DNA of 64,000 nt from an uncultured Pseudomonadales bacterium (GTDB lineage: Bacteria; Pseudomonadota; Gammaproteobacteria; Pseudomonadales; Azotimanducaceae): NCBI GenBank assembly GCA_958296405.1, contig OY282519.1:1906132-1970131 (forward strand), in the 5' to 3' direction. This document shows, piece after piece, positions 1 to 64,000 of this stretch. Position numbers and translations under genes: made by a program. Position 1 is the first letter of the stretch. Each line of letters starts with the position of its first letter. The notes beneath the pieces were generated by a model, which did no database searches, was not told where the DNA came from, and saw only the letters and a program-made list of their open reading frames with translations.

Positions 1-89
1 GGCAACCTCGGTCGCAAGGCTCGGCCGGAAAGGAGGGAACCGGACAGATGACGTGCTGGGAAAAGCGGACAGATCAATTGCTATTGACA
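1..89. mobile_element. Probable terminus of an IS21-family element (body lies outside the window)
   Basis: Read on the minus strand from base 89, the sequence begins TGTCAATAGC and carries two copies of ATCTGTCCG about 26 bp apart (plus-strand CGGACAGAT at 41-49 and 67-75). A TG-starting end with short directly repeated ATCTGTCCG blocks is the arrangement I know from the multiple terminal repeats of IS21-like elements. The istA/istB genes would lie left of base 1. A frame open from base 1 stops at base 51 and could be the tail of such a gene. This rests on motif recognition only; the other end and the target duplication cannot be seen. Confidence 0.45.
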
Positions 90-329
90 CAGCCCCTGCA
101 TTGCGCTTGACAACGCCGCATGGCGGTGCCCATGATGCGCATCAGGGTCAGCGACCCAATCAGGCTGCGGTGAGGTGCCCTTGGTGCCAATGTAGCGGGA
201 AAAGGCCGACACCGCCGCTGGCTCAGTCCGCTCTCTTCCTGTACAGCAGGAGATCGTTTCGCCTCTTGTCGGCCGCTGTGCCGAAAGAAGTCCAAAGGAG
301 CGACTCGTCCTCGAGGGCATCAATGAATC

Positions 330-620
330 GACGTTTATGACCGCGTCGATGCGGATCATGTGTACGGAATGACACCGAACGAAACACCAAAGGACATTTG
401 GGGCGCAGACGGAGCGCGGCATCTCAACGAGCCCTTGGATGGCGACGACGACTCGCGTTGGCTGGACACCAATCGCGCTAGGGGCGAGGCGAGCGTCAAG
501 CCATTCGCGCAAACACTAAGCGTAGACACGGCGAGCGGAACGCTGCGCCGTCTGGCGGATCGCGTGGCCGGCACATGCAAGCCCCGGCCACCAGACGCCC
601 ACGGCGTCATCGAGCCATGA
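330..620 (+). CDS. Possible small ORF overlapping the STAND nuclease gene
   Basis: The frame opens after a TGA at 324-326. Possible starts are GTG at 360 (86 residues) or ATG at 369. Its TGA at 618-620 overlaps the ATG at 617 of the large downstream gene in an ATGA arrangement, which suggests translational coupling. The translation is polar, with an aspartate-rich stretch (LDGDDDSRWLD) and no membrane segment or motif I recognise. The frame already reads plausibly as protein before the GTG (IDVYDRVDADHVYG), so it could be the 3' part of a gene that lost its start. Whether it is expressed is uncertain. Confidence 0.3.
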   Translation, partial: DVYDRVDADHVYGMTPNETPKDIWGADGARHLNEPLDGDDDSRWLDTNRARGEASVKPFAQTLSVDTASGTLRRLADRVAGTCKPRPPDAHGVIEP

Positions 621-3600
621 CGCTGCGGGGAGGCCCCGCCGCCAAGCTCGGCAATCGCTTCGAGAAGTGGTGGACGCTCTCGGAATTGGTGCGGATGCTG
701 CGTGGCGAGACGGACTCGTTGCGGATAGAGGAACCGGGGCTGGATGGCGTCGAGTTCGTCGTCAAATGCGGTTCTCGACGCGAGTTCCACCAGGCGAAAC
801 GCAGCCATCCCAGCAGCGCATGGAGCACCGCCAAGCTACAGAGCGCAGGCGTCTTGAAGAAAATCGGCGAGCTGTTGGACGGCAACGAGGACCGATTCGT
901 CTTTGTGTCGGGAAGCCATCCTGGTGACCTCGCCGGCCTCTGCGAAGCAGCTGCCAGCGCCGAGTCCTTGGACGAGTTCAAGCAGGACTTCCTCGCCGCA
1001 CAGAAGAGATACAGGGATTACAACCGTGTACTCCAAGAGTGGAACTGCGACGAACACAGCGCTTGGAGCATCCTCCGTCGCGTCGACGTTCACACGATTA
1101 ACGACAGAGAACTAGAGACTAAGATCGATTGGGGGCTTTCGGCGCTCTTTCTTGGTGATGTCGGCCCTGCGCGAGATAGGCTTGCGGCCATCGTTGACGA
1201 TGGCGTCCATCGCAGGGTCACTCGCGAAGACCTCGTGCAGCAACTCCATAAAGCCGGCTACCTCCTCCGAAAGGTATCAGGCACACCGCAAGCCCGCCAA
1301 GCTGTCCATGAAGCGACCGACAGGTTTCTAGCAGGCGCACGCAGTAGCCTCATCCAAAAGTTGCTCATTCCCAGAGAGGCGGCAGCAAAGGTGGTCGCTC
1401 GCCTGACGGGCGAACGTCCCTCGGACTGTGTGCTAGTCGGACGAGCCGGTACCGGCAAGACGGCGAGCGTGATCGAAGTGGTGGAAAAGCTCCAGCAACA
1501 AGGTGCGCATGTGCTCGCCTTCCGCCTCGACCGGCACGTGTCGGCAACATCCACGGTCGACTTGGGTCGCGGGCTTGATCTAGAGGAGTCGCCGGCATTG
1601 CTGTTGGCCCACCTAGCCAATGCGGATGACAAGCCTGCGGTGCTGATTGTCGATCAGCTCGATGCCGTGAGCGCTACGTCCGGCAGGAGCTCGAACGCCT
1701 TTGACATCGTCGAGCGGCTACTCATGGAATGTCGGCCCGCGTCGGTCCACGTTGCCGTCGTCTGCCGGTCGTTCGACTGGCAGCACGACTCGCGGCTGCG
1801 CGGTTTGATCCGCGAAGAAGATCAGAAGATCGAGCTCGGCGAGTTCTCCGATGACGACGTGAGGAAGGTTTTGGCGCAGGCCCATGTCGAACGTGAGCCT
1901 AGCGCCCGGCAGCTCGCCTTGTTGCGGCTGCCGCAGAACTTGTCGCTCTTCCTTGCCACGGACGGCTCTGCGTCGGATGCGCTGTCTTTCGGCACTGCCA
2001 AGGATCTCTTCGATCTCTACTGGGATGCCAAGAGACGACAGGTTGCAGACAGGACGGATGAAACAGACCAGTGGGCGGATGTGATGGCCACCGTCTGCCA
2101 TGAGATGACCGAGACTCAGCAGCTATCCGTACGAAAGGAGAAGTTGGATCAATTCTCTTTGGACTACATCCATCGATGCGTTTCCGAGAACGTCCTTGTC
2201 GCCGATGGCGACACCTATGGCTTTGGCCACGAGAGCTTTTTCGACTATTGCTTCGCCCGTCGCTTCGCTGCTAGCGATGAGTCCTTGGTGGAGGTTCTTC
2301 TCAAGTCGTCCGAGCAGCATCTCTTTCGTCGCGCACAAGTGCGTCAAGTGCTGGTCTACCTCCGCGACGCGGACTTCAAGCGGTATGTGGGCGAACTTCA
2401 CGCTCTGGTCTCGGACGACAACGTGCGAACGCACATCAAGGACTTGATTTTCACCCTGTTGGCTAGCGTCGATGACCCGCGCGACGACGAATGGAACCTC
2501 TGGAAGGATTGGGTCGGCCCCGCCGTGAACGCGCTCGAGCTAGGGACCATCAATGACGACAGGCTCTCGGAGCGAGCTTGGGCACAGCTCTTGAGTGCGA
2601 GGTCTTGGTTCAAGCAGCTATACAGCCGTGGGGAGATTGCAGATTGGTTGGCATCCAGGTCGTCGCCGCTAGCAGATCGGGCGATTGATTACCTCCGTTG
2701 GCGGCAGCTCGACTGGCCAGATCGGGTTGCTGCGCTTCTCGAGCCATTTGTGGACCAAGGCGGCGAGTGGCCCAACCGCCTCCGCACTGTTGTGGGCATA
2801 GGGCACACTCACTTGAGTCGACGCATCTTCGATCTGTTCCTGAAGCTAGTGGATAACGGGACTTTCGACGCGACGGTGAACTTTTGGAGCATATGTTTGA
2901 GTTTGGTCGAGCACGAGCCTGAGTGGGTACCTGAGGTGCTAGCGCATCAACTTCGCCGCCACGTCGCCCTCTACCAAGCGGCGTTAGCGGAAGGGCGCTT
3001 GGCCGATGCGGATTGGCCTACCCTAGGCCCCGACGGATCTGCAGACGATGCGTTCAAAGGAGCCATTGCCCACTCGCCGAGGAGATTCGTCGACTATGTT
3101 CTGCCTGCGGTGCTCGACGCGTCCGATGCCGCCCTAAAGACAAGTCATTTGCTCCCCGTGCGGGATAAGATGTGGCCGCTCTTAGTCAAGGACAGTGCGT
3201 CGTCGCTGGCCTACCCGTGCCTTCACGCGCTCGCGGACGCACTGGCCGCTCTAGCTGACAGAGGCGAGGACATGGACGTTCAAATCTCGGAGCTAACGAG
3301 CAGACAGACCCACGTTGCCAACCATCTCTTGCTGGCCATCTACCGCGGCGGTGCCGCCCGCTTTGCCGACGAGGCGATCCTGGCGTTCTCCGATCACCCT
3401 TGGCGTTTCGACTGCGGCTACATGGACAGCCCCTACTGGTGTGCAACGGAAACCGTCAGGGTCACGGTTCCATATTGCGAGCCTGCTAGCCGCGCCAAGT
3501 TGGAGAATGCAGTCCTAACCTATGTCAACCCTCATGAGCTAACGAAGGAGGGCTTGCGGCAGCGAGGCTGGGCTGCCTTCAACTTGTTAGACGCGATTCC

Positions 3601-5095
3601 CGACGAGCTTCGCAGCGCGAACGCGAAGCGCAGGTTTGCCGAACTTGAGCGCAAGTTTCGCCGGCCGTTGGCAGCGCCGAAGGGTATTGTCACCGAGTGG
3701 GTTGGATCGCCCATTCCGATGGAAGCTGCGGCAAGGATGAGTGAAGAACAGTGGCTGAATGCAATCGTCGTCAAGTATCAATCGGAGAACCTCGCACCAA
3801 AAGGAGGGGCATCGCAGCTTGCCCGAGTTTTCGGCCGCCTAGCGCAAGATGAACCAGAGCGATTCGCGACCATCGGGCTCCAGCTTCCATCCAATACCAA
3901 TCCGGTCTATTTCTCGGAGTTGCTCCGTGCCCTAGAGGGCACATCCCTCGCCGACGAGGCTAAGGTATGCCTATGCCAAAGGGTTTTCGAGTACGCTAGG
4001 AACGAGTGCGGGAAGGACATCGCCATGCTCTTACGCGCTACAACTCAGATGCTGCCCGGTGACGCTGTTGGCATGCTCACTGCGTTAGCGACGGAGCGAC
4101 ACGATTCAGAGGAAGAAGCTTGGCGGCAAGATGCGGGTGGCGGCCAGCCATATTACGGCGGCGACATCCACCTCAATGGCATTAATACCACGCGAGGCCA
4201 AGCGGCCGAAGTGATAGGCAAGCTAATCGAAGGGGATGCCTCCTACATCGAAAAGTTCCAATCCGCGCTCGAGGAGTTGGTTCATGAGCACAGACCATCT
4301 GTTGCTTCATGCGTGGCAAGAACGCTCCGTGCAGTGGCTTATCACAACCACGCACTCGGATTGGAGTTGTTTCTGCGCATGGACTTCAGCGAAGAGCGCC
4401 TGTTGGGGACAGATCATGTGCGCGAGTTCATGCGCGAGAACTTAGGCCACAGTTTCCCTAGCCTTAGAAGTATGACGTTACGCCTGCTTAGGTCTCGGCA
4501 TCCAGATATACGCAGAGCGGGGGCCCAGCTGGTGTGTCTAGCTGCTTTAACCCACGACGATGCGCGGGAACTTATGGTAGAGGCGCAGCAGGGAGACCGG
4601 CTGCAGAGGCTTGGCGTGGCCGATGTCGCCTCGGCGAATGTCGCCGATCCCATCTGTCGCCAATGGTGCGAAGGTGCGCTCAAGGATCTCTTCGGCGACA
4701 GTGATGTCGAAGTCCGCAAGGTGGCAGCTTTGTGTTTCCGCGAGCTACCGGAGGATCGCCTTGCCGATTACAGCGAGCTCATACAGGCGTTCTGCGGCAG
4801 CCCGAGTTACAAGGAGGAACCTTTCTTTCTTCTCAGCGCGTTGAAGAGTGCGCGGGGGCAGTTGCCAGGCATCGTCTGCTTGGCGTGTGAGAGGTTCTTA
4901 GATCATCTTGCATCCGAAACACGGGCCGTCGGCGGCCGAGGCACCAACTCGAGGATGGCGGTTGAACTAGCGTTCCGCGTCTACCAGCAGCATCAGAACG
5001 ACGAGTGGACATCGCGGGCCCTAGACTTGATTGATCGCATCTGTCTGGAAGAACCGAGCGAAGCGGCAGAGGATTTCGAGAACTTCGAGCGGTAG
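617..5095 (+). CDS. Avs-like STAND NTPase with N-terminal Mrr/Cap4-type nuclease domain
   Basis: The predicted protein has 1492 residues. The N-terminus resembles restriction-type (DUF4297/Cap4-like) nucleases: GNRFEKWW, Asp43, and EFHQAK at 56-61, which supplies the Q-x-K part of a PD-(D/E)xK-type site. A P-loop follows (GRAGTGKT, 275-282) with a Walker B strand VLIVDQLD at 342-349. The motif GHESFFDYCFARRF near 536-549 is typical of the helical part of NACHT/STAND NTPases. The remaining 900 or so residues look all-helical, like a HEAT-type sensor. In antiviral STAND proteins the C-terminus recognises a phage protein and the NTPase oligomerises to activate the nuclease; that role is inferred here. 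The ATG at 617 is chosen over an upstream in-frame ATG at 575 because homologous-looking sequence starts there and it overlaps the upstream stop. Codons such as CTA and TTA are commoner than in the neighbours, which suggests transfer. Confidence 0.7.
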   Translation: MTLRGGPAAKLGNRFEKWWTLSELVRMLRGETDSLRIEEPGLDGVEFVVKCGSRREFHQAKRSHPSSAWSTAKLQSAGVLKKIGELLDGNEDRFVFVSGSHPGDLAGLCEAAASAESLDEFKQDFLAAQKRYRDYNRVLQEWNCDEHSAWSILRRVDVHTINDRELETKIDWGLSALFLGDVGPARDRLAAIVDDGVHRRVTREDLVQQLHKAGYLLRKVSGTPQARQAVHEATDRFLAGARSSLIQKLLIPREAAAKVVARLTGERPSDCVLVGRAGTGKTASVIEVVEKLQQQGAHVLAFRLDRHVSATSTVDLGRGLDLEESPALLLAHLANADDKPAVLIVDQLDAVSATSGRSSNAFDIVERLLMECRPASVHVAVVCRSFDWQHDSRLRGLIREEDQKIELGEFSDDDVRKVLAQAHVEREPSARQLALLRLPQNLSLFLATDGSASDALSFGTAKDLFDLYWDAKRRQVADRTDETDQWADVMATVCHEMTETQQLSVRKEKLDQFSLDYIHRCVSENVLVADGDTYGFGHESFFDYCFARRFAASDESLVEVLLKSSEQHLFRRAQVRQVLVYLRDADFKRYVGELHALVSDDNVRTHIKDLIFTLLASVDDPRDDEWNLWKDWVGPAVNALELGTINDDRLSERAWAQLLSARSWFKQLYSRGEIADWLASRSSPLADRAIDYLRWRQLDWPDRVAALLEPFVDQGGEWPNRLRTVVGIGHTHLSRRIFDLFLKLVDNGTFDATVNFWSICLSLVEHEPEWVPEVLAHQLRRHVALYQAALAEGRLADADWPTLGPDGSADDAFKGAIAHSPRRFVDYVLPAVLDASDAALKTSHLLPVRDKMWPLLVKDSASSLAYPCLHALADALAALADRGEDMDVQISELTSRQTHVANHLLLAIYRGGAARFADEAILAFSDHPWRFDCGYMDSPYWCATETVRVTVPYCEPASRAKLENAVLTYVNPHELTKEGLRQRGWAAFNLLDAIPDELRSANAKRRFAELERKFRRPLAAPKGIVTEWVGSPIPMEAAARMSEEQWLNAIVVKYQSENLAPKGGASQLARVFGRLAQDEPERFATIGLQLPSNTNPVYFSELLRALEGTSLADEAKVCLCQRVFEYARNECGKDIAMLLRATTQMLPGDAVGMLTALATERHDSEEEAWRQDAGGGQPYYGGDIHLNGINTTRGQAAEVIGKLIEGDASYIEKFQSALEELVHEHRPSVASCVARTLRAVAYHNHALGLELFLRMDFSEERLLGTDHVREFMRENLGHSFPSLRSMTLRLLRSRHPDIRRAGAQLVCLAALTHDDARELMVEAQQGDRLQRLGVADVASANVADPICRQWCEGALKDLFGDSDVEVRKVAALCFRELPEDRLADYSELIQAFCGSPSYKEEPFFLLSALKSARGQLPGIVCLACERFLDHLASETRAVGGRGTNSRMAVELAFRVYQQHQNDEWTSRALDLIDRICLEEPSEAAEDFENFER

Positions 5096-5164
5096 GTGCT
5101 CGTTCGTCAACGGAGAGGTTGGGCCCGACGCGCCACCACCCAGCGAAACATCGACCAGCGCCGC

Positions 5165-7654
5165 TCAACCAGACGCCAGCTTAGCCAGCCGCGCCACCGC
5201 CGCCTCGAGGTCTGGCTCATCCGTCAGCACGTCGCGCATGGGGTCGCCCATGCGTTTGAGCCGCGCCACGGCGTTGCCGATGTGGAAGTTCTCGTTGCGC
5301 AGCCGACGGTTGAGTTCAGACCACTTGAGTGGCATGGAGACGGAAGCCGCCGGCTCCGCGCGGGCGGAAAACGGTGCCACGATGAGCTGGCCGTGCCGGT
5401 TCTGCAGGTAGTCGATGTACACCTTGCCGCCGCGTTGCCGCACCGCTCGGGTGATGGTGCAGGTGTCTGGGCGCCGCGCCACCACCGCGCGGGCGAGCAA
5501 CTCCGCCAGCGTGCGCGACTGTTCGTGGGTGAGCCGCCGCGCCAGCGGGATGAGGACGTGCAGCCCGCTCGCGCCGCTCGTCTTCAAGTAGCCGGGCAGC
5601 CCCAACTCTTCGATGAGGTCGCGGATTTCCTTGGCGGCGCCCAAAACATGCTCGAACGGCGCGTCCTTGGGGTCTAAGTCCAGCACGCACCAGTCTGGGT
5701 GCGCCAAGTCGTCGATGCGGCTGTGCCAAGCGTGTACGGGAATGGCGCCGAGATTGGCGAAGTACTTGAGCGATGCCGCGCCCTCGGCCATGAAGTAGTT
5801 GATGTCGCGTTGCTCCGTGTCCGTCCACAGCGACGCGCGCTTCACCCACTCCGGCGTGAAGTCCGGCGCGTCCCGCTGATAGAAGGACTTGCCGTGGATG
5901 CCGTCTGGAAACCGCGTCAGCACCAGCGGGCGGTTGCGCAGGTAGGGCAGCATCCACGGCGCGATGCGCTCGTAGTAATCCACCAAGTCGCCCTTGGTGA
6001 GCGCCTTCTCCGGGAAGAACGTCTTGTCGCGGTTGGTCACCACCACATCGGGCGGCGCGTCCGCAGCCGGTTCGATGGGCTGCAAGTCGTCAAAGGCGCT
6101 CACGCACTCAGCCGGCGGCTTGTCGTCGCGCAGGCGCAGGAACGCCGGTTGGCGCAACATTCCGTCCAGCGAATACTCTTGGAAGGACACCTCGCAGACG
6201 AGTTCCCCGGCCACCCAGCGGATCTCCTTGTCCGCCGCCAAGGCGGTGCCCTTGCCCAGCGCCGGCAGCCGCTCGAGGAACTCGCGCCGCTCCGCGCTGC
6301 CGAGGCCTGAACCCACCCGCCCGCAGTAGCTCAAGCCGGCGGCGCGGAACTCGGCGAGGGCGAGCGCTCCCACGTCCGCGTCGTTGGACTTCACCGGCAC
6401 CCAGCCGACGATCACGAAGTCTCCATTGCGTTGCGCCCGCACCTTCACCCAATCGTCCGAACGGCCGCTGCGGTAGGGGCTGTCCGCGCGTTTGCCCACC
6501 ACGCCTTCCAAGCCGAGCTTGCGCATGCCGGCGTAAGCCTGCGCGCCGTGCTCCGCCACATGGTCGGAAAAGCGCAGCGGGCCGGCGGAAGGCAGCATCT
6601 CCTTCAGCAATGCCTTGCGCTCAATGAGCGGGGTGGCGCGCAGGTCGTAACCGAGGGCCTGCGGCAGGTCGAAGGCGTAGTACGTCACCGGCAGTTCCCG
6701 CGCCAGCCGCGTCAAGCGCCGTGCGTCATGCACCTTGGCGCGTTGCTGCAGCAGCGCAAAGCTCGGCCGGCCAGACGGATCCTGCACCACGGCTTCGCCA
6801 TCCATGACGAACTGCGGGTACGGCAGGCGGCGCGCCAGCCGCTCAAGGTCTGGGAAGTTGGGCGTGAGGTCCAAGCCGTTGCGCGAGCGCAGGGTCACGC
6901 CGTCGCCGTCCCGCTCGATGAGCAGCCGGTAGCCGTCGTACTTCACCTCGAAGAGCCAGCCGGCGCGATCGAACGCTTCCCCGGCGCGAGCGAGCATGGG
7001 CTTGATGGACAAAGGCGGGCCTTGCGGCGGGCAGGGCGCCAAACGCTCGATGCGGTGCGCGAGACGCTTGCCGGCTTGGGCTGGATTGGCCATGCCGTCC
7101 AACGTGAGGCCAGAGAGCACCGAATCGTCGAGCGGCGGCTGCGCGCTCTCGTGGCCATCGCGCTCCTTGATTAAGAGCCACTCCTTGCCGTCTTTGGAGG
7201 CGTTGCGGCCCTTGAGGCGGATCAGCGTCCAACGGCCGCGCAGCTTGTGGCCATTGAGTTGGAACAGCAGTTTGCCGCGCTCGAAGCCCTCGTCGAAGGG
7301 CTCCAGCTCGATGTAGTGGCCGCAATCCCACACGATGACGTGGCCGGCGCCGTAGTTGCCGTCTGGGATGCGTCCCTCGAACTCCGCGTATTCCAGCGGA
7401 TGGTCTTCCACCTGCACGGCGAACCGCTTGTCGTCTGGGTTCGGCGACGGTCCCTTGGGGACGGCCCAAGAGCGCAGCACCCCGGCCACTTCCAAGCGCA
7501 CGTCCCAATGCAGATGGCTGGCGCGGTGTTGCTGCACCACGAAAATGCGCGCGTCGCGCGCGCCACCGCCATCCGCCGCGGCGAACGGTTCCGGGGTGGC
7601 GCCGGCGGCGCGTTTGCGCCGGTAGGCGGCGAGGTCGGTGGTGGTTGTGGCCAT
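5165..7654 (-). CDS. ligD: Multifunctional DNA ligase D (NHEJ)
   Basis: 829 residues with the three LigD modules in the order phosphoesterase, ligase, polymerase. The 3'-phosphoesterase (about 35-165) has HRASHLHWDVRLE. The ATP-dependent ligase (about 215-510) has the nucleophile motif KYDG near residue 238, DGEAVV, EGVVGKR and WVKVRA. The LigD-type primase/polymerase (about 540-825) has the metal-binding DLDPKD near 658 and the SGASGLHV motif. It trims, fills and seals double-strand breaks held by Ku. The ATG at 7652-7654 faces the ku start across an 82 bp shared promoter region. The gene is convergent with the STAND gene. Length and domain order are normal for the family. Confidence 0.95.
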   Translation of the reverse strand: MATTTTDLAAYRRKRAAGATPEPFAAADGGGARDARIFVVQQHRASHLHWDVRLEVAGVLRSWAVPKGPSPNPDDKRFAVQVEDHPLEYAEFEGRIPDGNYGAGHVIVWDCGHYIELEPFDEGFERGKLLFQLNGHKLRGRWTLIRLKGRNASKDGKEWLLIKERDGHESAQPPLDDSVLSGLTLDGMANPAQAGKRLAHRIERLAPCPPQGPPLSIKPMLARAGEAFDRAGWLFEVKYDGYRLLIERDGDGVTLRSRNGLDLTPNFPDLERLARRLPYPQFVMDGEAVVQDPSGRPSFALLQQRAKVHDARRLTRLARELPVTYYAFDLPQALGYDLRATPLIERKALLKEMLPSAGPLRFSDHVAEHGAQAYAGMRKLGLEGVVGKRADSPYRSGRSDDWVKVRAQRNGDFVIVGWVPVKSNDADVGALALAEFRAAGLSYCGRVGSGLGSAERREFLERLPALGKGTALAADKEIRWVAGELVCEVSFQEYSLDGMLRQPAFLRLRDDKPPAECVSAFDDLQPIEPAADAPPDVVVTNRDKTFFPEKALTKGDLVDYYERIAPWMLPYLRNRPLVLTRFPDGIHGKSFYQRDAPDFTPEWVKRASLWTDTEQRDINYFMAEGAASLKYFANLGAIPVHAWHSRIDDLAHPDWCVLDLDPKDAPFEHVLGAAKEIRDLIEELGLPGYLKTSGASGLHVLIPLARRLTHEQSRTLAELLARAVVARRPDTCTITRAVRQRGGKVYIDYLQNRHGQLIVAPFSARAEPAASVSMPLKWSELNRRLRNENFHIGNAVARLKRMGDPMRDVLTDEPDLEAAVARLAKLASG

Positions 7655-7736
7655 GCGCTAGTGGGGTTATATTCAGCCCAACACCGCCCACACCCGCCGC
7701 AAGGCGAGGAGTGAGGCGAGAAATGAGGCGCAAGAG
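7655..7736. promoter_or_regulatory. Divergent promoter region of ligD and ku
   Basis: This 82 bp gap is the only place where promoters for ligD (leftward) and ku (rightward) can lie, unless they sit inside genes. It contains the AT-rich string GGTTATATTCAG near 7666-7677, a possible -10 element, in otherwise GC-rich DNA. The sequence GGCGCAAGAG immediately before the ku ATG is a weak ribosome-binding site. No operator palindrome was recognised. Confidence 0.35.
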
Positions 7737-8639
7737 ATGCCTGCTCGCTCCATTGCCACGGCCACCATCTCGTTCGGCCTAGTTTCCATTCCCGTCAAGC
7801 TGTATTCGACGGTGGACACCACGGCGGCCATCCGCTTCAACTACCTCAGCAAGGATGGCTCGCGCCTGAAGCAGCAGTATATCCGCGCCTCGGACGGCGC
7901 CGTGGTGGAGCGCCAAGAGCGCATCCAAGGCTACGAGTTCGCCAAGGGCCAGTACATCACCTTCTCTGAAGAGGAACTGAAGGCGCTGCATGTGACAGCC
8001 ACCAATGCCATCGACATCGCCGAGTTCATTCCCCTCGCGCAGGTGGAGCGCCTGTACATCGAGAAGGTGTATTACTTGGGGCCAGACAAGGGCGCGGCGC
8101 GTTCCTACCACCTGTTGAAGCAGGCGTTGACGAAGACGGGCCGCGCCGCGTTGGCGAGCTACGCCGCGCGCGGGCGGAGCTACTTGGTGCTGGTGCGGCC
8201 GATGGGCGAGGGCTTGGTGATGGAGCAGCTCAAGTATCAAGAAGAGCTGCGCCCGTTCGACGAAGTGCCCTTGGATGGCATTGAAGTGGCCGAAGCGGAA
8301 CTGGAACTGGCCGTGCAAATCGTGGATCAGCGCACCAACGAGCAGTTCGAGCCAGACAAGTACACCAACGAGGTGCGCGCCCATATGCTGAAGCTGATCG
8401 AGCAGAAGGCGCAGGGCGAGGACGTGTTCGTGGCGCCGGAGGAACGCACCGAGGCGAAGGTCATCGACTTGATGGAGGCGCTGCGGGCATCCGTGTCGAA
8501 GGACGACGGCGAGGAAGAAGCCGCGCCGCGCAAACCTGCCAAACGCGCCACGGCGAAGCGACGCCGCTCTCGCGCCAAGGCTGCCACCGCGGAATCCGAG
8601 AGCGACGCAGACGCGCCGCCGGCGGCGGCCGAGGCGTAG
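7737..8639 (+). CDS. ku: Non-homologous end joining protein Ku
   Basis: 300 residues, the usual size for bacterial Ku. It starts MPARSIATATISFGLVSIPV, the typical N-terminus of the beta-barrel, and continues with the bridge region including LGPDKGAARSYHLL. The last 50 or so residues are a basic, alanine-rich tail, the part that in other Ku proteins mediates DNA threading and LigD stimulation. Ku forms a homodimeric ring on DNA ends and recruits LigD, encoded divergently. The stop is followed 4 bp later by the MerR-TPR gene, so the two are probably cotranscribed. Confidence 0.95.
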   Translation: MPARSIATATISFGLVSIPVKLYSTVDTTAAIRFNYLSKDGSRLKQQYIRASDGAVVERQERIQGYEFAKGQYITFSEEELKALHVTATNAIDIAEFIPLAQVERLYIEKVYYLGPDKGAARSYHLLKQALTKTGRAALASYAARGRSYLVLVRPMGEGLVMEQLKYQEELRPFDEVPLDGIEVAEAELELAVQIVDQRTNEQFEPDKYTNEVRAHMLKLIEQKAQGEDVFVAPEERTEAKVIDLMEALRASVSKDDGEEEAAPRKPAKRATAKRRRSRAKAATAESESDADAPPAAAEA

Positions 8640-8643
8640 CGCC

Positions 8644-9537
8644 ATGCAAGCGGTAGCCGAGGCTGACGTCCGGCCAGCCGGCCACACCACGCGGGAAGTG
8701 GCAGACTTGCTCGGCTTTTCCGTTGGCCAAGTGCGCCAGTTCGTGAAGCGCGGCTTGGTGGAGCCGGCGCGTGGCGAGCGTGGCGAGCACCGCTTCTCGT
8801 TCCCTGATGTGGTGTTGCTGCGCATGGCCAAGCGCTTGATGGACGACAACGTGCCGCCGCGCCGCGCTTTCGCAACCCTCGCCAAGCTGAAGCACGAGCG
8901 TGGCGGGAGGCCACTGGCTTCCGTGCGCATACTGAGCCAAGGGAACCAAGTGGTCGTGCGCGATGCCGCCACCCTTTGGAATGTGGACACTGGCCAAGGC
9001 CACTTGGATTTCGAGGCTGCCGGCGTCGCTTCGCCGGCTGTTGCAGAGGAACGCCCGGCATCGAACGTCGCGCAGGTGGCGCACTTGGCCGATCGCCGCC
9101 ACCTCCCACCCGGCCAAACCCCGGCGGATTTTGGCGCCGACGAGTGGTACGACTTGGGCGTGCAGCTTGAGGAGATGGACCCGCCCAGCGCCCCCGGCGC
9201 CTACGCGCGCGCCATCGCGCTGGATGCGCAGCACGCGGACGCGCACGTCAACTTGGGGCGCCTCTATCAGTTGCAGGGAGATTTGCGGCGCGCCAAGCGC
9301 CACTATCAGCTGGCGCTGGCTGCGGCGCCGGAGCATCCGCTCGCCAACTACAACATGGGCACGGTGTTCGACGAGTTGGAAGAAACGGACAGCGCCGCCA
9401 CCTATTACCGCCATGCGGCCAACGTGCCAGACGCCCACTACAACTTGGCGCGCATCTTCGAACTGCGGGGCGACGAAGTGTCGTCGCTGCGCCACCTGCG
9501 CAAGTACCGCCAGTTGCTGGACGGCGCCGAGCGGTAG
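8644..9537 (+). CDS. MerR-type HTH protein with C-terminal TPR repeats
   Basis: 297 residues. Residues about 15-80 form a MerR-like winged helix (HTTREVADLLGFSVGQVR, then FSFPDVVLLRMAKRLMDDNV). The C-terminal 110 residues contain TPR-like repeats (AYARAIALDAQHADAHVNLG, HYQLALAAAPEHPLANYNMG, YYRHAANVPDAHYNLARIF). There is no typical MerR effector domain, so the TPRs presumably bind a protein partner. It lies 4 bp after ku, which points to a regulatory or accessory role in end joining; that role is inferred from position only. Confidence 0.85.
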   Translation: MQAVAEADVRPAGHTTREVADLLGFSVGQVRQFVKRGLVEPARGERGEHRFSFPDVVLLRMAKRLMDDNVPPRRAFATLAKLKHERGGRPLASVRILSQGNQVVVRDAATLWNVDTGQGHLDFEAAGVASPAVAEERPASNVAQVAHLADRRHLPPGQTPADFGADEWYDLGVQLEEMDPPSAPGAYARAIALDAQHADAHVNLGRLYQLQGDLRRAKRHYQLALAAAPEHPLANYNMGTVFDELEETDSAATYYRHAANVPDAHYNLARIFELRGDEVSSLRHLRKYRQLLDGAER

Positions 9538-9697
9538 GAGCGCCGGCGGCGCATGTCCGATCTGCGAGCGAGACCTCGACCGAGCCGAAGGGCAAGGATT
9601 GGAAGACCGGCGAGGACGCCTACATAGCTAGATGCTCCGGCCGCGATATGCCATGCCATGTCGGAAAATCGGCCAAGGGCTTGGCTCTTGGAACCCA

Positions 9698-9720
9698 TTG
9701 GGGGGCAAAGCCCCCCCCAA
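9698..9720. other. Perfect short-loop hairpin downstream of a DGR-like variable region
   Basis: GGGGGGC at 9700-9706, an AAA loop at 9707-9709 and GCCCCCC at 9710-9716 form a 7 bp all-GC stem, followed by two more C. It lies 25-47 bp beyond the TGA of the leftward FGE-fold gene. In known diversity-generating retroelements a GC-rich hairpin or cruciform with a 3-4 base loop sits just downstream of the variable repeat and promotes mutagenic homing. There is no T tract on either side, so an intrinsic terminator is less likely. A weaker repeat, GCCAAG-GG-CTTGGC, lies at 9672-9685. Confidence 0.6.
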
Positions 9721-9744
9721 CCCCCGATGTAAAGAGGCTAGGAC

Positions 9745-10779
9745 TCAAGGGGTGAGCGTCCGGGCCACCCGGAACCCGATGCCGCCGTTGCGGTTGCCGG
9801 TGGTGATCCTGATCCGGAACGCGGCGCGGAGGAACGCTGGACTGAGGAACCAGGAGCCGCCGCGCAAAACGCGCTTCGCGCAATCCCCACTCAGCCACGC
9901 GCTCCCGTCGCTCGGCGCTCCACGGTAGCTGCCGTTCCAGCAGTCCTCCGTCCACTCATAAATGTTGCCATGCATTTCGTGCAGGCCCCATGCGTTCGCG
10001 CCGAAGCTGCCAACGGGCGCGGTCTTGCTGAAGTCCCACTGGCTGCCGCAGCCGTCGCAGTTGGCCAAGTTGACGCCGATCGCGTCCCCCCAGCTGTACG
10101 CCGTCTCCGCGCCCGCGCGCGCCGCGTACTCCCACTCCGCCTCGCTCAGCAGGCGGTACTCCTTCCCTGTCCTCCGCGACAGCCACTGCACATAGCCCTT
10201 CGCGTCCTCCCAGCTCACATCGACCACCGGGCGATCACCTCTGCCCCAGCCATAGTCTTCGGGCCTGTGGCCGCAGCCGCCGGCGGCCGAGCAGGCATCC
10301 CACTCCGCGAACGTCACCTCGTACCTGCCCGCCGCGAAAGGCGCACGGAATGTCACATGATGCACTGGGCCTTCGTCGTCGTTCCGTCCCTGTTCATACG
10401 GCGGCGAACCCATCATGAACGACCCCGCCGGCACCACCACCATCTCAGGGCACTCCGGACAGTCGCGTCCCACCAAGACGCCGTCCTGCTCGACGAGCGT
10501 ATCGAACTGTGTCTGCAAGGGCGGCGTTTGGCGTTCCGCGGCCTTGTCCGCTTGCTCGATGCGTCGCAGCGCGGCGCGGGCCAAGGGCGCGAATGCGCCT
10601 TCGGGGTACTGCTGCAGATACGCCTCGAAGCCGGCCGCGTCGCCGTCGCGCACAGACTCCCAGAAGACGATTTCCACGGCGACATCGCTGCTGGCGTCGG
10701 CCTCGGCGCGGGCGACCGCTGCGCTCGCCAAGAAGACGAGCGCCAAGCCAAGAGCCAACGGCAAAGGGCGGCAGGTCAT
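9745..10779 (-). CDS. Secreted FGE-sulfatase/C-type-lectin-fold protein, probable DGR target
   Basis: 344 residues. A signal peptide (LALGLALVFLASAAVARA, cut near 26) is followed by a short helical stretch and an FGE/SUMF1-type domain from about 115. Landmarks are MVVVPAGSFMMGSP, PVVDVSWEDAKGYVQWLSR, YRLLSEAEWEYAARAG and GNIYEWTEDCW. The last 42 residues run RVLRGGSW...RNGGIGFRVARTLTP. Within them the codons at positions where DGR templates carry AAC are TTC, CTC, TTC, TTC, ATC, ATC, ACC, ACC, GGC and GGC, all of the form NNC, while the framework (RGGSW, LRAA, IGFRVAR) is kept. That is the footprint of adenine-directed mutagenesis. A hairpin follows the stop. The protein probably displays a variable ligand-binding face outside the cytoplasm. 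No reverse transcriptase or template repeat was found in this window. Confidence 0.85.
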   Translation of the reverse strand: MTCRPLPLALGLALVFLASAAVARAEADASSDVAVEIVFWESVRDGDAAGFEAYLQQYPEGAFAPLARAALRRIEQADKAAERQTPPLQTQFDTLVEQDGVLVGRDCPECPEMVVVPAGSFMMGSPPYEQGRNDDEGPVHHVTFRAPFAAGRYEVTFAEWDACSAAGGCGHRPEDYGWGRGDRPVVDVSWEDAKGYVQWLSRRTGKEYRLLSEAEWEYAARAGAETAYSWGDAIGVNLANCDGCGSQWDFSKTAPVGSFGANAWGLHEMHGNIYEWTEDCWNGSYRGAPSDGSAWLSGDCAKRVLRGGSWFLSPAFLRAAFRIRITTGNRNGGIGFRVARTLTP

Positions 10780-10918
10780 CGCGTCTCCTCGTTGCTGCCG
10801 GATACAAGCTCAGTCGTAGCGCCTAATCCTAGCGCAAGGTCGCAACGGCCCCTCTCTGCATGTCAACGCAAGCAGAAATGTCCCCATTTTGCCGGCGGGC
10901 ATGGCCGCGCGTTTGAGG

Positions 10919-13351
10919 TCAGGCGCGCAGCCGTTCGTTGGCCGGGTCCCAGGGGCTTTCCTCGATCACCTGCGCGGGGCAGCGTTCGCCCAGCACCTCG
11001 ATGTCGAGCCGCGTGCCCACCGTCGCCAACTCCGGGCGCACCATCGCCAAGGCTAAGGATTGCTGCAGCCGAAAGCCGTAGTTGCCGCTGGTGGAGCGCC
11101 CGACCAGTTCGCCGCCTAGGTAGATTGGGTTGTTGCCGAGCGGGTCTGTGTTGGGCGGGCTGTCCACGGCCAAGGTGACGAAGGCGTTGGCGAAGCCCCG
11201 CTGTTGCCAGGCCAACAGCCCGTTGCGGCCGGCGAAGTCCCCCTTGTCGAGCCGCACGAAGCGCTCGAGGCCGGATTCCAGCGCGGCGTATTCGATGGAG
11301 AGCTCCGCCCCGACCATGCGGTAGGACTTCTCGATGCGCAGCGAATCCATGGCGCGGATGCCGAACGGGGCGAGGCCAAGGTCACGCCCCGCCTCTGCCA
11401 AGGCATCGAAGATCGCGTTCTGGCATTCGATGGGATGGTGAATCTCCCAGCCCAGCTCGCCGACGAAGTTGAGCCGCAACAGCTTCGCCGCCGCCATGCC
11501 GATGTTGACGTTGCGCCCGGTGAGCCAAGGGAAGGCGGCGTTGGACACGTCCGCATCCGAGACGCGGCTGAGCAGGGTGCGCGCCTTCGGGCCGGCGATC
11601 ACCAACACCCCCATCGCGTTGGTGAGGTCGTCGAAGCGCACGCTGCCGTCGGTGGGCAGTTGGCGCGCCACGAAATCGTGATCCAAGCGGTGCAGGGCGC
11701 CGGCGGAGACGAGGTAGAAGCGATCCGGCGCCTCGCGATGGATGGTGAACTCGGAGTGGGCGCCGCCGCGCGCGGCCAAGGCGTGGCACAAGCCAATGCG
11801 CCCGACGCGGGGCAGCCGGTTGGCAACCAAATGATCCAAGAAGGCTGCGGCGCCCGGCCCGCTCAAGCGCGCCTTGGCGAACGCCGTCATGTCGAGCAAC
11901 CCCACGTTGTCGCGCACGTTGCGGCACTCCGCGCCGACAGGCTCGAACCACTCGGAGCGCCGGAAAGACCAGTGGTCCTCTTGGGCGACGCCGGCCGGCG
12001 CGAACCAATTCGGCCGCTCCCAGCCGAACTTCTGGCCAAACACCGCGCCCTGCGCGCGCATGCGCTCGTGGCAGGGCGCGGTGCGCAGCGGCCGACCTGC
12101 GGGGCGCTCCTCATCCGGGTAATGCACGGTGAAGACGTTGGCGTATGCCTCCTCGTTCTTCGCCTTGAGATAAGCGCCGGTCGCGTAGGGGCCGAAGCGC
12201 CGCGGGTCTACACCCAACATGTCGATGGTGGGCTCGCCCTCCACAATCCACTCGGCGAGCTGCCAGCCGGCGCCGCCGGCGGCGGTGATGCCGAAGCTGT
12301 GGCCCTCGTTCAGCCAAACGTTTGGCAAGCCCCACGCGGGGCCGACGATGGGGCTGCCGTCTGGCGTGTAGGCAATGGCGCCGTTGAACGCCTGCTTGAC
12401 GCCAAGCTCGGCGAATGTCGGCACCCGGTGGATGGCGGACTCGATGTGCGGCGCCAAGCGGTCGATGTCGGTGTCGAACAGCTCGTACTCACTATCTGGG
12501 TCTGGGCCGTCCAGGTAGCAGGCCGGCGCGCCGTGTTCGTAGGGGCCGAGCAATAGGCCGCCGGCCTCTTCGCGCATGTACCAAGAGCCGTCGGATTCGC
12601 GCAGCACGCCGAGCTCCGGCAAGCCACGCTCGCGCCGCACCACGAGGTCTGGGTGCGGCTCGGTGACGAGGTATTGGTGCTGCACCGGCAGCACCGGAAC
12701 GTCCAGCCCCAGCATCGCTCCCGTGCGGCGGGCGAAGTTGCCGGTCGCGCACACCAGATGCTCGCAAAGGATGTCGCCTTGGGTCGTGCGCACGCGCCAC
12801 TCGCCGCCCGGCGCGCGTTCGATGCCGGTGACGCAGGTTTGCCGCTGGATGGACGCGCCCCGCGCCCGGGCGCCGCGCGCCAAGGCTTGGGTGAGGTCTG
12901 CCGGCTGCACGTAGCCGTCCTCGGGGTGGCGAATGGCGCCGAGGAGGCCGTCGGTCACGGCCAGCGGCCAGATGTCCTGCACCTGTTCCGGCGTCAGGAA
13001 CTCCACGTCCACGCCGATGGTGCGGGCGACGCCGGCGTACTGCCGATACTCGTCCATGCGGTCTTGCGTCATGGCGAGGCGAATGTTGCCGACGCGCCTG
13101 AGGCCCACGTCTTGCCCCGTTTCGGCTTGGAGTTCGCCATAGAGGCGCACCGAGTGCTTGTGGAGCTGCCCGACGGAATAGCTCATGTTGAAGAGCGGCA
13201 ACAGGCCGGCGGCATGCCACGTCGAGCCGGACGTGAGCTCTTTGCGCTCCAACAGCGTCACGTCCGTCCAGCCCTTCTTGGCCAGGTGGTAGAGCGTGGC
13301 AACGCCGACCACGCCGCCGCCGATCACTACGACGCGTGCAGTCTGGCTCAT
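10919..13351 (-). CDS. FAD-dependent dimethylglycine/sarcosine dehydrogenase-like protein with C-terminal GcvT domain
   Basis: 810 residues from the ATG at 13349-13351, which has AAGGAAG six bases upstream; an in-frame upstream ATG at 13381 lacks this. Residues 1-400 are a DAO-type flavoprotein with the dinucleotide fold VVVIGGGVVGVATLYHLAKK and STWHAAGLL. The rest is a folate-binding GcvT/GCV_T_C module (FAKARLSGPGAAAFLDHL, ELGWEIHHP). Such enzymes demethylate dimethylglycine or sarcosine oxidatively and pass the C1 unit to tetrahydrofolate. It is the last gene of a leftward cluster with the MTHFR-FTHFS fusion and a DmdA-like methyltransferase, which supports a methylated-amine or sulfonium substrate. 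The exact substrate cannot be read from sequence. Confidence 0.85.
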   Translation of the reverse strand: MSQTARVVVIGGGVVGVATLYHLAKKGWTDVTLLERKELTSGSTWHAAGLLPLFNMSYSVGQLHKHSVRLYGELQAETGQDVGLRRVGNIRLAMTQDRMDEYRQYAGVARTIGVDVEFLTPEQVQDIWPLAVTDGLLGAIRHPEDGYVQPADLTQALARGARARGASIQRQTCVTGIERAPGGEWRVRTTQGDILCEHLVCATGNFARRTGAMLGLDVPVLPVQHQYLVTEPHPDLVVRRERGLPELGVLRESDGSWYMREEAGGLLLGPYEHGAPACYLDGPDPDSEYELFDTDIDRLAPHIESAIHRVPTFAELGVKQAFNGAIAYTPDGSPIVGPAWGLPNVWLNEGHSFGITAAGGAGWQLAEWIVEGEPTIDMLGVDPRRFGPYATGAYLKAKNEEAYANVFTVHYPDEERPAGRPLRTAPCHERMRAQGAVFGQKFGWERPNWFAPAGVAQEDHWSFRRSEWFEPVGAECRNVRDNVGLLDMTAFAKARLSGPGAAAFLDHLVANRLPRVGRIGLCHALAARGGAHSEFTIHREAPDRFYLVSAGALHRLDHDFVARQLPTDGSVRFDDLTNAMGVLVIAGPKARTLLSRVSDADVSNAAFPWLTGRNVNIGMAAAKLLRLNFVGELGWEIHHPIECQNAIFDALAEAGRDLGLAPFGIRAMDSLRIEKSYRMVGAELSIEYAALESGLERFVRLDKGDFAGRNGLLAWQQRGFANAFVTLAVDSPPNTDPLGNNPIYLGGELVGRSTSGNYGFRLQQSLALAMVRPELATVGTRLDIEVLGERCPAQVIEESPWDPANERLRA

Positions 13352-13459
13352 CGCGCTTCCTTGGCCAGCGGCGACGCCCACTCCCTCAGCCCGGGATGTG
13401 CTGGGCGATGCTGCCTCAACGCCAGCGGCGCCACGCCCGCCACGCGCTGGCGGCGCCGG

Positions 13460-16156
13460 TCACAGGCCAACAACGCGCCCATCGGCAGCGACGCCGATGT
13501 CATGCGCCGCGGGGCGGCGTGGCAGGCCAGGCATCGTCATGATGTTGCCGCAGATGGCGACGACGAAGCCGGCGCCGGCGCACAGCCGCGCTTCCCGCAC
13601 CGGCAGCACATGGCCGGAGGGTGCGCCGCGGGCCTTGGCGTCCGCAGAGAAGCTGTACTGCGTTTTCGCCACGCACACCGGCAGGTGGCCGTAGCCCAAT
13701 GCCTCGAACTCGGCGAGATGGCGCTGCGCCGCGGGCGTCAGGTCGATGCCGGCAGCGCCATAGAGCGCCGTGGCGACGGTGTTCAGCTTGTCGGCAAGGG
13801 CCATGTCGTTCGGATACAGCAAGTTCGCGCGCGGGGCGTCTGCCGCCAATTCGTCCAGCACGCCGTGCGCCAAGTCTTCCGCGCCGGCGCCGCCGTCTCG
13901 CCAATGGGTCGCGGCGATGGCCTTGGCGCCGTGTGCTTGGGCGATGGCCTCGATGGCGGCCAGCTCGTCTGCGGCATCGGACGGGAAACGGTTGATGGCC
14001 ACCAACGGTGTCAACCCGAAGCGCTTGAGATTGGCGATGTGGCGGGCGAGGTTCGGCGCCCCGGCCTGCACTGCGGCGACGTTCGGAGTGGCCAAGTCCT
14101 CCAAGGCCACGCCGCCGTGCAGCTTGAGGGCGCGCACCGTGCAAACCAGCACCGCGGCATGTGGCCACAGGCCGCTTTGTCGGCACTTGATGTTCAGGAA
14201 CTTCTCGGCCCCAAGGTCTGCCCCGAAGCCGGCTTCGGTGACCACGATGTCTGAGAGCGCCAGCGCCGCCCGCGTGGCCGCCACGGTGTTGCAGCCGTGG
14301 GCGATGTTGGCGAATGGGCCGCCATGCACGAAGGCCGGGTTGCCGGCCAAGGTTTGCACGAGGTTTGGCTGCAGGGCGTCGCGCAGGAGCGCCGTCAGGG
14401 CGCCGGCGGCGTCCAAGTCTTGGGCGGTGACCGCGCTGCCATCGGTGCGCCGGGCGACGACGATCTGGCCCAAGCGTCGCTCCAGGTCTTGCAGGTCTTG
14501 CGCGAGGCACAACACGGCCATCACCTCGGAAGCCGCGGTGATGTCGAAGCCGGTGCGCCGCGTTTGCCCGCGCCCAACCGGCAACTCCAAGTCGCGCAGG
14601 GCGCGGTCATTAAGGTCGAGGACGCGCCGCCAAGTCGCTGCGGCGAGGTCGATGCCTTGGGCGTTGCCCCAATGCAGATGGTTGTTCAGCAGCGTCGCCA
14701 GCAGGTTATGGGCGGCCGTCACGGCGTGCAGGTCGCCATTGAAGTGCAGGTTGATGTCCGCCATCGGGGCAATTTGCGACCAACCGCCGCCGGTGGCGCC
14801 CCCCTTCATGCCGAAGCAAGGGCCGAGGGAGGGTTCCCGCAGGCAGGCCACCGCATTGGCGCCCAAGCGATTCAACGCATCGACCAAGCCGATGCTGGTG
14901 GTGGTCTTGCCCTCGCCAGCAGGCGTGGGTGAAATCGCCGTGACCAGCACGAGCTTGCCGTTTGAGCGTTCCTTGGCGGCGCTGAGCGCTTCGAGCGGCA
15001 GCTTCGCCTTGTGGTGCCCGTAAGGAATGAGGGCGTCGGCCACGGTGCCGAAACGTTCTCGGGCCAAGCTCTCGATGGGGCGCAGCGGCACGCTGGCAGC
15101 GATGTCGCCGTCGCTGGTCGTGGACGGGTCGAGCAGCCGCTCAGGCGCCAACGCTGGCGCGTCGCGGGTGGCGGCAATGCTGGGGGAAGCATGTGCGTTG
15201 GCCATTCGCTCGTCGGTGCCTTGGCCGTCGAGCGCGGCTTGGCGTCGCAGCCATTCGCTGGCGCTTGCCAAGCCGCCAAAGGGAAACAGGTGGATGCCGG
15301 CGAGTGTGCTGGCAGGCGTTTGCGCCAAATGTTCCACCAACGCATCCATCAAGCGGTCCGGAGACCACGCGCCGAGCAGCCGCACCACGCCGGGGCGCTG
15401 GGTCAGCGCCTTTGTGGAGGCGCCGATGCCGCAACGGGCGGCGAACTTGATTAGGGTGCGCAAGCGCGCCGGCGCCGGCAGCCCCACCCGCACGGACACG
15501 GCAGCGTCCGACGCTTCGAGATGGTTCAGCCAATCGAGGATGGGCGCCGGCGCGAAGGCGAACTGCGTGACCAGCGTGAGCTCGGTGTTGGTCTGCCGCG
15601 CATACGCCAACTTGCGTTCGAGCGCCGCGCGCAGGGTGTCCGCATCCGCGTGGACATGGCGCTCTGGGTGGGCGGCGCAGCATAGGCGGGCAAAACCGTG
15701 GGCGGCTAGGCGGCCAGAATCCAAGACGGCGAGGCTGTCTTGGAACGGCCCGGCCGGGTGCGCACGGTCTCCGGCGATCAGCAACAGCGCGTCCACGCCG
15801 GCTGCCGAGAGTTGCGCCAAGCGCTCGTCCAAGTCTCGCTCGCTCGCAATGTCTCGCGCCGTGAGATGCGGCACAGGCCGCAAGTGCGCTTGCAGCAAGC
15901 GGCGACACGCGGCGACGCTGTCGCGCCAATCCGCTTTGGGCGGGAACGGAACGTAGACGTCCGTGCCGGGGCGCAGACGCTCCGCCAGCGCATGGGCGTC
16001 GGCGAGTTGTCGCGGCGCGAGCTCGATGGAGGCGCCCTCAGCGAGGCGCTGGCGGATCCCGCAGCGCGGCGCGTTGGCAGCGGTCGCTCGGTGCGACACG
16101 GCCACGGGCGCGGCGGGCGCCTGGGGTGCCGGCGCGGCCAGCGGCTTAGTCCACAT
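13460..16156 (-). CDS. Fused methylenetetrahydrofolate reductase - formate-tetrahydrofolate ligase
   Basis: 898 residues. Residues about 35-310 look like a MetF-type TIM barrel (VYVPFPPKADW, HLTARDIAS, ALLLIAGDR, ELTLVTQFAF). From about 350 to the end it is a complete formate-THF ligase, with the P-loop-like TPAGEGKTTTSIGL, REPSLGPCFGMKGGATGGG and NLHFNGDLHAVTAAHN. Together with a FolD activity encoded elsewhere, the two halves would oxidise 5-methyl-THF to 10-formyl-THF and then release formate with ATP gain. The ATG overlaps the end of the DmdA-like gene by 11 bp, so the methyl-THF producer and consumer are translationally coupled. Fusion of these two enzymes is unusual: each is normally a separate protein of roughly 300 and 556 residues. 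Confidence 0.88.
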   Translation of the reverse strand: MWTKPLAAPAPQAPAAPVAVSHRATAANAPRCGIRQRLAEGASIELAPRQLADAHALAERLRPGTDVYVPFPPKADWRDSVAACRRLLQAHLRPVPHLTARDIASERDLDERLAQLSAAGVDALLLIAGDRAHPAGPFQDSLAVLDSGRLAAHGFARLCCAAHPERHVHADADTLRAALERKLAYARQTNTELTLVTQFAFAPAPILDWLNHLEASDAAVSVRVGLPAPARLRTLIKFAARCGIGASTKALTQRPGVVRLLGAWSPDRLMDALVEHLAQTPASTLAGIHLFPFGGLASASEWLRRQAALDGQGTDERMANAHASPSIAATRDAPALAPERLLDPSTTSDGDIAASVPLRPIESLARERFGTVADALIPYGHHKAKLPLEALSAAKERSNGKLVLVTAISPTPAGEGKTTTSIGLVDALNRLGANAVACLREPSLGPCFGMKGGATGGGWSQIAPMADINLHFNGDLHAVTAAHNLLATLLNNHLHWGNAQGIDLAAATWRRVLDLNDRALRDLELPVGRGQTRRTGFDITAASEVMAVLCLAQDLQDLERRLGQIVVARRTDGSAVTAQDLDAAGALTALLRDALQPNLVQTLAGNPAFVHGGPFANIAHGCNTVAATRAALALSDIVVTEAGFGADLGAEKFLNIKCRQSGLWPHAAVLVCTVRALKLHGGVALEDLATPNVAAVQAGAPNLARHIANLKRFGLTPLVAINRFPSDAADELAAIEAIAQAHGAKAIAATHWRDGGAGAEDLAHGVLDELAADAPRANLLYPNDMALADKLNTVATALYGAAGIDLTPAAQRHLAEFEALGYGHLPVCVAKTQYSFSADAKARGAPSGHVLPVREARLCAGAGFVVAICGNIMTMPGLPRRPAAHDIGVAADGRVVGL

Positions 16157-17477
16157 GATCGCGGCCGTGCGCTCGCGCCGTCTCGCGGCTGTTTGGGTTC
16201 ACGGAGGGGCGGAAGGGCACGTCCACCACTTCCGCGGCCACGGCCTCGCCATCTTCGGGGCCACGGTAACAGGCTGGCAGTGCCACAGTGAGCCGTGTGC
16301 CGATGGCGCGCAGGGCCCAAGGCACGTAGGCGAGCGCGATGTTGGTTTCCAGCTCCGGCGAGAACCAAGGCGAGGTGACGTAACCCACCGCGTCGCCGCC
16401 GTCCGCGCCCCTCACGAGCCAGAAGTCATTGGCGTAGTCCGTCACTGGCTGGCCGCCGAAGACGAGGCCAACCAAGACGTTCCGAAACGGCGGGTTGTCC
16501 GCCTCGATTTGCTCGCGCGCGGCCTCCAGCGCTGCTTTGCCGATGTAGTCCGCTTGTTTGCGCCGCGGCACCTGGTAGCCCAAGTTGCATTGGAACGGCA
16601 GCGTCTCTTGGTCTAAATCCTGCCCCCAAGAGAGGATGCCGGCGGCGATGCGGCGATGGTGCGCTGGGGCAATCACCCGGAGGTTGTGCGGCTTGCCCGC
16701 CTCCAACAGCGCGTACCACATGTCTTCCGCGTGGCGGGTGGCGTCCTTCAAGTAAATCTCGTAGCCCTTCTCGCCGGTGAAGCCTGTTTGCGAGACGATC
16801 ACGTCGCGCCCGGCCACTTGGCCGGCGAGCAAGCCGTAGTAGGGCAGGTCGCGCACCTGCTCACCGAACAAGTCCACCAGCAGCGCTTCAGACTTGGGGC
16901 CTTGCACCTGCACGGGGGACACGTCGATCTCGGCGATGCTCACGTCATGGCGCAAGCCGACGTTGACGCCGCGCAGCCACAACTCCAAGTCGCTGTCTGC
17001 CAGCGAGAACCAAAACTCGTCTTCGGCGACGCGCAGCAGCACCGGATCGTTCAGCACCCCGCCGGCTTCGTTGCAGAGGATGACGTACTTGGCGCGCATC
17101 GGGCGGATGGCGGTGGCGTCGCGGGTGATGACGTGGTTGACGAAGCGCTCGGCGTCTGGCCCCTTCACTTGGATTTGCCGCTCCACTGCGACGTTCCACA
17201 GTGTCACGTCATTCACCAGCGCGTCGTACTCCACCATCGCGCCGCCGTCTTCGGGACGCACATAGCCGCGTGGGTGATACGTGCGGTTGTACACGGTGGC
17301 GCGCCAACAGCCGGCCTCAAGGGAGAGATGCCAGTACGGCGATTTGCGCACGCGGGTGGAGATCAGCATCTCCACCCGCGTGGGGCCGGATTGGCGCAGG
17401 TTGATGGGCACGCGCCGATCTGATTGATCGACGCTGGCGCATTGGCGCAGATCACTGCGCTCGATGGTGTTGGACAT
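16146..17477 (-). CDS. DmdA-like GcvT-family THF methyltransferase (demethylase)
   Basis: 443 residues from the ATG at 17475-17477, preceded by AGAGGG; the open frame extends further upstream but is arginine-rich and not protein-like. The GCV_T fold is clear: GGVLNDPVLLRVAEDEFWFS, DVSPVQVQGPKSEALL, TGFTGEKGYEIYL. The N-terminal ISTRVRKSPYW...VYNRTYHP and the GGVLNDP...LADSDLELW block resemble DMSP demethylase (DmdA) more than glycine-cleavage T protein, although the later GEKGYEIYL is GcvT-like. The likely reaction is transfer of a methyl group from DMSP, betaine or a relative to THF. The next gene carries the enzymes needed to oxidise the product. Confidence 0.75.
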   Translation of the reverse strand: MSNTIERSDLRQCASVDQSDRRVPINLRQSGPTRVEMLISTRVRKSPYWHLSLEAGCWRATVYNRTYHPRGYVRPEDGGAMVEYDALVNDVTLWNVAVERQIQVKGPDAERFVNHVITRDATAIRPMRAKYVILCNEAGGVLNDPVLLRVAEDEFWFSLADSDLELWLRGVNVGLRHDVSIAEIDVSPVQVQGPKSEALLVDLFGEQVRDLPYYGLLAGQVAGRDVIVSQTGFTGEKGYEIYLKDATRHAEDMWYALLEAGKPHNLRVIAPAHHRRIAAGILSWGQDLDQETLPFQCNLGYQVPRRKQADYIGKAALEAAREQIEADNPPFRNVLVGLVFGGQPVTDYANDFWLVRGADGGDAVGYVTSPWFSPELETNIALAYVPWALRAIGTRLTVALPACYRGPEDGEAVAAEVVDVPFRPSVNPNSRETARAHGRDHVD

Positions 17478-17861
17478 GGACGAACCCTCTGTTGGGATGA
17501 CGCGGCAACGCCGCGCGCCCTTGACGAACAAATGATGAACAAGGCCCCACGGCGTGGGGCGAAGCATGACGGCTGCCGGCCGCTCGGGGCGCCACGCCGG
17601 GCGCCGCAAGCGCCAACCGTGCCGCGCCCTGGGCGTAGCGTCGCGCCGGGCGGGAGCGTGGCTGGCGACGGGGACGCGACGATCCTGACATGGCGCTGTA
17701 ATCGTGGCTGAGCGCGGCGAGATTAGCCGAACGCGAACGCCGCGGGCAGGCATGGAACGGGACTCAAACCCTCCTAAAAGGGACACGCGCGGAGGCGCTG
17801 TCGGCGCAGTCGTCCAAACGGCTGTTCGCCGGCGTGGCGCGGCACCGGGGGACGCGCCCGT
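17478..17861. other. Intergenic region upstream of the one-carbon operon
   Basis: 384 bp with no convincing gene. It must carry the promoter of the leftward operon beginning at 17477, with AGAGGG as ribosome-binding site at its edge. It lies downstream of the GlxA-type regulator's stop. I see no clear paired operator half-sites, no terminator with a T run, and no tRNA despite a GTTTGAGTCCC string on the minus strand near 17758-17768. Confidence 0.5.
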
Positions 17862-18920
17862 TCAGGCCTCGTCCCGGCGCTCTTGGCGGGGATGCCGGCC
17901 ATACTTTTGCAAGTAACGTTTGCTGAAGAGCCGCACGCTCGAAAAGCCGCAGCGCGCCGCCACGTCGGCGAGCGGAAAGCCGGTCTGCAAGAGCAGGAGC
18001 CGCCCGCGTTCCAAGCGCAAGTCCAGATAGTGGCGCGTCGGGGCGCAGTGCAGATAGCGGTGGAACAGGCGCTGCAGCTGGCGCCGGGAGACGCCGGCCA
18101 AGGCTGCCACCTCGGTCATCGCCAGCGGCTCGTCGATGTTGGCTTCCATCAGGGTGACGGCTTCCATGAGCTTCGGCTGGTTGCGCGCCTCCATGAGCTG
18201 GTGCAAGGGCGCTCGCTGCGGATCTTGCCCGGTGCGCATGCGATCCACGATGAACTGCTCGGAGATGTCCCGCGCCAGCGTCCGCCCGTGGGCGCCGGCC
18301 ACGAGATTCAACATCAGGTCGATGGAGCTGACGCCGCCGGAACAGGTGTAGCGATCCCGATCCATGACGAACAGGGACGAAGACACCTGCACGGTGGGAA
18401 ATTGCGCGCGCAGGCTGTCTGCGTTTTCCCAGTGGATGGCGCAGCGATAGCCGTCGAGGAGGCCGGCCGCTGCCAAGTAGTGCGAGCCGGTACACAGTGC
18501 GCCGAGGTTGGCGCGGCGTTTGGCGAAACGGCGCAGGGTTGCCAAGAACGGCGGCACGCAGTGGCGTTCGGGGTGATAGCCGCCGCAGACGAAGAGGAAG
18601 TCCACGGCGCCCAAGGCGTCCGCCGCGCAGTCCGGGACGAGGCGGAGGCCGTCGCTCGACGGCGTCGGATGGCCGTCCAGGGTGACGCACTGCCAGCGGT
18701 ACAGTTCCCGGCCGCTCTGCCGATTGGCCATGCGCAGCACTGCGATTGCCGTGGCCAGCGTGATCATTGTGTAGTCCGGCGCCATCAGGAACCCGACTCG
18801 GGTTGGCGCATCGGCTTGTGGCCGCGCTTGCCCCCCGGAGCGGGCGCTGCGCGGCGTCGCAAGCGACTGTGGCGGCGACCCCTTGCCGGCGGCGAAGTGC
18901 GGGGCGCCGGTGGTCGTCAT
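17862..18920 (-). CDS. GlxA/GbdR-type AraC-family transcriptional regulator
   Basis: 352 residues from the ATG at 18918-18920; the open frame continues upstream but without family-like sequence. Residues about 30-200 form a DJ-1/PfpI-like domain (VGFLMAPDYTM, DFLFVCGGYHPE, LGALCTGSHYLAAAGLLDG). The C-terminus is an AraC DNA-binding domain (LAMTEVAALAGVSRRQLQRL and FPLADVAARCGFSSVRLFSK). The GbdR and CdhR regulators of betaine and carnitine catabolism have this architecture. Adjacency to a demethylase/MTHFR-FTHFS/DMGDH-like operon in the same direction suggests it activates that operon; this is inference. Confidence 0.85.
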   Translation of the reverse strand: MTTTGAPHFAAGKGSPPQSLATPRSARSGGQARPQADAPTRVGFLMAPDYTMITLATAIAVLRMANRQSGRELYRWQCVTLDGHPTPSSDGLRLVPDCAADALGAVDFLFVCGGYHPERHCVPPFLATLRRFAKRRANLGALCTGSHYLAAAGLLDGYRCAIHWENADSLRAQFPTVQVSSSLFVMDRDRYTCSGGVSSIDLMLNLVAGAHGRTLARDISEQFIVDRMRTGQDPQRAPLHQLMEARNQPKLMEAVTLMEANIDEPLAMTEVAALAGVSRRQLQRLFHRYLHCAPTRHYLDLRLERGRLLLLQTGFPLADVAARCGFSSVRLFSKRYLQKYGRHPRQERRDEA

Positions 18921-19338
18921 CGATGCGGGCGCAACGCCTCGGCAAGGCGTTCGGTGAGTTGCGGGCAGGGCGGTTGCGGGGTGGTGCCGGCTGGCGTTCG
19001 TCGGCGGATGGCGACAAGGCACAGGCCATCGGTCACGCCGACAGGTCGCGGAGCGCCGCGGCGGCGCCGCATCAGATGCGCAGAACGGGGTTCCCTTCGT
19101 CCCGCCTCTGCGAGCGTCGCGCCAACACGCATGGCTCCTCCAACGCTTATCAGGCGCGTAGATTCTGATACCACAACTCAAACGCCGCGCCAAGCAGTGT
19201 CGGAAACCGCCCTCGCCGACTCGCAGCCGCCGATCGGCGATCTTGATTCGAAGCCGATGGAACCGCAAACTACGAATAGCAGGAAGTTCTTGCAAATTTC
19301 TAAACGCAAGAATTGATGGGCAAGCAGGGCAGGATGCG
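18921..19338. other. Intergenic region between divergent GlxA-type and XRE-ImmA genes
   Basis: 418 bp with no supported gene. The left part is GC-rich and faces the regulator start. The right part becomes AT-richer and holds an inverted repeat at 19287-19312 just before the XRE gene. No tRNA or transposase fragment was seen. Confidence 0.5.
19287..19312. promoter_or_regulatory. Inverted repeat, probable operator of the XRE-ImmA gene
   Basis: TTCTTGC at 19287-19293 and GCAAGAA at 19306-19312 are perfect 7 bp half-sites separated by 12 AT-rich bases. The repeat ends 26 bp before the ATG at 19339, where a promoter would be covered. HTH-XRE proteins with ImmA/IrrE domains commonly repress their own promoter, so this is a natural candidate operator. 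No experimental support. Confidence 0.5.
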
Positions 19339-20442
19339 ATGGCGAACACGATGGGGGCGCGGATCAAGGCTTTGAGGCAGCGGCGCGGCCTCTCGCAGGA
19401 TGCGCTTGCGGGCATCTTCGGATTCAAAGATCGGCAGACCGTCTCCGCATTGGAAACAGGCGTGCGCCGCCTGGCGGCCGCGGAGCTCGTCGTTGCCGTG
19501 GAGAAGCTGGGCATTGAGTTGGATTACTTCACCGATCCGTTCCGTCTGGATGGAGAAGGCCGATTCTCATGGCGGCAGAACGGCGTGGCGCCGGAACAGC
19601 TCCGGGCATACGAGCAGGATGCGGGACAGTGGATTGGCGCGTATCGGGCGTTGGCGGCGGACACTGGGTTGCAAGCGCCGCTGATGCGCAGGGCGCTGGG
19701 TTTGACCAAGGCGTCGAGTTTCGAGGATGCGATGGACGCCGGCGAACGGTTCGTTGCCGAGCTAGACCTCGGATCGGTGCCCGCGTTGCGGCTTGCGTCC
19801 GCGATGGAAGCGGAACTCGGCATCCTCGTGCTGATGGTGGATGCGCAGGAGGGCATCTCCGGCGCCGCTTGTCGCTTGCCGGAGCTGGACGCCGTTCTCA
19901 TCGCGCGAAGCGAGGTGCCTGGGCGCCGGCACTTCGACCTTGCGCATGAGTTGTTCCACATCCTCACGTGGGAGGCGATGCCGCCCGCACATGTCGAGGA
20001 CGCCAGCGACTTCGGCGGCGATCGCGTCGAGCAGCTTGCGAACAGCTTCGCCGCGGCGGTGCTGATGCCTTCTTCCGTCTTGGGCGACTTCGACAACTGC
20101 GCAGCGCTCACCACCGAAGTGCTGGTGGCACGCCTGAACGCGGTCGCGGACGAGTTGCACGTTACGTCGTCTGCGCTGAGGTGGCGCTTGGCGGCGCTGC
20201 GGCGATTGACCAAGGCGCGGGCGCGAGCGATTCCGGAGAGCGCCCTTCGCAACAACGGTCACGAAGCGGCGCCTCGCGAGTTGCCGGCGCTGTTCTCGAA
20301 GCCCTTTGTCGAGTTGCTGGCCGCGGCGCTGGAAGAGGGATGCATCTCGCACCGCCGTGCGGCGGCATTGTGCGGGCTCGCCATTGACGACTTGGAGGAC
20401 TTGTTCGCAGCCCACGGCGTCGAGCATGTGATCGAGCTATGA
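19339..20442 (+). CDS. XRE-family regulator fused to ImmA/IrrE metallopeptidase
   Basis: 367 residues. Residues 1-60 are an XRE helix-turn-helix (GARIKALRQRRGLSQDALAG). The middle contains the zinc-peptidase motif HELFH at 203-207 within FDLAHELFHILTWE, followed by DRVEQLANSFAAAVLMP, the conserved helix of IrrE/ImmA proteins. This architecture belongs to stress-responsive repressor-proteases that cleave a partner repressor or regulate a toxin-antitoxin or mobile-element promoter. The start at 19339 has a weak AGG upstream and begins directly at the HTH; upstream in-frame sequence is unlike the family. No partner gene is adjacent: queA begins 166 bp later. Confidence 0.85.
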   Translation: MANTMGARIKALRQRRGLSQDALAGIFGFKDRQTVSALETGVRRLAAAELVVAVEKLGIELDYFTDPFRLDGEGRFSWRQNGVAPEQLRAYEQDAGQWIGAYRALAADTGLQAPLMRRALGLTKASSFEDAMDAGERFVAELDLGSVPALRLASAMEAELGILVLMVDAQEGISGAACRLPELDAVLIARSEVPGRRHFDLAHELFHILTWEAMPPAHVEDASDFGGDRVEQLANSFAAAVLMPSSVLGDFDNCAALTTEVLVARLNAVADELHVTSSALRWRLAALRRLTKARARAIPESALRNNGHEAAPRELPALFSKPFVELLAAALEEGCISHRRAAALCGLAIDDLEDLFAAHGVEHVIEL

Positions 20443-20608
20443 GCGGTGCGCATGCGCAGCGCGTTGGCGGGCAACGGAATCTGGGTGCTGTGTGGCCCGG
20501 ACAAGGCGAGCCTTCGATGCGGCATCCGCCTTGGTTGAGGGGGTGGCGGCTCGCGCCCGTCTACCCATCGCTACAATGCGCGGAACCCAAGCGTTCGTCC
20601 CTTCATCC

Positions 20609-23229
<2,621 letters not shown>

Positions 23230-23237
<8 letters not shown>

Positions 23238-25134
23238 CCGCGGCGTCGTGGGCGCCAACCTGTTTGGCGCCCAGCAAGCCGCTCGCGGGCCGCTCAACCG
23301 CTACCCCCTGTGGCGCTATGCCCTCATTGCGGGCATCGTGGCGTTGGGGTTGCTCTATGCGGTGCCGAACCTGTACCCGCCAGATTACGCCCTGCAAGTT
23401 TCGGCAGACAACGCCACGCGCCCCGTGGACGATGCGTTCCTCGCGGAAGCGGCAGCCACGCTGGACGCCGCCGGCGTTGCCGTGGTGGGCGCGGAGCTCA
23501 CCGGCCGCGGCGCATTGCTGCGCGTGGCGTCGAATGACGATCAGTTGCGTGGCCGCGCCGCCCTCGACGCGGCGCTGAACCCAGCCGGAGAGGTGCGCGG
23601 CTTCGTCATCGCCCTGAACCTCGCTTCCACGACGCCGGCGTGGCTGGATGGCATCGGCGGCAAGCCGATGGCGAAGGGGCTGGACCTCTCTGGCGGCATC
23701 CACTTCGTGTTGGAGGTGGATGTCGACAGCGCCGTTGGCAAACGCCTTGAGGACGAGGCGGACAACATCCGGGCGCGGTTGCGCGAGGCGCGGCTGCGTT
23801 ACGTCCGCGCTGGCGGGATGGTGCGCGAAGGCGCCATCCGCATCGGCTTCAACGACGCCACAGACCGGGACGCGGCCCTCGCGCTCCTGAAGGAGGATTA
23901 CGCGGCGCCGAACTATGTCACCGCTGCCGCCGAGGTGGATGGCCGCCCAGGCGCCGTCGTTGAAGTGGATGCGGCGCAAGTGGAGGAGATTGAGGACTAC
24001 GCCATCGCGCAGAACATGGTGAGCCTGCGCAATCGCGTGGATGAGATTGGCGTGTCCGAGCCGCTGGTGCAGCGCTTGGGGCGCGACCGCATCGTCGTGG
24101 ACCTGCCCGGCGTGCAGGACGCTTCGGAGGCGAAGCGCATTCTGGATAAGTTCGCCAACTTGGAGTTCCACTTGGCGGCGAAGGCAGACGACCGCCCGTC
24201 CGAATTGGAGGAGATGCCCTACGAGGGGCGCACCCGGCGCATTCAGCGCAGCATCATCGTCACCGGAGACCGGGTGACCAACGCCGTGCAGGGGTACGAC
24301 CCGCAAACGTCCCTGCCGCAGGTGAACATCACCTTGGACAGCATCGGCGGCGAGCGCATGCACGACGCCACGGCGCCGAACATCGGCCATTCCATGGCTA
24401 TCGTCTTCGTGGAGCAGCAACCCGTGAAGCAGGCGGACGGCAGCGTGGTGTTGCGCAACGACCGGCGGCTCATCAGCGTGGCGACGATTCAGGCCGCGCT
24501 CGGCTATTCCTTCCGCATCACCGGCCTGTCGGCGCGGGAAGCGCAGGAACTGGCGCTGTTGCTGCGCGCCGGCGCGTTGGCCGCGCCCATGCGCATCGTC
24601 GAGGAGCGCACTGTGGGGGCGTCGCTTGGCGAAGAGAACATCGAACGCGGCATGTATTCGGTGGTGGCCGGCTTCGCGCTGGTGCTGCTGTTCATGCCGC
24701 TTTACTACAAGGTGTTCGGCCTCGTCGCAGACTTGGCGCTCACCCTCAACTTGGTCATCTTGGTGGCGGTGATGTCGCTGCTCGGCGCCACGCTGACGTT
24801 GCCGGGCATCGCCGGCATCGTGCTCACCGTCGGCATGGCCGTGGACGCCAACGTGCTGATCTTTTCGCGCATCCGCGAGGAACTGAATCGCCTGCCGCCG
24901 CAACGCGCCATCCAAGCGGGATATGACCGCGCCTTCTTGACGATTCTGGACGCCAACGTCACCACGCTGTTCGTGGCGCTCATCCTGCTCTCCATCGGCA
25001 CCGGCCCGGTCGCGGGCTTCGCCGTCACCTTGGCCATCGGCATCGTCACGTCCATGTTCACTGCCATCATGGGCTCCCGCGCCGTGGTGAACCTCATCTA
25101 CGGGCGCCGCCGCGTGGCGGCCCTCGCCATCTAG
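23230..25134 (+). CDS. secD: Protein translocase subunit SecD
   Basis: 634 residues with an N-terminal helix (YALIAGIVALGLLYAVPNLYP), a large periplasmic domain and a six-helix RND-type C-terminal half. Conserved features are GLDLSGGIHFVLEVD, LGRDRIVVDLPG, and AGIVLTVGMAVDANVLIFSR, the fourth membrane helix of SecD proteins. Powered by proton flow, SecDF pulls exported proteins out of SecYEG. The start overlaps yajC and secF follows 8 bp after the stop. Confidence 0.96.
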
Positions 25135-25142
25135 GAAGCCCG

Positions 25143-26060
25143 GTGCCCGCAACCAACTTCAATTTCATGGGCGCCCGCCGCATAGCGGCCGCCATATCGG
25201 CCGTGCTGCTGGCAGCGTCCGTGCTTGCCGTGGCCTTTGCGGGTCTGAACCGGGGGTTGGATTTCACCGGCGGCGCGTTGGTCGAGGTGGGCTTTGCCGA
25301 GGCGGCCGATCTGCCGTCGGTGCGCGAGGCGCTCGCCGGCGCCGGCTTCGACAACGCGGTGGCGCAGAACTTTGGCGCCCAGAACGAAGTGCTCATCCGC
25401 GTGCCGCCGCAGGCGGGCAGGGATCAATCCACCGTTGGCGACCGGATCATGGCGGCTTTGGCAGCGACGCAACCCGGCGTGGCGTTGCGGCGCTCCGAGG
25501 TGGTGGGGCCGTCCGTGGGCGAGGAGCTGACGGAGCAGGGCGGCATCGCCATGCTCGTGGCGCTTGGCGCGGTGATGGTCTACATCATGTTTCGCTTCAC
25601 CGGCAAGTTCGCGGTCGGCGCGGTGGCGGCGCTTGCCCACGACGTGGTGGTGACGCTGGGCGCTTTTGCGGTGTTCCGCTGGACGTTCAACTTGGCGGAG
25701 CTGGCCGCGGTGCTGGCCGTGATCGGCTATTCCTTGAACGACACCATCGTCGTGTCAGACCGCATCCGCGAGAACTTCCGCATCGTGCGGCGCGGCAAGC
25801 CGGTGGACATCGTGAACCGATCTTTGAACGAAACCTTGGGGCGCACCTTGGTCACCTCGCTCACCACCTTGCTGGTGTTAGTCGCCTTGTTGTTGGCTGG
25901 GGGCGAGCAGATCCGCGGTTTCGCCACGGCGCTCACCATCGGCGTGGTCGTGGGGACGTACTCGTCGATCTACGTTTCCGCCAGCATGTTGCTCGCCATG
26001 CGGGTGACGAAGGAAGACCTTGTGCTGCCAGAGAAGGAGGCAGCCGAAGAGGTGCCTTAG
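25143..26060 (+). CDS. secF: Protein translocase subunit SecF
   Basis: 305 residues from a GTG at 25143. It has the short SecF version of the RND fold: GLNRGLDFTGGALVEVGF in the first periplasmic segment and VIGYSLNDTIVVSDRIREN, the signature helix, later on. It ends the yajC-secD-secF group. The next gene (suhB) is convergent, 164 bp away; no T-tract terminator was recognised in that gap. Confidence 0.96.
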   Translation: MPATNFNFMGARRIAAAISAVLLAASVLAVAFAGLNRGLDFTGGALVEVGFAEAADLPSVREALAGAGFDNAVAQNFGAQNEVLIRVPPQAGRDQSTVGDRIMAALAATQPGVALRRSEVVGPSVGEELTEQGGIAMLVALGAVMVYIMFRFTGKFAVGAVAALAHDVVVTLGAFAVFRWTFNLAELAAVLAVIGYSLNDTIVVSDRIRENFRIVRRGKPVDIVNRSLNETLGRTLVTSLTTLLVLVALLLAGGEQIRGFATALTIGVVVGTYSSIYVSASMLLAMRVTKEDLVLPEKEAAEEVP

Positions 26061-26224
26061 CGGTGGCGTGGCGCGGCCCGGCCGCGGGGCGGGAAGCGAC
26101 AGTGCCCCCGCGATCTTGAAACGACGGCGTGGCGCGAGCGCCCGTTGTTGCCCGCTCCGTCCGAAGGCGTCCTCGGCGGATAGGCGGCCAATGGCGCGGC
26201 TCGGTGGCGACGGCTGCGACGATG

Positions 26225-27043
26225 TCAACCGCGCATCAGCGTGGCGTTGCCGTTGTCGCGCGCCGCGGCGCGAACAACCTTCATGAGCGCGCGGAAGTTC
26301 CTCGGGTTCGCGGCCACCAAGTTGCCCGTCTCCATGAAGCGGTCGCCGCCGGCCATGTCGCCGACGAAGCCGCCGGCTTCGCGCACGATCACGGTGCCGG
26401 CTGCCATGTCCCAAGGCTGCAGCCCAGTTTGCATGAAGGCGTCGGTGCGCCCGGCCGCGACATACGCCAAGTCCAACGCCGCGGCGCCCATGCGTCGCAA
26501 CGCTTGGCACGAGTGGTGCAGGGCGCGTTGAATGTCGAGATAGGTGTCCAAGTGCTCATCGACGCAGCCGTAGGGCATGCCGGTGGCCACCACGGCGTGC
26601 GCCAAATCGGTGTCACCAGAGACACGGATGCGCTCATCGTTCAGGCGGGCGCCCGCCCCCCGCGTGGCGGAGAAAAGCTCGTTGCGCACCGGGTCGAAGA
26701 CGACGCCGTGCAACAGCGTCGAGCCGGTGCGCACGGCGATGGAGACGCAGAAATGGGGAATGCCGGCGAGGAAGTTGGTGGTGCCGTCCAACGGGTCGAT
26801 CACCCAGACGTGTTCCGCGTCCGCATTGGCGCTGCCGCGTTCCTCGCCTTGCACGCCGTGGTCTGGATACGCGCGCATGATGGTGTCGATGATGGCGTCT
26901 TCGGCATCGCGGTCCACTTTGGAGACGAAGTCCCGCGGTGTCTTCTCTTCCCGCTCCAAGGTGCCGACGCGGTCCATGGCTTGCGTGATGATGCGCCCCC
27001 CGCGCCGTGCCGCGCGCACGGCAATGTTGACCATGGGATGCAT
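26225..27043 (-). CDS. suhB: Inositol-1-monophosphatase family protein SuhB
   Basis: 272 residues from the ATG at 27041-27043, giving MHPMVNIAVRAARRGG, which matches the SuhB N-terminus closely; the longer frame adds 15 unrelated residues. The metal site is in VQGEERG, WVIDPLDGTTNF and the C-terminal WDMAAGTVIVREAGG. Besides phosphatase activity, SuhB is a subunit of rRNA antitermination complexes in enterobacteria. It diverges from trmJ with a 91 bp gap, as in many gammaproteobacteria. Confidence 0.93.
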   Translation of the reverse strand: MHPMVNIAVRAARRGGRIITQAMDRVGTLEREEKTPRDFVSKVDRDAEDAIIDTIMRAYPDHGVQGEERGSANADAEHVWVIDPLDGTTNFLAGIPHFCVSIAVRTGSTLLHGVVFDPVRNELFSATRGAGARLNDERIRVSGDTDLAHAVVATGMPYGCVDEHLDTYLDIQRALHHSCQALRRMGAAALDLAYVAAGRTDAFMQTGLQPWDMAAGTVIVREAGGFVGDMAGGDRFMETGNLVAANPRNFRALMKVVRAAARDNGNATLMRG

Positions 27044-27134
27044 GGATTGGAGGTTCGGGAGTTCCGGGGGCTTGCTGGCGGAGGGCAAGGCTATGCTACA
27101 TCACCCAAGCACCTGTCTCGCTAGGCCGCCAACC

Positions 27135-27884
27135 ATGCACGCCGTTCGCATCGTCCTCGTCGAACCGAGCCACCCGGGCAACATCGGCGCCGCGGCGCGC
27201 GCCATGAAGACGATGGGCTTCACGTCGCTGCATCTCGTGCGCCCCGCGCGGTTCCCAGACCCGCAAGCAGACTGGCGGGCGGCGCAGGCGGTGGATGTGG
27301 TGGCGAACGCGACCGTGGTGGACTCCTTGGAAGACGCCATCGGCGACTGTGCCGCGGTGCTGGGCACCAGCGCTCGCGCTCGGCGCATTCCTTGGCCGCG
27401 CACAGACTTGGCGGTGGCGGCGCAGCAGCTTGCCGAGGCCGGCGCCGGCACGCCAGTCGCGATTTTGTTCGGGCGCGAGGCCAGCGGCCTCACCAACGCG
27501 GAGCTGCAGCGCTGCAATCAACACATCGTGATTCCATCCCATCCCGGCTATCCCTCGCTGAATCTCGCGATGGCGGTGCAGGTGGTGTGCTACGAACTGT
27601 TCAAAGCCACCGGCGGCGCCGCGCCCGAGTTCACGCCAGACCGCCGTTTGGCCACCGTAGCGGCGGTGGAGGGCTTCCACGCGCACTTGGAAGCCACCCT
27701 GCAGCGCATCGACTTCCTCAAGGACAGCGCCCCGCGCCAAGCCATGACGCGCCTACGCCGCCTATTCGCCCGCGCCGCCCTGGACGAGACGGAACTCGGC
27801 ATGCTGCGCGGCATCCTCACCCACGTGGACGAACTGGCCGAGCGCGCGGAGGGAGCGTCTGAGGGCGGGCATTCGGTAGATTGA
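27135..27884 (+). CDS. trmJ: tRNA (cytidine/uridine-2'-O-)-methyltransferase TrmJ
   Basis: 249 residues from the ATG at 27135 (MHAVRIVLVEPSHPGNIGAA). It is a SpoU-type SPOUT enzyme; FGREASGLTNAEL and IPSHPGYPSLNLAMAVQVV form the knotted SAM site. It methylates position 32 of the tRNA anticodon loop. The start is fixed by the family N-terminus; the longer upstream frame is antisense to suhB. A large stem-loop ending in T6 lies 85-160 bp downstream. Confidence 0.93.
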   Translation: MHAVRIVLVEPSHPGNIGAAARAMKTMGFTSLHLVRPARFPDPQADWRAAQAVDVVANATVVDSLEDAIGDCAAVLGTSARARRIPWPRTDLAVAAQQLAEAGAGTPVAILFGREASGLTNAELQRCNQHIVIPSHPGYPSLNLAMAVQVVCYELFKATGGAAPEFTPDRRLATVAAVEGFHAHLEATLQRIDFLKDSAPRQAMTRLRRLFARAALDETELGMLRGILTHVDELAERAEGASEGGHSVD

Positions 27885-27968
27885 CCCTCACTCGCGCAGT
27901 CGCCGCGTCTGGCGCAATCACCGGCACAAGCCGCAACGGACGGGGATTGGCCGGTTAGACTGCTGGGT

Positions 27969-28046
27969 AAAGAGGGTTAGGTGACTGCGGGTCACTGGCG
28001 GAAGCAGGCGTCAAGGGAAATCCTTTCAGCAACCTAACTCTTTTTT
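27969..28046 (+). terminator. Stem-loop with T6 tract between trmJ and the antitoxin-like gene
   Basis: AAAGAGGGTTAGGT (27969-27982) pairs with ACCTAACTCTTT (28032-28043), giving twelve base pairs with a two-base GG bulge, and is followed by TTTTTT at 28041-28046. Inside the loop GTGAC-TGCGG-GTCAC (27981-27995) forms a second hairpin. The long loop is atypical for a simple terminator; it may instead be a structured leader for the gene at 28076. Terminator is the simplest reading. Confidence 0.4.
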
Positions 28047-28075
28047 GCGCCGAACAACGGCGAAGGAGGTCGCTC

Positions 28076-28282
28076 TTGAGCACAATAACCTACGAAGGCG
28101 TTGTCAGGGACGGGAGGGTTCGCCTGCCAGAGTCAGTGCGTCTTCCGGAGAGCGCGACGGGGTATGTGGTGGTTCCTAACTTCGATGTGCAACGAAACGT
28201 GCATGTCCACAGTCCCAAGTTGGTGAATCCCGAAGATGTCCGCGACTTTCGGAAACGCGTGACGAAGGGCGAGGGACGTTGA
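28076..28282 (+). CDS. Small antitoxin-like protein (DUF104/AF2212-like)
   Basis: 68 residues. The start is TTG at 28076, supported by a near-perfect AAGGAGGT ending five bases upstream. The N-terminus YEGVVRDGRVRLPESVRLPE resembles the beta-hairpin of AF2212/DUF104-type putative antitoxins (typically Y-x-N-G-x-L-x-P-L-x-x-x-x-L-x-E-G). The C-terminus is basic (DFRKRVTKGEGR). Its TGA overlaps the TTG of the retropepsin-like gene in TTGA, so the two are coupled. Function as an antitoxin is inferred from family resemblance only. Confidence 0.6.
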   Translation: MSTITYEGVVRDGRVRLPESVRLPESATGYVVVPNFDVQRNVHVHSPKLVNPEDVRDFRKRVTKGEGR

Positions 28283-28557
28283 TTTACGACGGCGACCTGT
28301 TTGACCCACCCGCTCCCGTAGCGTACGTCGCACTACGAGACACGATTACAGGCCGGTCTCTACGGAATGTCTCGATGTTGATCGATTCCGGTGCCGACGT
28401 GACGCTGATTCCGAAAGAGGCCGTTGTGTCACTTGGAATGCAGTTCGATCAAGACATCGGGTACGAGGTGATCGGATTCGATGGAACCAAAAGTATTGCT
28501 CCCGTCGGCCCGGAGGCAGAGGCGCGGCCCCGGCGGCCCGAGTTCGTAGCGGAGTAG
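28279..28557 (+). CDS. Retropepsin-like (clan AA) aspartic protease, C-terminally truncated
   Basis: 92 residues from a TTG overlapping the upstream stop. It begins with a strand region (PVAYVALRDTITGRSLRNVS), and MLIDSGADVTLIP carries the D-S-G-A active-site motif of single-domain retropepsin-like proteases, which dimerise. After GFDGTKSIAPV the sequence turns proline/arginine-rich and stops. Roughly the last third of the fold, including the hydrophobic glycine region, is missing, so the copy is probably broken at about 28505. Confidence 0.55.
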   Translation: MIYDGDLFDPPAPVAYVALRDTITGRSLRNVSMLIDSGADVTLIPKEAVVSLGMQFDQDIGYEVIGFDGTKSIAPVGPEAEARPRRPEFVAE

Positions 28558-29277
28558 CGAACTAGGGCCGCTGAGCCACTCTTTTAAGAGCCAAGTCGAG
28601 CCGGCACTATTTCGAAGTCGTTTCAAATCCGCGCTGCGAAGGCGGCTGAGGCTAATCGCGTCAAGTATGCCGCGCGCATAGAAGCGGAGTGCGGTGGAGT
28701 CCTCGGCTAACCGTCCGGCGAGGGTCCTCATGGGTTCGGCGAGATTCTCGACGTGGTTCAGCCAACCATCGGGATCGACGTGACATAGCGCGAGCAAGAC
28801 GAGGCCGGCATAGTCGGCGGAGAACGATGGTGACGTGCGGATTTGTTCCAAGCATGCGTGGGCGGCATCGGTCTGGCTGGCCAAGGCAACTGCTGTCCGG
28901 ACAACCTGATCAAGGAGCGTATCAGTGCTCGCCACCAGCGTCGGCAGCACCTCGAGCACCTCATGGGCGCGGACTAGGGCGGCTAAGTCGATGAGGACTT
29001 GCGTGGCGCTGCCTTTGGAGGGATCAGGTCCCTGCATCGCCAAAATGTCTCGTATCGCGGAACGCCACCGTCGTTGTGCGTCGGGTGTCAACTCCTGATA
29101 GATCGCGCGGAGGTCCTCAGCTAAGTCGTCCCTGACGTTGATGTGATGCTCACACGGACGGAATGCCCAGCAGCCCATATCGTCGTTTAGGTATCCGTCC
29201 AAGCCGGCCTGCATCCATTGGCGAACACTCTGCGTGTCGGCACTATTCGGATCGAAAGGAGCGGGTTGTTGTGCCAT
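28429..29277 (-). CDS. Unrecognised helical protein, C-terminus replaced at a junction
   Basis: 282 residues, starting MAQQPAPFDPN. It is soluble and predominantly helical by composition (LTPDAQRRWRSAIRDILAM, LIDLAALVRAHEVLEVLPTL, AVALASQTDAAHACLEQI); I do not recognise the family. The last 40 or so residues, after LLRYELG, are the reverse complement of the retropepsin-like gene and do not look native, so the original 3' end was probably lost near 28505-28560. A likely 3' fragment of another gene ends 12 bp before its start on the same strand, suggesting a former operon. Codon use is less GC-biased than in the housekeeping genes. Confidence 0.5.
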   Translation of the reverse strand: MAQQPAPFDPNSADTQSVRQWMQAGLDGYLNDDMGCWAFRPCEHHINVRDDLAEDLRAIYQELTPDAQRRWRSAIRDILAMQGPDPSKGSATQVLIDLAALVRAHEVLEVLPTLVASTDTLLDQVVRTAVALASQTDAAHACLEQIRTSPSFSADYAGLVLLALCHVDPDGWLNHVENLAEPMRTLAGRLAEDSTALRFYARGILDAISLSRLRSADLKRLRNSAGSTWLLKEWLSGPSSLLRYELGPPGPRLCLRADGSNTFGSIESDHLVPDVLIELHSK

Positions 29278-29288
29278 CTTGTCGCTCG

Positions 29289-29663
29289 CTAAGTCGTTAG
29301 TGCCTTCAGTGTCTTGCCAAGTTCCGTGATTGTCCGGCCGTTCAAGAGCCTTTTCACGAAATCGGTATCGGTGCCGCCTATTCGGCCCGACGTGGCTCCG
29401 ACCGCACCTAGCAACTCGAACTCAAACGTTGCGTCATTGGAGAGAGCATTGCCGTCTATCGACCTTGTTGTGCGTTCTGGGCAACCATCCCCCGAGGCAC
29501 GGGATGCGCCAAGGGCGTCGAGGTCGACCGTGCTTCCCCAACTGCGCCGTTCGCGGGCGGAGTGGCTGTCCGGCCACGTCTTGAAACGGGCATGACTGCC
29601 CGCATCAGCGAACGTGGGCCGGGCTGAGACACACGCGCAGCCGTTCGATGACCTCCTCGACGG
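29289..29663 (-). pseudogene. Start-less C-terminal fragment of an unknown gene
   Basis: An open frame of 125 codons lacks a usable start and ends in TAG at 29289-29291. Its second half reads like a real protein (GNALSNDATFEFELLGAVG, then TDTDFVKRLLNGRTITELGK). It lies directly upstream of, and in the same direction as, the 282-residue gene. It is most simply the 3' remnant of a truncated gene. A 32-codon ORF in another frame (about 29605-29704, ending VIERLRVCLSPAHVR) overlaps its upstream edge and may also be residual coding sequence. Confidence 0.3.
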
Positions 29664-29959
29664 TCAAAGGCGTTGGAGGTTCGGTTGGCCCATGGCTCGG
29701 CATTGTCACCGAGCGAAAGAGCCATGCCAAGTGCGATGTGCATGCACCCTAGGGCGATTTCTCCCTCGGGGCGTTGGACTTGGTGCCGCTGGCGGAGGGA
29801 CGGATGCACGGTCGGAGCATGCCCAATCGAGGGTTGTTCGGTTCGGCGTTGGGGACGAGGCCATTCGCCGAGTCGCCTCGTAGTTTATGCTCGCTTGCTC
29901 GTCGCCGAACCCAACACCCATGTCTGAGTTCCCGCAACCGGTCCAGCGCAGGACGTAGC

Positions 29960-32416
29960 GTGGCTTGCATCCACCGCACACCGGCGGCGATTGCGATCTC
30001 GGTAGCCTTCGCTACCTGTGCGCAAGGCGGCACCGCCAGCAGTGCGCCAGCAGCAACGCCGATCGAAGAGATCGTCGTGACCGGTTCGCGCATTCGCCGC
30101 GACGCGGCCCACGCGCACGGCCTGCACCTGAGCCTTCAACCCAAGGACACGGAGCGCAGCGGGCTCACGTCGCTCGGCGACATCATGGCGCGCTTGCCGG
30201 CATCCAGCTCGCCGCTCAACACGCGCTTCAACAGCAGTGGCAACTTCGGCTTCCCCGCGGATGGCGGCGGCGTGGCGGCGGGCACAGCCCAGGTCGATCT
30301 CCGCCATCTGGGCGCCAAGCGCGTCCTCGTGCTGGTGGACGGACTGCGCTGGGTCAATGGCGCATCGGGCAGCGGCGTTTCGGGTGCCGCGGACTTGAAC
30401 ACCATTCCCGCCAGCATCGTCGAACGGGTGGAGGTCTCGCTCGAAGGCGCTTCGGCGATCTACGGCTCGGACGCCATCGCCGGCGTCGTCAACATCTTCA
30501 CCGCGCGAGTCGAAGGCTTCAGTGCCAGCGTCTACAACGGCGGCTATCAGCATGGGGGCGTAACCCGCCACGCCGAACTGGCCCTGGGCCGCAGCGGCGC
30601 CACCTTCGCTTCGTTGCACGCGAACTTCACGGAGCAACGCGGCTTGAGCGCCAACGCGCAAGAGCGCACACGCTGGCCCTTTCCGGGCACGGGCGTTCGG
30701 CACGGCAGCACGTTCACGCCACAAGGTCGGGTGATCTTCACAGACCCCAATACCGGCCAGTTCGTGAACTGCGCGCTGGATACCGGCGTGGTCGGCACGC
30801 CGCGCTACGACGCCGTGGACCCCTGCGGAGCGAACGACGACTACCACCCTTGGAGCAACGCCGACCGCTTCAACCACGCGCCCTACAATCTAGTGGTGAC
30901 GCCGTCCCGCCGCGCGAGCCTGTTCGCTCGCGTGGAGCATGACCTATCGCCACGCTTGCGGTTGTACGGCAGAGCCCTGCTGAACAATCGCCAATCGATC
31001 AACCAAGCGGCCCCGGAACCCCTTTGGGCCGGTTCCATCGCCGAGAGCGGCAGCGTGCTCGACGACATCGTGATCGCCGCGGACAATCCGCACAATCCGT
31101 TCGGTTTCGATCTTGGCAAAGACGCTTGGGCCACCCGGCGGCCCTTGGAGAGTGGCCCGCGCATCTTCAAACAAGACGTCGACACACGCTACGTTGCCCT
31201 TGGCGCGCAAGGCACACGCAGCGTCTTGGAGCGCACGTTCCACTGGGATGCCAACTTCGTCTAGTCGCGCAACGTCGCCAACCAAACCAAGCGCGGTGCG
31301 CACAACGCCCGCAAGATGCTGCAGGCCGCTGGCCCGCCAGCTGCTTGCGCTGCGATTCCGGGCTGCACACCCTTGAACTTGCTCGGTGGCCAAGGCAGCG
31401 GCGACGGCACCATCACGCCGGAGATGTTGGCATGGATCGGCTTTGTGCAACGCGACTACAGCGACCAGACGTTGCGCGATTTCACTTTCAACGTCGCCGG
31501 CGATTTGGCCCACTTGCCAGCAGGGCCGCTTGCCTTTGCCGCCGGCTTCGAGCACCGGGAACAGAATGGCCGATTCACTCCGGACCCAGTGGTGGCGGCA
31601 GGCGACACAGCCGGCAACGCGGCCGAGCCCACCGCTGGTGGCCACCGTTCAAACGAATGGTATGGCGAACTGGAAGTGCCACTATTCGCTGGTTCTGCCA
31701 GCCCATCCAGGTCGGCCGCCCGCATCAACGCCGTCGATCTGGCCATCGCCTTGCGGCACTTTCGCTACGACACGTTCGGGGCCGATGACACCGCTAGAGT
31801 GGGCCTAAGTTGGCGGCCAACGGCCAGCCTGTTGTTCCAAGCCAGCTGGGCGCAGGGTTTCGGGCACCCAACATCGGGGAGCTGTTCGGCGGCAGGACGC
31901 GCTTGGATGCGGTGATTGCCGATCCATGTTCTGATTTCGGCGCTAGCGGCGCCAGCCTTGCCCTGATCGATGCTTGCGTGGCTGCCGGCGTGCCGTCAGA
32001 CGGCAGCTATGCGCAGCTCGGCAGCCAGATCCCGGTGCGCACCGGCGGCAACGATCAACCGCAACCGGAGACCTCCAACAGCCGCACTGGCGCGCTCGCG
32101 TGGCAGCCGCAGGGGCTGTTTGACTGGGCCGCGCTGGAGGACTTCCGCGTCGAGCTCAATTTCCACTCCCACGCAATAGAAGACGCGATCACCGCGTTCG
32201 ATGCCCAAGCGGTGCTGGACGGCTGCTATCGCAACGGCGAGGCCGCCTTTTTGCGCCTTCATCGATCGCAATCCGCAGGGCCACATCCGTGCCAACAACC
32301 TGTTGGACCGCGACCCGCCCGTGAGCATGAGCGCCACGTTGAACGGCTACGATGCTTCCACCTACGACATTCCGGGCGGCCGATTCCTGTACGCGCAACT
32401 CGCCTTCGAGCGCTGA
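29960..32416 (+). pseudogene. TonB-dependent receptor, disrupted by a stop codon and two frameshifts
   Basis: The start is probably GTG at 29960 with AGGA upstream, followed by a signal-like segment (AIAISVAFATCAQGG) and a TonB-box/plug region ([45 protein letters not shown]). The barrel follows to the C-terminal RFLYAQLAFER. The frame has an in-frame TAG at 31262-31264 (expected TGG, giving FVWSRN). A one-base deletion lies near 31861, where GFRAPNIGELFGG resumes in another frame. A one-base insertion in a T run near 32250 returns it to a third frame. Substrate is unknown; receptors of this length import siderophores or oligosaccharides. Either the gene is dead or the indels are sequencing errors; the TAG is harder to explain that way. 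Confidence 0.8.
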
Positions 32417-32536
32417 CTCCGCGCCCAAGGGCTTCCTTGGCGCCGTCCAGAAGGTGATGGTCCCGTTCAAGCCCTTCCGCCGCACCGTGTTGTCCTGCAT
32501 ACTCCACTTCGGCTTGCGCGGGCTACACTCGTAGAA

Positions 32537-32980
32537 ATGCGGCTCACAACCAAGGGCCGGTATGCGGTCACGGCGGTGTTGGACATGGCCTTGCATGGCG
32601 ATGCGGGCCCGGTGCCGCTGGCAGACATTGCCAAGCGGCAGGGCATCTCGCAGCCTTATTTGGAACAACTCTTTGCCAAGCTCAAGCGGCGGGGGTTGGT
32701 GGTGGCGGCGCGCGGGCCGGGCGGTGGCTATCAACTCGGCGCCACCTTGGAGGAGCTGAGCGTTTCAGACATCATCAGCGCCGTGGGCGAGGGCATTGAC
32801 GCGACGCGCTGCGGCGGCGCCGGGGATTGCCACGATGGCGAGGTATGCCTCACCCACGATCTGTGGGCAGACCTGTCGCGGCAGATCGATCTGTTCCTGA
32901 AGCGCATCACCTTCGCATCGTTGGTGGCGCGCGCCGCTCGCCCCCAAGACCATGACGTCATCGACGCGCGCCTGATCTGA
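32537..32980 (+). CDS. iscR: Rrf2-family iron-sulfur regulator IscR
   Basis: 147 residues. It begins [20 protein letters not shown]; the winged helix includes [20 protein letters not shown]. Three cysteines in [13 protein letters not shown] bind the 2Fe-2S cluster. IscR senses cluster status and represses the isc operon when loaded. iscS follows one base after the stop. No clear IscR-binding palindrome could be read in the 120 bp upstream; TACACT just before the gene is a possible -10. Confidence 0.93.
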
Positions 32981-32981
32981 A

Positions 32982-34160
32982 ATGCGCGCCACGACGCCCC
33001 GCGCCAAAGTCCTGTACTTGGATTACTCCGCCACCACGCCGGTGGATGCACGGGTGGCGGAGCGCATGAGCGCCTGCCTGCTCGCCGAGGGCACGTTCGG
33101 CAATCCGGCGTCCCGAAGCCATGTCTATGGCTGGGAGGCCGAAGAGCTGGTGGAACAGGCGCGCTCGCAGGTTGCGGCGCTCATCCATGCAGACCCGCGC
33201 GAGATCGTCTTCACGTCCGGCGCCACCGAGTCCGACAACTTGGCCATCAAGGGCATCGTCGAAGCGGCGGGCGGCCAGCATGTGGTGACCAGCCGTTACG
33301 AGCACAAAGCAGTGTTGGACACCTGCGCTTGGCTCGAAGGCCTTGGGCTGGAAGTCACCTATCTGCCGCCAGACGCAGAGGGTTTGGTGTCCCCGCAAGC
33401 TGTGGCGGGCGCCATCCGCGACGACACGGCCATCGTCTCCGTCATGCACGCCAACAACGAGATTGGAGTGCTGAACGACATCCGTGCCATCGGCGCGGTG
33501 TGCCGGGCGCGCGGCGTGCCCTTCCACACTGACGCAACGCAGAGCGTCGGCAAATTGGACGTCGACGTGCGCCGCGACAACATCGACCTGTTGAGCCTGT
33601 CTGCGCACAAGCTCTACGGCCCCAAGGGCATCGGCGCCCTGTTCGCGCGCCGCGAACCGCCGCTCAAGGTGGCGGCGCAGATGCATGGCGGCGGCCATGA
33701 GCGGGGCATGCGCTCCGGCACCTTGGCCACGCATCAAATCGTGGGCTTGGGCGAGGCGTGCCGCATTTGCGCGGCGGAGATGCAGGTTGAAAGCTGCCGC
33801 ATCCGCGCCCTGCGGGAGCGCCTTTGGGCGCACTTGAAGCAACTGCCCGGCGCCTGCCTGAATGGTTCCGAGGCGCAGCGGCTGCCGGGCAACTTGAACG
33901 TCTCCTTCGCCGATGTGGATGGCGAGACGCTGCTGCTCGCGTTGGACGACATCGCCGTTTCCAGCGGCTCCGCCTGCACGTCCGCCACGGTGGAGCCGTC
34001 GTATGTGCTGCGCGCGCTCGGCGTGCCAGATGCCCTCGCGCACGCCTCCATTCGCTTCAGCATCGGGCGCTCCACGACGTCAGAGGATGTGGACTTCGCC
34101 GCCCAACGGGTTGTCGCGACAGTGGAAAAGCTGCGCGAGGCGCGAGCATCGCGCCTATAA
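32982..34160 (+). CDS. iscS: Cysteine desulfurase IscS
   Basis: 392 residues. A PLP enzyme: the Schiff-base lysine is in [13 protein letters not shown], and the mobile-loop catalytic cysteine is in [17 protein letters not shown]. It supplies sulfur for Fe-S clusters and tRNA thiolation. It begins one base after iscR. Unlike in most gammaproteobacteria, the next gene is ndk and not iscU, so the scaffold and chaperone genes must be elsewhere or replaced by SUF. Confidence 0.95.
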
Positions 34161-34240
34161 TCCGCACCCGCCCGCGCCCGGTTCGAACCATTCGCGCGGC
34201 GCCGCGACGGCGGCGGCCGCCGTGTCGCTAGGAGCCCCCA

Positions 34241-34669
34241 ATGGCATCGGAACGCACCCTGTCCATCGTTAAGCCAGACGCCGTTGCGCGGAACATCATC
34301 GGCGAGATCTATTCGCGCTTTGAGAAGGCCGGCCTCACCATCATGGCGGCGAAGATGACGCGGTTGTCGCGGGAGGCCGCGGCCGGCTTCTATGCCGAGC
34401 ACGCCGGCAAGCCGTTCTACGACAGCCTGCTGGCCTACATGAGCTCGGGCCCGGTGATGATCCAGGTGCTCGAAGGCAAGAACGCCGTGGAAGTGAATCG
34501 CCGCCTAATGGGGGCCACCAACCCGGCCGAGGCGGCGCCGGGCACCCTGCGGGCAGATTTTGCCGAGTCTGTGGAAGCGAATGCCGTGCATGGGTCAGAT
34601 TCACCGGAGAGCGCTGCTCGCGAAATTGCGTACTTCTTCAACGCGGCGGAAATCCCTCGGCGGGGATGA
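34241..34669 (+). CDS. ndk: Nucleoside diphosphate kinase
   Basis: 142 residues, the standard length. The phosphorylated histidine is in [12 protein letters not shown]; the N-terminus [18 protein letters not shown] is canonical. It balances NTP and dNTP pools by transferring the gamma phosphate of ATP. TAGGAG lies about 8 bases before the ATG. The stop overlaps the rlmN start by 4 bp. Confidence 0.96.
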
Positions 34670-35835
34670 GCATGCTCCCTGACAACCTGTTGGGGTTAGA
34701 CCGCGCCGCCTTGGAGCGCTTCTTCGCCGGGATGGGCGAGAAGCCGTTTCGCGCCCGCATCCTGCTGCGGTGGCTGCATCGCCAGGGCGAAGGGGATTTC
34801 GCTCGCATGACGGACCTGTCCCGTGCCTTGCGCGAACGGCTTGGCGCGGTGGCCGAGGCGCGTGCGCCCGAAGTGCTCAGCCGCCATTGCTCGGCGGACG
34901 GCACGGTGAAGTGGGCCATGCAAACTGCTGGCGGCAATGCCGTGGAAACCGTGCTCATCCCAGATGGCGGCCGCAATACCCTGTGCGTTTCGTCGCAGGC
35001 TGGCTGCGCGCTGGACTGCGCCTTTTGCGCCACCGGCAAGCAGGGCTTCGCCGGCAACCTGTCTGCCGCCGAAATCGTCGGCCAAGTGTGGCATGCCACG
35101 CGGGAACTGGCGGCGCGGGGCGAAGGTCAGGCCATCACCAACGTCGTCTTCATGGGCATGGGCGAGCCGCTGCTCAACTTCGACGCGGCCACGATGGCGG
35201 CGAACGTGCTGATCGACGATCTTGCCTACGGCCTCTCCAAGCGGCGCGTCACCATCAGCACGGCGGGCGTGGCGCCGCGCATCCGCGAGTTGGCCGGGCG
35301 AGTGGATTGCTCGCTGGCCGTCAGCTTGCATGCGCCAGACGACGATTTGCGCGATGAGTTGGTGCCGTTGAACCGCCGCTATCCCATCGCGGAACTGCTG
35401 GACGCCTGCAGCGAGTGGCTCGCGCAGGTTGGCCAGCGGCGCGCGGTGACCATGGAGTACGCGCTGTTGCGCGGCGTCAACGACAGCCTCGCCCACGCCC
35501 GCGCGCTGGCCAAGCTGTTGCGCCCCATTCGCTGCAAGATCAACCTCATTCCCTTCAATCCATTTCCAGGCGCTGCCTTCGAGCGGCCGGCCGCCGCAAC
35601 GGTGCAGGCGTTCCATGCGGCCCTGTCGAACACCGGCTACACCGCCACGGTGCGCACCACGCGAGGCGACGACATCGCCGCGGCGTGCGGCCAACTCGTC
35701 GGCGCCGTGACGGACCGCACGCGGCGCAGCGCTCGCCATGCTGAACGCGCGGCAGCCGCAGCCGTGCCAGTCCGCATTGCTGCGGCGCCGACCGTCGACA
35801 GCGGGGCGTGGCCGGCCGTGGAGGCCGTCGGATGA
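34666..35835 (+). CDS. rlmN: Dual-specificity 23S rRNA/tRNA adenine-C2 methyltransferase RlmN
   Basis: 389 residues. A radical SAM enzyme with the cluster motif C-x3-C-x2-C in [14 protein letters not shown], plus [10 protein letters not shown] and the C-terminal cysteine region. It methylates A2503 of 23S rRNA and A37 of some tRNAs. Its start overlaps ndk (ATGA) and its end overlaps rodZ. The last 30 residues are an alanine-rich tail beyond the conserved fold. Confidence 0.95.
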
Positions 35836-36680
35836 ACGCCGCCGCGGCGCAACGGCCCGGCGCGGCGTTGCGCGCGGCGCGGGAAGCGGCTGGCATGTCG
35901 GAGGAACAAGTGGCGGACTCGCTGCGCCTCCCCGTCACCGTGGTGCGCGCCGTGGAGTCGAACGCTTTTCAGGCGCTGCCGGCGCCGGCCTATGCGCGCG
36001 GCTATGTGAGGGCCTACGCGCGGCTCTTGGGCTTGGACGCAGACGCGCTGCTCTGCGGGCAAGACTTGGGCTTGGGCGGCGCGCCGGCGCCGCGGCTCCT
36101 TGCTTCCGACGCCAAGCGAACGTTCAGAGATTTGCTCCACGAGCGCTTGGGCTGGGTGTTTGGCGGGGCAGCGCTGGTGGTTGGCGTGGTGGCCTCGCTG
36201 GTGCTGTGGTGGGCGTGGCTGGCAGACGCCCCTGCGGACGTTGCGGAACCCTCGCCGCCGGCCGCCGCGGCCGCAAGCGAGCCCACGCCGGCGGCCACGG
36301 CTCAAGCACCGCCCATCGCCCCGGCGCCGGCCGCCATTGACGCCAACGATGCAGCGACGCCCGTGACGGGCGATGCGGAGGCGCCAAGTGGCGCCGAGAC
36401 GGATACGGCTTCCTCGTCCGCAGTCATGCCCATGTCGGCGGTGGGCAGCCGGCTTGCGTTCACCTTCACGGAAGATTGCTGGGTGGAAGTCTTCGATCGC
36501 ATGGACCGCGCCATGCACCGGGACCTGAACCGTGCCGGCGGCACGCTCGTGCTGCGTGGCCAAGCACCGTTTCGCGTCAAGCTCGGCAACGCGCCGGGCG
36601 TCACGCTGGAATACGATGGCCATGCGGTGGCGCTTGCCCCCCACACGCGCAATCGCGTTGCCAACCTCGTGCTGGAGTGA
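35832..36680 (+). CDS. rodZ: RodZ-like cytoskeletal/HTH membrane protein
   Basis: 282 residues from the ATG at 35832 overlapping the rlmN stop. An HTH_25 domain at 10-75 (LRAAREAAGMSEEQVADSLR, YARGYVRAYARLLGLD) is followed by one membrane helix (VFGGAALVVGVVASLVLWWAW), a Pro/Ala-rich linker and a C-terminal beta domain of the DUF4115 type (LAFTFTEDCWVEVFDRMDR). RodZ links MreB to the cell-wall elongation machinery. The usual neighbours pilF and ispG are absent on either side. Confidence 0.88.
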   Translation: MNAAAAQRPGAALRAAREAAGMSEEQVADSLRLPVTVVRAVESNAFQALPAPAYARGYVRAYARLLGLDADALLCGQDLGLGGAPAPRLLASDAKRTFRDLLHERLGWVFGGAALVVGVVASLVLWWAWLADAPADVAEPSPPAAAAASEPTPAATAQAPPIAPAPAAIDANDAATPVTGDAEAPSGAETDTASSSAVMPMSAVGSRLAFTFTEDCWVEVFDRMDRAMHRDLNRAGGTLVLRGQAPFRVKLGNAPGVTLEYDGHAVALAPHTRNRVANLVLE

Positions 36681-36685
36681 CGGCG

Positions 36686-38044
36686 GTGGCGTATCGATCC
36701 GTGCGCGGAATGCGAGACTTGGTGGGTGCCGACGCGGCCCTTGCCAGCCATGTCGCGAACACCCTCGTCGCCGTCGCGCAATCGTTCGGCTACGAGGAGA
36801 TCCGGCTGCCGCTGATCGAATCTGCCGAGCTGTTCAGCCGCGGCGTCGGCGAAGCGACGGACATCGTGGAAAAGGAGATGTACACGCTGAGCGACCGGCG
36901 CGGCCGGGAGCTCGCGTTGCGTCCCGAGGGCACGGCGAGTTGCGCCCGGGCGATGATCGAGCACGGCCTGCTGCGCGGCCAACCGCAACGGCTCTGGTAT
37001 GCCGGCCCCATGTTTCGTTACGAGCGCCAGCAGCGTGGACGCTATCGCCAGTTCGAGCAGGTTGGGGTGGAGGCGTTTGGCATCGGCGGCGCCGCGGTGG
37101 AAGCCGAACTGGTGCAGTTGGCCAATGCTGCGTGGCGGGCGCTCGGCATCCACCGCCACGTGTCCTTGGAGATCAACACGCTGGGCTCGGGGGATGCCCG
37201 CGCTGCCTATCGCGCCGCGTTGGTGGCCTACCTCACCCCGCATGCGGACAGCCTCGATGCCGACAGCCGCCGGCGGTTGACGACGAATCCGCTGCGCATC
37301 CTCGACAGCAAGGCAGCGGCCACGCAGCGGGTGCTGGAAGGCGCGCCCCAGCTTGCAGACTTTGTGGACGCCCCAGCGCGCGCCCACTTCGACGCCCTGC
37401 GCGCCTTGCTCGACGATCTGCAGGTGCCGTATCGCGTGAATGCGCGGTTGGTGCGCGGCTTGGATTACTACACGGACACCGTTTTCGAGTGGTCGGCGGG
37501 GGCCATCGGCGCCCAAGACGCGGTATGCGCCGGGGGGCGCTACGATGGCTTGGTGAAGCGATTGGGCGGCGCCGCGACGCCGGCGGCCGGTTTCGCCATC
37601 GGCGTTGATCGGGTGGCGCTGTTGTGCCATGAAGCCGAGGCCGAGCCGGTGGGCCGTCCTATCGATGCATACTGTGCCGTGCTTGAAGAGCGTTGCATGG
37701 CTTGGGCATTGGCGGCCACCCAGCAGTTGCGGGAACTCGTTCCGGGGCTGCGCCTGCGCACGCACACCGGCGGCGGCAAGCCGGCGGCGCAACTGCGTCG
37801 GGCGGACGAGAGCGGCGCCTGCTGGGCGCTCATTGTGGGGGCGCAGGAAGTGGCCGAGAATCGCATTGCGGTGAAGTGGCTGCGCGAGGGCCGTCCACAG
37901 GCGCTCATGCGGGTTGAGGAACTGGCCTTGTTGCTGCGCCCAGGCGCACCGACGCCAGAACGCGCCGACGCTGGTGGGGCGGCAGGGCAAGCCGAGCAGC
38001 CCGCGGATGCCGCGAACGCCGCGAACGCGCTCGCGGGGAATTGA
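36686..38044 (+). CDS. hisS: Histidine-tRNA ligase
   Basis: 452 residues from a GTG at 36686, five bases after rodZ (VAYRSVRGMRDL, the family N-terminus); no ATG fits. A class II synthetase: motif 2 in FRYERQQRGRYRQFEQ, the histidine-binding LVRGLDYYTDTVFEW and GGRYDGLV, then the C-terminal anticodon-binding domain. A short Ala/Asp-rich tail follows the usual end. Confidence 0.95.
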   Translation: MAYRSVRGMRDLVGADAALASHVANTLVAVAQSFGYEEIRLPLIESAELFSRGVGEATDIVEKEMYTLSDRRGRELALRPEGTASCARAMIEHGLLRGQPQRLWYAGPMFRYERQQRGRYRQFEQVGVEAFGIGGAAVEAELVQLANAAWRALGIHRHVSLEINTLGSGDARAAYRAALVAYLTPHADSLDADSRRRLTTNPLRILDSKAAATQRVLEGAPQLADFVDAPARAHFDALRALLDDLQVPYRVNARLVRGLDYYTDTVFEWSAGAIGAQDAVCAGGRYDGLVKRLGGAATPAAGFAIGVDRVALLCHEAEAEPVGRPIDAYCAVLEERCMAWALAATQQLRELVPGLRLRTHTGGGKPAAQLRRADESGACWALIVGAQEVAENRIAVKWLREGRPQALMRVEELALLLRPGAPTPERADAGGAAGQAEQPADAANAANALAGN

Positions 38045-38053
38045 GGAGCCGCC

Positions 38054-38971
38054 ATGTCGGACTTTGCGTCGGATGAAGAACTGGTCGAACGGCTGCGCCG
38101 CTGGTGGTCCGAAAACGGCCTTGCCCTGATCGCCGCGGTGGTGCTGGCTGTGGCTGGCGTGTTGGGTTGGCGCTGGTATCAGGATTGGCGCGCGGAAAGC
38201 GCCGCCGCCGCGGCCGAAGCCTATGCGGCCTACTTGGATGCCCGTGCCGTGGGCGAGAACGCTTCGGGCTTGTTCGACGCGATTGCCACGGAGCACGAAG
38301 GATCGGTCTATCACGTCTTTGCATTGCTCTTTGAAGCCAAGGACGCCCTCGCCGCGGCAGACCACGAAGGCGCCGTCGAACGGCTGACGCAGAGCGTTGC
38401 CGTGGCGGACGAAGCCGTGCTGCGCGATGCAGCGCGTGTGCGCTTGGCGCGGGTGTTCTACCAGCTAGACCGGCCGGAAGATGCGCTCAAAGAGCTCAGC
38501 GCCGTGCAAGGCGCGGGCTATGCGGACGACGTGGCGGAGCTAACCGGCGACATCCACCTGCGCCAAGGTGCGGTCGGCGCTGCGCGAGCCGCCTATCAAT
38601 CCGCGTTCGATGCGGTCGAGGCAGCCCCCCGGCGCGGGTTCTTGGAGATGAAGCTGCGCAGTCTGCCGCCCGCCGTTGCAGACGCACCGAGCGCGGATAC
38701 CCTTGGGGCTGCGGAGGCGGAAACGCGGCCGGCTGACGATGCGCCAGCGGCTGTGCCCGATGCGGGGGCGTCGCCGGCTGACGATGCGCCAGCGGCCTTG
38801 CCTGATGCCGAAGCGCCGCTAGTTGACGATCCGCCGGCAGCCTCGCCGGATGCCGAGGCGCATAGCGAACCGACATCGCCATCCGACGCCCAGCAAACCA
38901 ACAGCGCCGAGGGCGCGGCGATAGACGCAGCAGACAGCTCGGCCGCCGCGCCACTGGACAACGGAGCCTGA
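38054..38971 (+). CDS. yfgM: YfgM-family periplasmic TPR protein with repetitive C-terminal extension
   Basis: 305 residues with GAGGAG upstream of the ATG. An N-terminal membrane helix (LALIAAVVLAVAGVLGWRWY) is followed by TPR-like helices to about residue 205, the normal end of YfgM, an ancillary SecYEG-associated chaperone. The last 90 residues are an acidic Ala/Pro/Asp extension with a roughly 15-residue repeat around PADDAPAALPDAEA in three copies. Core and context (hisS-yfgM-bamB) make the call secure; the extension is unusual. Confidence 0.88.
   Translation: MSDFASDEELVERLRRWWSENGLALIAAVVLAVAGVLGWRWYQDWRAESAAAAAEAYAAYLDARAVGENASGLFDAIATEHEGSVYHVFALLFEAKDALAAADHEGAVERLTQSVAVADEAVLRDAARVRLARVFYQLDRPEDALKELSAVQGAGYADDVAELTGDIHLRQGAVGAARAAYQSAFDAVEAAPRRGFLEMKLRSLPPAVADAPSADTLGAAEAETRPADDAPAAVPDAGASPADDAPAALPDAEAPLVDDPPAASPDAEAHSEPTSPSDAQQTNSAEGAAIDAADSSAAAPLDNGA
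38728..38865 (+). repeat. Degenerate tandem repeat inside yfgM
   Basis: Three consecutive units of about 45 bp encode variants of PADDAPAAVPDAGAS, PADDAPAALPDAEAP and LVDDPPAASPDAEAH. The first two are nearly identical at the DNA level (GCTGACGATGCGCCAGCGG occurs in both). Such in-frame repeats can expand or contract without breaking the gene. Confidence 0.7.
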
Positions 38972-38974
38972 CCC

Positions 38975-40279
38975 ATGGCCGCACCTGCCGCCCTTGCCGT
39001 CCCTGTGGTGAAAGACGCATCCCACGCCAAGATTGGGCGCTGGGCGGCCTTGGCTGCGCGGGCTGCGACGCTGCCGGCGCTGCTGCTCGTCGCCGGCTGC
39101 AGCTGGTTCGACTGGCTGCCTTGGGTGGATGGCGAAGCGGACGACGAAGAGCAGGATTCGCCGGCGCCGCTGGTGGATTTCGCTGCCGAAACGGACATCG
39201 AGCGGTTGTGGGATGAGCGCGTCGGCGACGGTCTCGGGCGGAAGTACATGCGCTTGGCGCCGGCGGCGTTGGCCGATCGCGTCTATGCGGCAGATGCCTA
39301 CGGCGTGGTGGAAGCGCACGAACGCTTCACCGGCCGGCGCATTTGGAGCGCCAAAGTGGGCGAGCCGGACGGCCCGTCTGCATTCAAGTTCTGGGATCGG
39401 CGCGATCCGGCCTTTCTCACCGGCGGCGTGGGCGCCGGCGAGGGCTTGGTGCTGGTGGGCACGACGTCCGGCGAAGTGGTCGCGCTCGACGCTGGCGATG
39501 GCAGCGAGCGTTGGCGGGCCGAGGTGAGCAGCGAAGTGCTGGCGCGACCTGCCGCCGCGGGAGGCATTGTCGCCGTCCACACCGGAGATGGGCGCATCAC
39601 GGCCTTGGAGGCGGATGACGGTGCCATGCGCTGGACCTTCGATACGCAAGTGCCGGTGCTCACGCTGCGCGGCACCGCGGCGCCGGTGGTGCGGGATGGC
39701 CTCGTCTATGCCGGGTTCGCCACCGGCAAGATCGCCGCGGTGCGGGTGGAGGACGGGCAGCCCGTGTGGGAGCAGCGCGTGATGTTGCCGGAGGGCCGCT
39801 CGGAATTGAGCCGCATGGTGGATGTGGACAGCACGCCGCTCGTGCTTGGCAACGTCATCTTCGCGGTGAGCTTCCAAGGCCGCCTGAAGGCGTTTCGGCG
39901 CAGTGACGGCGCCCCCATCTGGGAGCAGGAGGCGTCTTCCTTCCTCGACATGGCGGAAGGCTATGGCCAAGTTTACGTCGTCGCGGACGACGATGCGGTG
40001 CGCGCCGTCGATCAGTTGGACGCCGCCATCGTTTGGGAGCAGCTCGGCTTGCGCAACCGGAACCTGTCGCCGCCGCTGGCCTTTGGCAACTATGTGCTGG
40101 TGGGCGATGACGAGGGCTATCTGCATGTGCTCGCGCAGAGCGACGGGCGGTTCTTGGGGCGGCGCAAGATCGATGGCGATGGCCTGCGTTCGCGCATGAT
40201 CGTCGTCGATGAAACGGTGTACTTGCTCACCAACGACGGCCGGCTCAACGCGCTCGCCATCAGACGCCGCGCTAGCTAA
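38975..40279 (+). CDS. bamB: Outer membrane assembly lipoprotein BamB
   Basis: 434 residues. A lipoprotein signal ends in LLLVAGC after an unusually long N-region of about 35 residues. The rest is an eight-bladed PQQ-type beta-propeller (GLVLVGTTSGEVVALDAGDG, GRITALEADDGAMRW, GYLHVLAQSDGRFLGRRKI). It is part of the BAM complex. It follows yfgM by 3 bp and precedes der by 14 bp, the standard order. Confidence 0.94.
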   Translation: MAAPAALAVPVVKDASHAKIGRWAALAARAATLPALLLVAGCSWFDWLPWVDGEADDEEQDSPAPLVDFAAETDIERLWDERVGDGLGRKYMRLAPAALADRVYAADAYGVVEAHERFTGRRIWSAKVGEPDGPSAFKFWDRRDPAFLTGGVGAGEGLVLVGTTSGEVVALDAGDGSERWRAEVSSEVLARPAAAGGIVAVHTGDGRITALEADDGAMRWTFDTQVPVLTLRGTAAPVVRDGLVYAGFATGKIAAVRVEDGQPVWEQRVMLPEGRSELSRMVDVDSTPLVLGNVIFAVSFQGRLKAFRRSDGAPIWEQEASSFLDMAEGYGQVYVVADDDAVRAVDQLDAAIVWEQLGLRNRNLSPPLAFGNYVLVGDDEGYLHVLAQSDGRFLGRRKIDGDGLRSRMIVVDETVYLLTNDGRLNALAIRRRAS

Positions 40280-40293
40280 GGCGGCTGCCGGCG

Positions 40294-41688
40294 ATGCCGA
40301 TCGTGGCCTTGGTCGGCTGCCCGAACGTCGGCAAGTCCACGCTCTTCAACCGCCTCGCGAGCACTCGCGATGCTTTAGTGGCGAATCGCCCCGGCCTGAC
40401 GCGAGACCGGCAGTACGCCCGCGCTGAAGTGCATGGGCGCGGCGTCACCTTGGTGGACACCGGCGGCCTCATGGGCGACGAAGGCGCCCTGTCGGAACTC
40501 GTTTCCGAGCAGGCCAACGCTGCCATCGCCGAGGCGGACGTGGTGGCGCTCATGGTGGACGCCCGCGCCGGCCTCACGGGGGGTGACGAGGACATCGCCC
40601 AAGCGCTGCGCCGCCGCGGCGCCGATGTGTTGCTGGTGGTGAACAAGGTTGATGGCGTGGCGCCGGAAGCGGTGCTTGGAGATTTCGCCGGCCTCGGCTT
40701 CGGCGAACCGCTGCTCATCGCCGCGGCCCACGGCCGCGGCGTCGGCGGGCTCAAGGACGCGCTGGCGCAGCGCCTGAAACTCGCCGGCGAAGGGGAGGAC
40801 GAGGCGGCTGTGGACCGCGCTGCGGGCGTGCCGCGGGTGGCCATCGTCGGGCGCCCGAACGTCGGCAAGTCCACCTTGGTGAATCGGCTCTTGGGCGCGA
40901 CGCGGCAGATCGTTTCCGACCAGCCGGGCACCACGCGGGACGCCATTGAAGCCACGTTCGAGCGCCGTGGCCGCCGTTACGCGCTCATCGACACGGCTGG
41001 CGTGCGGCGGCGCGGCAAAGTGTCAGACTTCGTGGAGAAGTTCTCCATCGCCAAGACGCTGGCCGCGCTCGACCGCGCGGATGTCGCATGCATCTTGGTG
41101 GATGCGCAAGAGGGCTTGGTGGAGCAAGACCTGCACATCTTCAGCTACGCGGCAGCGGCGGGGGCGAGCCTCATCCTCGCTGCCAACAAGTGGGATGGCT
41201 TGGCTGCCGATGAGCGGGCGAGCGCCAAGGCCGGCATCGAGCGGCGCATGCGCTTCGCGCCGTGGGCGCCGGTGGTCTATCTCTCAGCCTTGCGTGGCGC
41301 TGGCATGAACCGCCTGTTGGAGTGCGTGGACGCGGCGCGGGCGGCGACGGAGTTCGAGGCCAACCCGGCGATGCTCACGCGCCTGCTCACCCGAGCCACC
41401 GAAGCACACCCGCCGCCGCAGGTGGGCCGCCGTCCCATCAAGCTGCGCTACGCGCGCAAGGGTGGCATCCGCCCGCCCACCATCATGGTGCATGGCAACC
41501 GCACGGACGCGGTGCCGGACTCCTATGTTCGATATTTGGAGAACTTCTACCGGGACGCGCTGACGCTGGTTGGCGCGCCGGTGAAGATCGAGTTCCGCGT
41601 TAACGCGAACCCCTACGCGGGCAAGCGCAACGTGCTGACGCGCCGCCAGCGCCTGCACCGCCGCCGCGTCATTGAGCGCGGGCGCTAG
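40294..41688 (+). CDS. der: Ribosome biogenesis GTPase Der
   Basis: 464 residues with two tandem Era-like G domains (GCPNVGKSTLFNRL at the start and GRPNVGKSTLVNRLL near residue 187) and a C-terminal KH-like domain ending RRQRLHRRRVIERGR. It acts in 50S subunit assembly. Its 3' end overlaps the convergent M23 peptidase gene by 20 bp. Confidence 0.96.
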   Translation: MPIVALVGCPNVGKSTLFNRLASTRDALVANRPGLTRDRQYARAEVHGRGVTLVDTGGLMGDEGALSELVSEQANAAIAEADVVALMVDARAGLTGGDEDIAQALRRRGADVLLVVNKVDGVAPEAVLGDFAGLGFGEPLLIAAAHGRGVGGLKDALAQRLKLAGEGEDEAAVDRAAGVPRVAIVGRPNVGKSTLVNRLLGATRQIVSDQPGTTRDAIEATFERRGRRYALIDTAGVRRRGKVSDFVEKFSIAKTLAALDRADVACILVDAQEGLVEQDLHIFSYAAAAGASLILAANKWDGLAADERASAKAGIERRMRFAPWAPVVYLSALRGAGMNRLLECVDAARAATEFEANPAMLTRLLTRATEAHPPPQVGRRPIKLRYARKGGIRPPTIMVHGNRTDAVPDSYVRYLENFYRDALTLVGAPVKIEFRVNANPYAGKRNVLTRRQRLHRRRVIERGR

Positions 41689-42496
41689 CGCCTCCGGCGT
41701 CGTCCGCCGGCGCGTTGAGCCGCGCCAGCGTTTCCGTTAGGCCAACCGGGTCGATCATCACGCCACGCAGCGCCACGGTCCAATGCAGGTGCGGGCCAGT
41801 GGCGCGGCCGGTGGCGCCAACCGTTCCCAGCGCCGCGCCGCGGGCCATGTGGTCTCCCTCCTGCACTTGGATTTCGTGCAGGTGGCAATAGAGCGAGACC
41901 AATCCATCGCCATGATCCAAGAGCACGGTGTTGCCGTTGAAGAAGAAGTTGCCGGTGACGGCGACGCGGCCCGGCGCCGGGGCGACGACGGGGGTGCCGG
42001 TGGCCGCTGCGATGTCGAGCCCGCGGTGCGGGCTGCGGGGTTCGCCGTTCAGGATGCGGCGACGGCCGAAAGTGCCGGTGACAGCCCCTGCCACGGGGCG
42101 CGCGAACGGGTGGAAGTTCCCAGCGCTAGGCGTCATCAGCGCGTAGGCATCGCGCATTCGCGCGCTCTCCCGCTCGATGCGCCTGAGATCCTCCGGGGCG
42201 GGATTCACATGGCGTGGGTTGGCGATGGTGAGGCGTTGCTCAGGATAGTCTTTGTGCGCGATGTCGAAGGGCACCTGCGCCGTGCTGCCGTGGCCGCCGC
42301 TCGCGGTGATGTGGTAGCGCCCCGGCGTGGCGTCCAGCGACAGGCCCACCAGTGCGTGGCCCCGGTAGAGCAGGGCGGCATCGTCGTTGAAGTGCGCGGC
42401 AACGACATCCGCCGTCACCGGCACGGCGACGACGCCGCCGGGCACGCCGGTGGGGATGCTGACGATGGCGGCCAGCGTGAGGATGAGTGGCGTCAT
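41669..42496 (-). CDS. M23-family peptidase (LytM domain), secreted
   Basis: 275 residues. An N-terminal hydrophobic segment (LILTLAAIVSIPTG) is probably a signal. An Ig-like region follows, then a LytM domain with zinc ligands in HRGLDIAA and GPHLHW. The metal site appears complete, so it is probably an active murein endopeptidase. The start overlaps the xseA stop by 4 bp (ATGA on the minus strand), so the two are cotranscribed. Confidence 0.9.
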   Translation of the reverse strand: MTPLILTLAAIVSIPTGVPGGVVAVPVTADVVAAHFNDDAALLYRGHALVGLSLDATPGRYHITASGGHGSTAQVPFDIAHKDYPEQRLTIANPRHVNPAPEDLRRIERESARMRDAYALMTPSAGNFHPFARPVAGAVTGTFGRRRILNGEPRSPHRGLDIAAATGTPVVAPAPGRVAVTGNFFFNGNTVLLDHGDGLVSLYCHLHEIQVQEGDHMARGAALGTVGATGRATGPHLHWTVALRGVMIDPVGLTETLARLNAPADDAGGASARAQ

Positions 42497-43878
42497 GCTT
42501 GCTCCTCTGGCGCCTCGGCGGGCGCGGGGCGTGTGGCGAGCACCGTGGCTTCAATGGTGCCGCCGGCGAGATGCGCGTCGATGCGTGCGCCCGCGGCGAT
42601 GGCCGTTGCGTCGCTTACCACGCGCCCCCAGCGCGAGCCATCGGGCTGCGACACCACGGCGTAGCCTCGGGACAGCGTGTTGAGCGGGCTCACCGCGTCC
42701 AGTGCGCGGACAGTGCCACGCAGCGTGGCCGAGGCGGACGCCAGTTGCCGCTCCATGCCGCGCGCAAGTTGTTGCCACGCTTGTTGCGCCCGCTGCTGGC
42801 CGGTCTCAATGGCGTGGGCGGGGCTTGCGCGGCCTAGGCTGCCATGTGCGTGTCGCAGCCGGGTGGCAGCGCCGCTGAGGCGATGGCCCATGGCGCGTGC
42901 CAAGCGCTCGCGCAACTCGTCCGCCCGCTGCATGCGTTGCTCAATCGTGCGTGCCGGGTCTACCAAACGGCGGCTCACGGCAACGACATGGCGACGCTCG
43001 GCGCTCACGCGCTCTGTCATGCGCCGCGCCAGCGCGCTTTCGGCGCCGAGTAGCCGCACCGTCAGTTCGGCTCGGTCTGGCACGATGAGCTCCGCCGCCG
43101 CGGAAGGCGTTGGGGCGCGGCGGTCTGCCACCAAGTCTGCAATGGTCACATCCGTTTCGTGGCCCACCGCGGACACCACGGGAATCGCGCAGCGGCTGAT
43201 GTGCCGCGCCAATGGCTCGCTGTTGAAGGCGGCCAAGTCTTCCAGCGACCCGCCGCCCCGCGTGAGCACGATCAGGTCCAGCGGCGGGTTCAGGGCCTGC
43301 GCTTGCTCTAGCGCGTCTGCAATCTGCGGCGGCGCCTCGATGCCTTGCGTGGCCACAGGCAGACACAGCACTTCAACCAAGGGATAGCGGTTCCGCAACA
43401 CGGCCAGCACATCGCGCAGCGCGGCGCCGGACAGGGAACTGACGATGCCGATGCGGCGCGGGAACGCCGGCAGCGGGCGCTTGCGTTCCTGCGCAAAGAG
43501 CCCCTCAGCCTCCAAGGTGGCCTGCAAGCGCTCGAACGCGGCGCGCAGCGCCCCCTCGCCGGCCGGCTCCACATGCTCCACGATGGCTTGGAACTCGCCC
43601 CGCGTCTCATAGAGCGAAAGGCGGCAGCGAGCCAGCACCGCCATCCCATCGCGGATGGGCGCCCGGATGTAGCGGTTGCGGCTTGCGAACATCGCGCAGC
43701 GAATCTGCGCCCGGTCGTCCTTCAAGCTGAAGTACCAGTGCCCGGAACCGGGCCGGCTCAAGTTCGACACCTCGCCCTCCACCCACAACATGGGAAAGCG
43801 CCCTTCAATGACGAACCGCGCCTCAGCAGCCAACTCGCTGACGGCATAGACCCGACGGACATTGGAATAGTCGCTCAT
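42493..43878 (-). CDS. xseA: Exodeoxyribonuclease VII large subunit
   Basis: 461 residues from the ATG at 43876-43878; a TTG 21 bp upstream is less likely. An OB-fold (FPMLWVEGEVSNLSRPGSGH) is followed by the catalytic domain (RIGIVSSLSGAALRDVL, TRGGGSLEDLAAFN, AVGHETDVTIADLVADRRAP) and the coiled-coil C-terminus. It degrades single-stranded DNA with XseB, which is not in the window. It is divergent from the caspase-like gene. Confidence 0.95.
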   Translation of the reverse strand: MSDYSNVRRVYAVSELAAEARFVIEGRFPMLWVEGEVSNLSRPGSGHWYFSLKDDRAQIRCAMFASRNRYIRAPIRDGMAVLARCRLSLYETRGEFQAIVEHVEPAGEGALRAAFERLQATLEAEGLFAQERKRPLPAFPRRIGIVSSLSGAALRDVLAVLRNRYPLVEVLCLPVATQGIEAPPQIADALEQAQALNPPLDLIVLTRGGGSLEDLAAFNSEPLARHISRCAIPVVSAVGHETDVTIADLVADRRAPTPSAAAELIVPDRAELTVRLLGAESALARRMTERVSAERRHVVAVSRRLVDPARTIEQRMQRADELRERLARAMGHRLSGAATRLRHAHGSLGRASPAHAIETGQQRAQQAWQQLARGMERQLASASATLRGTVRALDAVSPLNTLSRGYAVVSQPDGSRWGRVVSDATAIAAGARIDAHLAGGTIEATVLATRPAPAEAPEEQA

Positions 43879-44051
43879 CGGCGGGGGATTATCGCGCAAA
43901 GGGGGGCGGCGGCGTCAGGGTTGTGGGATCGGAGGCGGAGCTATGCCGGCGTCAGTCGACCGTTTCTCCTTGCAGGCGAGAGCGTTCCCCAGCGTGCCGG
44001 TATGCTATCGTCGGTACCGCAGATTTGGGGACAATCGAGGAGGAACGCCAA

Positions 44052-44657
44052 GTGGCGTACAGCAGCAAACATGAGCGGGGCATCTATTGCATCGAAACTG
44101 TCTGGTACGGCGACGAGGACCGCACATCTATCCGCCCGATGCTCCAATTTCTGGAGGACCTCTACAGCGCACCCTATGTTCATCGCGACGCGGCGACGAG
44201 AGACGAGCTCTTCCACTATCTGACGAAGTGGAAGCAAATGGACGACAAGGACTATCCGATTCTCTATCTGGGTTTCCATGGTAGTGAAGGTGGCAAGATT
44301 TGGCTCAACACGGTCAGCGGCGAAGAAGACAACGTGGACTGCGACGTACTGGGCGCTCAGCTTGAAGGGGCGTGCGAGAAACGCTTGGTTCACTTCGCAT
44401 CCTGCAGTTCACTGGAGAAGATGGATGCGGACCGATTTTTGCGGCAGACGAACGCCAGCGCCGTGAGCGGATACAATAAGGTTGTCAGGTTCGACGAGTC
44501 CGCGGCATTAGAACTGCTCTATATGGGGGAGCTACAATACCACCACGGAAAGTCACTGACGCCCAAGGTCGCAGAGATCGCCAAAACCAACATCACTTCC
44601 ATGCCCTATCGGACTTTGTCGAAACACTTGGGTTTCACTATGCGTTGCCGATCATGA
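44052..44657 (+). CDS. Stand-alone caspase/CHAT-like protein (DUF6642-like)
   Basis: 201 residues from a GTG at 44052; a GAGGAGG ribosome-binding site lies about 9 bases upstream, and the longer frame is not protein-like. It begins GIYCIETVWYG. A candidate His-Cys dyad of clan CD peptidases is visible: YPILYLGFHGSE with His76 and VHFASCSSL with Cys118. The remaining pattern (TRDELFHYLTKW, FLRQTNASAVSGYNKVV) fits a family I know only as uncharacterised, possibly DUF6642. Protease activity and any defence role are inference. It has a private promoter opposite xseA. Confidence 0.6.
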   Translation: MAYSSKHERGIYCIETVWYGDEDRTSIRPMLQFLEDLYSAPYVHRDAATRDELFHYLTKWKQMDDKDYPILYLGFHGSEGGKIWLNTVSGEEDNVDCDVLGAQLEGACEKRLVHFASCSSLEKMDADRFLRQTNASAVSGYNKVVRFDESAALELLYMGELQYHHGKSLTPKVAEIAKTNITSMPYRTLSKHLGFTMRCRS

Positions 44658-44903
44658 CCATGCCGAGGTCCAATTCTGAGGTGTCTGCCTAGGCGAACGG
44701 CTCACGTATAGGTCAAGCAGCCGGAAAACTAGCGTCCAAGGTAGTGGCGAGCAGCACCGCCCAACCAATCTCATAAGAGTGGGCGCTGCGGAGGCGATGC
44801 CATTGCGCAAAACAACGCGAAAGCAGACGGCTTGCCCGCTCGGATCCGGTGGAAGTAGCACGATGGTGGCCACGGTGCGCTTGCGGTCGGAACCGACTGC
44901 GCG

Positions 44904-45722
44904 TCAGTCGCCCGTTTCCTCCCGCAGGCGGTCGATCAATTCATCGGTGACAACGCCACCGCCGCGTTTCGGGAATGGCCGGAAACCGAGCGCTGGTGGT
45001 GGCTCCTCCGCCCAAACCGCTGACAATACTTCCGCTTGCTCCAACACGGCTTCCGCTGCGTTGTCCGGCGGATAGCCGTGCTTGTTCAGGATACGCTTCA
45101 CGACGGCGGGGAGTTTGGTCCTCACGCTCTCGCGCCTAGTCCAGTCGATGGTGACGTTGTGGCGCACCGTTCGCACCAGTTCCCAAGCGATCAAGCGCCG
45201 CGTCTCGTCGCCAAGCACTTGCACGGCGCTGTCGCTAGTCTCCAAGGCGTCGTAGAAGGCGAGCTCGTCTTTGCCGAGACCCAATGCTTGGCGGCGCTCG
45301 GTGGCGGCCCACAGTTCCCCCTCGATGCCACTGACGGCGCCGTTCTCGCCGGCAGCCGAGGGGCGCGGCTGTCGTTTCGGTTCGGCGCCGCGTCGAGGTT
45401 GGCCGCTCGAAACCGCCTTGGTTGCTGGGCCTGCGGCGGCCTTTGGCCGTTTGGACGGTGCCTCCCGGGCTTCAAGCAACCGTTGCACCAACGCCTGCTT
45501 GCGTCCCTTACCCGGCAAGCCCATCAACTCGTAAACACGGCGGATTTCGGCGACGCGAAGCCCCGCCAAGAGTGCGTCCGGAGTTGCTCGGCGGGATCGG
45601 GAAAGGTGCGCTCGCATGCCCGTCGCGCTGCGCCGGTCCGCCCCAACCAAGCCGAGCCGATCGAGGGCGGCCTTCAACGCATCGCGATCCATGGCTTCCA
45701 AGATTGCGGGCTTGAGTTTCAC
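44904..45722 (-). CDS. SAP-like domain protein with orphan HsdR C-terminal domain
   Basis: 272 residues from a GTG with CAGGAG upstream. Residues about 1-90 contain two SAP-like helical units ([36 protein letters not shown]), a fold that often binds DNA or RNA. A basic linker follows. Residues about 145-235 match the C-terminal helical domain of type I restriction subunit Hsd[52 protein letters not shown]. The HsdR nuclease and helicase are absent. It may be a chromatin or nuclease-complex accessory or a remnant of an RM system; the intact frame and good start favour a functional protein. Confidence 0.7.
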
Positions 45723-46074
45723 GCGCTCCTGACCAGCGGCTCTACGGCGGCTACCTGCTCATGCGGCGTCATAATACGACCTCATCCGTTGATGTTGTTC
45801 GGCGGCCTTCTACCAGACACGATCGCTCAAGCAATTCGTAGAGCAGCGTTCGGGAGGGCCCCGTCACTAGCCTCTGTGCGGGACGAAAGCAGCTCGCTTC
45901 CGCGGAGTTCGGTCGTGGCAAGCGCACTGCGTTGCTCTGGCGAGGCGGCTGGTGTAAGCATGGCTGATGTCTTTGATTTGCGTGGGACATCCGCCCGGCG
46001 TGGCGTTTGGGCGGGAATTGGCTCGCCCGATGGCGCACAGTTGCGCCTCCACAGCCCGGACTTCGGCGGAACCG
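45723..46074. other. Intergenic region between the SAP-HsdR-C and Rpn genes
   Basis: 352 bp between divergently oriented genes. A frame open into the Rpn gene starts at 45967, but its translation before 46075 is not family-like. No repeats, terminator or RNA gene was recognised. It presumably carries both promoters. Confidence 0.4.
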
Positions 46075-47181
46075 ATGCAGGCCAGCGACGCGCCGTACAA
46101 GGTGCTGTTCCAAGACCGGCGCCTCTTCGAGGAGACCGTGCGCCTGGTCGCCCCGCGGCTGGCCGACGGGCTGGACTTCCACGCCGCCGCGTCGCTCGAC
46201 AAGGAGCACCTGACGGCGCTGGCGCGCACCCGCGTGCAGGACAAGCTGCGCCGCGTCGAGCGCCGGTCGGGGAAGCTGGCGAACGGCCGCCGCCGCTACG
46301 TCCTGGCGCTGCTCGAGTTCCAGTCCGGCCACGACGCGGACATGGCGTGGCGGATGCGGGACTACCTGCACCTGGTGGAGTCCGGCCTGCGGCAGTCCGG
46401 CACGGCGCGGGCGGAGGGGGAGGTGCCGGGGATGCTGTCGGTCGTGGTCCACAACGGCGAGCGGCCGTGGCGGGCGGCTGCGGAGTGCGCCGGCCCGCTG
46501 ACGGGCGACGCTGAGCCGGCGCAGGTGCGGATGTATGCTACGGTGGACTTGCAGGCGCTGGCGCGGGGCGCGGACGGCGCCGGCCGGCGGTTGGTTCCTG
46601 GCGGCTGCCTGGCGACGCTGGCGGAGTTGGAGTCGTCGCCGGCGGAGGCGCTGCCGAGGCTGCTGCTGGAGGCGTTCCGGCGGCACGCCGGGGCGGGTTC
46701 GTCGGAGTTCCGCCGCGGGCTGCACCTGCGGGTGGAGTCGGCGCTGGAGCGTCGGCGCGGCTTGGCGGCGGGGCTGCCGCCGCTGTCGGATTTCGAGCGG
46801 ATGCTCGCGGAGAGAGGAGGAGAGCGGATGACGGCGATGTTGGACGCGACGCTGGCGCGTTGGGAAGAAGCGAAGGTCGCGCAGGGCGTGGAGCGGGGCA
46901 TTGAGCGCGGCCGGGCGCAAGGCTTGGAACAAGGCTTGGCGCAAGGCTTGGAGCGCGGCCGGGTGCAGGGCATCGAGCGTGGCCTAGCCCGAGGACGGGT
47001 GGCCCTGCTTGGCCGGATGGCGGAGCGGCGCTTCGGCGCGGGCGTGGCGGGCCGTGTGACGACTCTGTTGGCGGACGAGACGGACCTGTCGCGTCTGGAC
47101 CAGGCCGGCGAATGGCTGCTCGAGTGCGACACCGGCGAGGCATTGCTCGCGCGGCTAGCAGGGCGTCCGCCTCAAGGCTGA
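46075..47181 (+). CDS. Rpn-family recombination-promoting nuclease/putative transposase
   Basis: 368 residues from the ATG at 46075. The N-terminal half is a PD-(D/E)xK-like domain of the Rpn/transposase_31 type (KVLFQDRRLFEETVRL, VLALLEFQSGHD; LEFQS is the E-x-Q catalytic region). After residue 260 there is a low-complexity Glu-Arg-Gly-Gln repeat and then a DUF4351-like helical tail (RMAERRFGAGVAGRV). Rpn proteins cut DNA and raise recombination in E. coli. The gene is richer in G+C at third positions than its neighbours, and such genes are often amplified and mobile. Confidence 0.8.
   Translation: MQASDAPYKVLFQDRRLFEETVRLVAPRLADGLDFHAAASLDKEHLTALARTRVQDKLRRVERRSGKLANGRRRYVLALLEFQSGHDADMAWRMRDYLHLVESGLRQSGTARAEGEVPGMLSVVVHNGERPWRAAAECAGPLTGDAEPAQVRMYATVDLQALARGADGAGRRLVPGGCLATLAELESSPAEALPRLLLEAFRRHAGAGSSEFRRGLHLRVESALERRRGLAAGLPPLSDFERMLAERGGERMTAMLDATLARWEEAKVAQGVERGIERGRAQGLEQGLAQGLERGRVQGIERGLARGRVALLGRMAERRFGAGVAGRVTTLLADETDLSRLDQAGEWLLECDTGEALLARLAGRPPQG
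46879..46999 (+). repeat. Short degenerate repeat in the Rpn gene
   Basis: About ten units of 12 bp encode (G/E)-(V/I/L/R)-(E/A)-(R/Q) tetrapeptides such as GLEQGLAQGLERGRVQG. GAGCGCGGCCGGG occurs twice and CAAGGCTTGG three times. The repeat lengthens or shortens a helix in frame and is common in Rpn-type proteins. Confidence 0.7.
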
Positions 47182-47360
47182 CGACGAGCGCCGAAGCGTC
47201 TGGCAGCCGCCTGCGCCATCTCGGCGCACGCGGGAGACCACCCAATCCGCCTCCATCGAGCCGGTGCCGATCGCCGGCAACCCTCCGCGCACCTGCGATT
47301 GACCGGCTTGCCGCGGCAACGCCATACTCGCGCCGTTGTCCGCTGCCAATTCCGCATGCC

Positions 47361-48326
47361 ATGAACCTCACCGCCGCCCATCGCCAAACCCGCTATGTCG
47401 CCGCGCCGACGCTGCCTGACGCCGAGCCGTTGCCGATGCCCACGCCCACGGCCGATGTGGCGCAGGCGCAGGCAGACCTGACCGAGCACGGCTTGTGCAT
47501 CCTCACCGACGTGCTCACCAATGCCGAGGTGACGGCCTTGCGGGAGCGGCTGGATCGGCAGGCGGAGGCGGAACGCGCTTTGGGGGCGCTGGCACCGGTG
47601 GATGTTGGCGACGCTCGACAGCAACTCTCCAACTTGGTGAACAAGGGGCGGGTGTTTCTTGAGTTGGTGGAGCGCGGCGAGGCGGATGCGCTGGCTGGTT
47701 ACATGCTGGGCAAGCACTTCCTGCTGTCGAGCCTCACCGCCAGCATCCACCACGCCCCCACCCGTGAGCCGCAACCGTTGCATCGAGACCAAGGCCAAGT
47801 GCCGGCCACGGCAGACTTTCCGGCCTCCTGCAACCTGTTTTGGCTGCTGGATGACTTCACCCCCGCGCGTGGCAGCACCTACTTCGTGCCGGGCAGCCAT
47901 CGCTGGGCGCCGGAGCATCTGATTAAGCCGCCGCCCCGCGCCAAGGCGACGCAGATCGAAGCGCCGGCCGGCAGCGTGTACGCTTGGGATGGTCGCGTCT
48001 GGCACAGCGCCGGCGTCAACGTGGAAGGCCATCCGCGCCGCCACGTCACATCATTCTTCTGCTTGCCGTGGACGCGCCAGCAGGAGAACTGGGGCGTCAC
48101 TTGCTTGCAGGAAGTGCTGGACGAGGCGAGCCCGAAGCTGAAGGCGCGGCTGGGCCTGCGCACCTATGGCACGCTCGGCATGACCACTGGCACGCGCACG
48201 GCCGGCGAGCGCGTGAGCCTCGGCAACTACGATGTGCAGTTTCCAGACTACGTCATTGGTGAGGATGGGGCGCTGCATCCGCTCAAGCGCGTCAGTCGAG
48301 AGGATGTGGCCAGCGGCGCGGGGTAG
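47361..48326 (+). CDS. Phytanoyl-CoA dioxygenase (PhyH) family protein
   Basis: 321 residues from the ATG at 47361. A 2-oxoglutarate/Fe(II) double-stranded beta-helix: metal ligands in PLHRDQGQ (H-x-D) and VWHSAGVNVEG, with YFVPGSHRW in the fold. Substrates of bacterial members include small acids, ectoine-like compounds and natural products; this one cannot be assigned. A second, distinct PhyH protein lies at 60117-60923. It is alone between an Rpn gene and a convergent transporter. Confidence 0.85.
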   Translation: MNLTAAHRQTRYVAAPTLPDAEPLPMPTPTADVAQAQADLTEHGLCILTDVLTNAEVTALRERLDRQAEAERALGALAPVDVGDARQQLSNLVNKGRVFLELVERGEADALAGYMLGKHFLLSSLTASIHHAPTREPQPLHRDQGQVPATADFPASCNLFWLLDDFTPARGSTYFVPGSHRWAPEHLIKPPPRAKATQIEAPAGSVYAWDGRVWHSAGVNVEGHPRRHVTSFFCLPWTRQQENWGVTCLQEVLDEASPKLKARLGLRTYGTLGMTTGTRTAGERVSLGNYDVQFPDYVIGEDGALHPLKRVSREDVASGAG

Positions 48327-48507
48327 TCGAGGAGCATTGGCGGCAGTGTTGCCGGCGAACTTCGCTTAAGGCCCCGAGCTAGGCAGCTCGGCAGCACTCC
48401 CACAGCTACAACGGCGGTCTCCGCCAAGCGGCAGCGCTTGCCGCCCCGTCTTTGCCGGCCCAACATGCGCCGTCGCAGCGGCTAGCCGGCGCTCCCCGTA
48501 GCCCCGC

Positions 48508-49788
48508 CTAGCCCACCCCCGCGGCCATGCCCCGTCGCTCGTTCAACGGCAGCAGGAGCGCCGCGCCAACCACGAAGAAAATCAACACCGTGGCGACGCC
48601 GGCGCGTTGGCTGTCGAACAGTTCCGTGACGGCGCCGAGGAGCAGTGGCCCGGCGAAGGCGGTGATCTTGCCGGAGAAGGCGAAGAAGCCGAAGAACTCG
48701 GTGGTTCGAGCTTCGGGCACGAAACGCGCCAACAGGGAGCGGCTCGCCGCTTGGTTCGGGCCGACGAAGATGCCGATGGCGATGGCGGAAACCCAAAGCC
48801 AAGCCACGCTCGGCGCCAGCGCGGCCAAGGCGGTGGCCGGGATGAGCGCCGCCAACGTGATGAGGATGGTGGTCTTGCCACCGAGCCGGTCGTCCACCAA
48901 GCCGAACAGCGCCGCGCCGAGGCCGGCCGCCACGTTGATGGCGATGCCGAACACGATCACCTCGGATAGCGTCAAGCCGAAAGTGCCGGCTGCGTAGATG
49001 CCACCGAAGGCGAAAATCGTGACCAAGCCGTCGTTGTAGACCAGCCGGGCCGCGAGCAGCTTGACGATCTCACGATACTTGCGCAGCTCCTTCAAGGTGC
49101 GGGCGAGAGCGCGGTAGGCCGTGGCAATGCCGCTTGGGGCGCCGGTGCCGTGCGCGGGCGGTTGGCGCGGCGCCAACAACAAGAGCGGCAGGCTGAATGC
49201 GAGGAACCAGCCGGCCACCAGCAGGTTGGTGGCTCGATAGTTGAACCCCGCGTCCGTGGGCACGCCGAACAGCGGGTCGTCTCGCACTAGCACCAGCAAG
49301 GCGATGGCGAGGCAGGTGAGGCCCCCGGCGTAGCCCAGCCCCCACGCCCAGCCGGACACGCGGCCAACGCGCTCGGCGGGTGCCACTTCCGGCAGGAAAG
49401 CGTTGTAGAAGACGCCGCCCAGCTCGAAGGCGACGTTGGCGATGACGAACAGCGCTAGGGCCAACAGCACCGCGTTCTCCATGCCGGGCGCCACGAACGT
49501 CAATGCAAAGGTGGCGACGCAGCAGACGAGCGTCGCCACGGCCAGATAGCTGCGCCGATTGCCGTCTTGGTCTGCCAATGCGCCCAGCATTGGCGACGCC
49601 ACCGCGACCAGGATGCCGCACAGCGCCACCGCCCGAGACCACTGGCCAGTGCCGCTGATTTCGTCCGGTGCGATGGCAGAGGTGAAATAGGTGGCGTAAA
49701 CGAACGTCACCACCAGCGTGGTGAAGGCGGAATTGGCCCAGTCGTAGAAGGCCCACGCAACGGCCACCCGGCGCGGTTGGCCACCCAT
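48508..49788 (-). CDS. UMF1/Atg22-type MFS transporter
   Basis: 426 residues from the ATG at 49786-49788. It has about 12 membrane segments. The UMF1 signature AFYDWANSAFTTLVVTFVY is at the start and ELGGVFYNAFLPEVAP follows in the first half; GLVDDRLGGKTT and FVGPNQAASRSLLARFVPE are in the second. The substrate in bacteria is unknown; yeast Atg22 exports vacuolar amino acids. It follows the transglutaminase-like gene by 8 bp and is probably cotranscribed with that cluster. Confidence 0.88.
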   Translation of the reverse strand: MGGQPRRVAVAWAFYDWANSAFTTLVVTFVYATYFTSAIAPDEISGTGQWSRAVALCGILVAVASPMLGALADQDGNRRSYLAVATLVCCVATFALTFVAPGMENAVLLALALFVIANVAFELGGVFYNAFLPEVAPAERVGRVSGWAWGLGYAGGLTCLAIALLVLVRDDPLFGVPTDAGFNYRATNLLVAGWFLAFSLPLLLLAPRQPPAHGTGAPSGIATAYRALARTLKELRKYREIVKLLAARLVYNDGLVTIFAFGGIYAAGTFGLTLSEVIVFGIAINVAAGLGAALFGLVDDRLGGKTTILITLAALIPATALAALAPSVAWLWVSAIAIGIFVGPNQAASRSLLARFVPEARTTEFFGFFAFSGKITAFAGPLLLGAVTELFDSQRAGVATVLIFFVVGAALLLPLNERRGMAAGVG

Positions 49789-49796
49789 CTCTGGCA

Positions 49797-50669
49797 CTAC
49801 GCTCCCCCGACCTTGCGCACGCTCACGTCCACCGCGAGCTCCGCGTTCGCCGTGCCGCGCCGCACGCCCTTGGCGGGCGCCACGTCTCGATAGTCGCGCC
49901 CCACGGCGATGCGGATGTGGCGCGCGCTCGCCAGCTCGCGGTTGGTCGGGTCGAAGCCAACCCAGCCGAGGTCGGGCAGGCGACATTCCACCCAGGCGTG
50001 GGTGGCGTTGCTCGGCGCCGGGCCACCGCCCTCACCGGCTACATGCAGGTAGCCGGACACATAGCGCGCCGGAATCCCCCAAGAGCGGGCCACGGCGATC
50101 ATCACATGGGCATAATCCTGACAGACGCCGGAGCGCGTGGCGAGGATGTCTTCAATGGAAGATTCGGTCGAGGTGCTGCCGGGCATGTACGCAAAGGCGT
50201 CGTGCAGCATCTCGCAAAGCCCGCGGGTGGCGTGGAGCGGATCCCCATCTGGGCGCAGCTTCAACTCGGCGACCAGCTTGTCCAAGGCCGCCGAAGGCTG
50301 CGTTAGGGTGCTTGGCCGCATGAAGTCCCAATCTGCGAAGGGGTCGACGCTGTCGCGCAGGGCTTGCCAGGCATCATCGCCTAGGTGCTCCGGCAGCGGC
50401 GCCGGCGGCGCCACTTCCACATCAGAGCGGGCGAAGATGTCGATGGAGAGGTGCTCGCGATGCACGTTCAGCACATGGCGCTCGTTGCCGAAGCAATCCA
50501 CTTCGCTGTTCACCGGGCTGGGCGGCGCCGTTTCGATCTCGAAGCGGAACACCCGTTGGCCGCCAGCCTCACGCGGTCGCAGGCACAGCGCCATCACGCA
50601 ATCCCGCGCCACTGCAGCGTAGCGATAGTGCGACGTGTGCTCGATGCGGTAGCGGGTGGTGGCAGCCAT
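49797..50669 (-). CDS. Transglutaminase-like cysteine peptidase domain protein
   Basis: 290 residues. An N-terminal beta domain (YRIEHTSHYRYAAVARDCVM) is followed by a transglutaminase core with the catalytic triad in RSGVCQDYAHV, THAWVECRLP and GFDPTNRE. With the alpha-E and ATP-grasp genes upstream it forms a widespread three-gene set whose product is still undefined; peptide-bond formation and remodelling are usual suggestions. Start at 50667-50669, 3 bp after the alpha-E stop. Confidence 0.88.
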   Translation of the reverse strand: MAATTRYRIEHTSHYRYAAVARDCVMALCLRPREAGGQRVFRFEIETAPPSPVNSEVDCFGNERHVLNVHREHLSIDIFARSDVEVAPPAPLPEHLGDDAWQALRDSVDPFADWDFMRPSTLTQPSAALDKLVAELKLRPDGDPLHATRGLCEMLHDAFAYMPGSTSTESSIEDILATRSGVCQDYAHVMIAVARSWGIPARYVSGYLHVAGEGGGPAPSNATHAWVECRLPDLGWVGFDPTNRELASARHIRIAVGRDYRDVAPAKGVRRGTANAELAVDVSVRKVGGA

Positions 50670-50672
50670 CGC

Positions 50673-51656
50673 TCAATGCAGGGGAGCGTCTTCAATGCCG
50701 TACTCGAAGTAGCTGAGCGTCGTGAGTTCGTGCAGCCGCCGACAGTGGCCTTCCGCTTTGCGCAACAGCGCTCCCTCATGAGCATGAATGTCCGCAGCGC
50801 GTTGCCGTTGGCGCCAGTCGTGCTCCGCTAAGGCGCAGAGCTTGCCGGCGAGGCGCGTGGCCTCGGCGCTGGCACGGGCGCCGGGGCCCGGGCCGATGGC
50901 GGTGAGTTCCGTGTGCGCTGCCTGCAGCGAGTGGCGCAGCGAACGTGGCAACAGCGGATCTGTCACGAGCAGATTCAACACGGCATCGGGCTCGATGGCG
51001 AGGCCGTGCCGTCGGTGGTACGCCTCCAAGGCTTGGTAGGCGCGCAGCAGGCTCGTCCACTCGGCTTCGTCTTCCTCCTGAGCCGCGGCATCGAGTTGCG
51101 CGCGCAGCAACGCCACGGTCAACAGGGCGCGTTCGATGCAGCGGCCGAGACGCATGAAGCGCCAGCCTTCATCGCGGTACATGGTGGCCTCGGCGACGCC
51201 GCAGAAGGTGTCGATTTCACGCGCCGTCTCAGCGTAGAAGGTCTCCGGCGACGCGCCCCAGATCTGCTTGATGTCCAAGGCGCCGATGCGCAGCCAAGCG
51301 AGATTGAGGCAGGTCCACATTTCGCCGCTGATGCAATGGCGCGTCTGGCGGGCGTTCTCGCGCCCGGATGCGAAGCAACTCCACAGCGAGTCTGGGTTCG
51401 CGGGCTCGAACGTCAAGTCGTCGGCCAAGGTGTAGGAATCTGCCAGCGTGTAGTCTTCGCCGGCGCCGAACTCCTCGCGGCCGCCGGGCGGTGCGCGGCG
51501 CAGGCTCCGATAGATGCGCCGCCAACCGAAGTGGATTTCCTCCACGGGCCGATCCACGAGCGCTTCCACTTGCAGCCAAAGCAAGCGGCATAGATGCTCG
51601 GCCCGCTCCAAGTGCCGGCCAGTCCAATAGAGCCCCTCCGCGCTGCGTGCCAACAT
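50673..51656 (-). CDS. Alpha-E domain-containing protein
   Basis: 327 residues from the ATG at 51654-51656 (MLARSAEGLYWTGRHLERAE, the family start); it begins within the upstream gene, which ends at 51712 in the other direction of counting, leaving a 55 bp gap. All-helical alpha-E fold: REIDTFCGVAEATMYRDEGW and FMRLGRCIERALLTVALLRA are characteristic. It is usually found fused or adjacent to the circularly permuted ATP-grasp encoded next. Confidence 0.88.
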   Translation of the reverse strand: MLARSAEGLYWTGRHLERAEHLCRLLWLQVEALVDRPVEEIHFGWRRIYRSLRRAPPGGREEFGAGEDYTLADSYTLADDLTFEPANPDSLWSCFASGRENARQTRHCISGEMWTCLNLAWLRIGALDIKQIWGASPETFYAETAREIDTFCGVAEATMYRDEGWRFMRLGRCIERALLTVALLRAQLDAAAQEEDEAEWTSLLRAYQALEAYHRRHGLAIEPDAVLNLLVTDPLLPRSLRHSLQAAHTELTAIGPGPGARASAEATRLAGKLCALAEHDWRQRQRAADIHAHEGALLRKAEGHCRRLHELTTLSYFEYGIEDAPLH

Positions 51657-51711
51657 CGTCAGTGGCGCCAGAGGCCGGCGCAGTGCTGCCGGGCGCCCGC
51701 CGGCAAGCGCT

Positions 51712-53187
51712 TCACGGCTGTTCTCCCGGTGCGTCCGCGAGCACCCAAACATCCTTGCCGCCGCCGCCTTGGCTTGAGTTCACCACCAAGCTGCCTTCCC
51801 GCAAGGCGACGCGGCAGAATGCGCCGGGCACCATGCGCGTCTGGGCGCCTTGCAGCGCGAACGGCCGCAAGTCCACATGCCGCGGCGCCGGTTTCCCGTC
51901 GATGAAGCAAGGCGAGCGGGACAGCGCCAACACTGGCTGCGAGACGAAGTCGGCCGGGTTGGCGCGCACCGCATTGGCGTACTCGGCGTGTTCTGCCGGC
52001 GTGGCGCCCGGGCCGATGAGCATGCCGTAGCCGCCAGACTCGCCGACGCGCTTCACCACTAGGTTGGCAAGGTTGTCCAGCGTGTACTCCAAGTCGCGCG
52101 GGCGGCGGCACAGGTATGTCTCAACGTTGGCGAGCAGCGGCTCCTCGCCAAGATAGTAGCGAATCATGTCCGGCACATAGGCATACACGCTTTTGTCGTC
52201 CGCCACGCCGGCGCCGGGCGCGTTGGCGATGGCCACGTTGCCGAGCTTGTAGGCATGCATGAGCCCCGGCACGCCGAGCAGCGAGTCGGGGCGGAACTCC
52301 AACGGATCTAGAAAGTCGTCATCCACGCGGCGGTAAATCACGTCCACCCGGCGCAACCCAGAGGTCGAGCGCATGTAGACCGCGCCGTCGTTCACCAACA
52401 GGTCGCGACCTTCCACCAGCGCCGCGCCGATTTCGTTGGCGAGGAACATGTGTTCGTAGAAGGCGGCGTTGTACACCCCCGGCGTCAGCACGACGATGGT
52501 GGGGTCTGGCCGGCCGGGGGGCGCAAGCTCCTTCAAGGTCTCTAGCAGCAGGCGGCCATAGTGTTCCACTTCGCGCACCCGGCAGCGGCGGTAGAGGCGT
52601 CGCAGCCCCGCTTTCACCGCTTTGCGGTTGGCGACCATGTAAGCCACCCCGGACGGTGTGCGCAGGTTGTCCTCCAGCACTTGGTAGCCGTGGCTGGTGC
52701 GCACGATGTCGCTGCCGCAAATGGCCGCATAGACGCCCCTCGGCACCTCCACGCCGCGCATCGCCAGGCGATAGTGCGGGCAGCCACGCACCATGTCCGC
52801 AGGAATCACGCCATCCGCGACGATGCGGCCAGTGCTGTAGATGTCGCTCAAAAAGCGGTTCAGCGCCGTGAGCCGTTGGCTCAAGCCGGCCTCCAGCCCG
52901 CGCCACTCGGCGGCGGCGAGGATGCGCGGCACGCAATCGATGGGGATGATGCGCTCTTGGGCCTCGTCGCCTCCATGCAGGGTGAAAGAGATGCTCTCGT
53001 GTACGAAGGAACGGTTGATGCGCTCCTTGATGGCGGCGAAACGCTCCGGCGTCGCTGCGCGCATGGCGGCGTGCAGGGCGCGATAGTGGTCTCTGGGCGT
53101 CCCGTCGGGCAGGAACGCTTCGTCGTAGATCGCGGAGTCGAGGTCGTAGGCGTCGAAATCCAAGCGCAGCCACTCGCGTTTGTACAC
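51712..53187 (-). CDS. Circularly permuted type 2 ATP-grasp protein
   Basis: 491 residues from a GTG at 53185-53187. Typical segments are YDEAFLPDGTPRDHYRAL, QRLTALNRFLSDIY, YQVLEDNLRTPSGVAYM and the C-terminal SSQGGGGKDVWVL. ATP-grasp enzymes of this group are predicted peptide or carboxylate ligases. First gene of the leftward set ATP-grasp, alpha-E, transglutaminase, UMF1 transporter. Confidence 0.88.
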   Translation of the reverse strand: MYKREWLRLDFDAYDLDSAIYDEAFLPDGTPRDHYRALHAAMRAATPERFAAIKERINRSFVHESISFTLHGGDEAQERIIPIDCVPRILAAAEWRGLEAGLSQRLTALNRFLSDIYSTGRIVADGVIPADMVRGCPHYRLAMRGVEVPRGVYAAICGSDIVRTSHGYQVLEDNLRTPSGVAYMVANRKAVKAGLRRLYRRCRVREVEHYGRLLLETLKELAPPGRPDPTIVVLTPGVYNAAFYEHMFLANEIGAALVEGRDLLVNDGAVYMRSTSGLRRVDVIYRRVDDDFLDPLEFRPDSLLGVPGLMHAYKLGNVAIANAPGAGVADDKSVYAYVPDMIRYYLGEEPLLANVETYLCRRPRDLEYTLDNLANLVVKRVGESGGYGMLIGPGATPAEHAEYANAVRANPADFVSQPVLALSRSPCFIDGKPAPRHVDLRPFALQGAQTRMVPGAFCRVALREGSLVVNSSQGGGGKDVWVLADAPGEQP

Positions 53188-53398
53188 GCTGGATTATAGG
53201 TGCCGAGGGGCCGCTTCGCGCGCGCCCGCGGCGTCCGCGAACGCTGGCTGGAACAGTGCCACGCGCCGCGTTGGCGCTCCGCCGCTCGGCTCTATGCCGA
53301 GCCGCGCGGCCATCGCTTGACAGGGCCAACGGTGGGCGGCCATGCTCGCATTGGCGGCGAAGGGCACAACGCAGCGGGGCAGCCGGCATGGGCGCAGG

Positions 53399-54559
53399 AT
53401 GAGAGAAGCCGAGTTCAAGATTTTGGTGGTGGATGACGAGCCAGACCTCGAGCATCTCGTGCGGCAACGCATGCGGCGGGATGTGCGCGCCAAGCGCTAC
53501 GAGTTCGTGTTCGCCCAAAACGGCGTGGAGGCGCTGGAGCTACTCAAATCCGACGCGCAAATCGACATGGTGCTGTCGGACATCAACATGCCGCGCATGG
53601 ATGGGCTGACGCTGTTGGACCAAATCGGCCAAGTGCATCCAGATTTGCGCGCCGTCATCGTCTCGGCCTATGGCGACATGAAGAACATTCGCACCGCGAT
53701 GAACCGCGGCGCGTTCGATTTCGTCACCAAGCCCGTTGACTTCAACGACTTGCGCGTCACCATCGAGAAGACGCTGCAGCATCTTGTGCTGATGCGCGAG
53801 GCATTGGCTTCGCGCGATCAACTGGTGGCGCTGCGCAACGAGCTGGACGTGGCGAGCCGCATGCAGCGCTCCATCCTGCCGACGGTGTTCCCGACGATGG
53901 AACGCGCCAACGTGTTTGGCGCCATGGAACCAGCGCGTGAGGTGGGCGGCGATTTCTTCGATTTGGTGAAGCTTGAGCATGGCGCCCTTGGCATCGCCAT
54001 CGCGGATGTCTCCGGCAAGGGCGTGCCGGCGGCGCTCTTCATGATGTCGAGCCGCACCCTGCTGAAAGGCGCCGCCATCGCCACGCCGCAACCGGCGAAG
54101 GTGCTGCAAGAGGTCAACGATCTATTGGAGGAGGACAACGACGCCTCCATGTTCGTGACGGTCTTCTACGCCGTGTTTCACCCCAAGGATGGCCGCCTCA
54201 TCTACTCCAACGGCGGCCATAATCCGCCGCTCTTGGTCCACCCAGACGGCAGCTCGGAACTGTTGCCCACCACCGGCGGGGTGGCGCTCGGCGTCATGCC
54301 GGGCATTGAATACGAAGAACAGTCATTTCAGCTGGCGCCGGGCGACCTCGTCGTCTTTTACACAGACGGGGTGACAGAGGCCATCGACGAAGCCGAAGAG
54401 GAGTTCGGCGTGGAGCGGTTGCAGGCGGTGTTCCAAGATAGTCGGCCGCGGGATGTCCAAGCGGCCAATCAAGCGGTTTTCGACGCCGTGCGCGCCTTCG
54501 CCGGGGAGGCTCCGCAATTCGACGACATCACCTGCGTGACGCTCTCGCGGGAGGCATGA
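53399..54559 (+). CDS. Response regulator with C-terminal PP2C/SpoIIE (RsbU-like) phosphatase
   Basis: 386 residues from the ATG at 53399. Receiver domain 5-125: FKILVVDDEPDLEHL with the acidic pocket, VLSDINMPRMDG with the phosphoacceptor Asp, and DFVTKPVDF with the conserved Lys. A short helical linker leads to a SpoIIE phosphatase from about 155: EPAREVGGDFFDLV, DVSGKGVPAALFM, FYTDGVTEAID. Phosphorylation probably activates it to dephosphorylate an anti-sigma-antagonist. It starts a coupled operon: the kinase gene follows 1 bp after its stop. Confidence 0.92.
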   Translation: MREAEFKILVVDDEPDLEHLVRQRMRRDVRAKRYEFVFAQNGVEALELLKSDAQIDMVLSDINMPRMDGLTLLDQIGQVHPDLRAVIVSAYGDMKNIRTAMNRGAFDFVTKPVDFNDLRVTIEKTLQHLVLMREALASRDQLVALRNELDVASRMQRSILPTVFPTMERANVFGAMEPAREVGGDFFDLVKLEHGALGIAIADVSGKGVPAALFMMSSRTLLKGAAIATPQPAKVLQEVNDLLEEDNDASMFVTVFYAVFHPKDGRLIYSNGGHNPPLLVHPDGSSELLPTTGGVALGVMPGIEYEEQSFQLAPGDLVVFYTDGVTEAIDEAEEEFGVERLQAVFQDSRPRDVQAANQAVFDAVRAFAGEAPQFDDITCVTLSREA

Positions 54560-54560
54560 C

Positions 54561-54983
54561 GTGGCTAGGTTGACGCTGCGGGTGGAGGCTGACGCAGCGG
54601 GCCTGCGCGCAGCGCAAAGCGCGGTGGAGGAGTTCGGCGAAGAGCAGGATTGGCCCCCAGCGCTGGCCTTTCAGGTGAATCTCGTCGTTGAGGAAGTGGG
54701 CGTCAACGTCGTGAATTACGCCTATCCGGACGATGGCGAGGAGCATGTCTTCAACATCTCCGTCGCCGCGGAAGCAGACGCCGTGACCATTGAGGTGGTG
54801 GACGGTGGCCGCCCCTTTGACCCACTCAATGATGCGCCAGCGCCAGACCTTGAATCTGATGTGGACGAGCGCCCCATCGGCGGCTTGGGCGTTCACTTCG
54901 TGCGCGAGATGATGGACGAGGTGCGCTATCGGCGGAAGGACGGGAAGAATTGCCTGACGATGGTGAAGCGGCGCGACGCTTGA
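54561..54983 (+). CDS. RsbW-like anti-sigma/serine kinase (HATPase_c_2)
   Basis: 140 residues from a GTG at 54561 with GGGAGG seven bases upstream. A GHKL fold: N-box FQVNLVVEEVGVNVVNYAY, G1-like VVDGGRPFDPLND and G2-like GGLGVHFVREMMDEV. RsbW-type proteins phosphorylate STAS antagonists and hold a sigma factor or another target. No STAS-domain partner is encoded in the window. The TGA overlaps the TTG start proposed for the next gene. Confidence 0.88.
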   Translation: MARLTLRVEADAAGLRAAQSAVEEFGEEQDWPPALAFQVNLVVEEVGVNVVNYAYPDDGEEHVFNISVAAEADAVTIEVVDGGRPFDPLNDAPAPDLESDVDERPIGGLGVHFVREMMDEVRYRRKDGKNCLTMVKRRDA

Positions 54984-56197
54984 GCGGCGCCGGCGGGACG
55001 CTTGCCCGGCGCCGGCGGCGGCTGGCGACGCTTGCTGCCATGGCGTTGGGCGTTCTGGCGCCGATGACGAGCGCCGCCGCGGATGCCGTGCCCGGCGTCT
55101 CCGAGGAGCGCATCCTGTTCGGGCAATCGGCAGCGTTCAGCGGCCCCGCGCAGGCGCTCGGCGCACAGATGCGGCTGGGCATCGAGGCGGCCTTTGCGGA
55201 GGTGAACGCCGCCGGCGGCGTGCATGGCCGGCAGTTGGCCCTCGTCGCCCTAGACGACGCATACGAACCCGAAGCCGCCATCGCCAATACCCGTCGCCTC
55301 ATTGCCGAAGAGCAGGTGTTCGGGCTGATTGGCGCCGTGGGCACGCCCACTTCCCGCGCCGCGGCGCCGGTGGCGCGCGAGGCCGCCGTGCCCTATGTCG
55401 CGCCGTTCACCGGGGCGGCGTTCTTGCGTGAAGCCGCGTGGCCCAACGTCATCAACTTGCGCGCGTCCTACGATCAGGAAACCGAGGCGATGGTGGCGCG
55501 GCTCATCGGCGACCTTGGCGTGCAGCGCATCGCCGTGATGTACCAAGATGATTCCTTTGGCCGCGCCGGTTACACGGGCGCCGTGGCGGCGCTGCAGCGG
55601 CGCGGCATGGCGCCGGTGGCCGTGGGGGTGTATCCACGCAACACCACTGCGGTGAAAACGGCGCTGCTCGACGTGCGCCGCGGCAACCCCGGCGCCGTCA
55701 TCCTCATCGGCGCCTACGAACCGGTGGCGGCGCTCATTGCTTGGGCACGGCACGTCGGCTTCAACCCCGTCTTCATCACCATTTCGTTCGTCGGCAGCAA
55801 CGCCTTGGCGCAGGAACTCGGCGCCACCGGCGCCGGCGTCTTCGTCACCCAAGTGGTGCCGTTTCCGAATGCCATGGAGCATGCGGTGGTGGCCGAGTAC
55901 GCCGCAGCGCTCGCCGCCTCGGCGCCCAACTCGGAGCCGGGCTTTGTCTCTCTGGAGGGCTACTTGGCCGGGCGGATGGCGGCAACGGCGCTGCAGCGCT
56001 GTGGGCCAGCCTTAAGCCGCGATGGTTTCCTTGCCGTGTTGCGTGACGCGGAGGTCCTCGACCTTGGTGGCTTCCCGCTGCAGTTCGGCGACGACAACCA
56101 AGGCTCCGACGCTGTGTTCATGACGATGATCGGCGCCGATGGCCGCTACGTCCCGGTGGATGTGCTGCCACGCTCCGCGCGCGCGGTGATGCGATGA
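54980..56197 (+). CDS. LivJ-type periplasmic ligand-binding protein
   Basis: 405 residues if it starts at the TTG at 54980, overlapping the kinase stop as TTGA; another TTG at 54950 is possible. A basic N-terminus and hydrophobic segment (LATLAAMALGVLAPMTSAAA) form a signal peptide. The rest is a Peripla_BP_6 fold (ILFGQSAAFSGPAQALG, GLIGAVGTPTSRAAAPV, IAVMYQDDSFGRAGYTGAV). No ABC permease or ATPase is nearby. It sits directly before a histidine kinase, so it more likely presents a ligand to that sensor than feeds a transporter. Confidence 0.85.
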   Translation: MSGAGGTLARRRRRLATLAAMALGVLAPMTSAAADAVPGVSEERILFGQSAAFSGPAQALGAQMRLGIEAAFAEVNAAGGVHGRQLALVALDDAYEPEAAIANTRRLIAEEQVFGLIGAVGTPTSRAAAPVAREAAVPYVAPFTGAAFLREAAWPNVINLRASYDQETEAMVARLIGDLGVQRIAVMYQDDSFGRAGYTGAVAALQRRGMAPVAVGVYPRNTTAVKTALLDVRRGNPGAVILIGAYEPVAALIAWARHVGFNPVFITISFVGSNALAQELGATGAGVFVTQVVPFPNAMEHAVVAEYAAALAASAPNSEPGFVSLEGYLAGRMAATALQRCGPALSRDGFLAVLRDAEVLDLGGFPLQFGDDNQGSDAVFMTMIGADGRYVPVDVLPRSARAVMR

Positions 56198-58383
56198 CCG
56201 CGATGACGCAACTGCTGCAGCGGGTGGCGAAGAGCCGGTTTCGCATTTCGGCGCAGCTTTACGCAGGCCTCGCCGGCGCCGTGAGCGTCACCTTGGTGGC
56301 GAGCCTCGTCGCCTGGTTCTCGTTCGATCGGGTGGGGGATGCGCAAGAGCGCGTGAACCGCCACAGCGTGCCGGAACTGGCGGCGTCCTTCGGCATTGCG
56401 CAGCGCAGCGGCGCGTTGGTCGCCGCGGCGCCGCGGCTCATTGGCGCTGTGACGCCGGTCGATCTGCGGCGTGTGCGCGAGAGCGTCACCGCCGAACGGG
56501 TGGCCTTCCAAGCTCACCTGAGCGCGTTGCTGGCGCGCGGCAGCGCCCGCAACGAGGGCGTCAGCCAGCGTGGCAGCGAGCTCATCGCCAACATTGACGC
56601 CATCGACGCTTCCATGGCCGAGCGCTTCGCTTTGGCGGAGCGGAGCGAAGCGTTGCGCTCGGAACTGAGCGTGGTGCGGGACGAGTTGGTGGGTGCGCTG
56701 GTGCCCGCCATCGACGATCAGTGGTTCTTCACCATGACGGGCTATCGTTCCTTGGATGCCAGCGCGGTGCCACGCTCCGAGCATTTGTCTGAGGGTGAGT
56801 TCGACCGTTATCGGCTGCTCGCCGGCCTGCAGGCAGACGCGAGCCTCGGCATTCAGATTCTGGCTAGCGCCTTCAATCTGTCGGACGCGCCGTTGTTGGA
56901 GCCGCTGCGGGACCGCTTCGAGGCCACCGTGCAGAGCATCGGCAGACGCTTGGCGGGGCTTGCCGACACGCCGGCGCGCGCCGCGGTGGATGATGCTTTC
57001 GAGCGCTTGGGCGGGCTGGGTTTGGACGCGGACGGCGGCTTCGCGCTGCGCGCTAGGGAACTCGCGCTTGCCGGCCGCCAACAGGCGCTGTTGGCGGAGA
57101 ACCGATCTTTGGCCATGGCGCTCCTGATGGAGGTGGAGGGGCTGGTGAGCGATGCGCAGGGCAGCGCTGGACGTGCCACGCAAGCCTCGGCGGACGCCAT
57201 CGCCACCGGGCGCAGCCTGTTGCTGGCGGTGAACACGTTCAGCATCGTTGGCGCCGCGCTGGTCGCTTGGCTGTTCGTGGGGCGCGTGCTGCTGCGGCGC
57301 ATCGATCGGCTGTCGCGCCGCATGCGCGCCATGGCGGATGGCGACCTTGAGGCCGAAGTTGACATCAGCGGCCGCGACGAAGTGGCGGACATGGCTGCGG
57401 CGCTGGAGGTGTTCCGCCGCCACGCTTTGGAGGTGCAGCGCCTCAACTTGGTGGAGAAGCTCGCGGACGAATTGAAGAGCAAGAATGGCCAGCTCGAAGA
57501 CGCCTTGGAAGAGCTGCGCCAAGCGCAAGATCAGATCGTCGCCCGCGAGAAGCTGGCGGGGCTCGGCGAACTCACTGCGGGCGTTGCGCACGAGATCAAG
57601 AACCCACTCAATTTTGTGAAGAACTTCGCCGAGGCGTCGCAGGAGTTGTTGGAAGAATTGAACGAGGTGGTCGCGGAGGTTGGCGATGCCTTCGATGCGG
57701 AACAGCGCGGCATCGTCGACGAGGTTTGCCAAGACCTCACCGATAACTTGGGCCGCATCCGCGGCCACGGGGAGCGTGCGGACCGCATCGTGCAAGACAT
57801 GCTGAAGATGGGCCGCGACGCCGCCGATCGCCAGCTCACGGACATCAATGGGCTGCTCGATCAGAACGTGCGCCTCGCCTTCCACGCCGTGCGCGCCTTG
57901 GATTCAGACTTCATGCTGGACATCAAGCAAGAGCTGGACGAAGGCGTGGGCGAGGTCGAGGTGGTGCCGCAAGACGTGGGACGGGTGTTCCTGAACATGG
58001 TGACGAATGCTTGCCATGCGGTGGACGAGCGGCGCAAAGCGGAGGTGGCGGCCGGCAACAATGATTTCGTGCCGACGCTGACCGTGGCGACGAAGCGGTT
58101 GGATGACCATGTTGAAGTGCGCATCCGCGACAACGGCAGCGGCATCCCCGAAGATGTCATCGGCAAGATCTTCAATCCGTTCTTCACGACCAAGCCGACG
58201 GATCAGGGCACTGGCTTGGGCCTCGCGTTGTCGAGCGACATCGTGCGCGAGCATGGCGGCGAGATTCGCGTGGAATCTGAAGTGGGCAGCTTCACGGAAA
58301 TGATCATTGACCTGCCGGTGACAGCCGCCTCGCCGCCGGCGGACGCGGCTGTGGCGCCGGCTGATGAGGCCGCGGCGTTGTAG
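56194..58383 (+). CDS. Membrane sensor histidine kinase (HAMP, HisKA, HATPase)
   Basis: 729 residues, overlapping the binding-protein gene by 4 bp (ATGA). Helix 1 near 22-44 (LAGAVSVTLVASLVAWFSF) and helix 2 near 343-366 (FSIVGAALVAWLFVGRVLL) bracket a helical periplasmic domain of about 300 residues. Then come a HAMP, a coiled coil (LVEKLADELKSKNGQLEDA), the HisKA phosphoacceptor His466 in GVAHEIKNPLNF, and an ATPase domain with NMVTNACHAV, DNGSGIPEDV, FFTTKPTDQGTGLGLAL. The likely ligand sensor is the upstream periplasmic protein, and the likely target the receiver-PP2C protein at the head of the operon. Confidence 0.92.
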   Translation: MTAMTQLLQRVAKSRFRISAQLYAGLAGAVSVTLVASLVAWFSFDRVGDAQERVNRHSVPELAASFGIAQRSGALVAAAPRLIGAVTPVDLRRVRESVTAERVAFQAHLSALLARGSARNEGVSQRGSELIANIDAIDASMAERFALAERSEALRSELSVVRDELVGALVPAIDDQWFFTMTGYRSLDASAVPRSEHLSEGEFDRYRLLAGLQADASLGIQILASAFNLSDAPLLEPLRDRFEATVQSIGRRLAGLADTPARAAVDDAFERLGGLGLDADGGFALRARELALAGRQQALLAENRSLAMALLMEVEGLVSDAQGSAGRATQASADAIATGRSLLLAVNTFSIVGAALVAWLFVGRVLLRRIDRLSRRMRAMADGDLEAEVDISGRDEVADMAAALEVFRRHALEVQRLNLVEKLADELKSKNGQLEDALEELRQAQDQIVAREKLAGLGELTAGVAHEIKNPLNFVKNFAEASQELLEELNEVVAEVGDAFDAEQRGIVDEVCQDLTDNLGRIRGHGERADRIVQDMLKMGRDAADRQLTDINGLLDQNVRLAFHAVRALDSDFMLDIKQELDEGVGEVEVVPQDVGRVFLNMVTNACHAVDERRKAEVAAGNNDFVPTLTVATKRLDDHVEVRIRDNGSGIPEDVIGKIFNPFFTTKPTDQGTGLGLALSSDIVREHGGEIRVESEVGSFTEMIIDLPVTAASPPADAAVAPADEAAAL

Positions 58384-58406
58384 ACCGCGGTGTTGCGAAA
58401 GCGCCG

Positions 58407-58640
58407 GTGCCGGCGATGGCGAGGCGCAGGCTTAGGGGGAAATGGGAGGGTGAGCAAAGAGGCGGGCGCTCCCGGGCGCCGCTGTGGCTGGTTGCCACGA
58501 CTCCATTGGCTGGGCTGGCTGCGGCCAAGAGGCACCGGATTCAACGGTGGGTCAAACACAACGTCGTTGTGCCGGTGGACGACAAGTCCGTGGTGCAGGC
58601 CGTAGAGGATCGTATGGCATTGGAGATCAGCGATGTTTGA
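58407..58640 (+). CDS. Possible small ORF overlapping the following gene
   Basis: 77 codons; the TGA overlaps the start of the 58633 gene by 8 bp. Only the last 30 residues (VKHNVVVPVDDKSVVQAVED then RMALEISDV) look like genuine protein; the first part is Arg/Gly-rich. It may be the 3' end of a truncated gene, or a short protein starting at an internal codon, coupled to the downstream gene like an antitoxin-toxin pair. Not recognised. Confidence 0.25.
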   Translation: MPAMARRRLRGKWEGEQRGGRSRAPLWLVATTPLAGLAAAKRHRIQRWVKHNVVVPVDDKSVVQAVEDRMALEISDV

Positions 58641-59382
58641 TCGTGGCGAAGCGGCCTCGTTGCGTGGGTTCGACACAGCCATAGCCGACATTGGCGATCA
58701 ACTGCATTTGCGCCACCCGCTTCTCGTTTTGGACGGCGATTCCACGCTCTATGCGGCTCGCAGGCTTGATTGGCGAAATGATCAAAGCGCCTTAGCCGTT
58801 GCTGATCCGTCAGAGGCGACAGAACTTGCGACGCTACTTCCAGATGCCTATAGGTTGCCAATAACATCGGGCGAAGCGGTGGTCGTCGCGGGAGCCGAAT
58901 TCGTCCAAGCTGCGTCCGATGCGGGAATTCAACTTGGCGGTTCGGAGATATCCTTCACAAGAGTTCATGAATCAAAGTGCTGGATAAGCACGGCTACGAG
59001 GGCAAGTTTCGCAAAGCACCAGACCAGATTGGCGAGTGAAGCATTATCGGCGTTTGACGAAGCACTGGGCAGTGCGTCACATGAGGGGCGTCGACTGTCT
59101 AAACGCGGCGACGGTGCTCTTCTCGTTCTACGCGGATGTGGCACACGTTGGCGCGAAGACTTGGCCGTTCGCGAGCTGGCCGGTGCCAAGCAAAACCGTG
59201 AATTCGATCTGTACCGAAGGCTGCTCGATGGATTTGAGATCGAACTTGATGCGCCGTCGGACGATCTCCACAGGCAAGTAGAGCGGCATATCGAATTGGC
59301 GGTATCACAGCGGGTATCGATGGCCGAAGTGCCGGATACATGGATAGAGATGCTGTTTCGAGGAGAGACTGAAAGACATTGA
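58633..59382 (+). CDS. Unrecognised protein with compensating frameshifts
   Basis: 249 residues as read, starting MFDRGEAASLRGFDTAIADI. No family recognised; the middle and end are helical and charged (FDLYRRLLDGFEIELDAPSD). Two places read better in another frame. Between about 58976 and 59036 the frame KVLDKHGYEGKFRKAPDQIG is more protein-like than the annotated one and would rejoin it as EALSAFDEALGS. After 59359, removing one C gives MLFEERLKDIEEAVVEVRGA and a stop at 59453-59455. The gene was therefore probably about 24 residues longer. Decay or sequencing errors are both possible. The C+A-rich codon mix differs from the operon upstream. Confidence 0.5.
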   Translation: MFDRGEAASLRGFDTAIADIGDQLHLRHPLLVLDGDSTLYAARRLDWRNDQSALAVADPSEATELATLLPDAYRLPITSGEAVVVAGAEFVQAASDAGIQLGGSEISFTRVHESKCWISTATRASFAKHQTRLASEALSAFDEALGSASHEGRRLSKRGDGALLVLRGCGTRWREDLAVRELAGAKQNREFDLYRRLLDGFEIELDAPSDDLHRQVERHIELAVSQRVSMAEVPDTWIEMLFRGETERH

Positions 59383-59577
59383 AGAGGCCGTGGTAGAAGT
59401 GCGCGGGGCGCTCACCTCCATTCGTGCGTTGGATGCTCCCGATGGCGGGGCTTGAGGCTAGTCCCTTTTGAGGACAGTGTTCTTCGCATTGTGGCCGAAT
59501 CGACGCGCCGGGGGGAAGGCATTCTTGGGGCGTCTGACAAGCGCAGGGTGAAGCCGGTGATGCATTTGGTTGTCGGC

Positions 59578-59767
59578 TCAGCTTGCTGGATAGTAGACAC
59601 CCAGCTCGTACATTTCCCGGTTGGCACCGGATAGGACGTCGTCCATCGTCTCTCCGATGACCCGGACGGTCGGCTTGGCCCACGGCTTCCTGGGCGCCGC
59701 CTGCTGCGGCGGCGTCATGTCAACCGCGCCGGTCAGCGGGGGGGGGGGGGGGAGTTTCGTCAGCCAT
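59578..59767 (-). CDS. Small RiPP-precursor-like peptide ORF interrupted by a C15 tract (phase-off)
   Basis: On the minus strand an ATG at 59765-59767, with GGAG eight bases upstream, reads MADETPPPPP through a run of 15 C and then stops at TGA after six more codons. With 14 or 17 C the frame continues through LTGAVDMTPPQQAAPRKPW and on to GANREMYELGVYYPAS, ending at TGA 59578-59580, giving about 62 residues. The sequence after the run is open on its own from the ATG at 59716-59718 (46 codons). KPWAKPTVRVIGE recalls the Y/W-x-x-P-x-(L/V)-x-x-x-G leader motif of lasso-type precursors, and GANREMYE could close an eight-membered Gly-Glu ring; no RiPP enzyme is adjacent. Slippage in the tract would switch the peptide on and off. 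Confidence 0.5.
59738..59752. repeat. Homopolymer of 15 G (C on the coding strand)
   Basis: Fifteen consecutive G on the plus strand, the longest homopolymer I noticed in the window, inside the small minus-strand ORF. Runs of this length slip readily during replication and are classic phase-variation elements; they are also prone to sequencing length errors. Confidence 0.9.
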
Positions 59768-59886
59768 TGCCATGTCTCCGGGAAGCGTCTGGGCGGAAGG
59801 GCCTCTGCCGATGCCGGCGATTATAGCGATGCTCGAATTGGGCCGCCACGCTGCGGGGACGCCATGAGGCGGTCGAAGGAGGCCCG

Positions 59887-60003
59887 ATGAGCCACGTCCA
59901 CGGCGCCGGCCGCGACTTGGAGCGCACGATCACCACCCACCTGTTCGCGATCTCCCCGAACAGCAGCGGCTCCACCTTCCTGCAGCATTGCCCCAACGGC
60001 TGA
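59887..60003 (+). pseudogene. Truncated sulfotransferase-like N-terminus
   Basis: 38 codons from the ATG at 59887 with a strong AAGGAGG ribosome-binding site four bases upstream. HLFAISPNSSGSTFLQ resembles the N-terminal strand and 5'-phosphosulfate loop of PAPS-dependent sulfotransferases (S-P-x-x-S-G-S-T-x-L). The frame stops at 60001-60003 where such proteins should continue for over 200 residues. It diverges from the small peptide ORF with a 113-119 bp gap, so the two may once have formed one locus. Confidence 0.4.
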
Positions 60004-60116
60004 TCTAGGCCACGCCGGTGGACCGCGCCGGCAATCGCGCTCAAGGGAACTGGCCCGACGAGATTGGACCCGCTGCCTTCCTAGGCGATCCGGTTACGGT
60101 CCCAACCATGCTCCCG

Positions 60117-60923
60117 CTAACTCTTCGCGTTGTTGAGCGTCCGCACAAAGACGTCGTAGCCCTTCATGTAGTCGAAGTGCTTCTTGTACAGGAAGTCTTC
60201 GCGGCCGAGCAGCTGAGACATGGGCTGGCCATAGGTGTCAATGAGGCCATCGGCAACATCCGAGTAGTCTTCCCCTGGCCGCATGAGCAGGCGGTAGTAG
60301 GTGGCATGCAGCACCACGCGCTGGCCATCGATGATGCGCGGAAAGTTGCCGTGCCAAACGCGCCCGTCCCAGAGCGCGAGGGCGCCGGCGCGGCCCGCCA
60401 TCGGCACGCCGCCGGCATTGGCGCTTTCCTCGGCGCTGGGGTGGCGGCGGAACTGGTTGGACCCTGGCAGCACCCGCGTGGCGCCGCCAGCTTCGGTGAA
60501 CTCGTCCAACACCCAGCACACCGTGAGCATCATGTTGTGGTCCGGAAAGGGCGCGGGAAACATGTCTTGGTCCGCATGCAGCGGCAGCGCTGGCTCGCCA
60601 TTGGCGCGCACCGTGGCGGCCAAGCTGCCGAGCAGGAAGCCGCGTCCCACTGAGAACTCGGCCATGGCTCTGGCCACCGGATGCAATGCCGCGTCCGCGT
60701 ACACCGGGTCTTTGCCGAGCAGCATGAACTCGGAACCATCGCCACCGTTGGCGTCCAACGTCAGCGATGCCAAGATCGTTTCGCGGAGCCGGGCGACGAA
60801 CGCTGGGGCGACGGCGTCTTCGATGACGGTCCAGCCCTCGGCGGCAAGCTGGCGGCAGTGCTCGACGAGCCCAAGCGCTTCGACGGTGGGCAAGAGCTGC
60901 GGCGTAATCTCCTCCGGCGGCAC
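60117..60923 (-). CDS. Phytanoyl-CoA dioxygenase (PhyH) family protein
   Basis: 268 residues if it starts at the GTG at 60921-60923; the frame is open further upstream but there overlaps the amidohydrolase gene. A GGAGAG right after that gene's stop is followed by ATC, not a normal start, so the true N-terminus is uncertain. The Fe(II) site is in PLHADQDMFPA and VWHGNFPRI; LPGSNQFRR is in the fold. Unlike the 47361 protein, it has a distinct C-terminus (LLGREDFLYKKHFDYMKGYD). It is downstream of the amidohydrolase, so a joint catabolic role is plausible but unproven. Confidence 0.8.
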   Translation of the reverse strand: MPPEEITPQLLPTVEALGLVEHCRQLAAEGWTVIEDAVAPAFVARLRETILASLTLDANGGDGSEFMLLGKDPVYADAALHPVARAMAEFSVGRGFLLGSLAATVRANGEPALPLHADQDMFPAPFPDHNMMLTVCWVLDEFTEAGGATRVLPGSNQFRRHPSAEESANAGGVPMAGRAGALALWDGRVWHGNFPRIIDGQRVVLHATYYRLLMRPGEDYSDVADGLIDTYGQPMSQLLGREDFLYKKHFDYMKGYDVFVRTLNNAKS

Positions 60924-60960
60924 GGTGTCCGTGCGTCTTAACTCCGCGATGGCGCTCTCC

Positions 60961-62112
60961 TCACTCGCCTGTTGTCGGTGCTGCCGGCCAATAGTGGCCG
61001 CCAACGACCATGCCGGCAAGGGCCAGCCGCTTGCTGGCGGTGCGGCGTTCGCCGGTGGCATCCTCGAACACAAAGGCGCCGTCTTCAAGGCGCAGCAAGG
61101 TGGCGTCGCCGGGTGCGCCGACGGCAAGCGTGCCGAGCGAGGGGCGGCGGATGGCGCGTGCGGGGCCGCTCGTCGCGGCGGCGACCACCGCGTTCAGGCT
61201 CATGCCGAGGTGCAGGAGCTTGGACATCGTGGTCAACAAGTCTCGCGCCGGGCCCTCTTGGCTGAGGGCATGGACGTCGCTTGAGATCGAGTCTGGCTCG
61301 AAACCGGCCGCCAGCATCGCCTCTGCGGTGGCGAAGCCGAACGAGCCCTTGCCGTGCCCCACGTCGAATAGCAGGCCGCGCTCGCGGGCCGCGAGAATCT
61401 CTTCCCGCACGGCGCCGTCGGCGTGCGCCGGGGCACCCGGGAACGGGCGGAAGCAATGCGTCAGCACATCGCCTGGGCGCAACCGCTCCACCACTTCGCG
61501 GCGCGTCGGCGGCGGCTGGTCGAGGTGGCACATCACCGGCAGCCCGGTCGCGTCCGCCGCTTCCAAGGCGAGGTCCAGCGGCGCCACGCCGCGGCCGTCG
61601 CTCGCCGCCATGCCAACGCGCACCTTCACGCCCACAATCAGGTCGCTGTGCTCGCGCACCACGCGGACGCACTCGCCGGCGTGCAGCAAGCGGAAGTCTC
61701 CACATTCGCCCACCATCACCTTGTCGGCGAAGGCGTAGATGCCGGGGAACGAGATGTTGAGGTAGGCGAGGATGCGCGGCGCCACCGCCTCGATGACATG
61801 GCGGCGAAAGCCGTGGAAGTTGCCGGCGCCGGCGCTGCCGGCGTCCACCAAGGTCGTCACCCCGGCGCTGCGGGCGTAGCCCTCGGCGTCGATGCCGAGG
61901 GAAACGCCGCCCCAGTAGACGTGGGTGTGCAGGTCGATGAGGCCAGGGGTGATGATGAGGCCGGTGGCGTCGAAGGTCTGGCGCGCCTCTTCGCTGGTGA
62001 TGGCGCCGGCGACCGCAGCCGTTTCGCCATCGCGAAACGCCACGTCGAACCGCCCGTCGCGCCCGGCGCCGGGGTCGAGCACGCGAGCGCCCGTGAGCAG
62101 CAAATCGTACAT
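60961..62112 (-). CDS. Amidohydrolase/deacetylase family metalloenzyme
   Basis: 383 residues from the ATG at 62110-62112. A composite amidohydrolase fold with DLHTHVYWG (H-x-H), a probable carboxylated Lys in LIVGVKVRVGM, MCHLDQPP, THCFRPFPG and ISSDVHALS. The sequence resembles the EF_0837/AHA_3915-type deacetylases of unclear substrate. It directly follows the DUF2306-like gene (stop and start adjacent) and precedes the PhyH gene, so all three are probably one leftward operon. Confidence 0.88.
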   Translation of the reverse strand: MYDLLLTGARVLDPGAGRDGRFDVAFRDGETAAVAGAITSEEARQTFDATGLIITPGLIDLHTHVYWGGVSLGIDAEGYARSAGVTTLVDAGSAGAGNFHGFRRHVIEAVAPRILAYLNISFPGIYAFADKVMVGECGDFRLLHAGECVRVVREHSDLIVGVKVRVGMAASDGRGVAPLDLALEAADATGLPVMCHLDQPPPTRREVVERLRPGDVLTHCFRPFPGAPAHADGAVREEILAARERGLLFDVGHGKGSFGFATAEAMLAAGFEPDSISSDVHALSQEGPARDLLTTMSKLLHLGMSLNAVVAAATSGPARAIRRPSLGTLAVGAPGDATLLRLEDGAFVFEDATGERRTASKRLALAGMVVGGHYWPAAPTTGE

Positions 62113-62847
62113 TCAGGGTGCCCCGCTTCGCGCCGCGAACTTGCGGCGATAGTGGTACGTCCAGAGCACGATGGCCGGCACGCCGAGGACCGTGGGCGCA
62201 AGCCACGGCGCCATGGCGAAGGCGCCATCCAGCGTGTAGTTGAAAACCTGTTGTGCGCCAAACACGGCGAAGGCAGTGTGAAATGCGATGCCGCCGCCAA
62301 GCATTGATCCCAAGTGGCTGTAGAGCCATCCGCCCGCCACTTCGCCCTGCTTGCGCACCGCATGCACCGTCCCGGCGCCGGTGAAGAGGCCGATGGGGCT
62401 CACGCCGAGCAGGATGGGGGAGACTTCCGACCATGCGGCGAGCGCGAAGGCGATGGCCGCGGCGCTGCCGACGATGGGCGCGCATGCGAGCGCCCAATCC
62501 AGGGGTTGGCGCAATGTCTCTGGTGCGCCACGGGTGGCGATGACGCGGCGGCCATGCCGCACGATGACGAACGTCACCACGCCAAGGTAGGCCAGCAGCA
62601 CCGCGAAGCCGTATAGATCGGGCCGCTCGGAAAGCGCAATGCCGTCGCTCCAGTAGAGCAGGATGCGCCCCAGCGAAACCACCAGCGCCGTCAACGTGAC
62701 GACGTAGGCGCACCAGTAGAACACCGTGCCAAACCGCACATGCACCGCACCCCCCTTGCGGGTGAGGACGGGGAACCAGAACGCCACGAGGCCGACAAAA
62801 CCTGCCGCGATGTGCGCCCAAAGCAGGGCCTGCAGGAATGCAGCCAT
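62113..62847 (-). CDS. Multi-pass membrane protein (DUF2306-like)
   Basis: 244 residues from the ATG at 62845-62847; an in-frame ATG 18 bp upstream is also possible. About seven membrane helices (ALLWAHIAAGFVGLVAFWFP, CAYVVTLTALVVSLGRILLY, LYGFAVLLAYLGVVTFVIV). VHVRFGTVFYWCAYVV fits the DUF2306 group. Function unknown. First gene of the leftward trio with the amidohydrolase and PhyH proteins; divergent from amtB by about 100 bp. Confidence 0.75.
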   Translation of the reverse strand: MAAFLQALLWAHIAAGFVGLVAFWFPVLTRKGGAVHVRFGTVFYWCAYVVTLTALVVSLGRILLYWSDGIALSERPDLYGFAVLLAYLGVVTFVIVRHGRRVIATRGAPETLRQPLDWALACAPIVGSAAAIAFALAAWSEVSPILLGVSPIGLFTGAGTVHAVRKQGEVAGGWLYSHLGSMLGGGIAFHTAFAVFGAQQVFNYTLDGAFAMAPWLAPTVLGVPAIVLWTYHYRRKFAARSGAP

Positions 62848-62950
62848 GGCACCGCCTCGCTCCAACGGAATGGGGATTGTAACGGCTTGCCGCCGGCAGG
62901 CATCCGCCGCGGCGTTTCCGTATCATCCCAAGCGTTTGCGGGAGGGGACT

Positions 62951-64000
62951 ATGGGAAAGGCTGAACTAGGCGGCCCGCGCCGCGCGACCTCACTCGTCAT
63001 GGCGGCCATCGCGTTGGCCATTGGCATCTTCGCGGCCCGCGCCAACGCGGCCGTCGCCGCGGAAACGGGCTTCGTGCTGAACACGTTCTCGTTTCTCATC
63101 TGGGGCGCGCTGGTGATGTGGATGTGCGCCGGCTTCACGATGCTGGAGGCCGGCTCCGTTCGCACCAAGAACGCCTCGGTCATCTGCTTGAAGAACATCG
63201 GCTTGTACTCCATCGCCGGTCTCGCGTACTACCTCATTGGCTACAACCTGATGTATGTGGACGTGGGCAGCCTGCTAGGCACGATCACGCCGTTTTATGG
63301 TTCGACGCCGGATGAAATCGCGCTCTTGAACGCGGACGAAGCCGCCGCGGCCGATGCCGCGGCCAAGGTGGTCGAGGCCGGCAGCTACGCCACCATGTCG
63401 GATTGGTTCTTCCAGATGGTCTTTGTCGCCACCGCGGCCTCGATCGTCTCCGGCACCTTGGCGGAGCGGGTGCGGCTGTGGTCGTTCTTCGCCTTTGTCT
63501 TGGTGCTCACGGCGGTCATCTACCCCATCGTCGGCGCTTGGACTTGGGGCGGCGGCTGGCTCAAACAAATGGGCTTCAAGGATTTCGCTGGTTCCACCAT
63601 CGTGCACTCCACCGGCGGTTGGGCGGCTCTCGCCGGTGTCTTGGTGGTAGGGGCGCGGCTCGGCAAGTTCCGCCGCGATGGCACGGTGAAGACGACGCCG
63701 CCTTCCAACGTGCCGGCGGTCACCCTCGGCGTGTTCATCCTTTGGCTCGGCTGGTTCGGCTTCAACGGTGGCTCGCAGCTTGCGCTGGCTGGCGCGTTGG
63801 ACGCGGTGGCGATGAGCAACGTGCTCGTCAACACCAATTTGGCGGCCGGCGCCGGCGTCATGGCCGCCATGAGCGTCTCGCGGCCCCTGCTTGGCCGCGT
63901 TGATCTCTTGGCGGTGCTGAACGGCGCCATTGCCGGGCTGGTGTCCATCACCGCCGGCCCAGACGTCGTCGACCATTACTGGGCCATCGTCATTGGCGCG
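62951..64000 (+). CDS. amtB: Ammonium transporter AmtB (runs off the window)
   Basis: 350 codons visible from the ATG at 62951 with GGAGGGG upstream; the C-terminus is outside. A signal-like first segment (SLVMAAIALAIGIFAARANA) precedes the helices. AGFTMLEAGSVRTKNASVI, FVATAASIVSGTLAERVRLW, VIYPIVGAWTWGGGWL and STIVHSTGGWAALAG (with a pore histidine) are conserved. A longer loop with DEAAAADAAAKVVEAGSYAT lies between helices three and four, as in several marine-type Amt proteins. AmtB conducts ammonia and is usually paired with a PII protein (GlnK), which may follow beyond the window. Confidence 0.93.
   Translation, partial: MGKAELGGPRRATSLVMAAIALAIGIFAARANAAVAAETGFVLNTFSFLIWGALVMWMCAGFTMLEAGSVRTKNASVICLKNIGLYSIAGLAYYLIGYNLMYVDVGSLLGTITPFYGSTPDEIALLNADEAAAADAAAKVVEAGSYATMSDWFFQMVFVATAASIVSGTLAERVRLWSFFAFVLVLTAVIYPIVGAWTWGGGWLKQMGFKDFAGSTIVHSTGGWAALAGVLVVGARLGKFRRDGTVKTTPPSNVPAVTLGVFILWLGWFGFNGGSQLALAGALDAVAMSNVLVNTNLAAGAGVMAAMSVSRPLLGRVDLLAVLNGAIAGLVSITAGPDVVDHYWAIVIGA

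Follow-up and report, generated by a model that had tools for sequence, protein, structure and literature searches.

Does the 3′ end of an FGE-fold gene in the window (the whole 64,000-nucleotide stretch of DNA analysed here) carry the footprint of a diversity-generating retroelement (DGR), and if so, where are the reverse transcriptase (RT) and template repeat that produced it? The preliminary description had claimed such a footprint at the end of a gene for a secreted protein. The gene and its parts are as follows.

9745..10779, minus strand: FGE-fold target gene, 344 aa, putatively secreted (FGE-sulfatase, PF03781, E 4.9e-59)
9745..9880, minus strand: DGR variable region (VR), codons 301–344 and the stop codon (comparative alignments)
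9778..9849, minus strand: VR core with the hypervariable codons, residues 311–334 (codon alignment)

The match to PF03781 bears out the proposed fold, and the N-terminus is hydrophobic and, by eye, signal-peptide-like, in keeping with secretion. Residues 206–339 match by sequence the Treponema denticola variable protein of known structure, 2y3c (E 7.9e-14). Thus, as in DGR targets, the VR occupies the 3′-terminal part of a gene for a C-type-lectin/FGE fold. The motifs RVLRGGSW, LRAA, GNRN and IGFRVAR are all found as quoted in the preliminary description, as are the NNC codons, though AGT, AGG and CCA depart from this pattern at variable positions. C is the third base of 14 of the 17 variable core codons in the window copy, and of 125 of the 300 codons elsewhere in the gene (binomial p 7e-4); for six copies, five from this genome and one orthologue from another species, the count is 83/102. 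By themselves, the NNC codons are moderate evidence for a DGR footprint, whereas the comparative data described below make a strong case for it. Taken together, the alignments indicate that the end of the gene is almost certainly a real DGR target VR.

The genome that contains the window (G000) is a single contig of 3,825,434 bases, 98.3% complete. A search with the VR found six VRs in it: the window VR and five more at 1122.7, 1129.9, 1136.9, 1195.9 and 2181.8 kb, which are 74–83% identical to the window VR. Three of the host genes encode an N-terminal caspase domain (L021 8632–10836, L022 3952–6351 and L022 10913–13096). The template that we deduced from the six copies has AAC at the principal variable codons and AAA at codon 313. 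The column counts, the C-ending codon counts and the pairwise comparison exclude the copy at 1195.9 kb, which diverges more than the others, and the pairwise comparison also excludes a VR of the second species that is one codon longer (G008_2135). In the remaining five copies, variation is seen at 29 of the 34 predicted adenine columns and at 8 of the 101 others, a count that is not independent because the template was inferred from the very copies compared. Over the 540 nt upstream, these five copies are 58–83% identical pairwise; each pair differs at 0–7 of the 101 framework positions and at 17–23 of the 34 adenine sites. When the orthologue is included, the respective ranges are 0.58–0.88 for upstream identity, 0–7/101 and 17–24/34. 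Since all pairs among the five differ at so many adenine sites, they share no haplotypes; none is shared with the orthologue either.

An independent comparison is provided by this orthologue, which belongs to another species of the same genus (G008), lies inside a collinear block of 14,573 aligned bases with 95.0% identity, and played no part in template inference. Within the VR, the two genes differ at 24 of the 34 predicted adenine sites and at none of the 101 other positions (Fisher p 5e-19), whereas in the remainder of the gene 79 of 897 positions differ. At the latter rate, the chance of finding no differences among 101 framework positions is 9e-5; a common template has thus probably overwritten the framework since the two species split. 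The alignment therefore argues strongly for diversification of the VR after that split. Four 135-base windows within 9481–9750, mostly intergenic and gapped, are more divergent between the two species than the VR. A second pair of apparently orthologous loci, in G065 and G066, was scored against a real template of the family, and showed differences at 17 of 32 template adenines and at none of 91 other positions, with 50/1494 upstream. In both pairs, differences within the VR are confined to the predicted adenine sites, the pattern that the preliminary description had anticipated for related strains.

An FGE pair (L137/L136) considered as a VR-free control for the G000/G008 comparison proved unsuitable, because the two genomes share an identical stretch of about 950 bases and the differences crowd in the tail, by eye without an adenine pattern. 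As the species are only about 95% alike in the block around the window, the identical stretch with its divergent tail suggests a recent exchange with a sharp edge.

FGE genes are multicopy in G000, and the variation might in principle reflect duplicates under positive selection that are homogenized by gene conversion, with no DGR involved. We consider this explanation highly improbable. It does not account for the preponderance of C at third positions of hypervariable codons, for silent framework sites that are nearly identical in copies with such divergent upstream sequences, or for the lack of shared haplotypes; it is contradicted by both orthologue comparisons and by the pairwise comparison within G000. 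Furthermore, relatives have a template adjoining an RT, and G000 itself contains a truncated avd gene.

The template used for the second pair comes from G061, a member of another genus of the family, in which it adjoins a DGR-type RT and Avd. It reads AACAACAAACC, with the predicted AAA present, and differs from the inferred template elsewhere, for example, at codons 315 and 327. Compared with this real but more distant template, the window VR has 20/32 adenine and 11/91 other differences. For 26 VR places in 12 genomes, where related copies are not independent and a 56-base match in G009 was left out, differences fall at 503/823 adenine and 344/2348 other positions; these sums include one VR of G226 twice, and without the duplicate are 481/791 and 326/2257. 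Agreement with the framework is poor in some VR-like copies, among them G008_3287 and G000_1195, with 24/97 and 13/96 non-adenine differences, respectively. The survey of VRs across genomes scored at most four candidates per genome, so its VR numbers are lower bounds (at least four for G000, where the dedicated search found six).

Two inverted repeats recur behind eight aligned VRs from two genera (five in G000 and one each in G008, G065 and G066):

9698..9720, minus strand: inverted repeat rich in GC, some 24 nt past the stop codon, resembling DGR target hairpins, a role that is presumed (eight-VR alignment)
9673..9691, minus strand: second inverted repeat followed by T-rich sequence, a putative terminator or second target hairpin (eight-VR alignment)

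The GC-rich repeat is present in some form behind all eight VRs; the second is imperfect in the window copy and perfect in several others. The repeats may be target hairpins or terminators. According to the excerpted text of PMC3240598, a GC-rich hairpin behind the VR of the BPP-1 DGR is required for efficient retrohoming, and the stems of phage-related DGRs are GC-rich, 7–10 bp long and placed 4–34 bp behind the VR, with GRNA loops. The placement and stem at the window VR are similar, but the loop sequences differ from GRNA. Moreover, the RT and template of BPP-1 are present and active, unlike in G000.

The preliminary description had called for a search of the genome for a DGR RT with its template repeat; neither of these components of a complete DGR was found in G000. 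No match to RVT_1 (PF00078) was obtained at E 1e-3. Three DGR RTs score 54–68 bits with this model, and hence a normal DGR RT in G000 should have shown up. We also built a profile from seven DGR RTs and searched 206 genomes of the family. At E 1e-8, it matched in 20 of the 206, most strongly in G009 and G061, which we take to be DGR RTs (that of G061 is without an internal stretch), with weaker matches in the rest. The same profile gave no match at this threshold in G000 among the 9 of 36 first-look candidates scored, although it found the RTs of G009 and G061. The RTs of G002 and G007, considered as DGR RTs, appear by eye to be of the group II intron type. When 390 genomes sampled from the order were searched (E 1e-10, at most two candidates scored per genome), matches were found in at least four genomes, all within the same family. 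An open frame that looks by eye like a real protein runs across the contig junction in both G000 (929 codons) and G008 (350 codons), and so both contigs appear circular.

When the threshold was relaxed to E 10, a single RVT_1 match appeared in G000, of 17.7 bits (G000:C1:3416748–3417227, in L025). As the sole RT candidate, this enzyme at 3.4167 Mb could be imagined to have taken over mutagenesis, an idea that we find hardly credible. Its best model is RT_UG13a (E 1.5e-76), from a candidate defence RT group; the VR and template searches of G000 gave neither kind of match near it; and G008, with its orthologous diversified VR, has no RVT_1 match at E 0.01.

The template query of G000 returned the six VRs, a 35-base VR-like scrap and weak short matches, and no template repeat. 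The 35-base match (G000:C1:1748224–1748258; L031 1501–1535) was considered as a template and fits better as a scrap of a VR beside a long G tract. By eye, a transposase remnant is located nearby.

Absence of both RT and template was one of two outcomes that the preliminary description had set against its reading, and neither was found in G000; the other, variation spread evenly over the domain, was not observed, with only the predicted sites of the VR differing between orthologues. We do not take the absence as a refutation because VR differences between orthologues are restricted to these sites and a truncated avd remains. The latter matches the bAvd model at 1123010–1123249 with 44.5 bits (cut-off 40), over profile positions 7–87 of 107. 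It comes directly after a caspase-FGE gene and its VR, 0.79 Mb from the window target, is 76% identical to the G061 Avd over residues 1–87 of 112, and then ends, with the C-terminus gone. The gene following this stub has a weak match to DUF4384.

In G061, L052 and L053, the gene order is avd, RT, template. Among the 26 VR places, avd follows the VR in four, in the single-contig genomes G000, G008, G065 and G066, and is damaged in all of them. It reaches residue 87 in G000, residue 47 in G008 (where similarity fades after about residue 36) and residue 47 in G066; in G065 it consists of two pieces in different frames, reaching residue 107. In G065, 70 bases that are 80% alike to the sequence behind the G061 template begin 16 bases after the avd match, and the RT and template are missing between them. 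At the G000 break, no match to sequence behind a template was found. Because the break points differ (about 87 in G000 and 36–47 in G008), independent losses of the RT in these two genomes appear likely, and if both diversified after their split, the RT would have been lost at least twice. A shared first break in avd followed by later erosion is an alternative to independent losses; neither course is proven.

G000 thus combines adenine-confined variation with a truncated avd and no detectable DGR RT or template, and it is in this absence and this truncation that the loss is seen. On the probable explanation, the FGE gene of the window served as a remote DGR target, was diversified after the species split and was then stranded by deletion of the RT and template. 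A DGR core consisting of Avd, RT and template repeat would formerly have stood downstream of the caspase-FGE gene, at about 1.1227 Mb, and would have written copies of its template, randomized at the adenines, into six or more FGE genes, including the window gene. Copying into the VRs would have continued after the split from G008, after which the RT and template would have been deleted, leaving VRs that are now presumably frozen save for ordinary mutation. The order of these events, including when the core was lost, is our inference, as is the link between the stub and the core that served the window gene. The notion of a remotely served target in the preliminary description is accordingly probably right as history, given core remains 0.79 Mb away, but in the present chromosome we found no machinery that could serve it.

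The RT and template might instead persist on an unrecorded plasmid, prophage or other mobile element, or in sister cells, and diversify the chromosomal VRs in trans. We regard this as unlikely. The VR framework does look fresh, with 0/101 differences; the G061 core is about 1.5 kb from a phage-portal-family match (L108 19563–20000); an IMG/VR contig (L138 7554–8831) contains a DGR-type RT and an FGE-type template of the same kind as those of the family; and in Thiohalocapsa, according to the excerpted text of PMC10907252, cells whose DGR loci are intact live alongside cells whose loci are broken. However, the truncated avd genes and the gap in place of RT and template in G065 suggest loss in place. 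Searches with the inferred template found no match in phage records and three weak cyanobacterial matches in plasmid records; a first template pattern had no match in viral contigs, and a second matched L138 alone. Four further viral pattern matches examined as VRs (L061–L064) are unreadable as a VR in three frames and look like chance. Given the phage-type context in G061 and L138, the DGR source may have been mobile. A related scheme, in which the VR array is re-diversified in bursts by a visiting core (on a phage, on a plasmid or in minority cells) that is removed after each burst, locking the sensor repertoire, seems to us quite unlikely. Among ten named MAG stretches with template-type loci, a DGR-type RT is present in eight, L054 has a C-terminal RT piece at its edge, and no RT was seen at L055.

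The proposed stranding of the window gene by deletion of the core has precedent. In the excerpted text of PMC4891356, T. denticola isolates without a core DGR carry orphan VR genes, interpreted as leftovers of core loss, and one isolate has six targets. As in that account, VR differences here are mostly at adenine sites, and RT and template are both absent from the genome. Unlike in that account, G000 shows a truncated avd and a relative, G065, shows a junction without RT and template; in addition, two orthologue pairs indicate post-split diversification, and the targets are FGE and caspase-FGE proteins. Apart from PMC4891356, no title on the theme of a lost RT with avd remnants was found among the open-licence papers listed. 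Orphan targets after core loss are thus already known in T. denticola, and G000 is a new, well-documented case of the same.

In Thiohalocapsa PB-PSB1, as excerpted from PMC10907252, one or more other DGRs in the genome, DGR 2 among them, are interpreted as trans-acting; FGE and caspase-like targets, candidate remote targets and loci that have lost RT or template resemble the situation in G000, which differs in that no DGR RT was found. By analogy with these relatives, the target proteins may act as sensors. For cyanobacterial remote variable proteins, the excerpted text of PMC7517822 suggests loss of diversification components after selection; these dispersed CLec genes likewise have the VR near the 3′ end, but the genomes surveyed there had known DGR components, in contrast to the missing RT and template of G000.

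The single-contig genomes suggest that several putative sensor genes can be rewritten by a DGR that is later lost, leaving its products behind. Surveys that begin with the RT would miss such genes: of the 12 genomes with compared VRs, the seven-RT profile showed a DGR-type RT in one (G061, where the RT is missing an internal stretch). The orthologue pairs make the frequency and speed of DGR loss, and selection for loss, testable with population reads. Elsewhere in the window, at 5165–8639, a LigD-like ligase gene adjoins a Ku-like gene (both named by eye), a pair likely involved in end joining.
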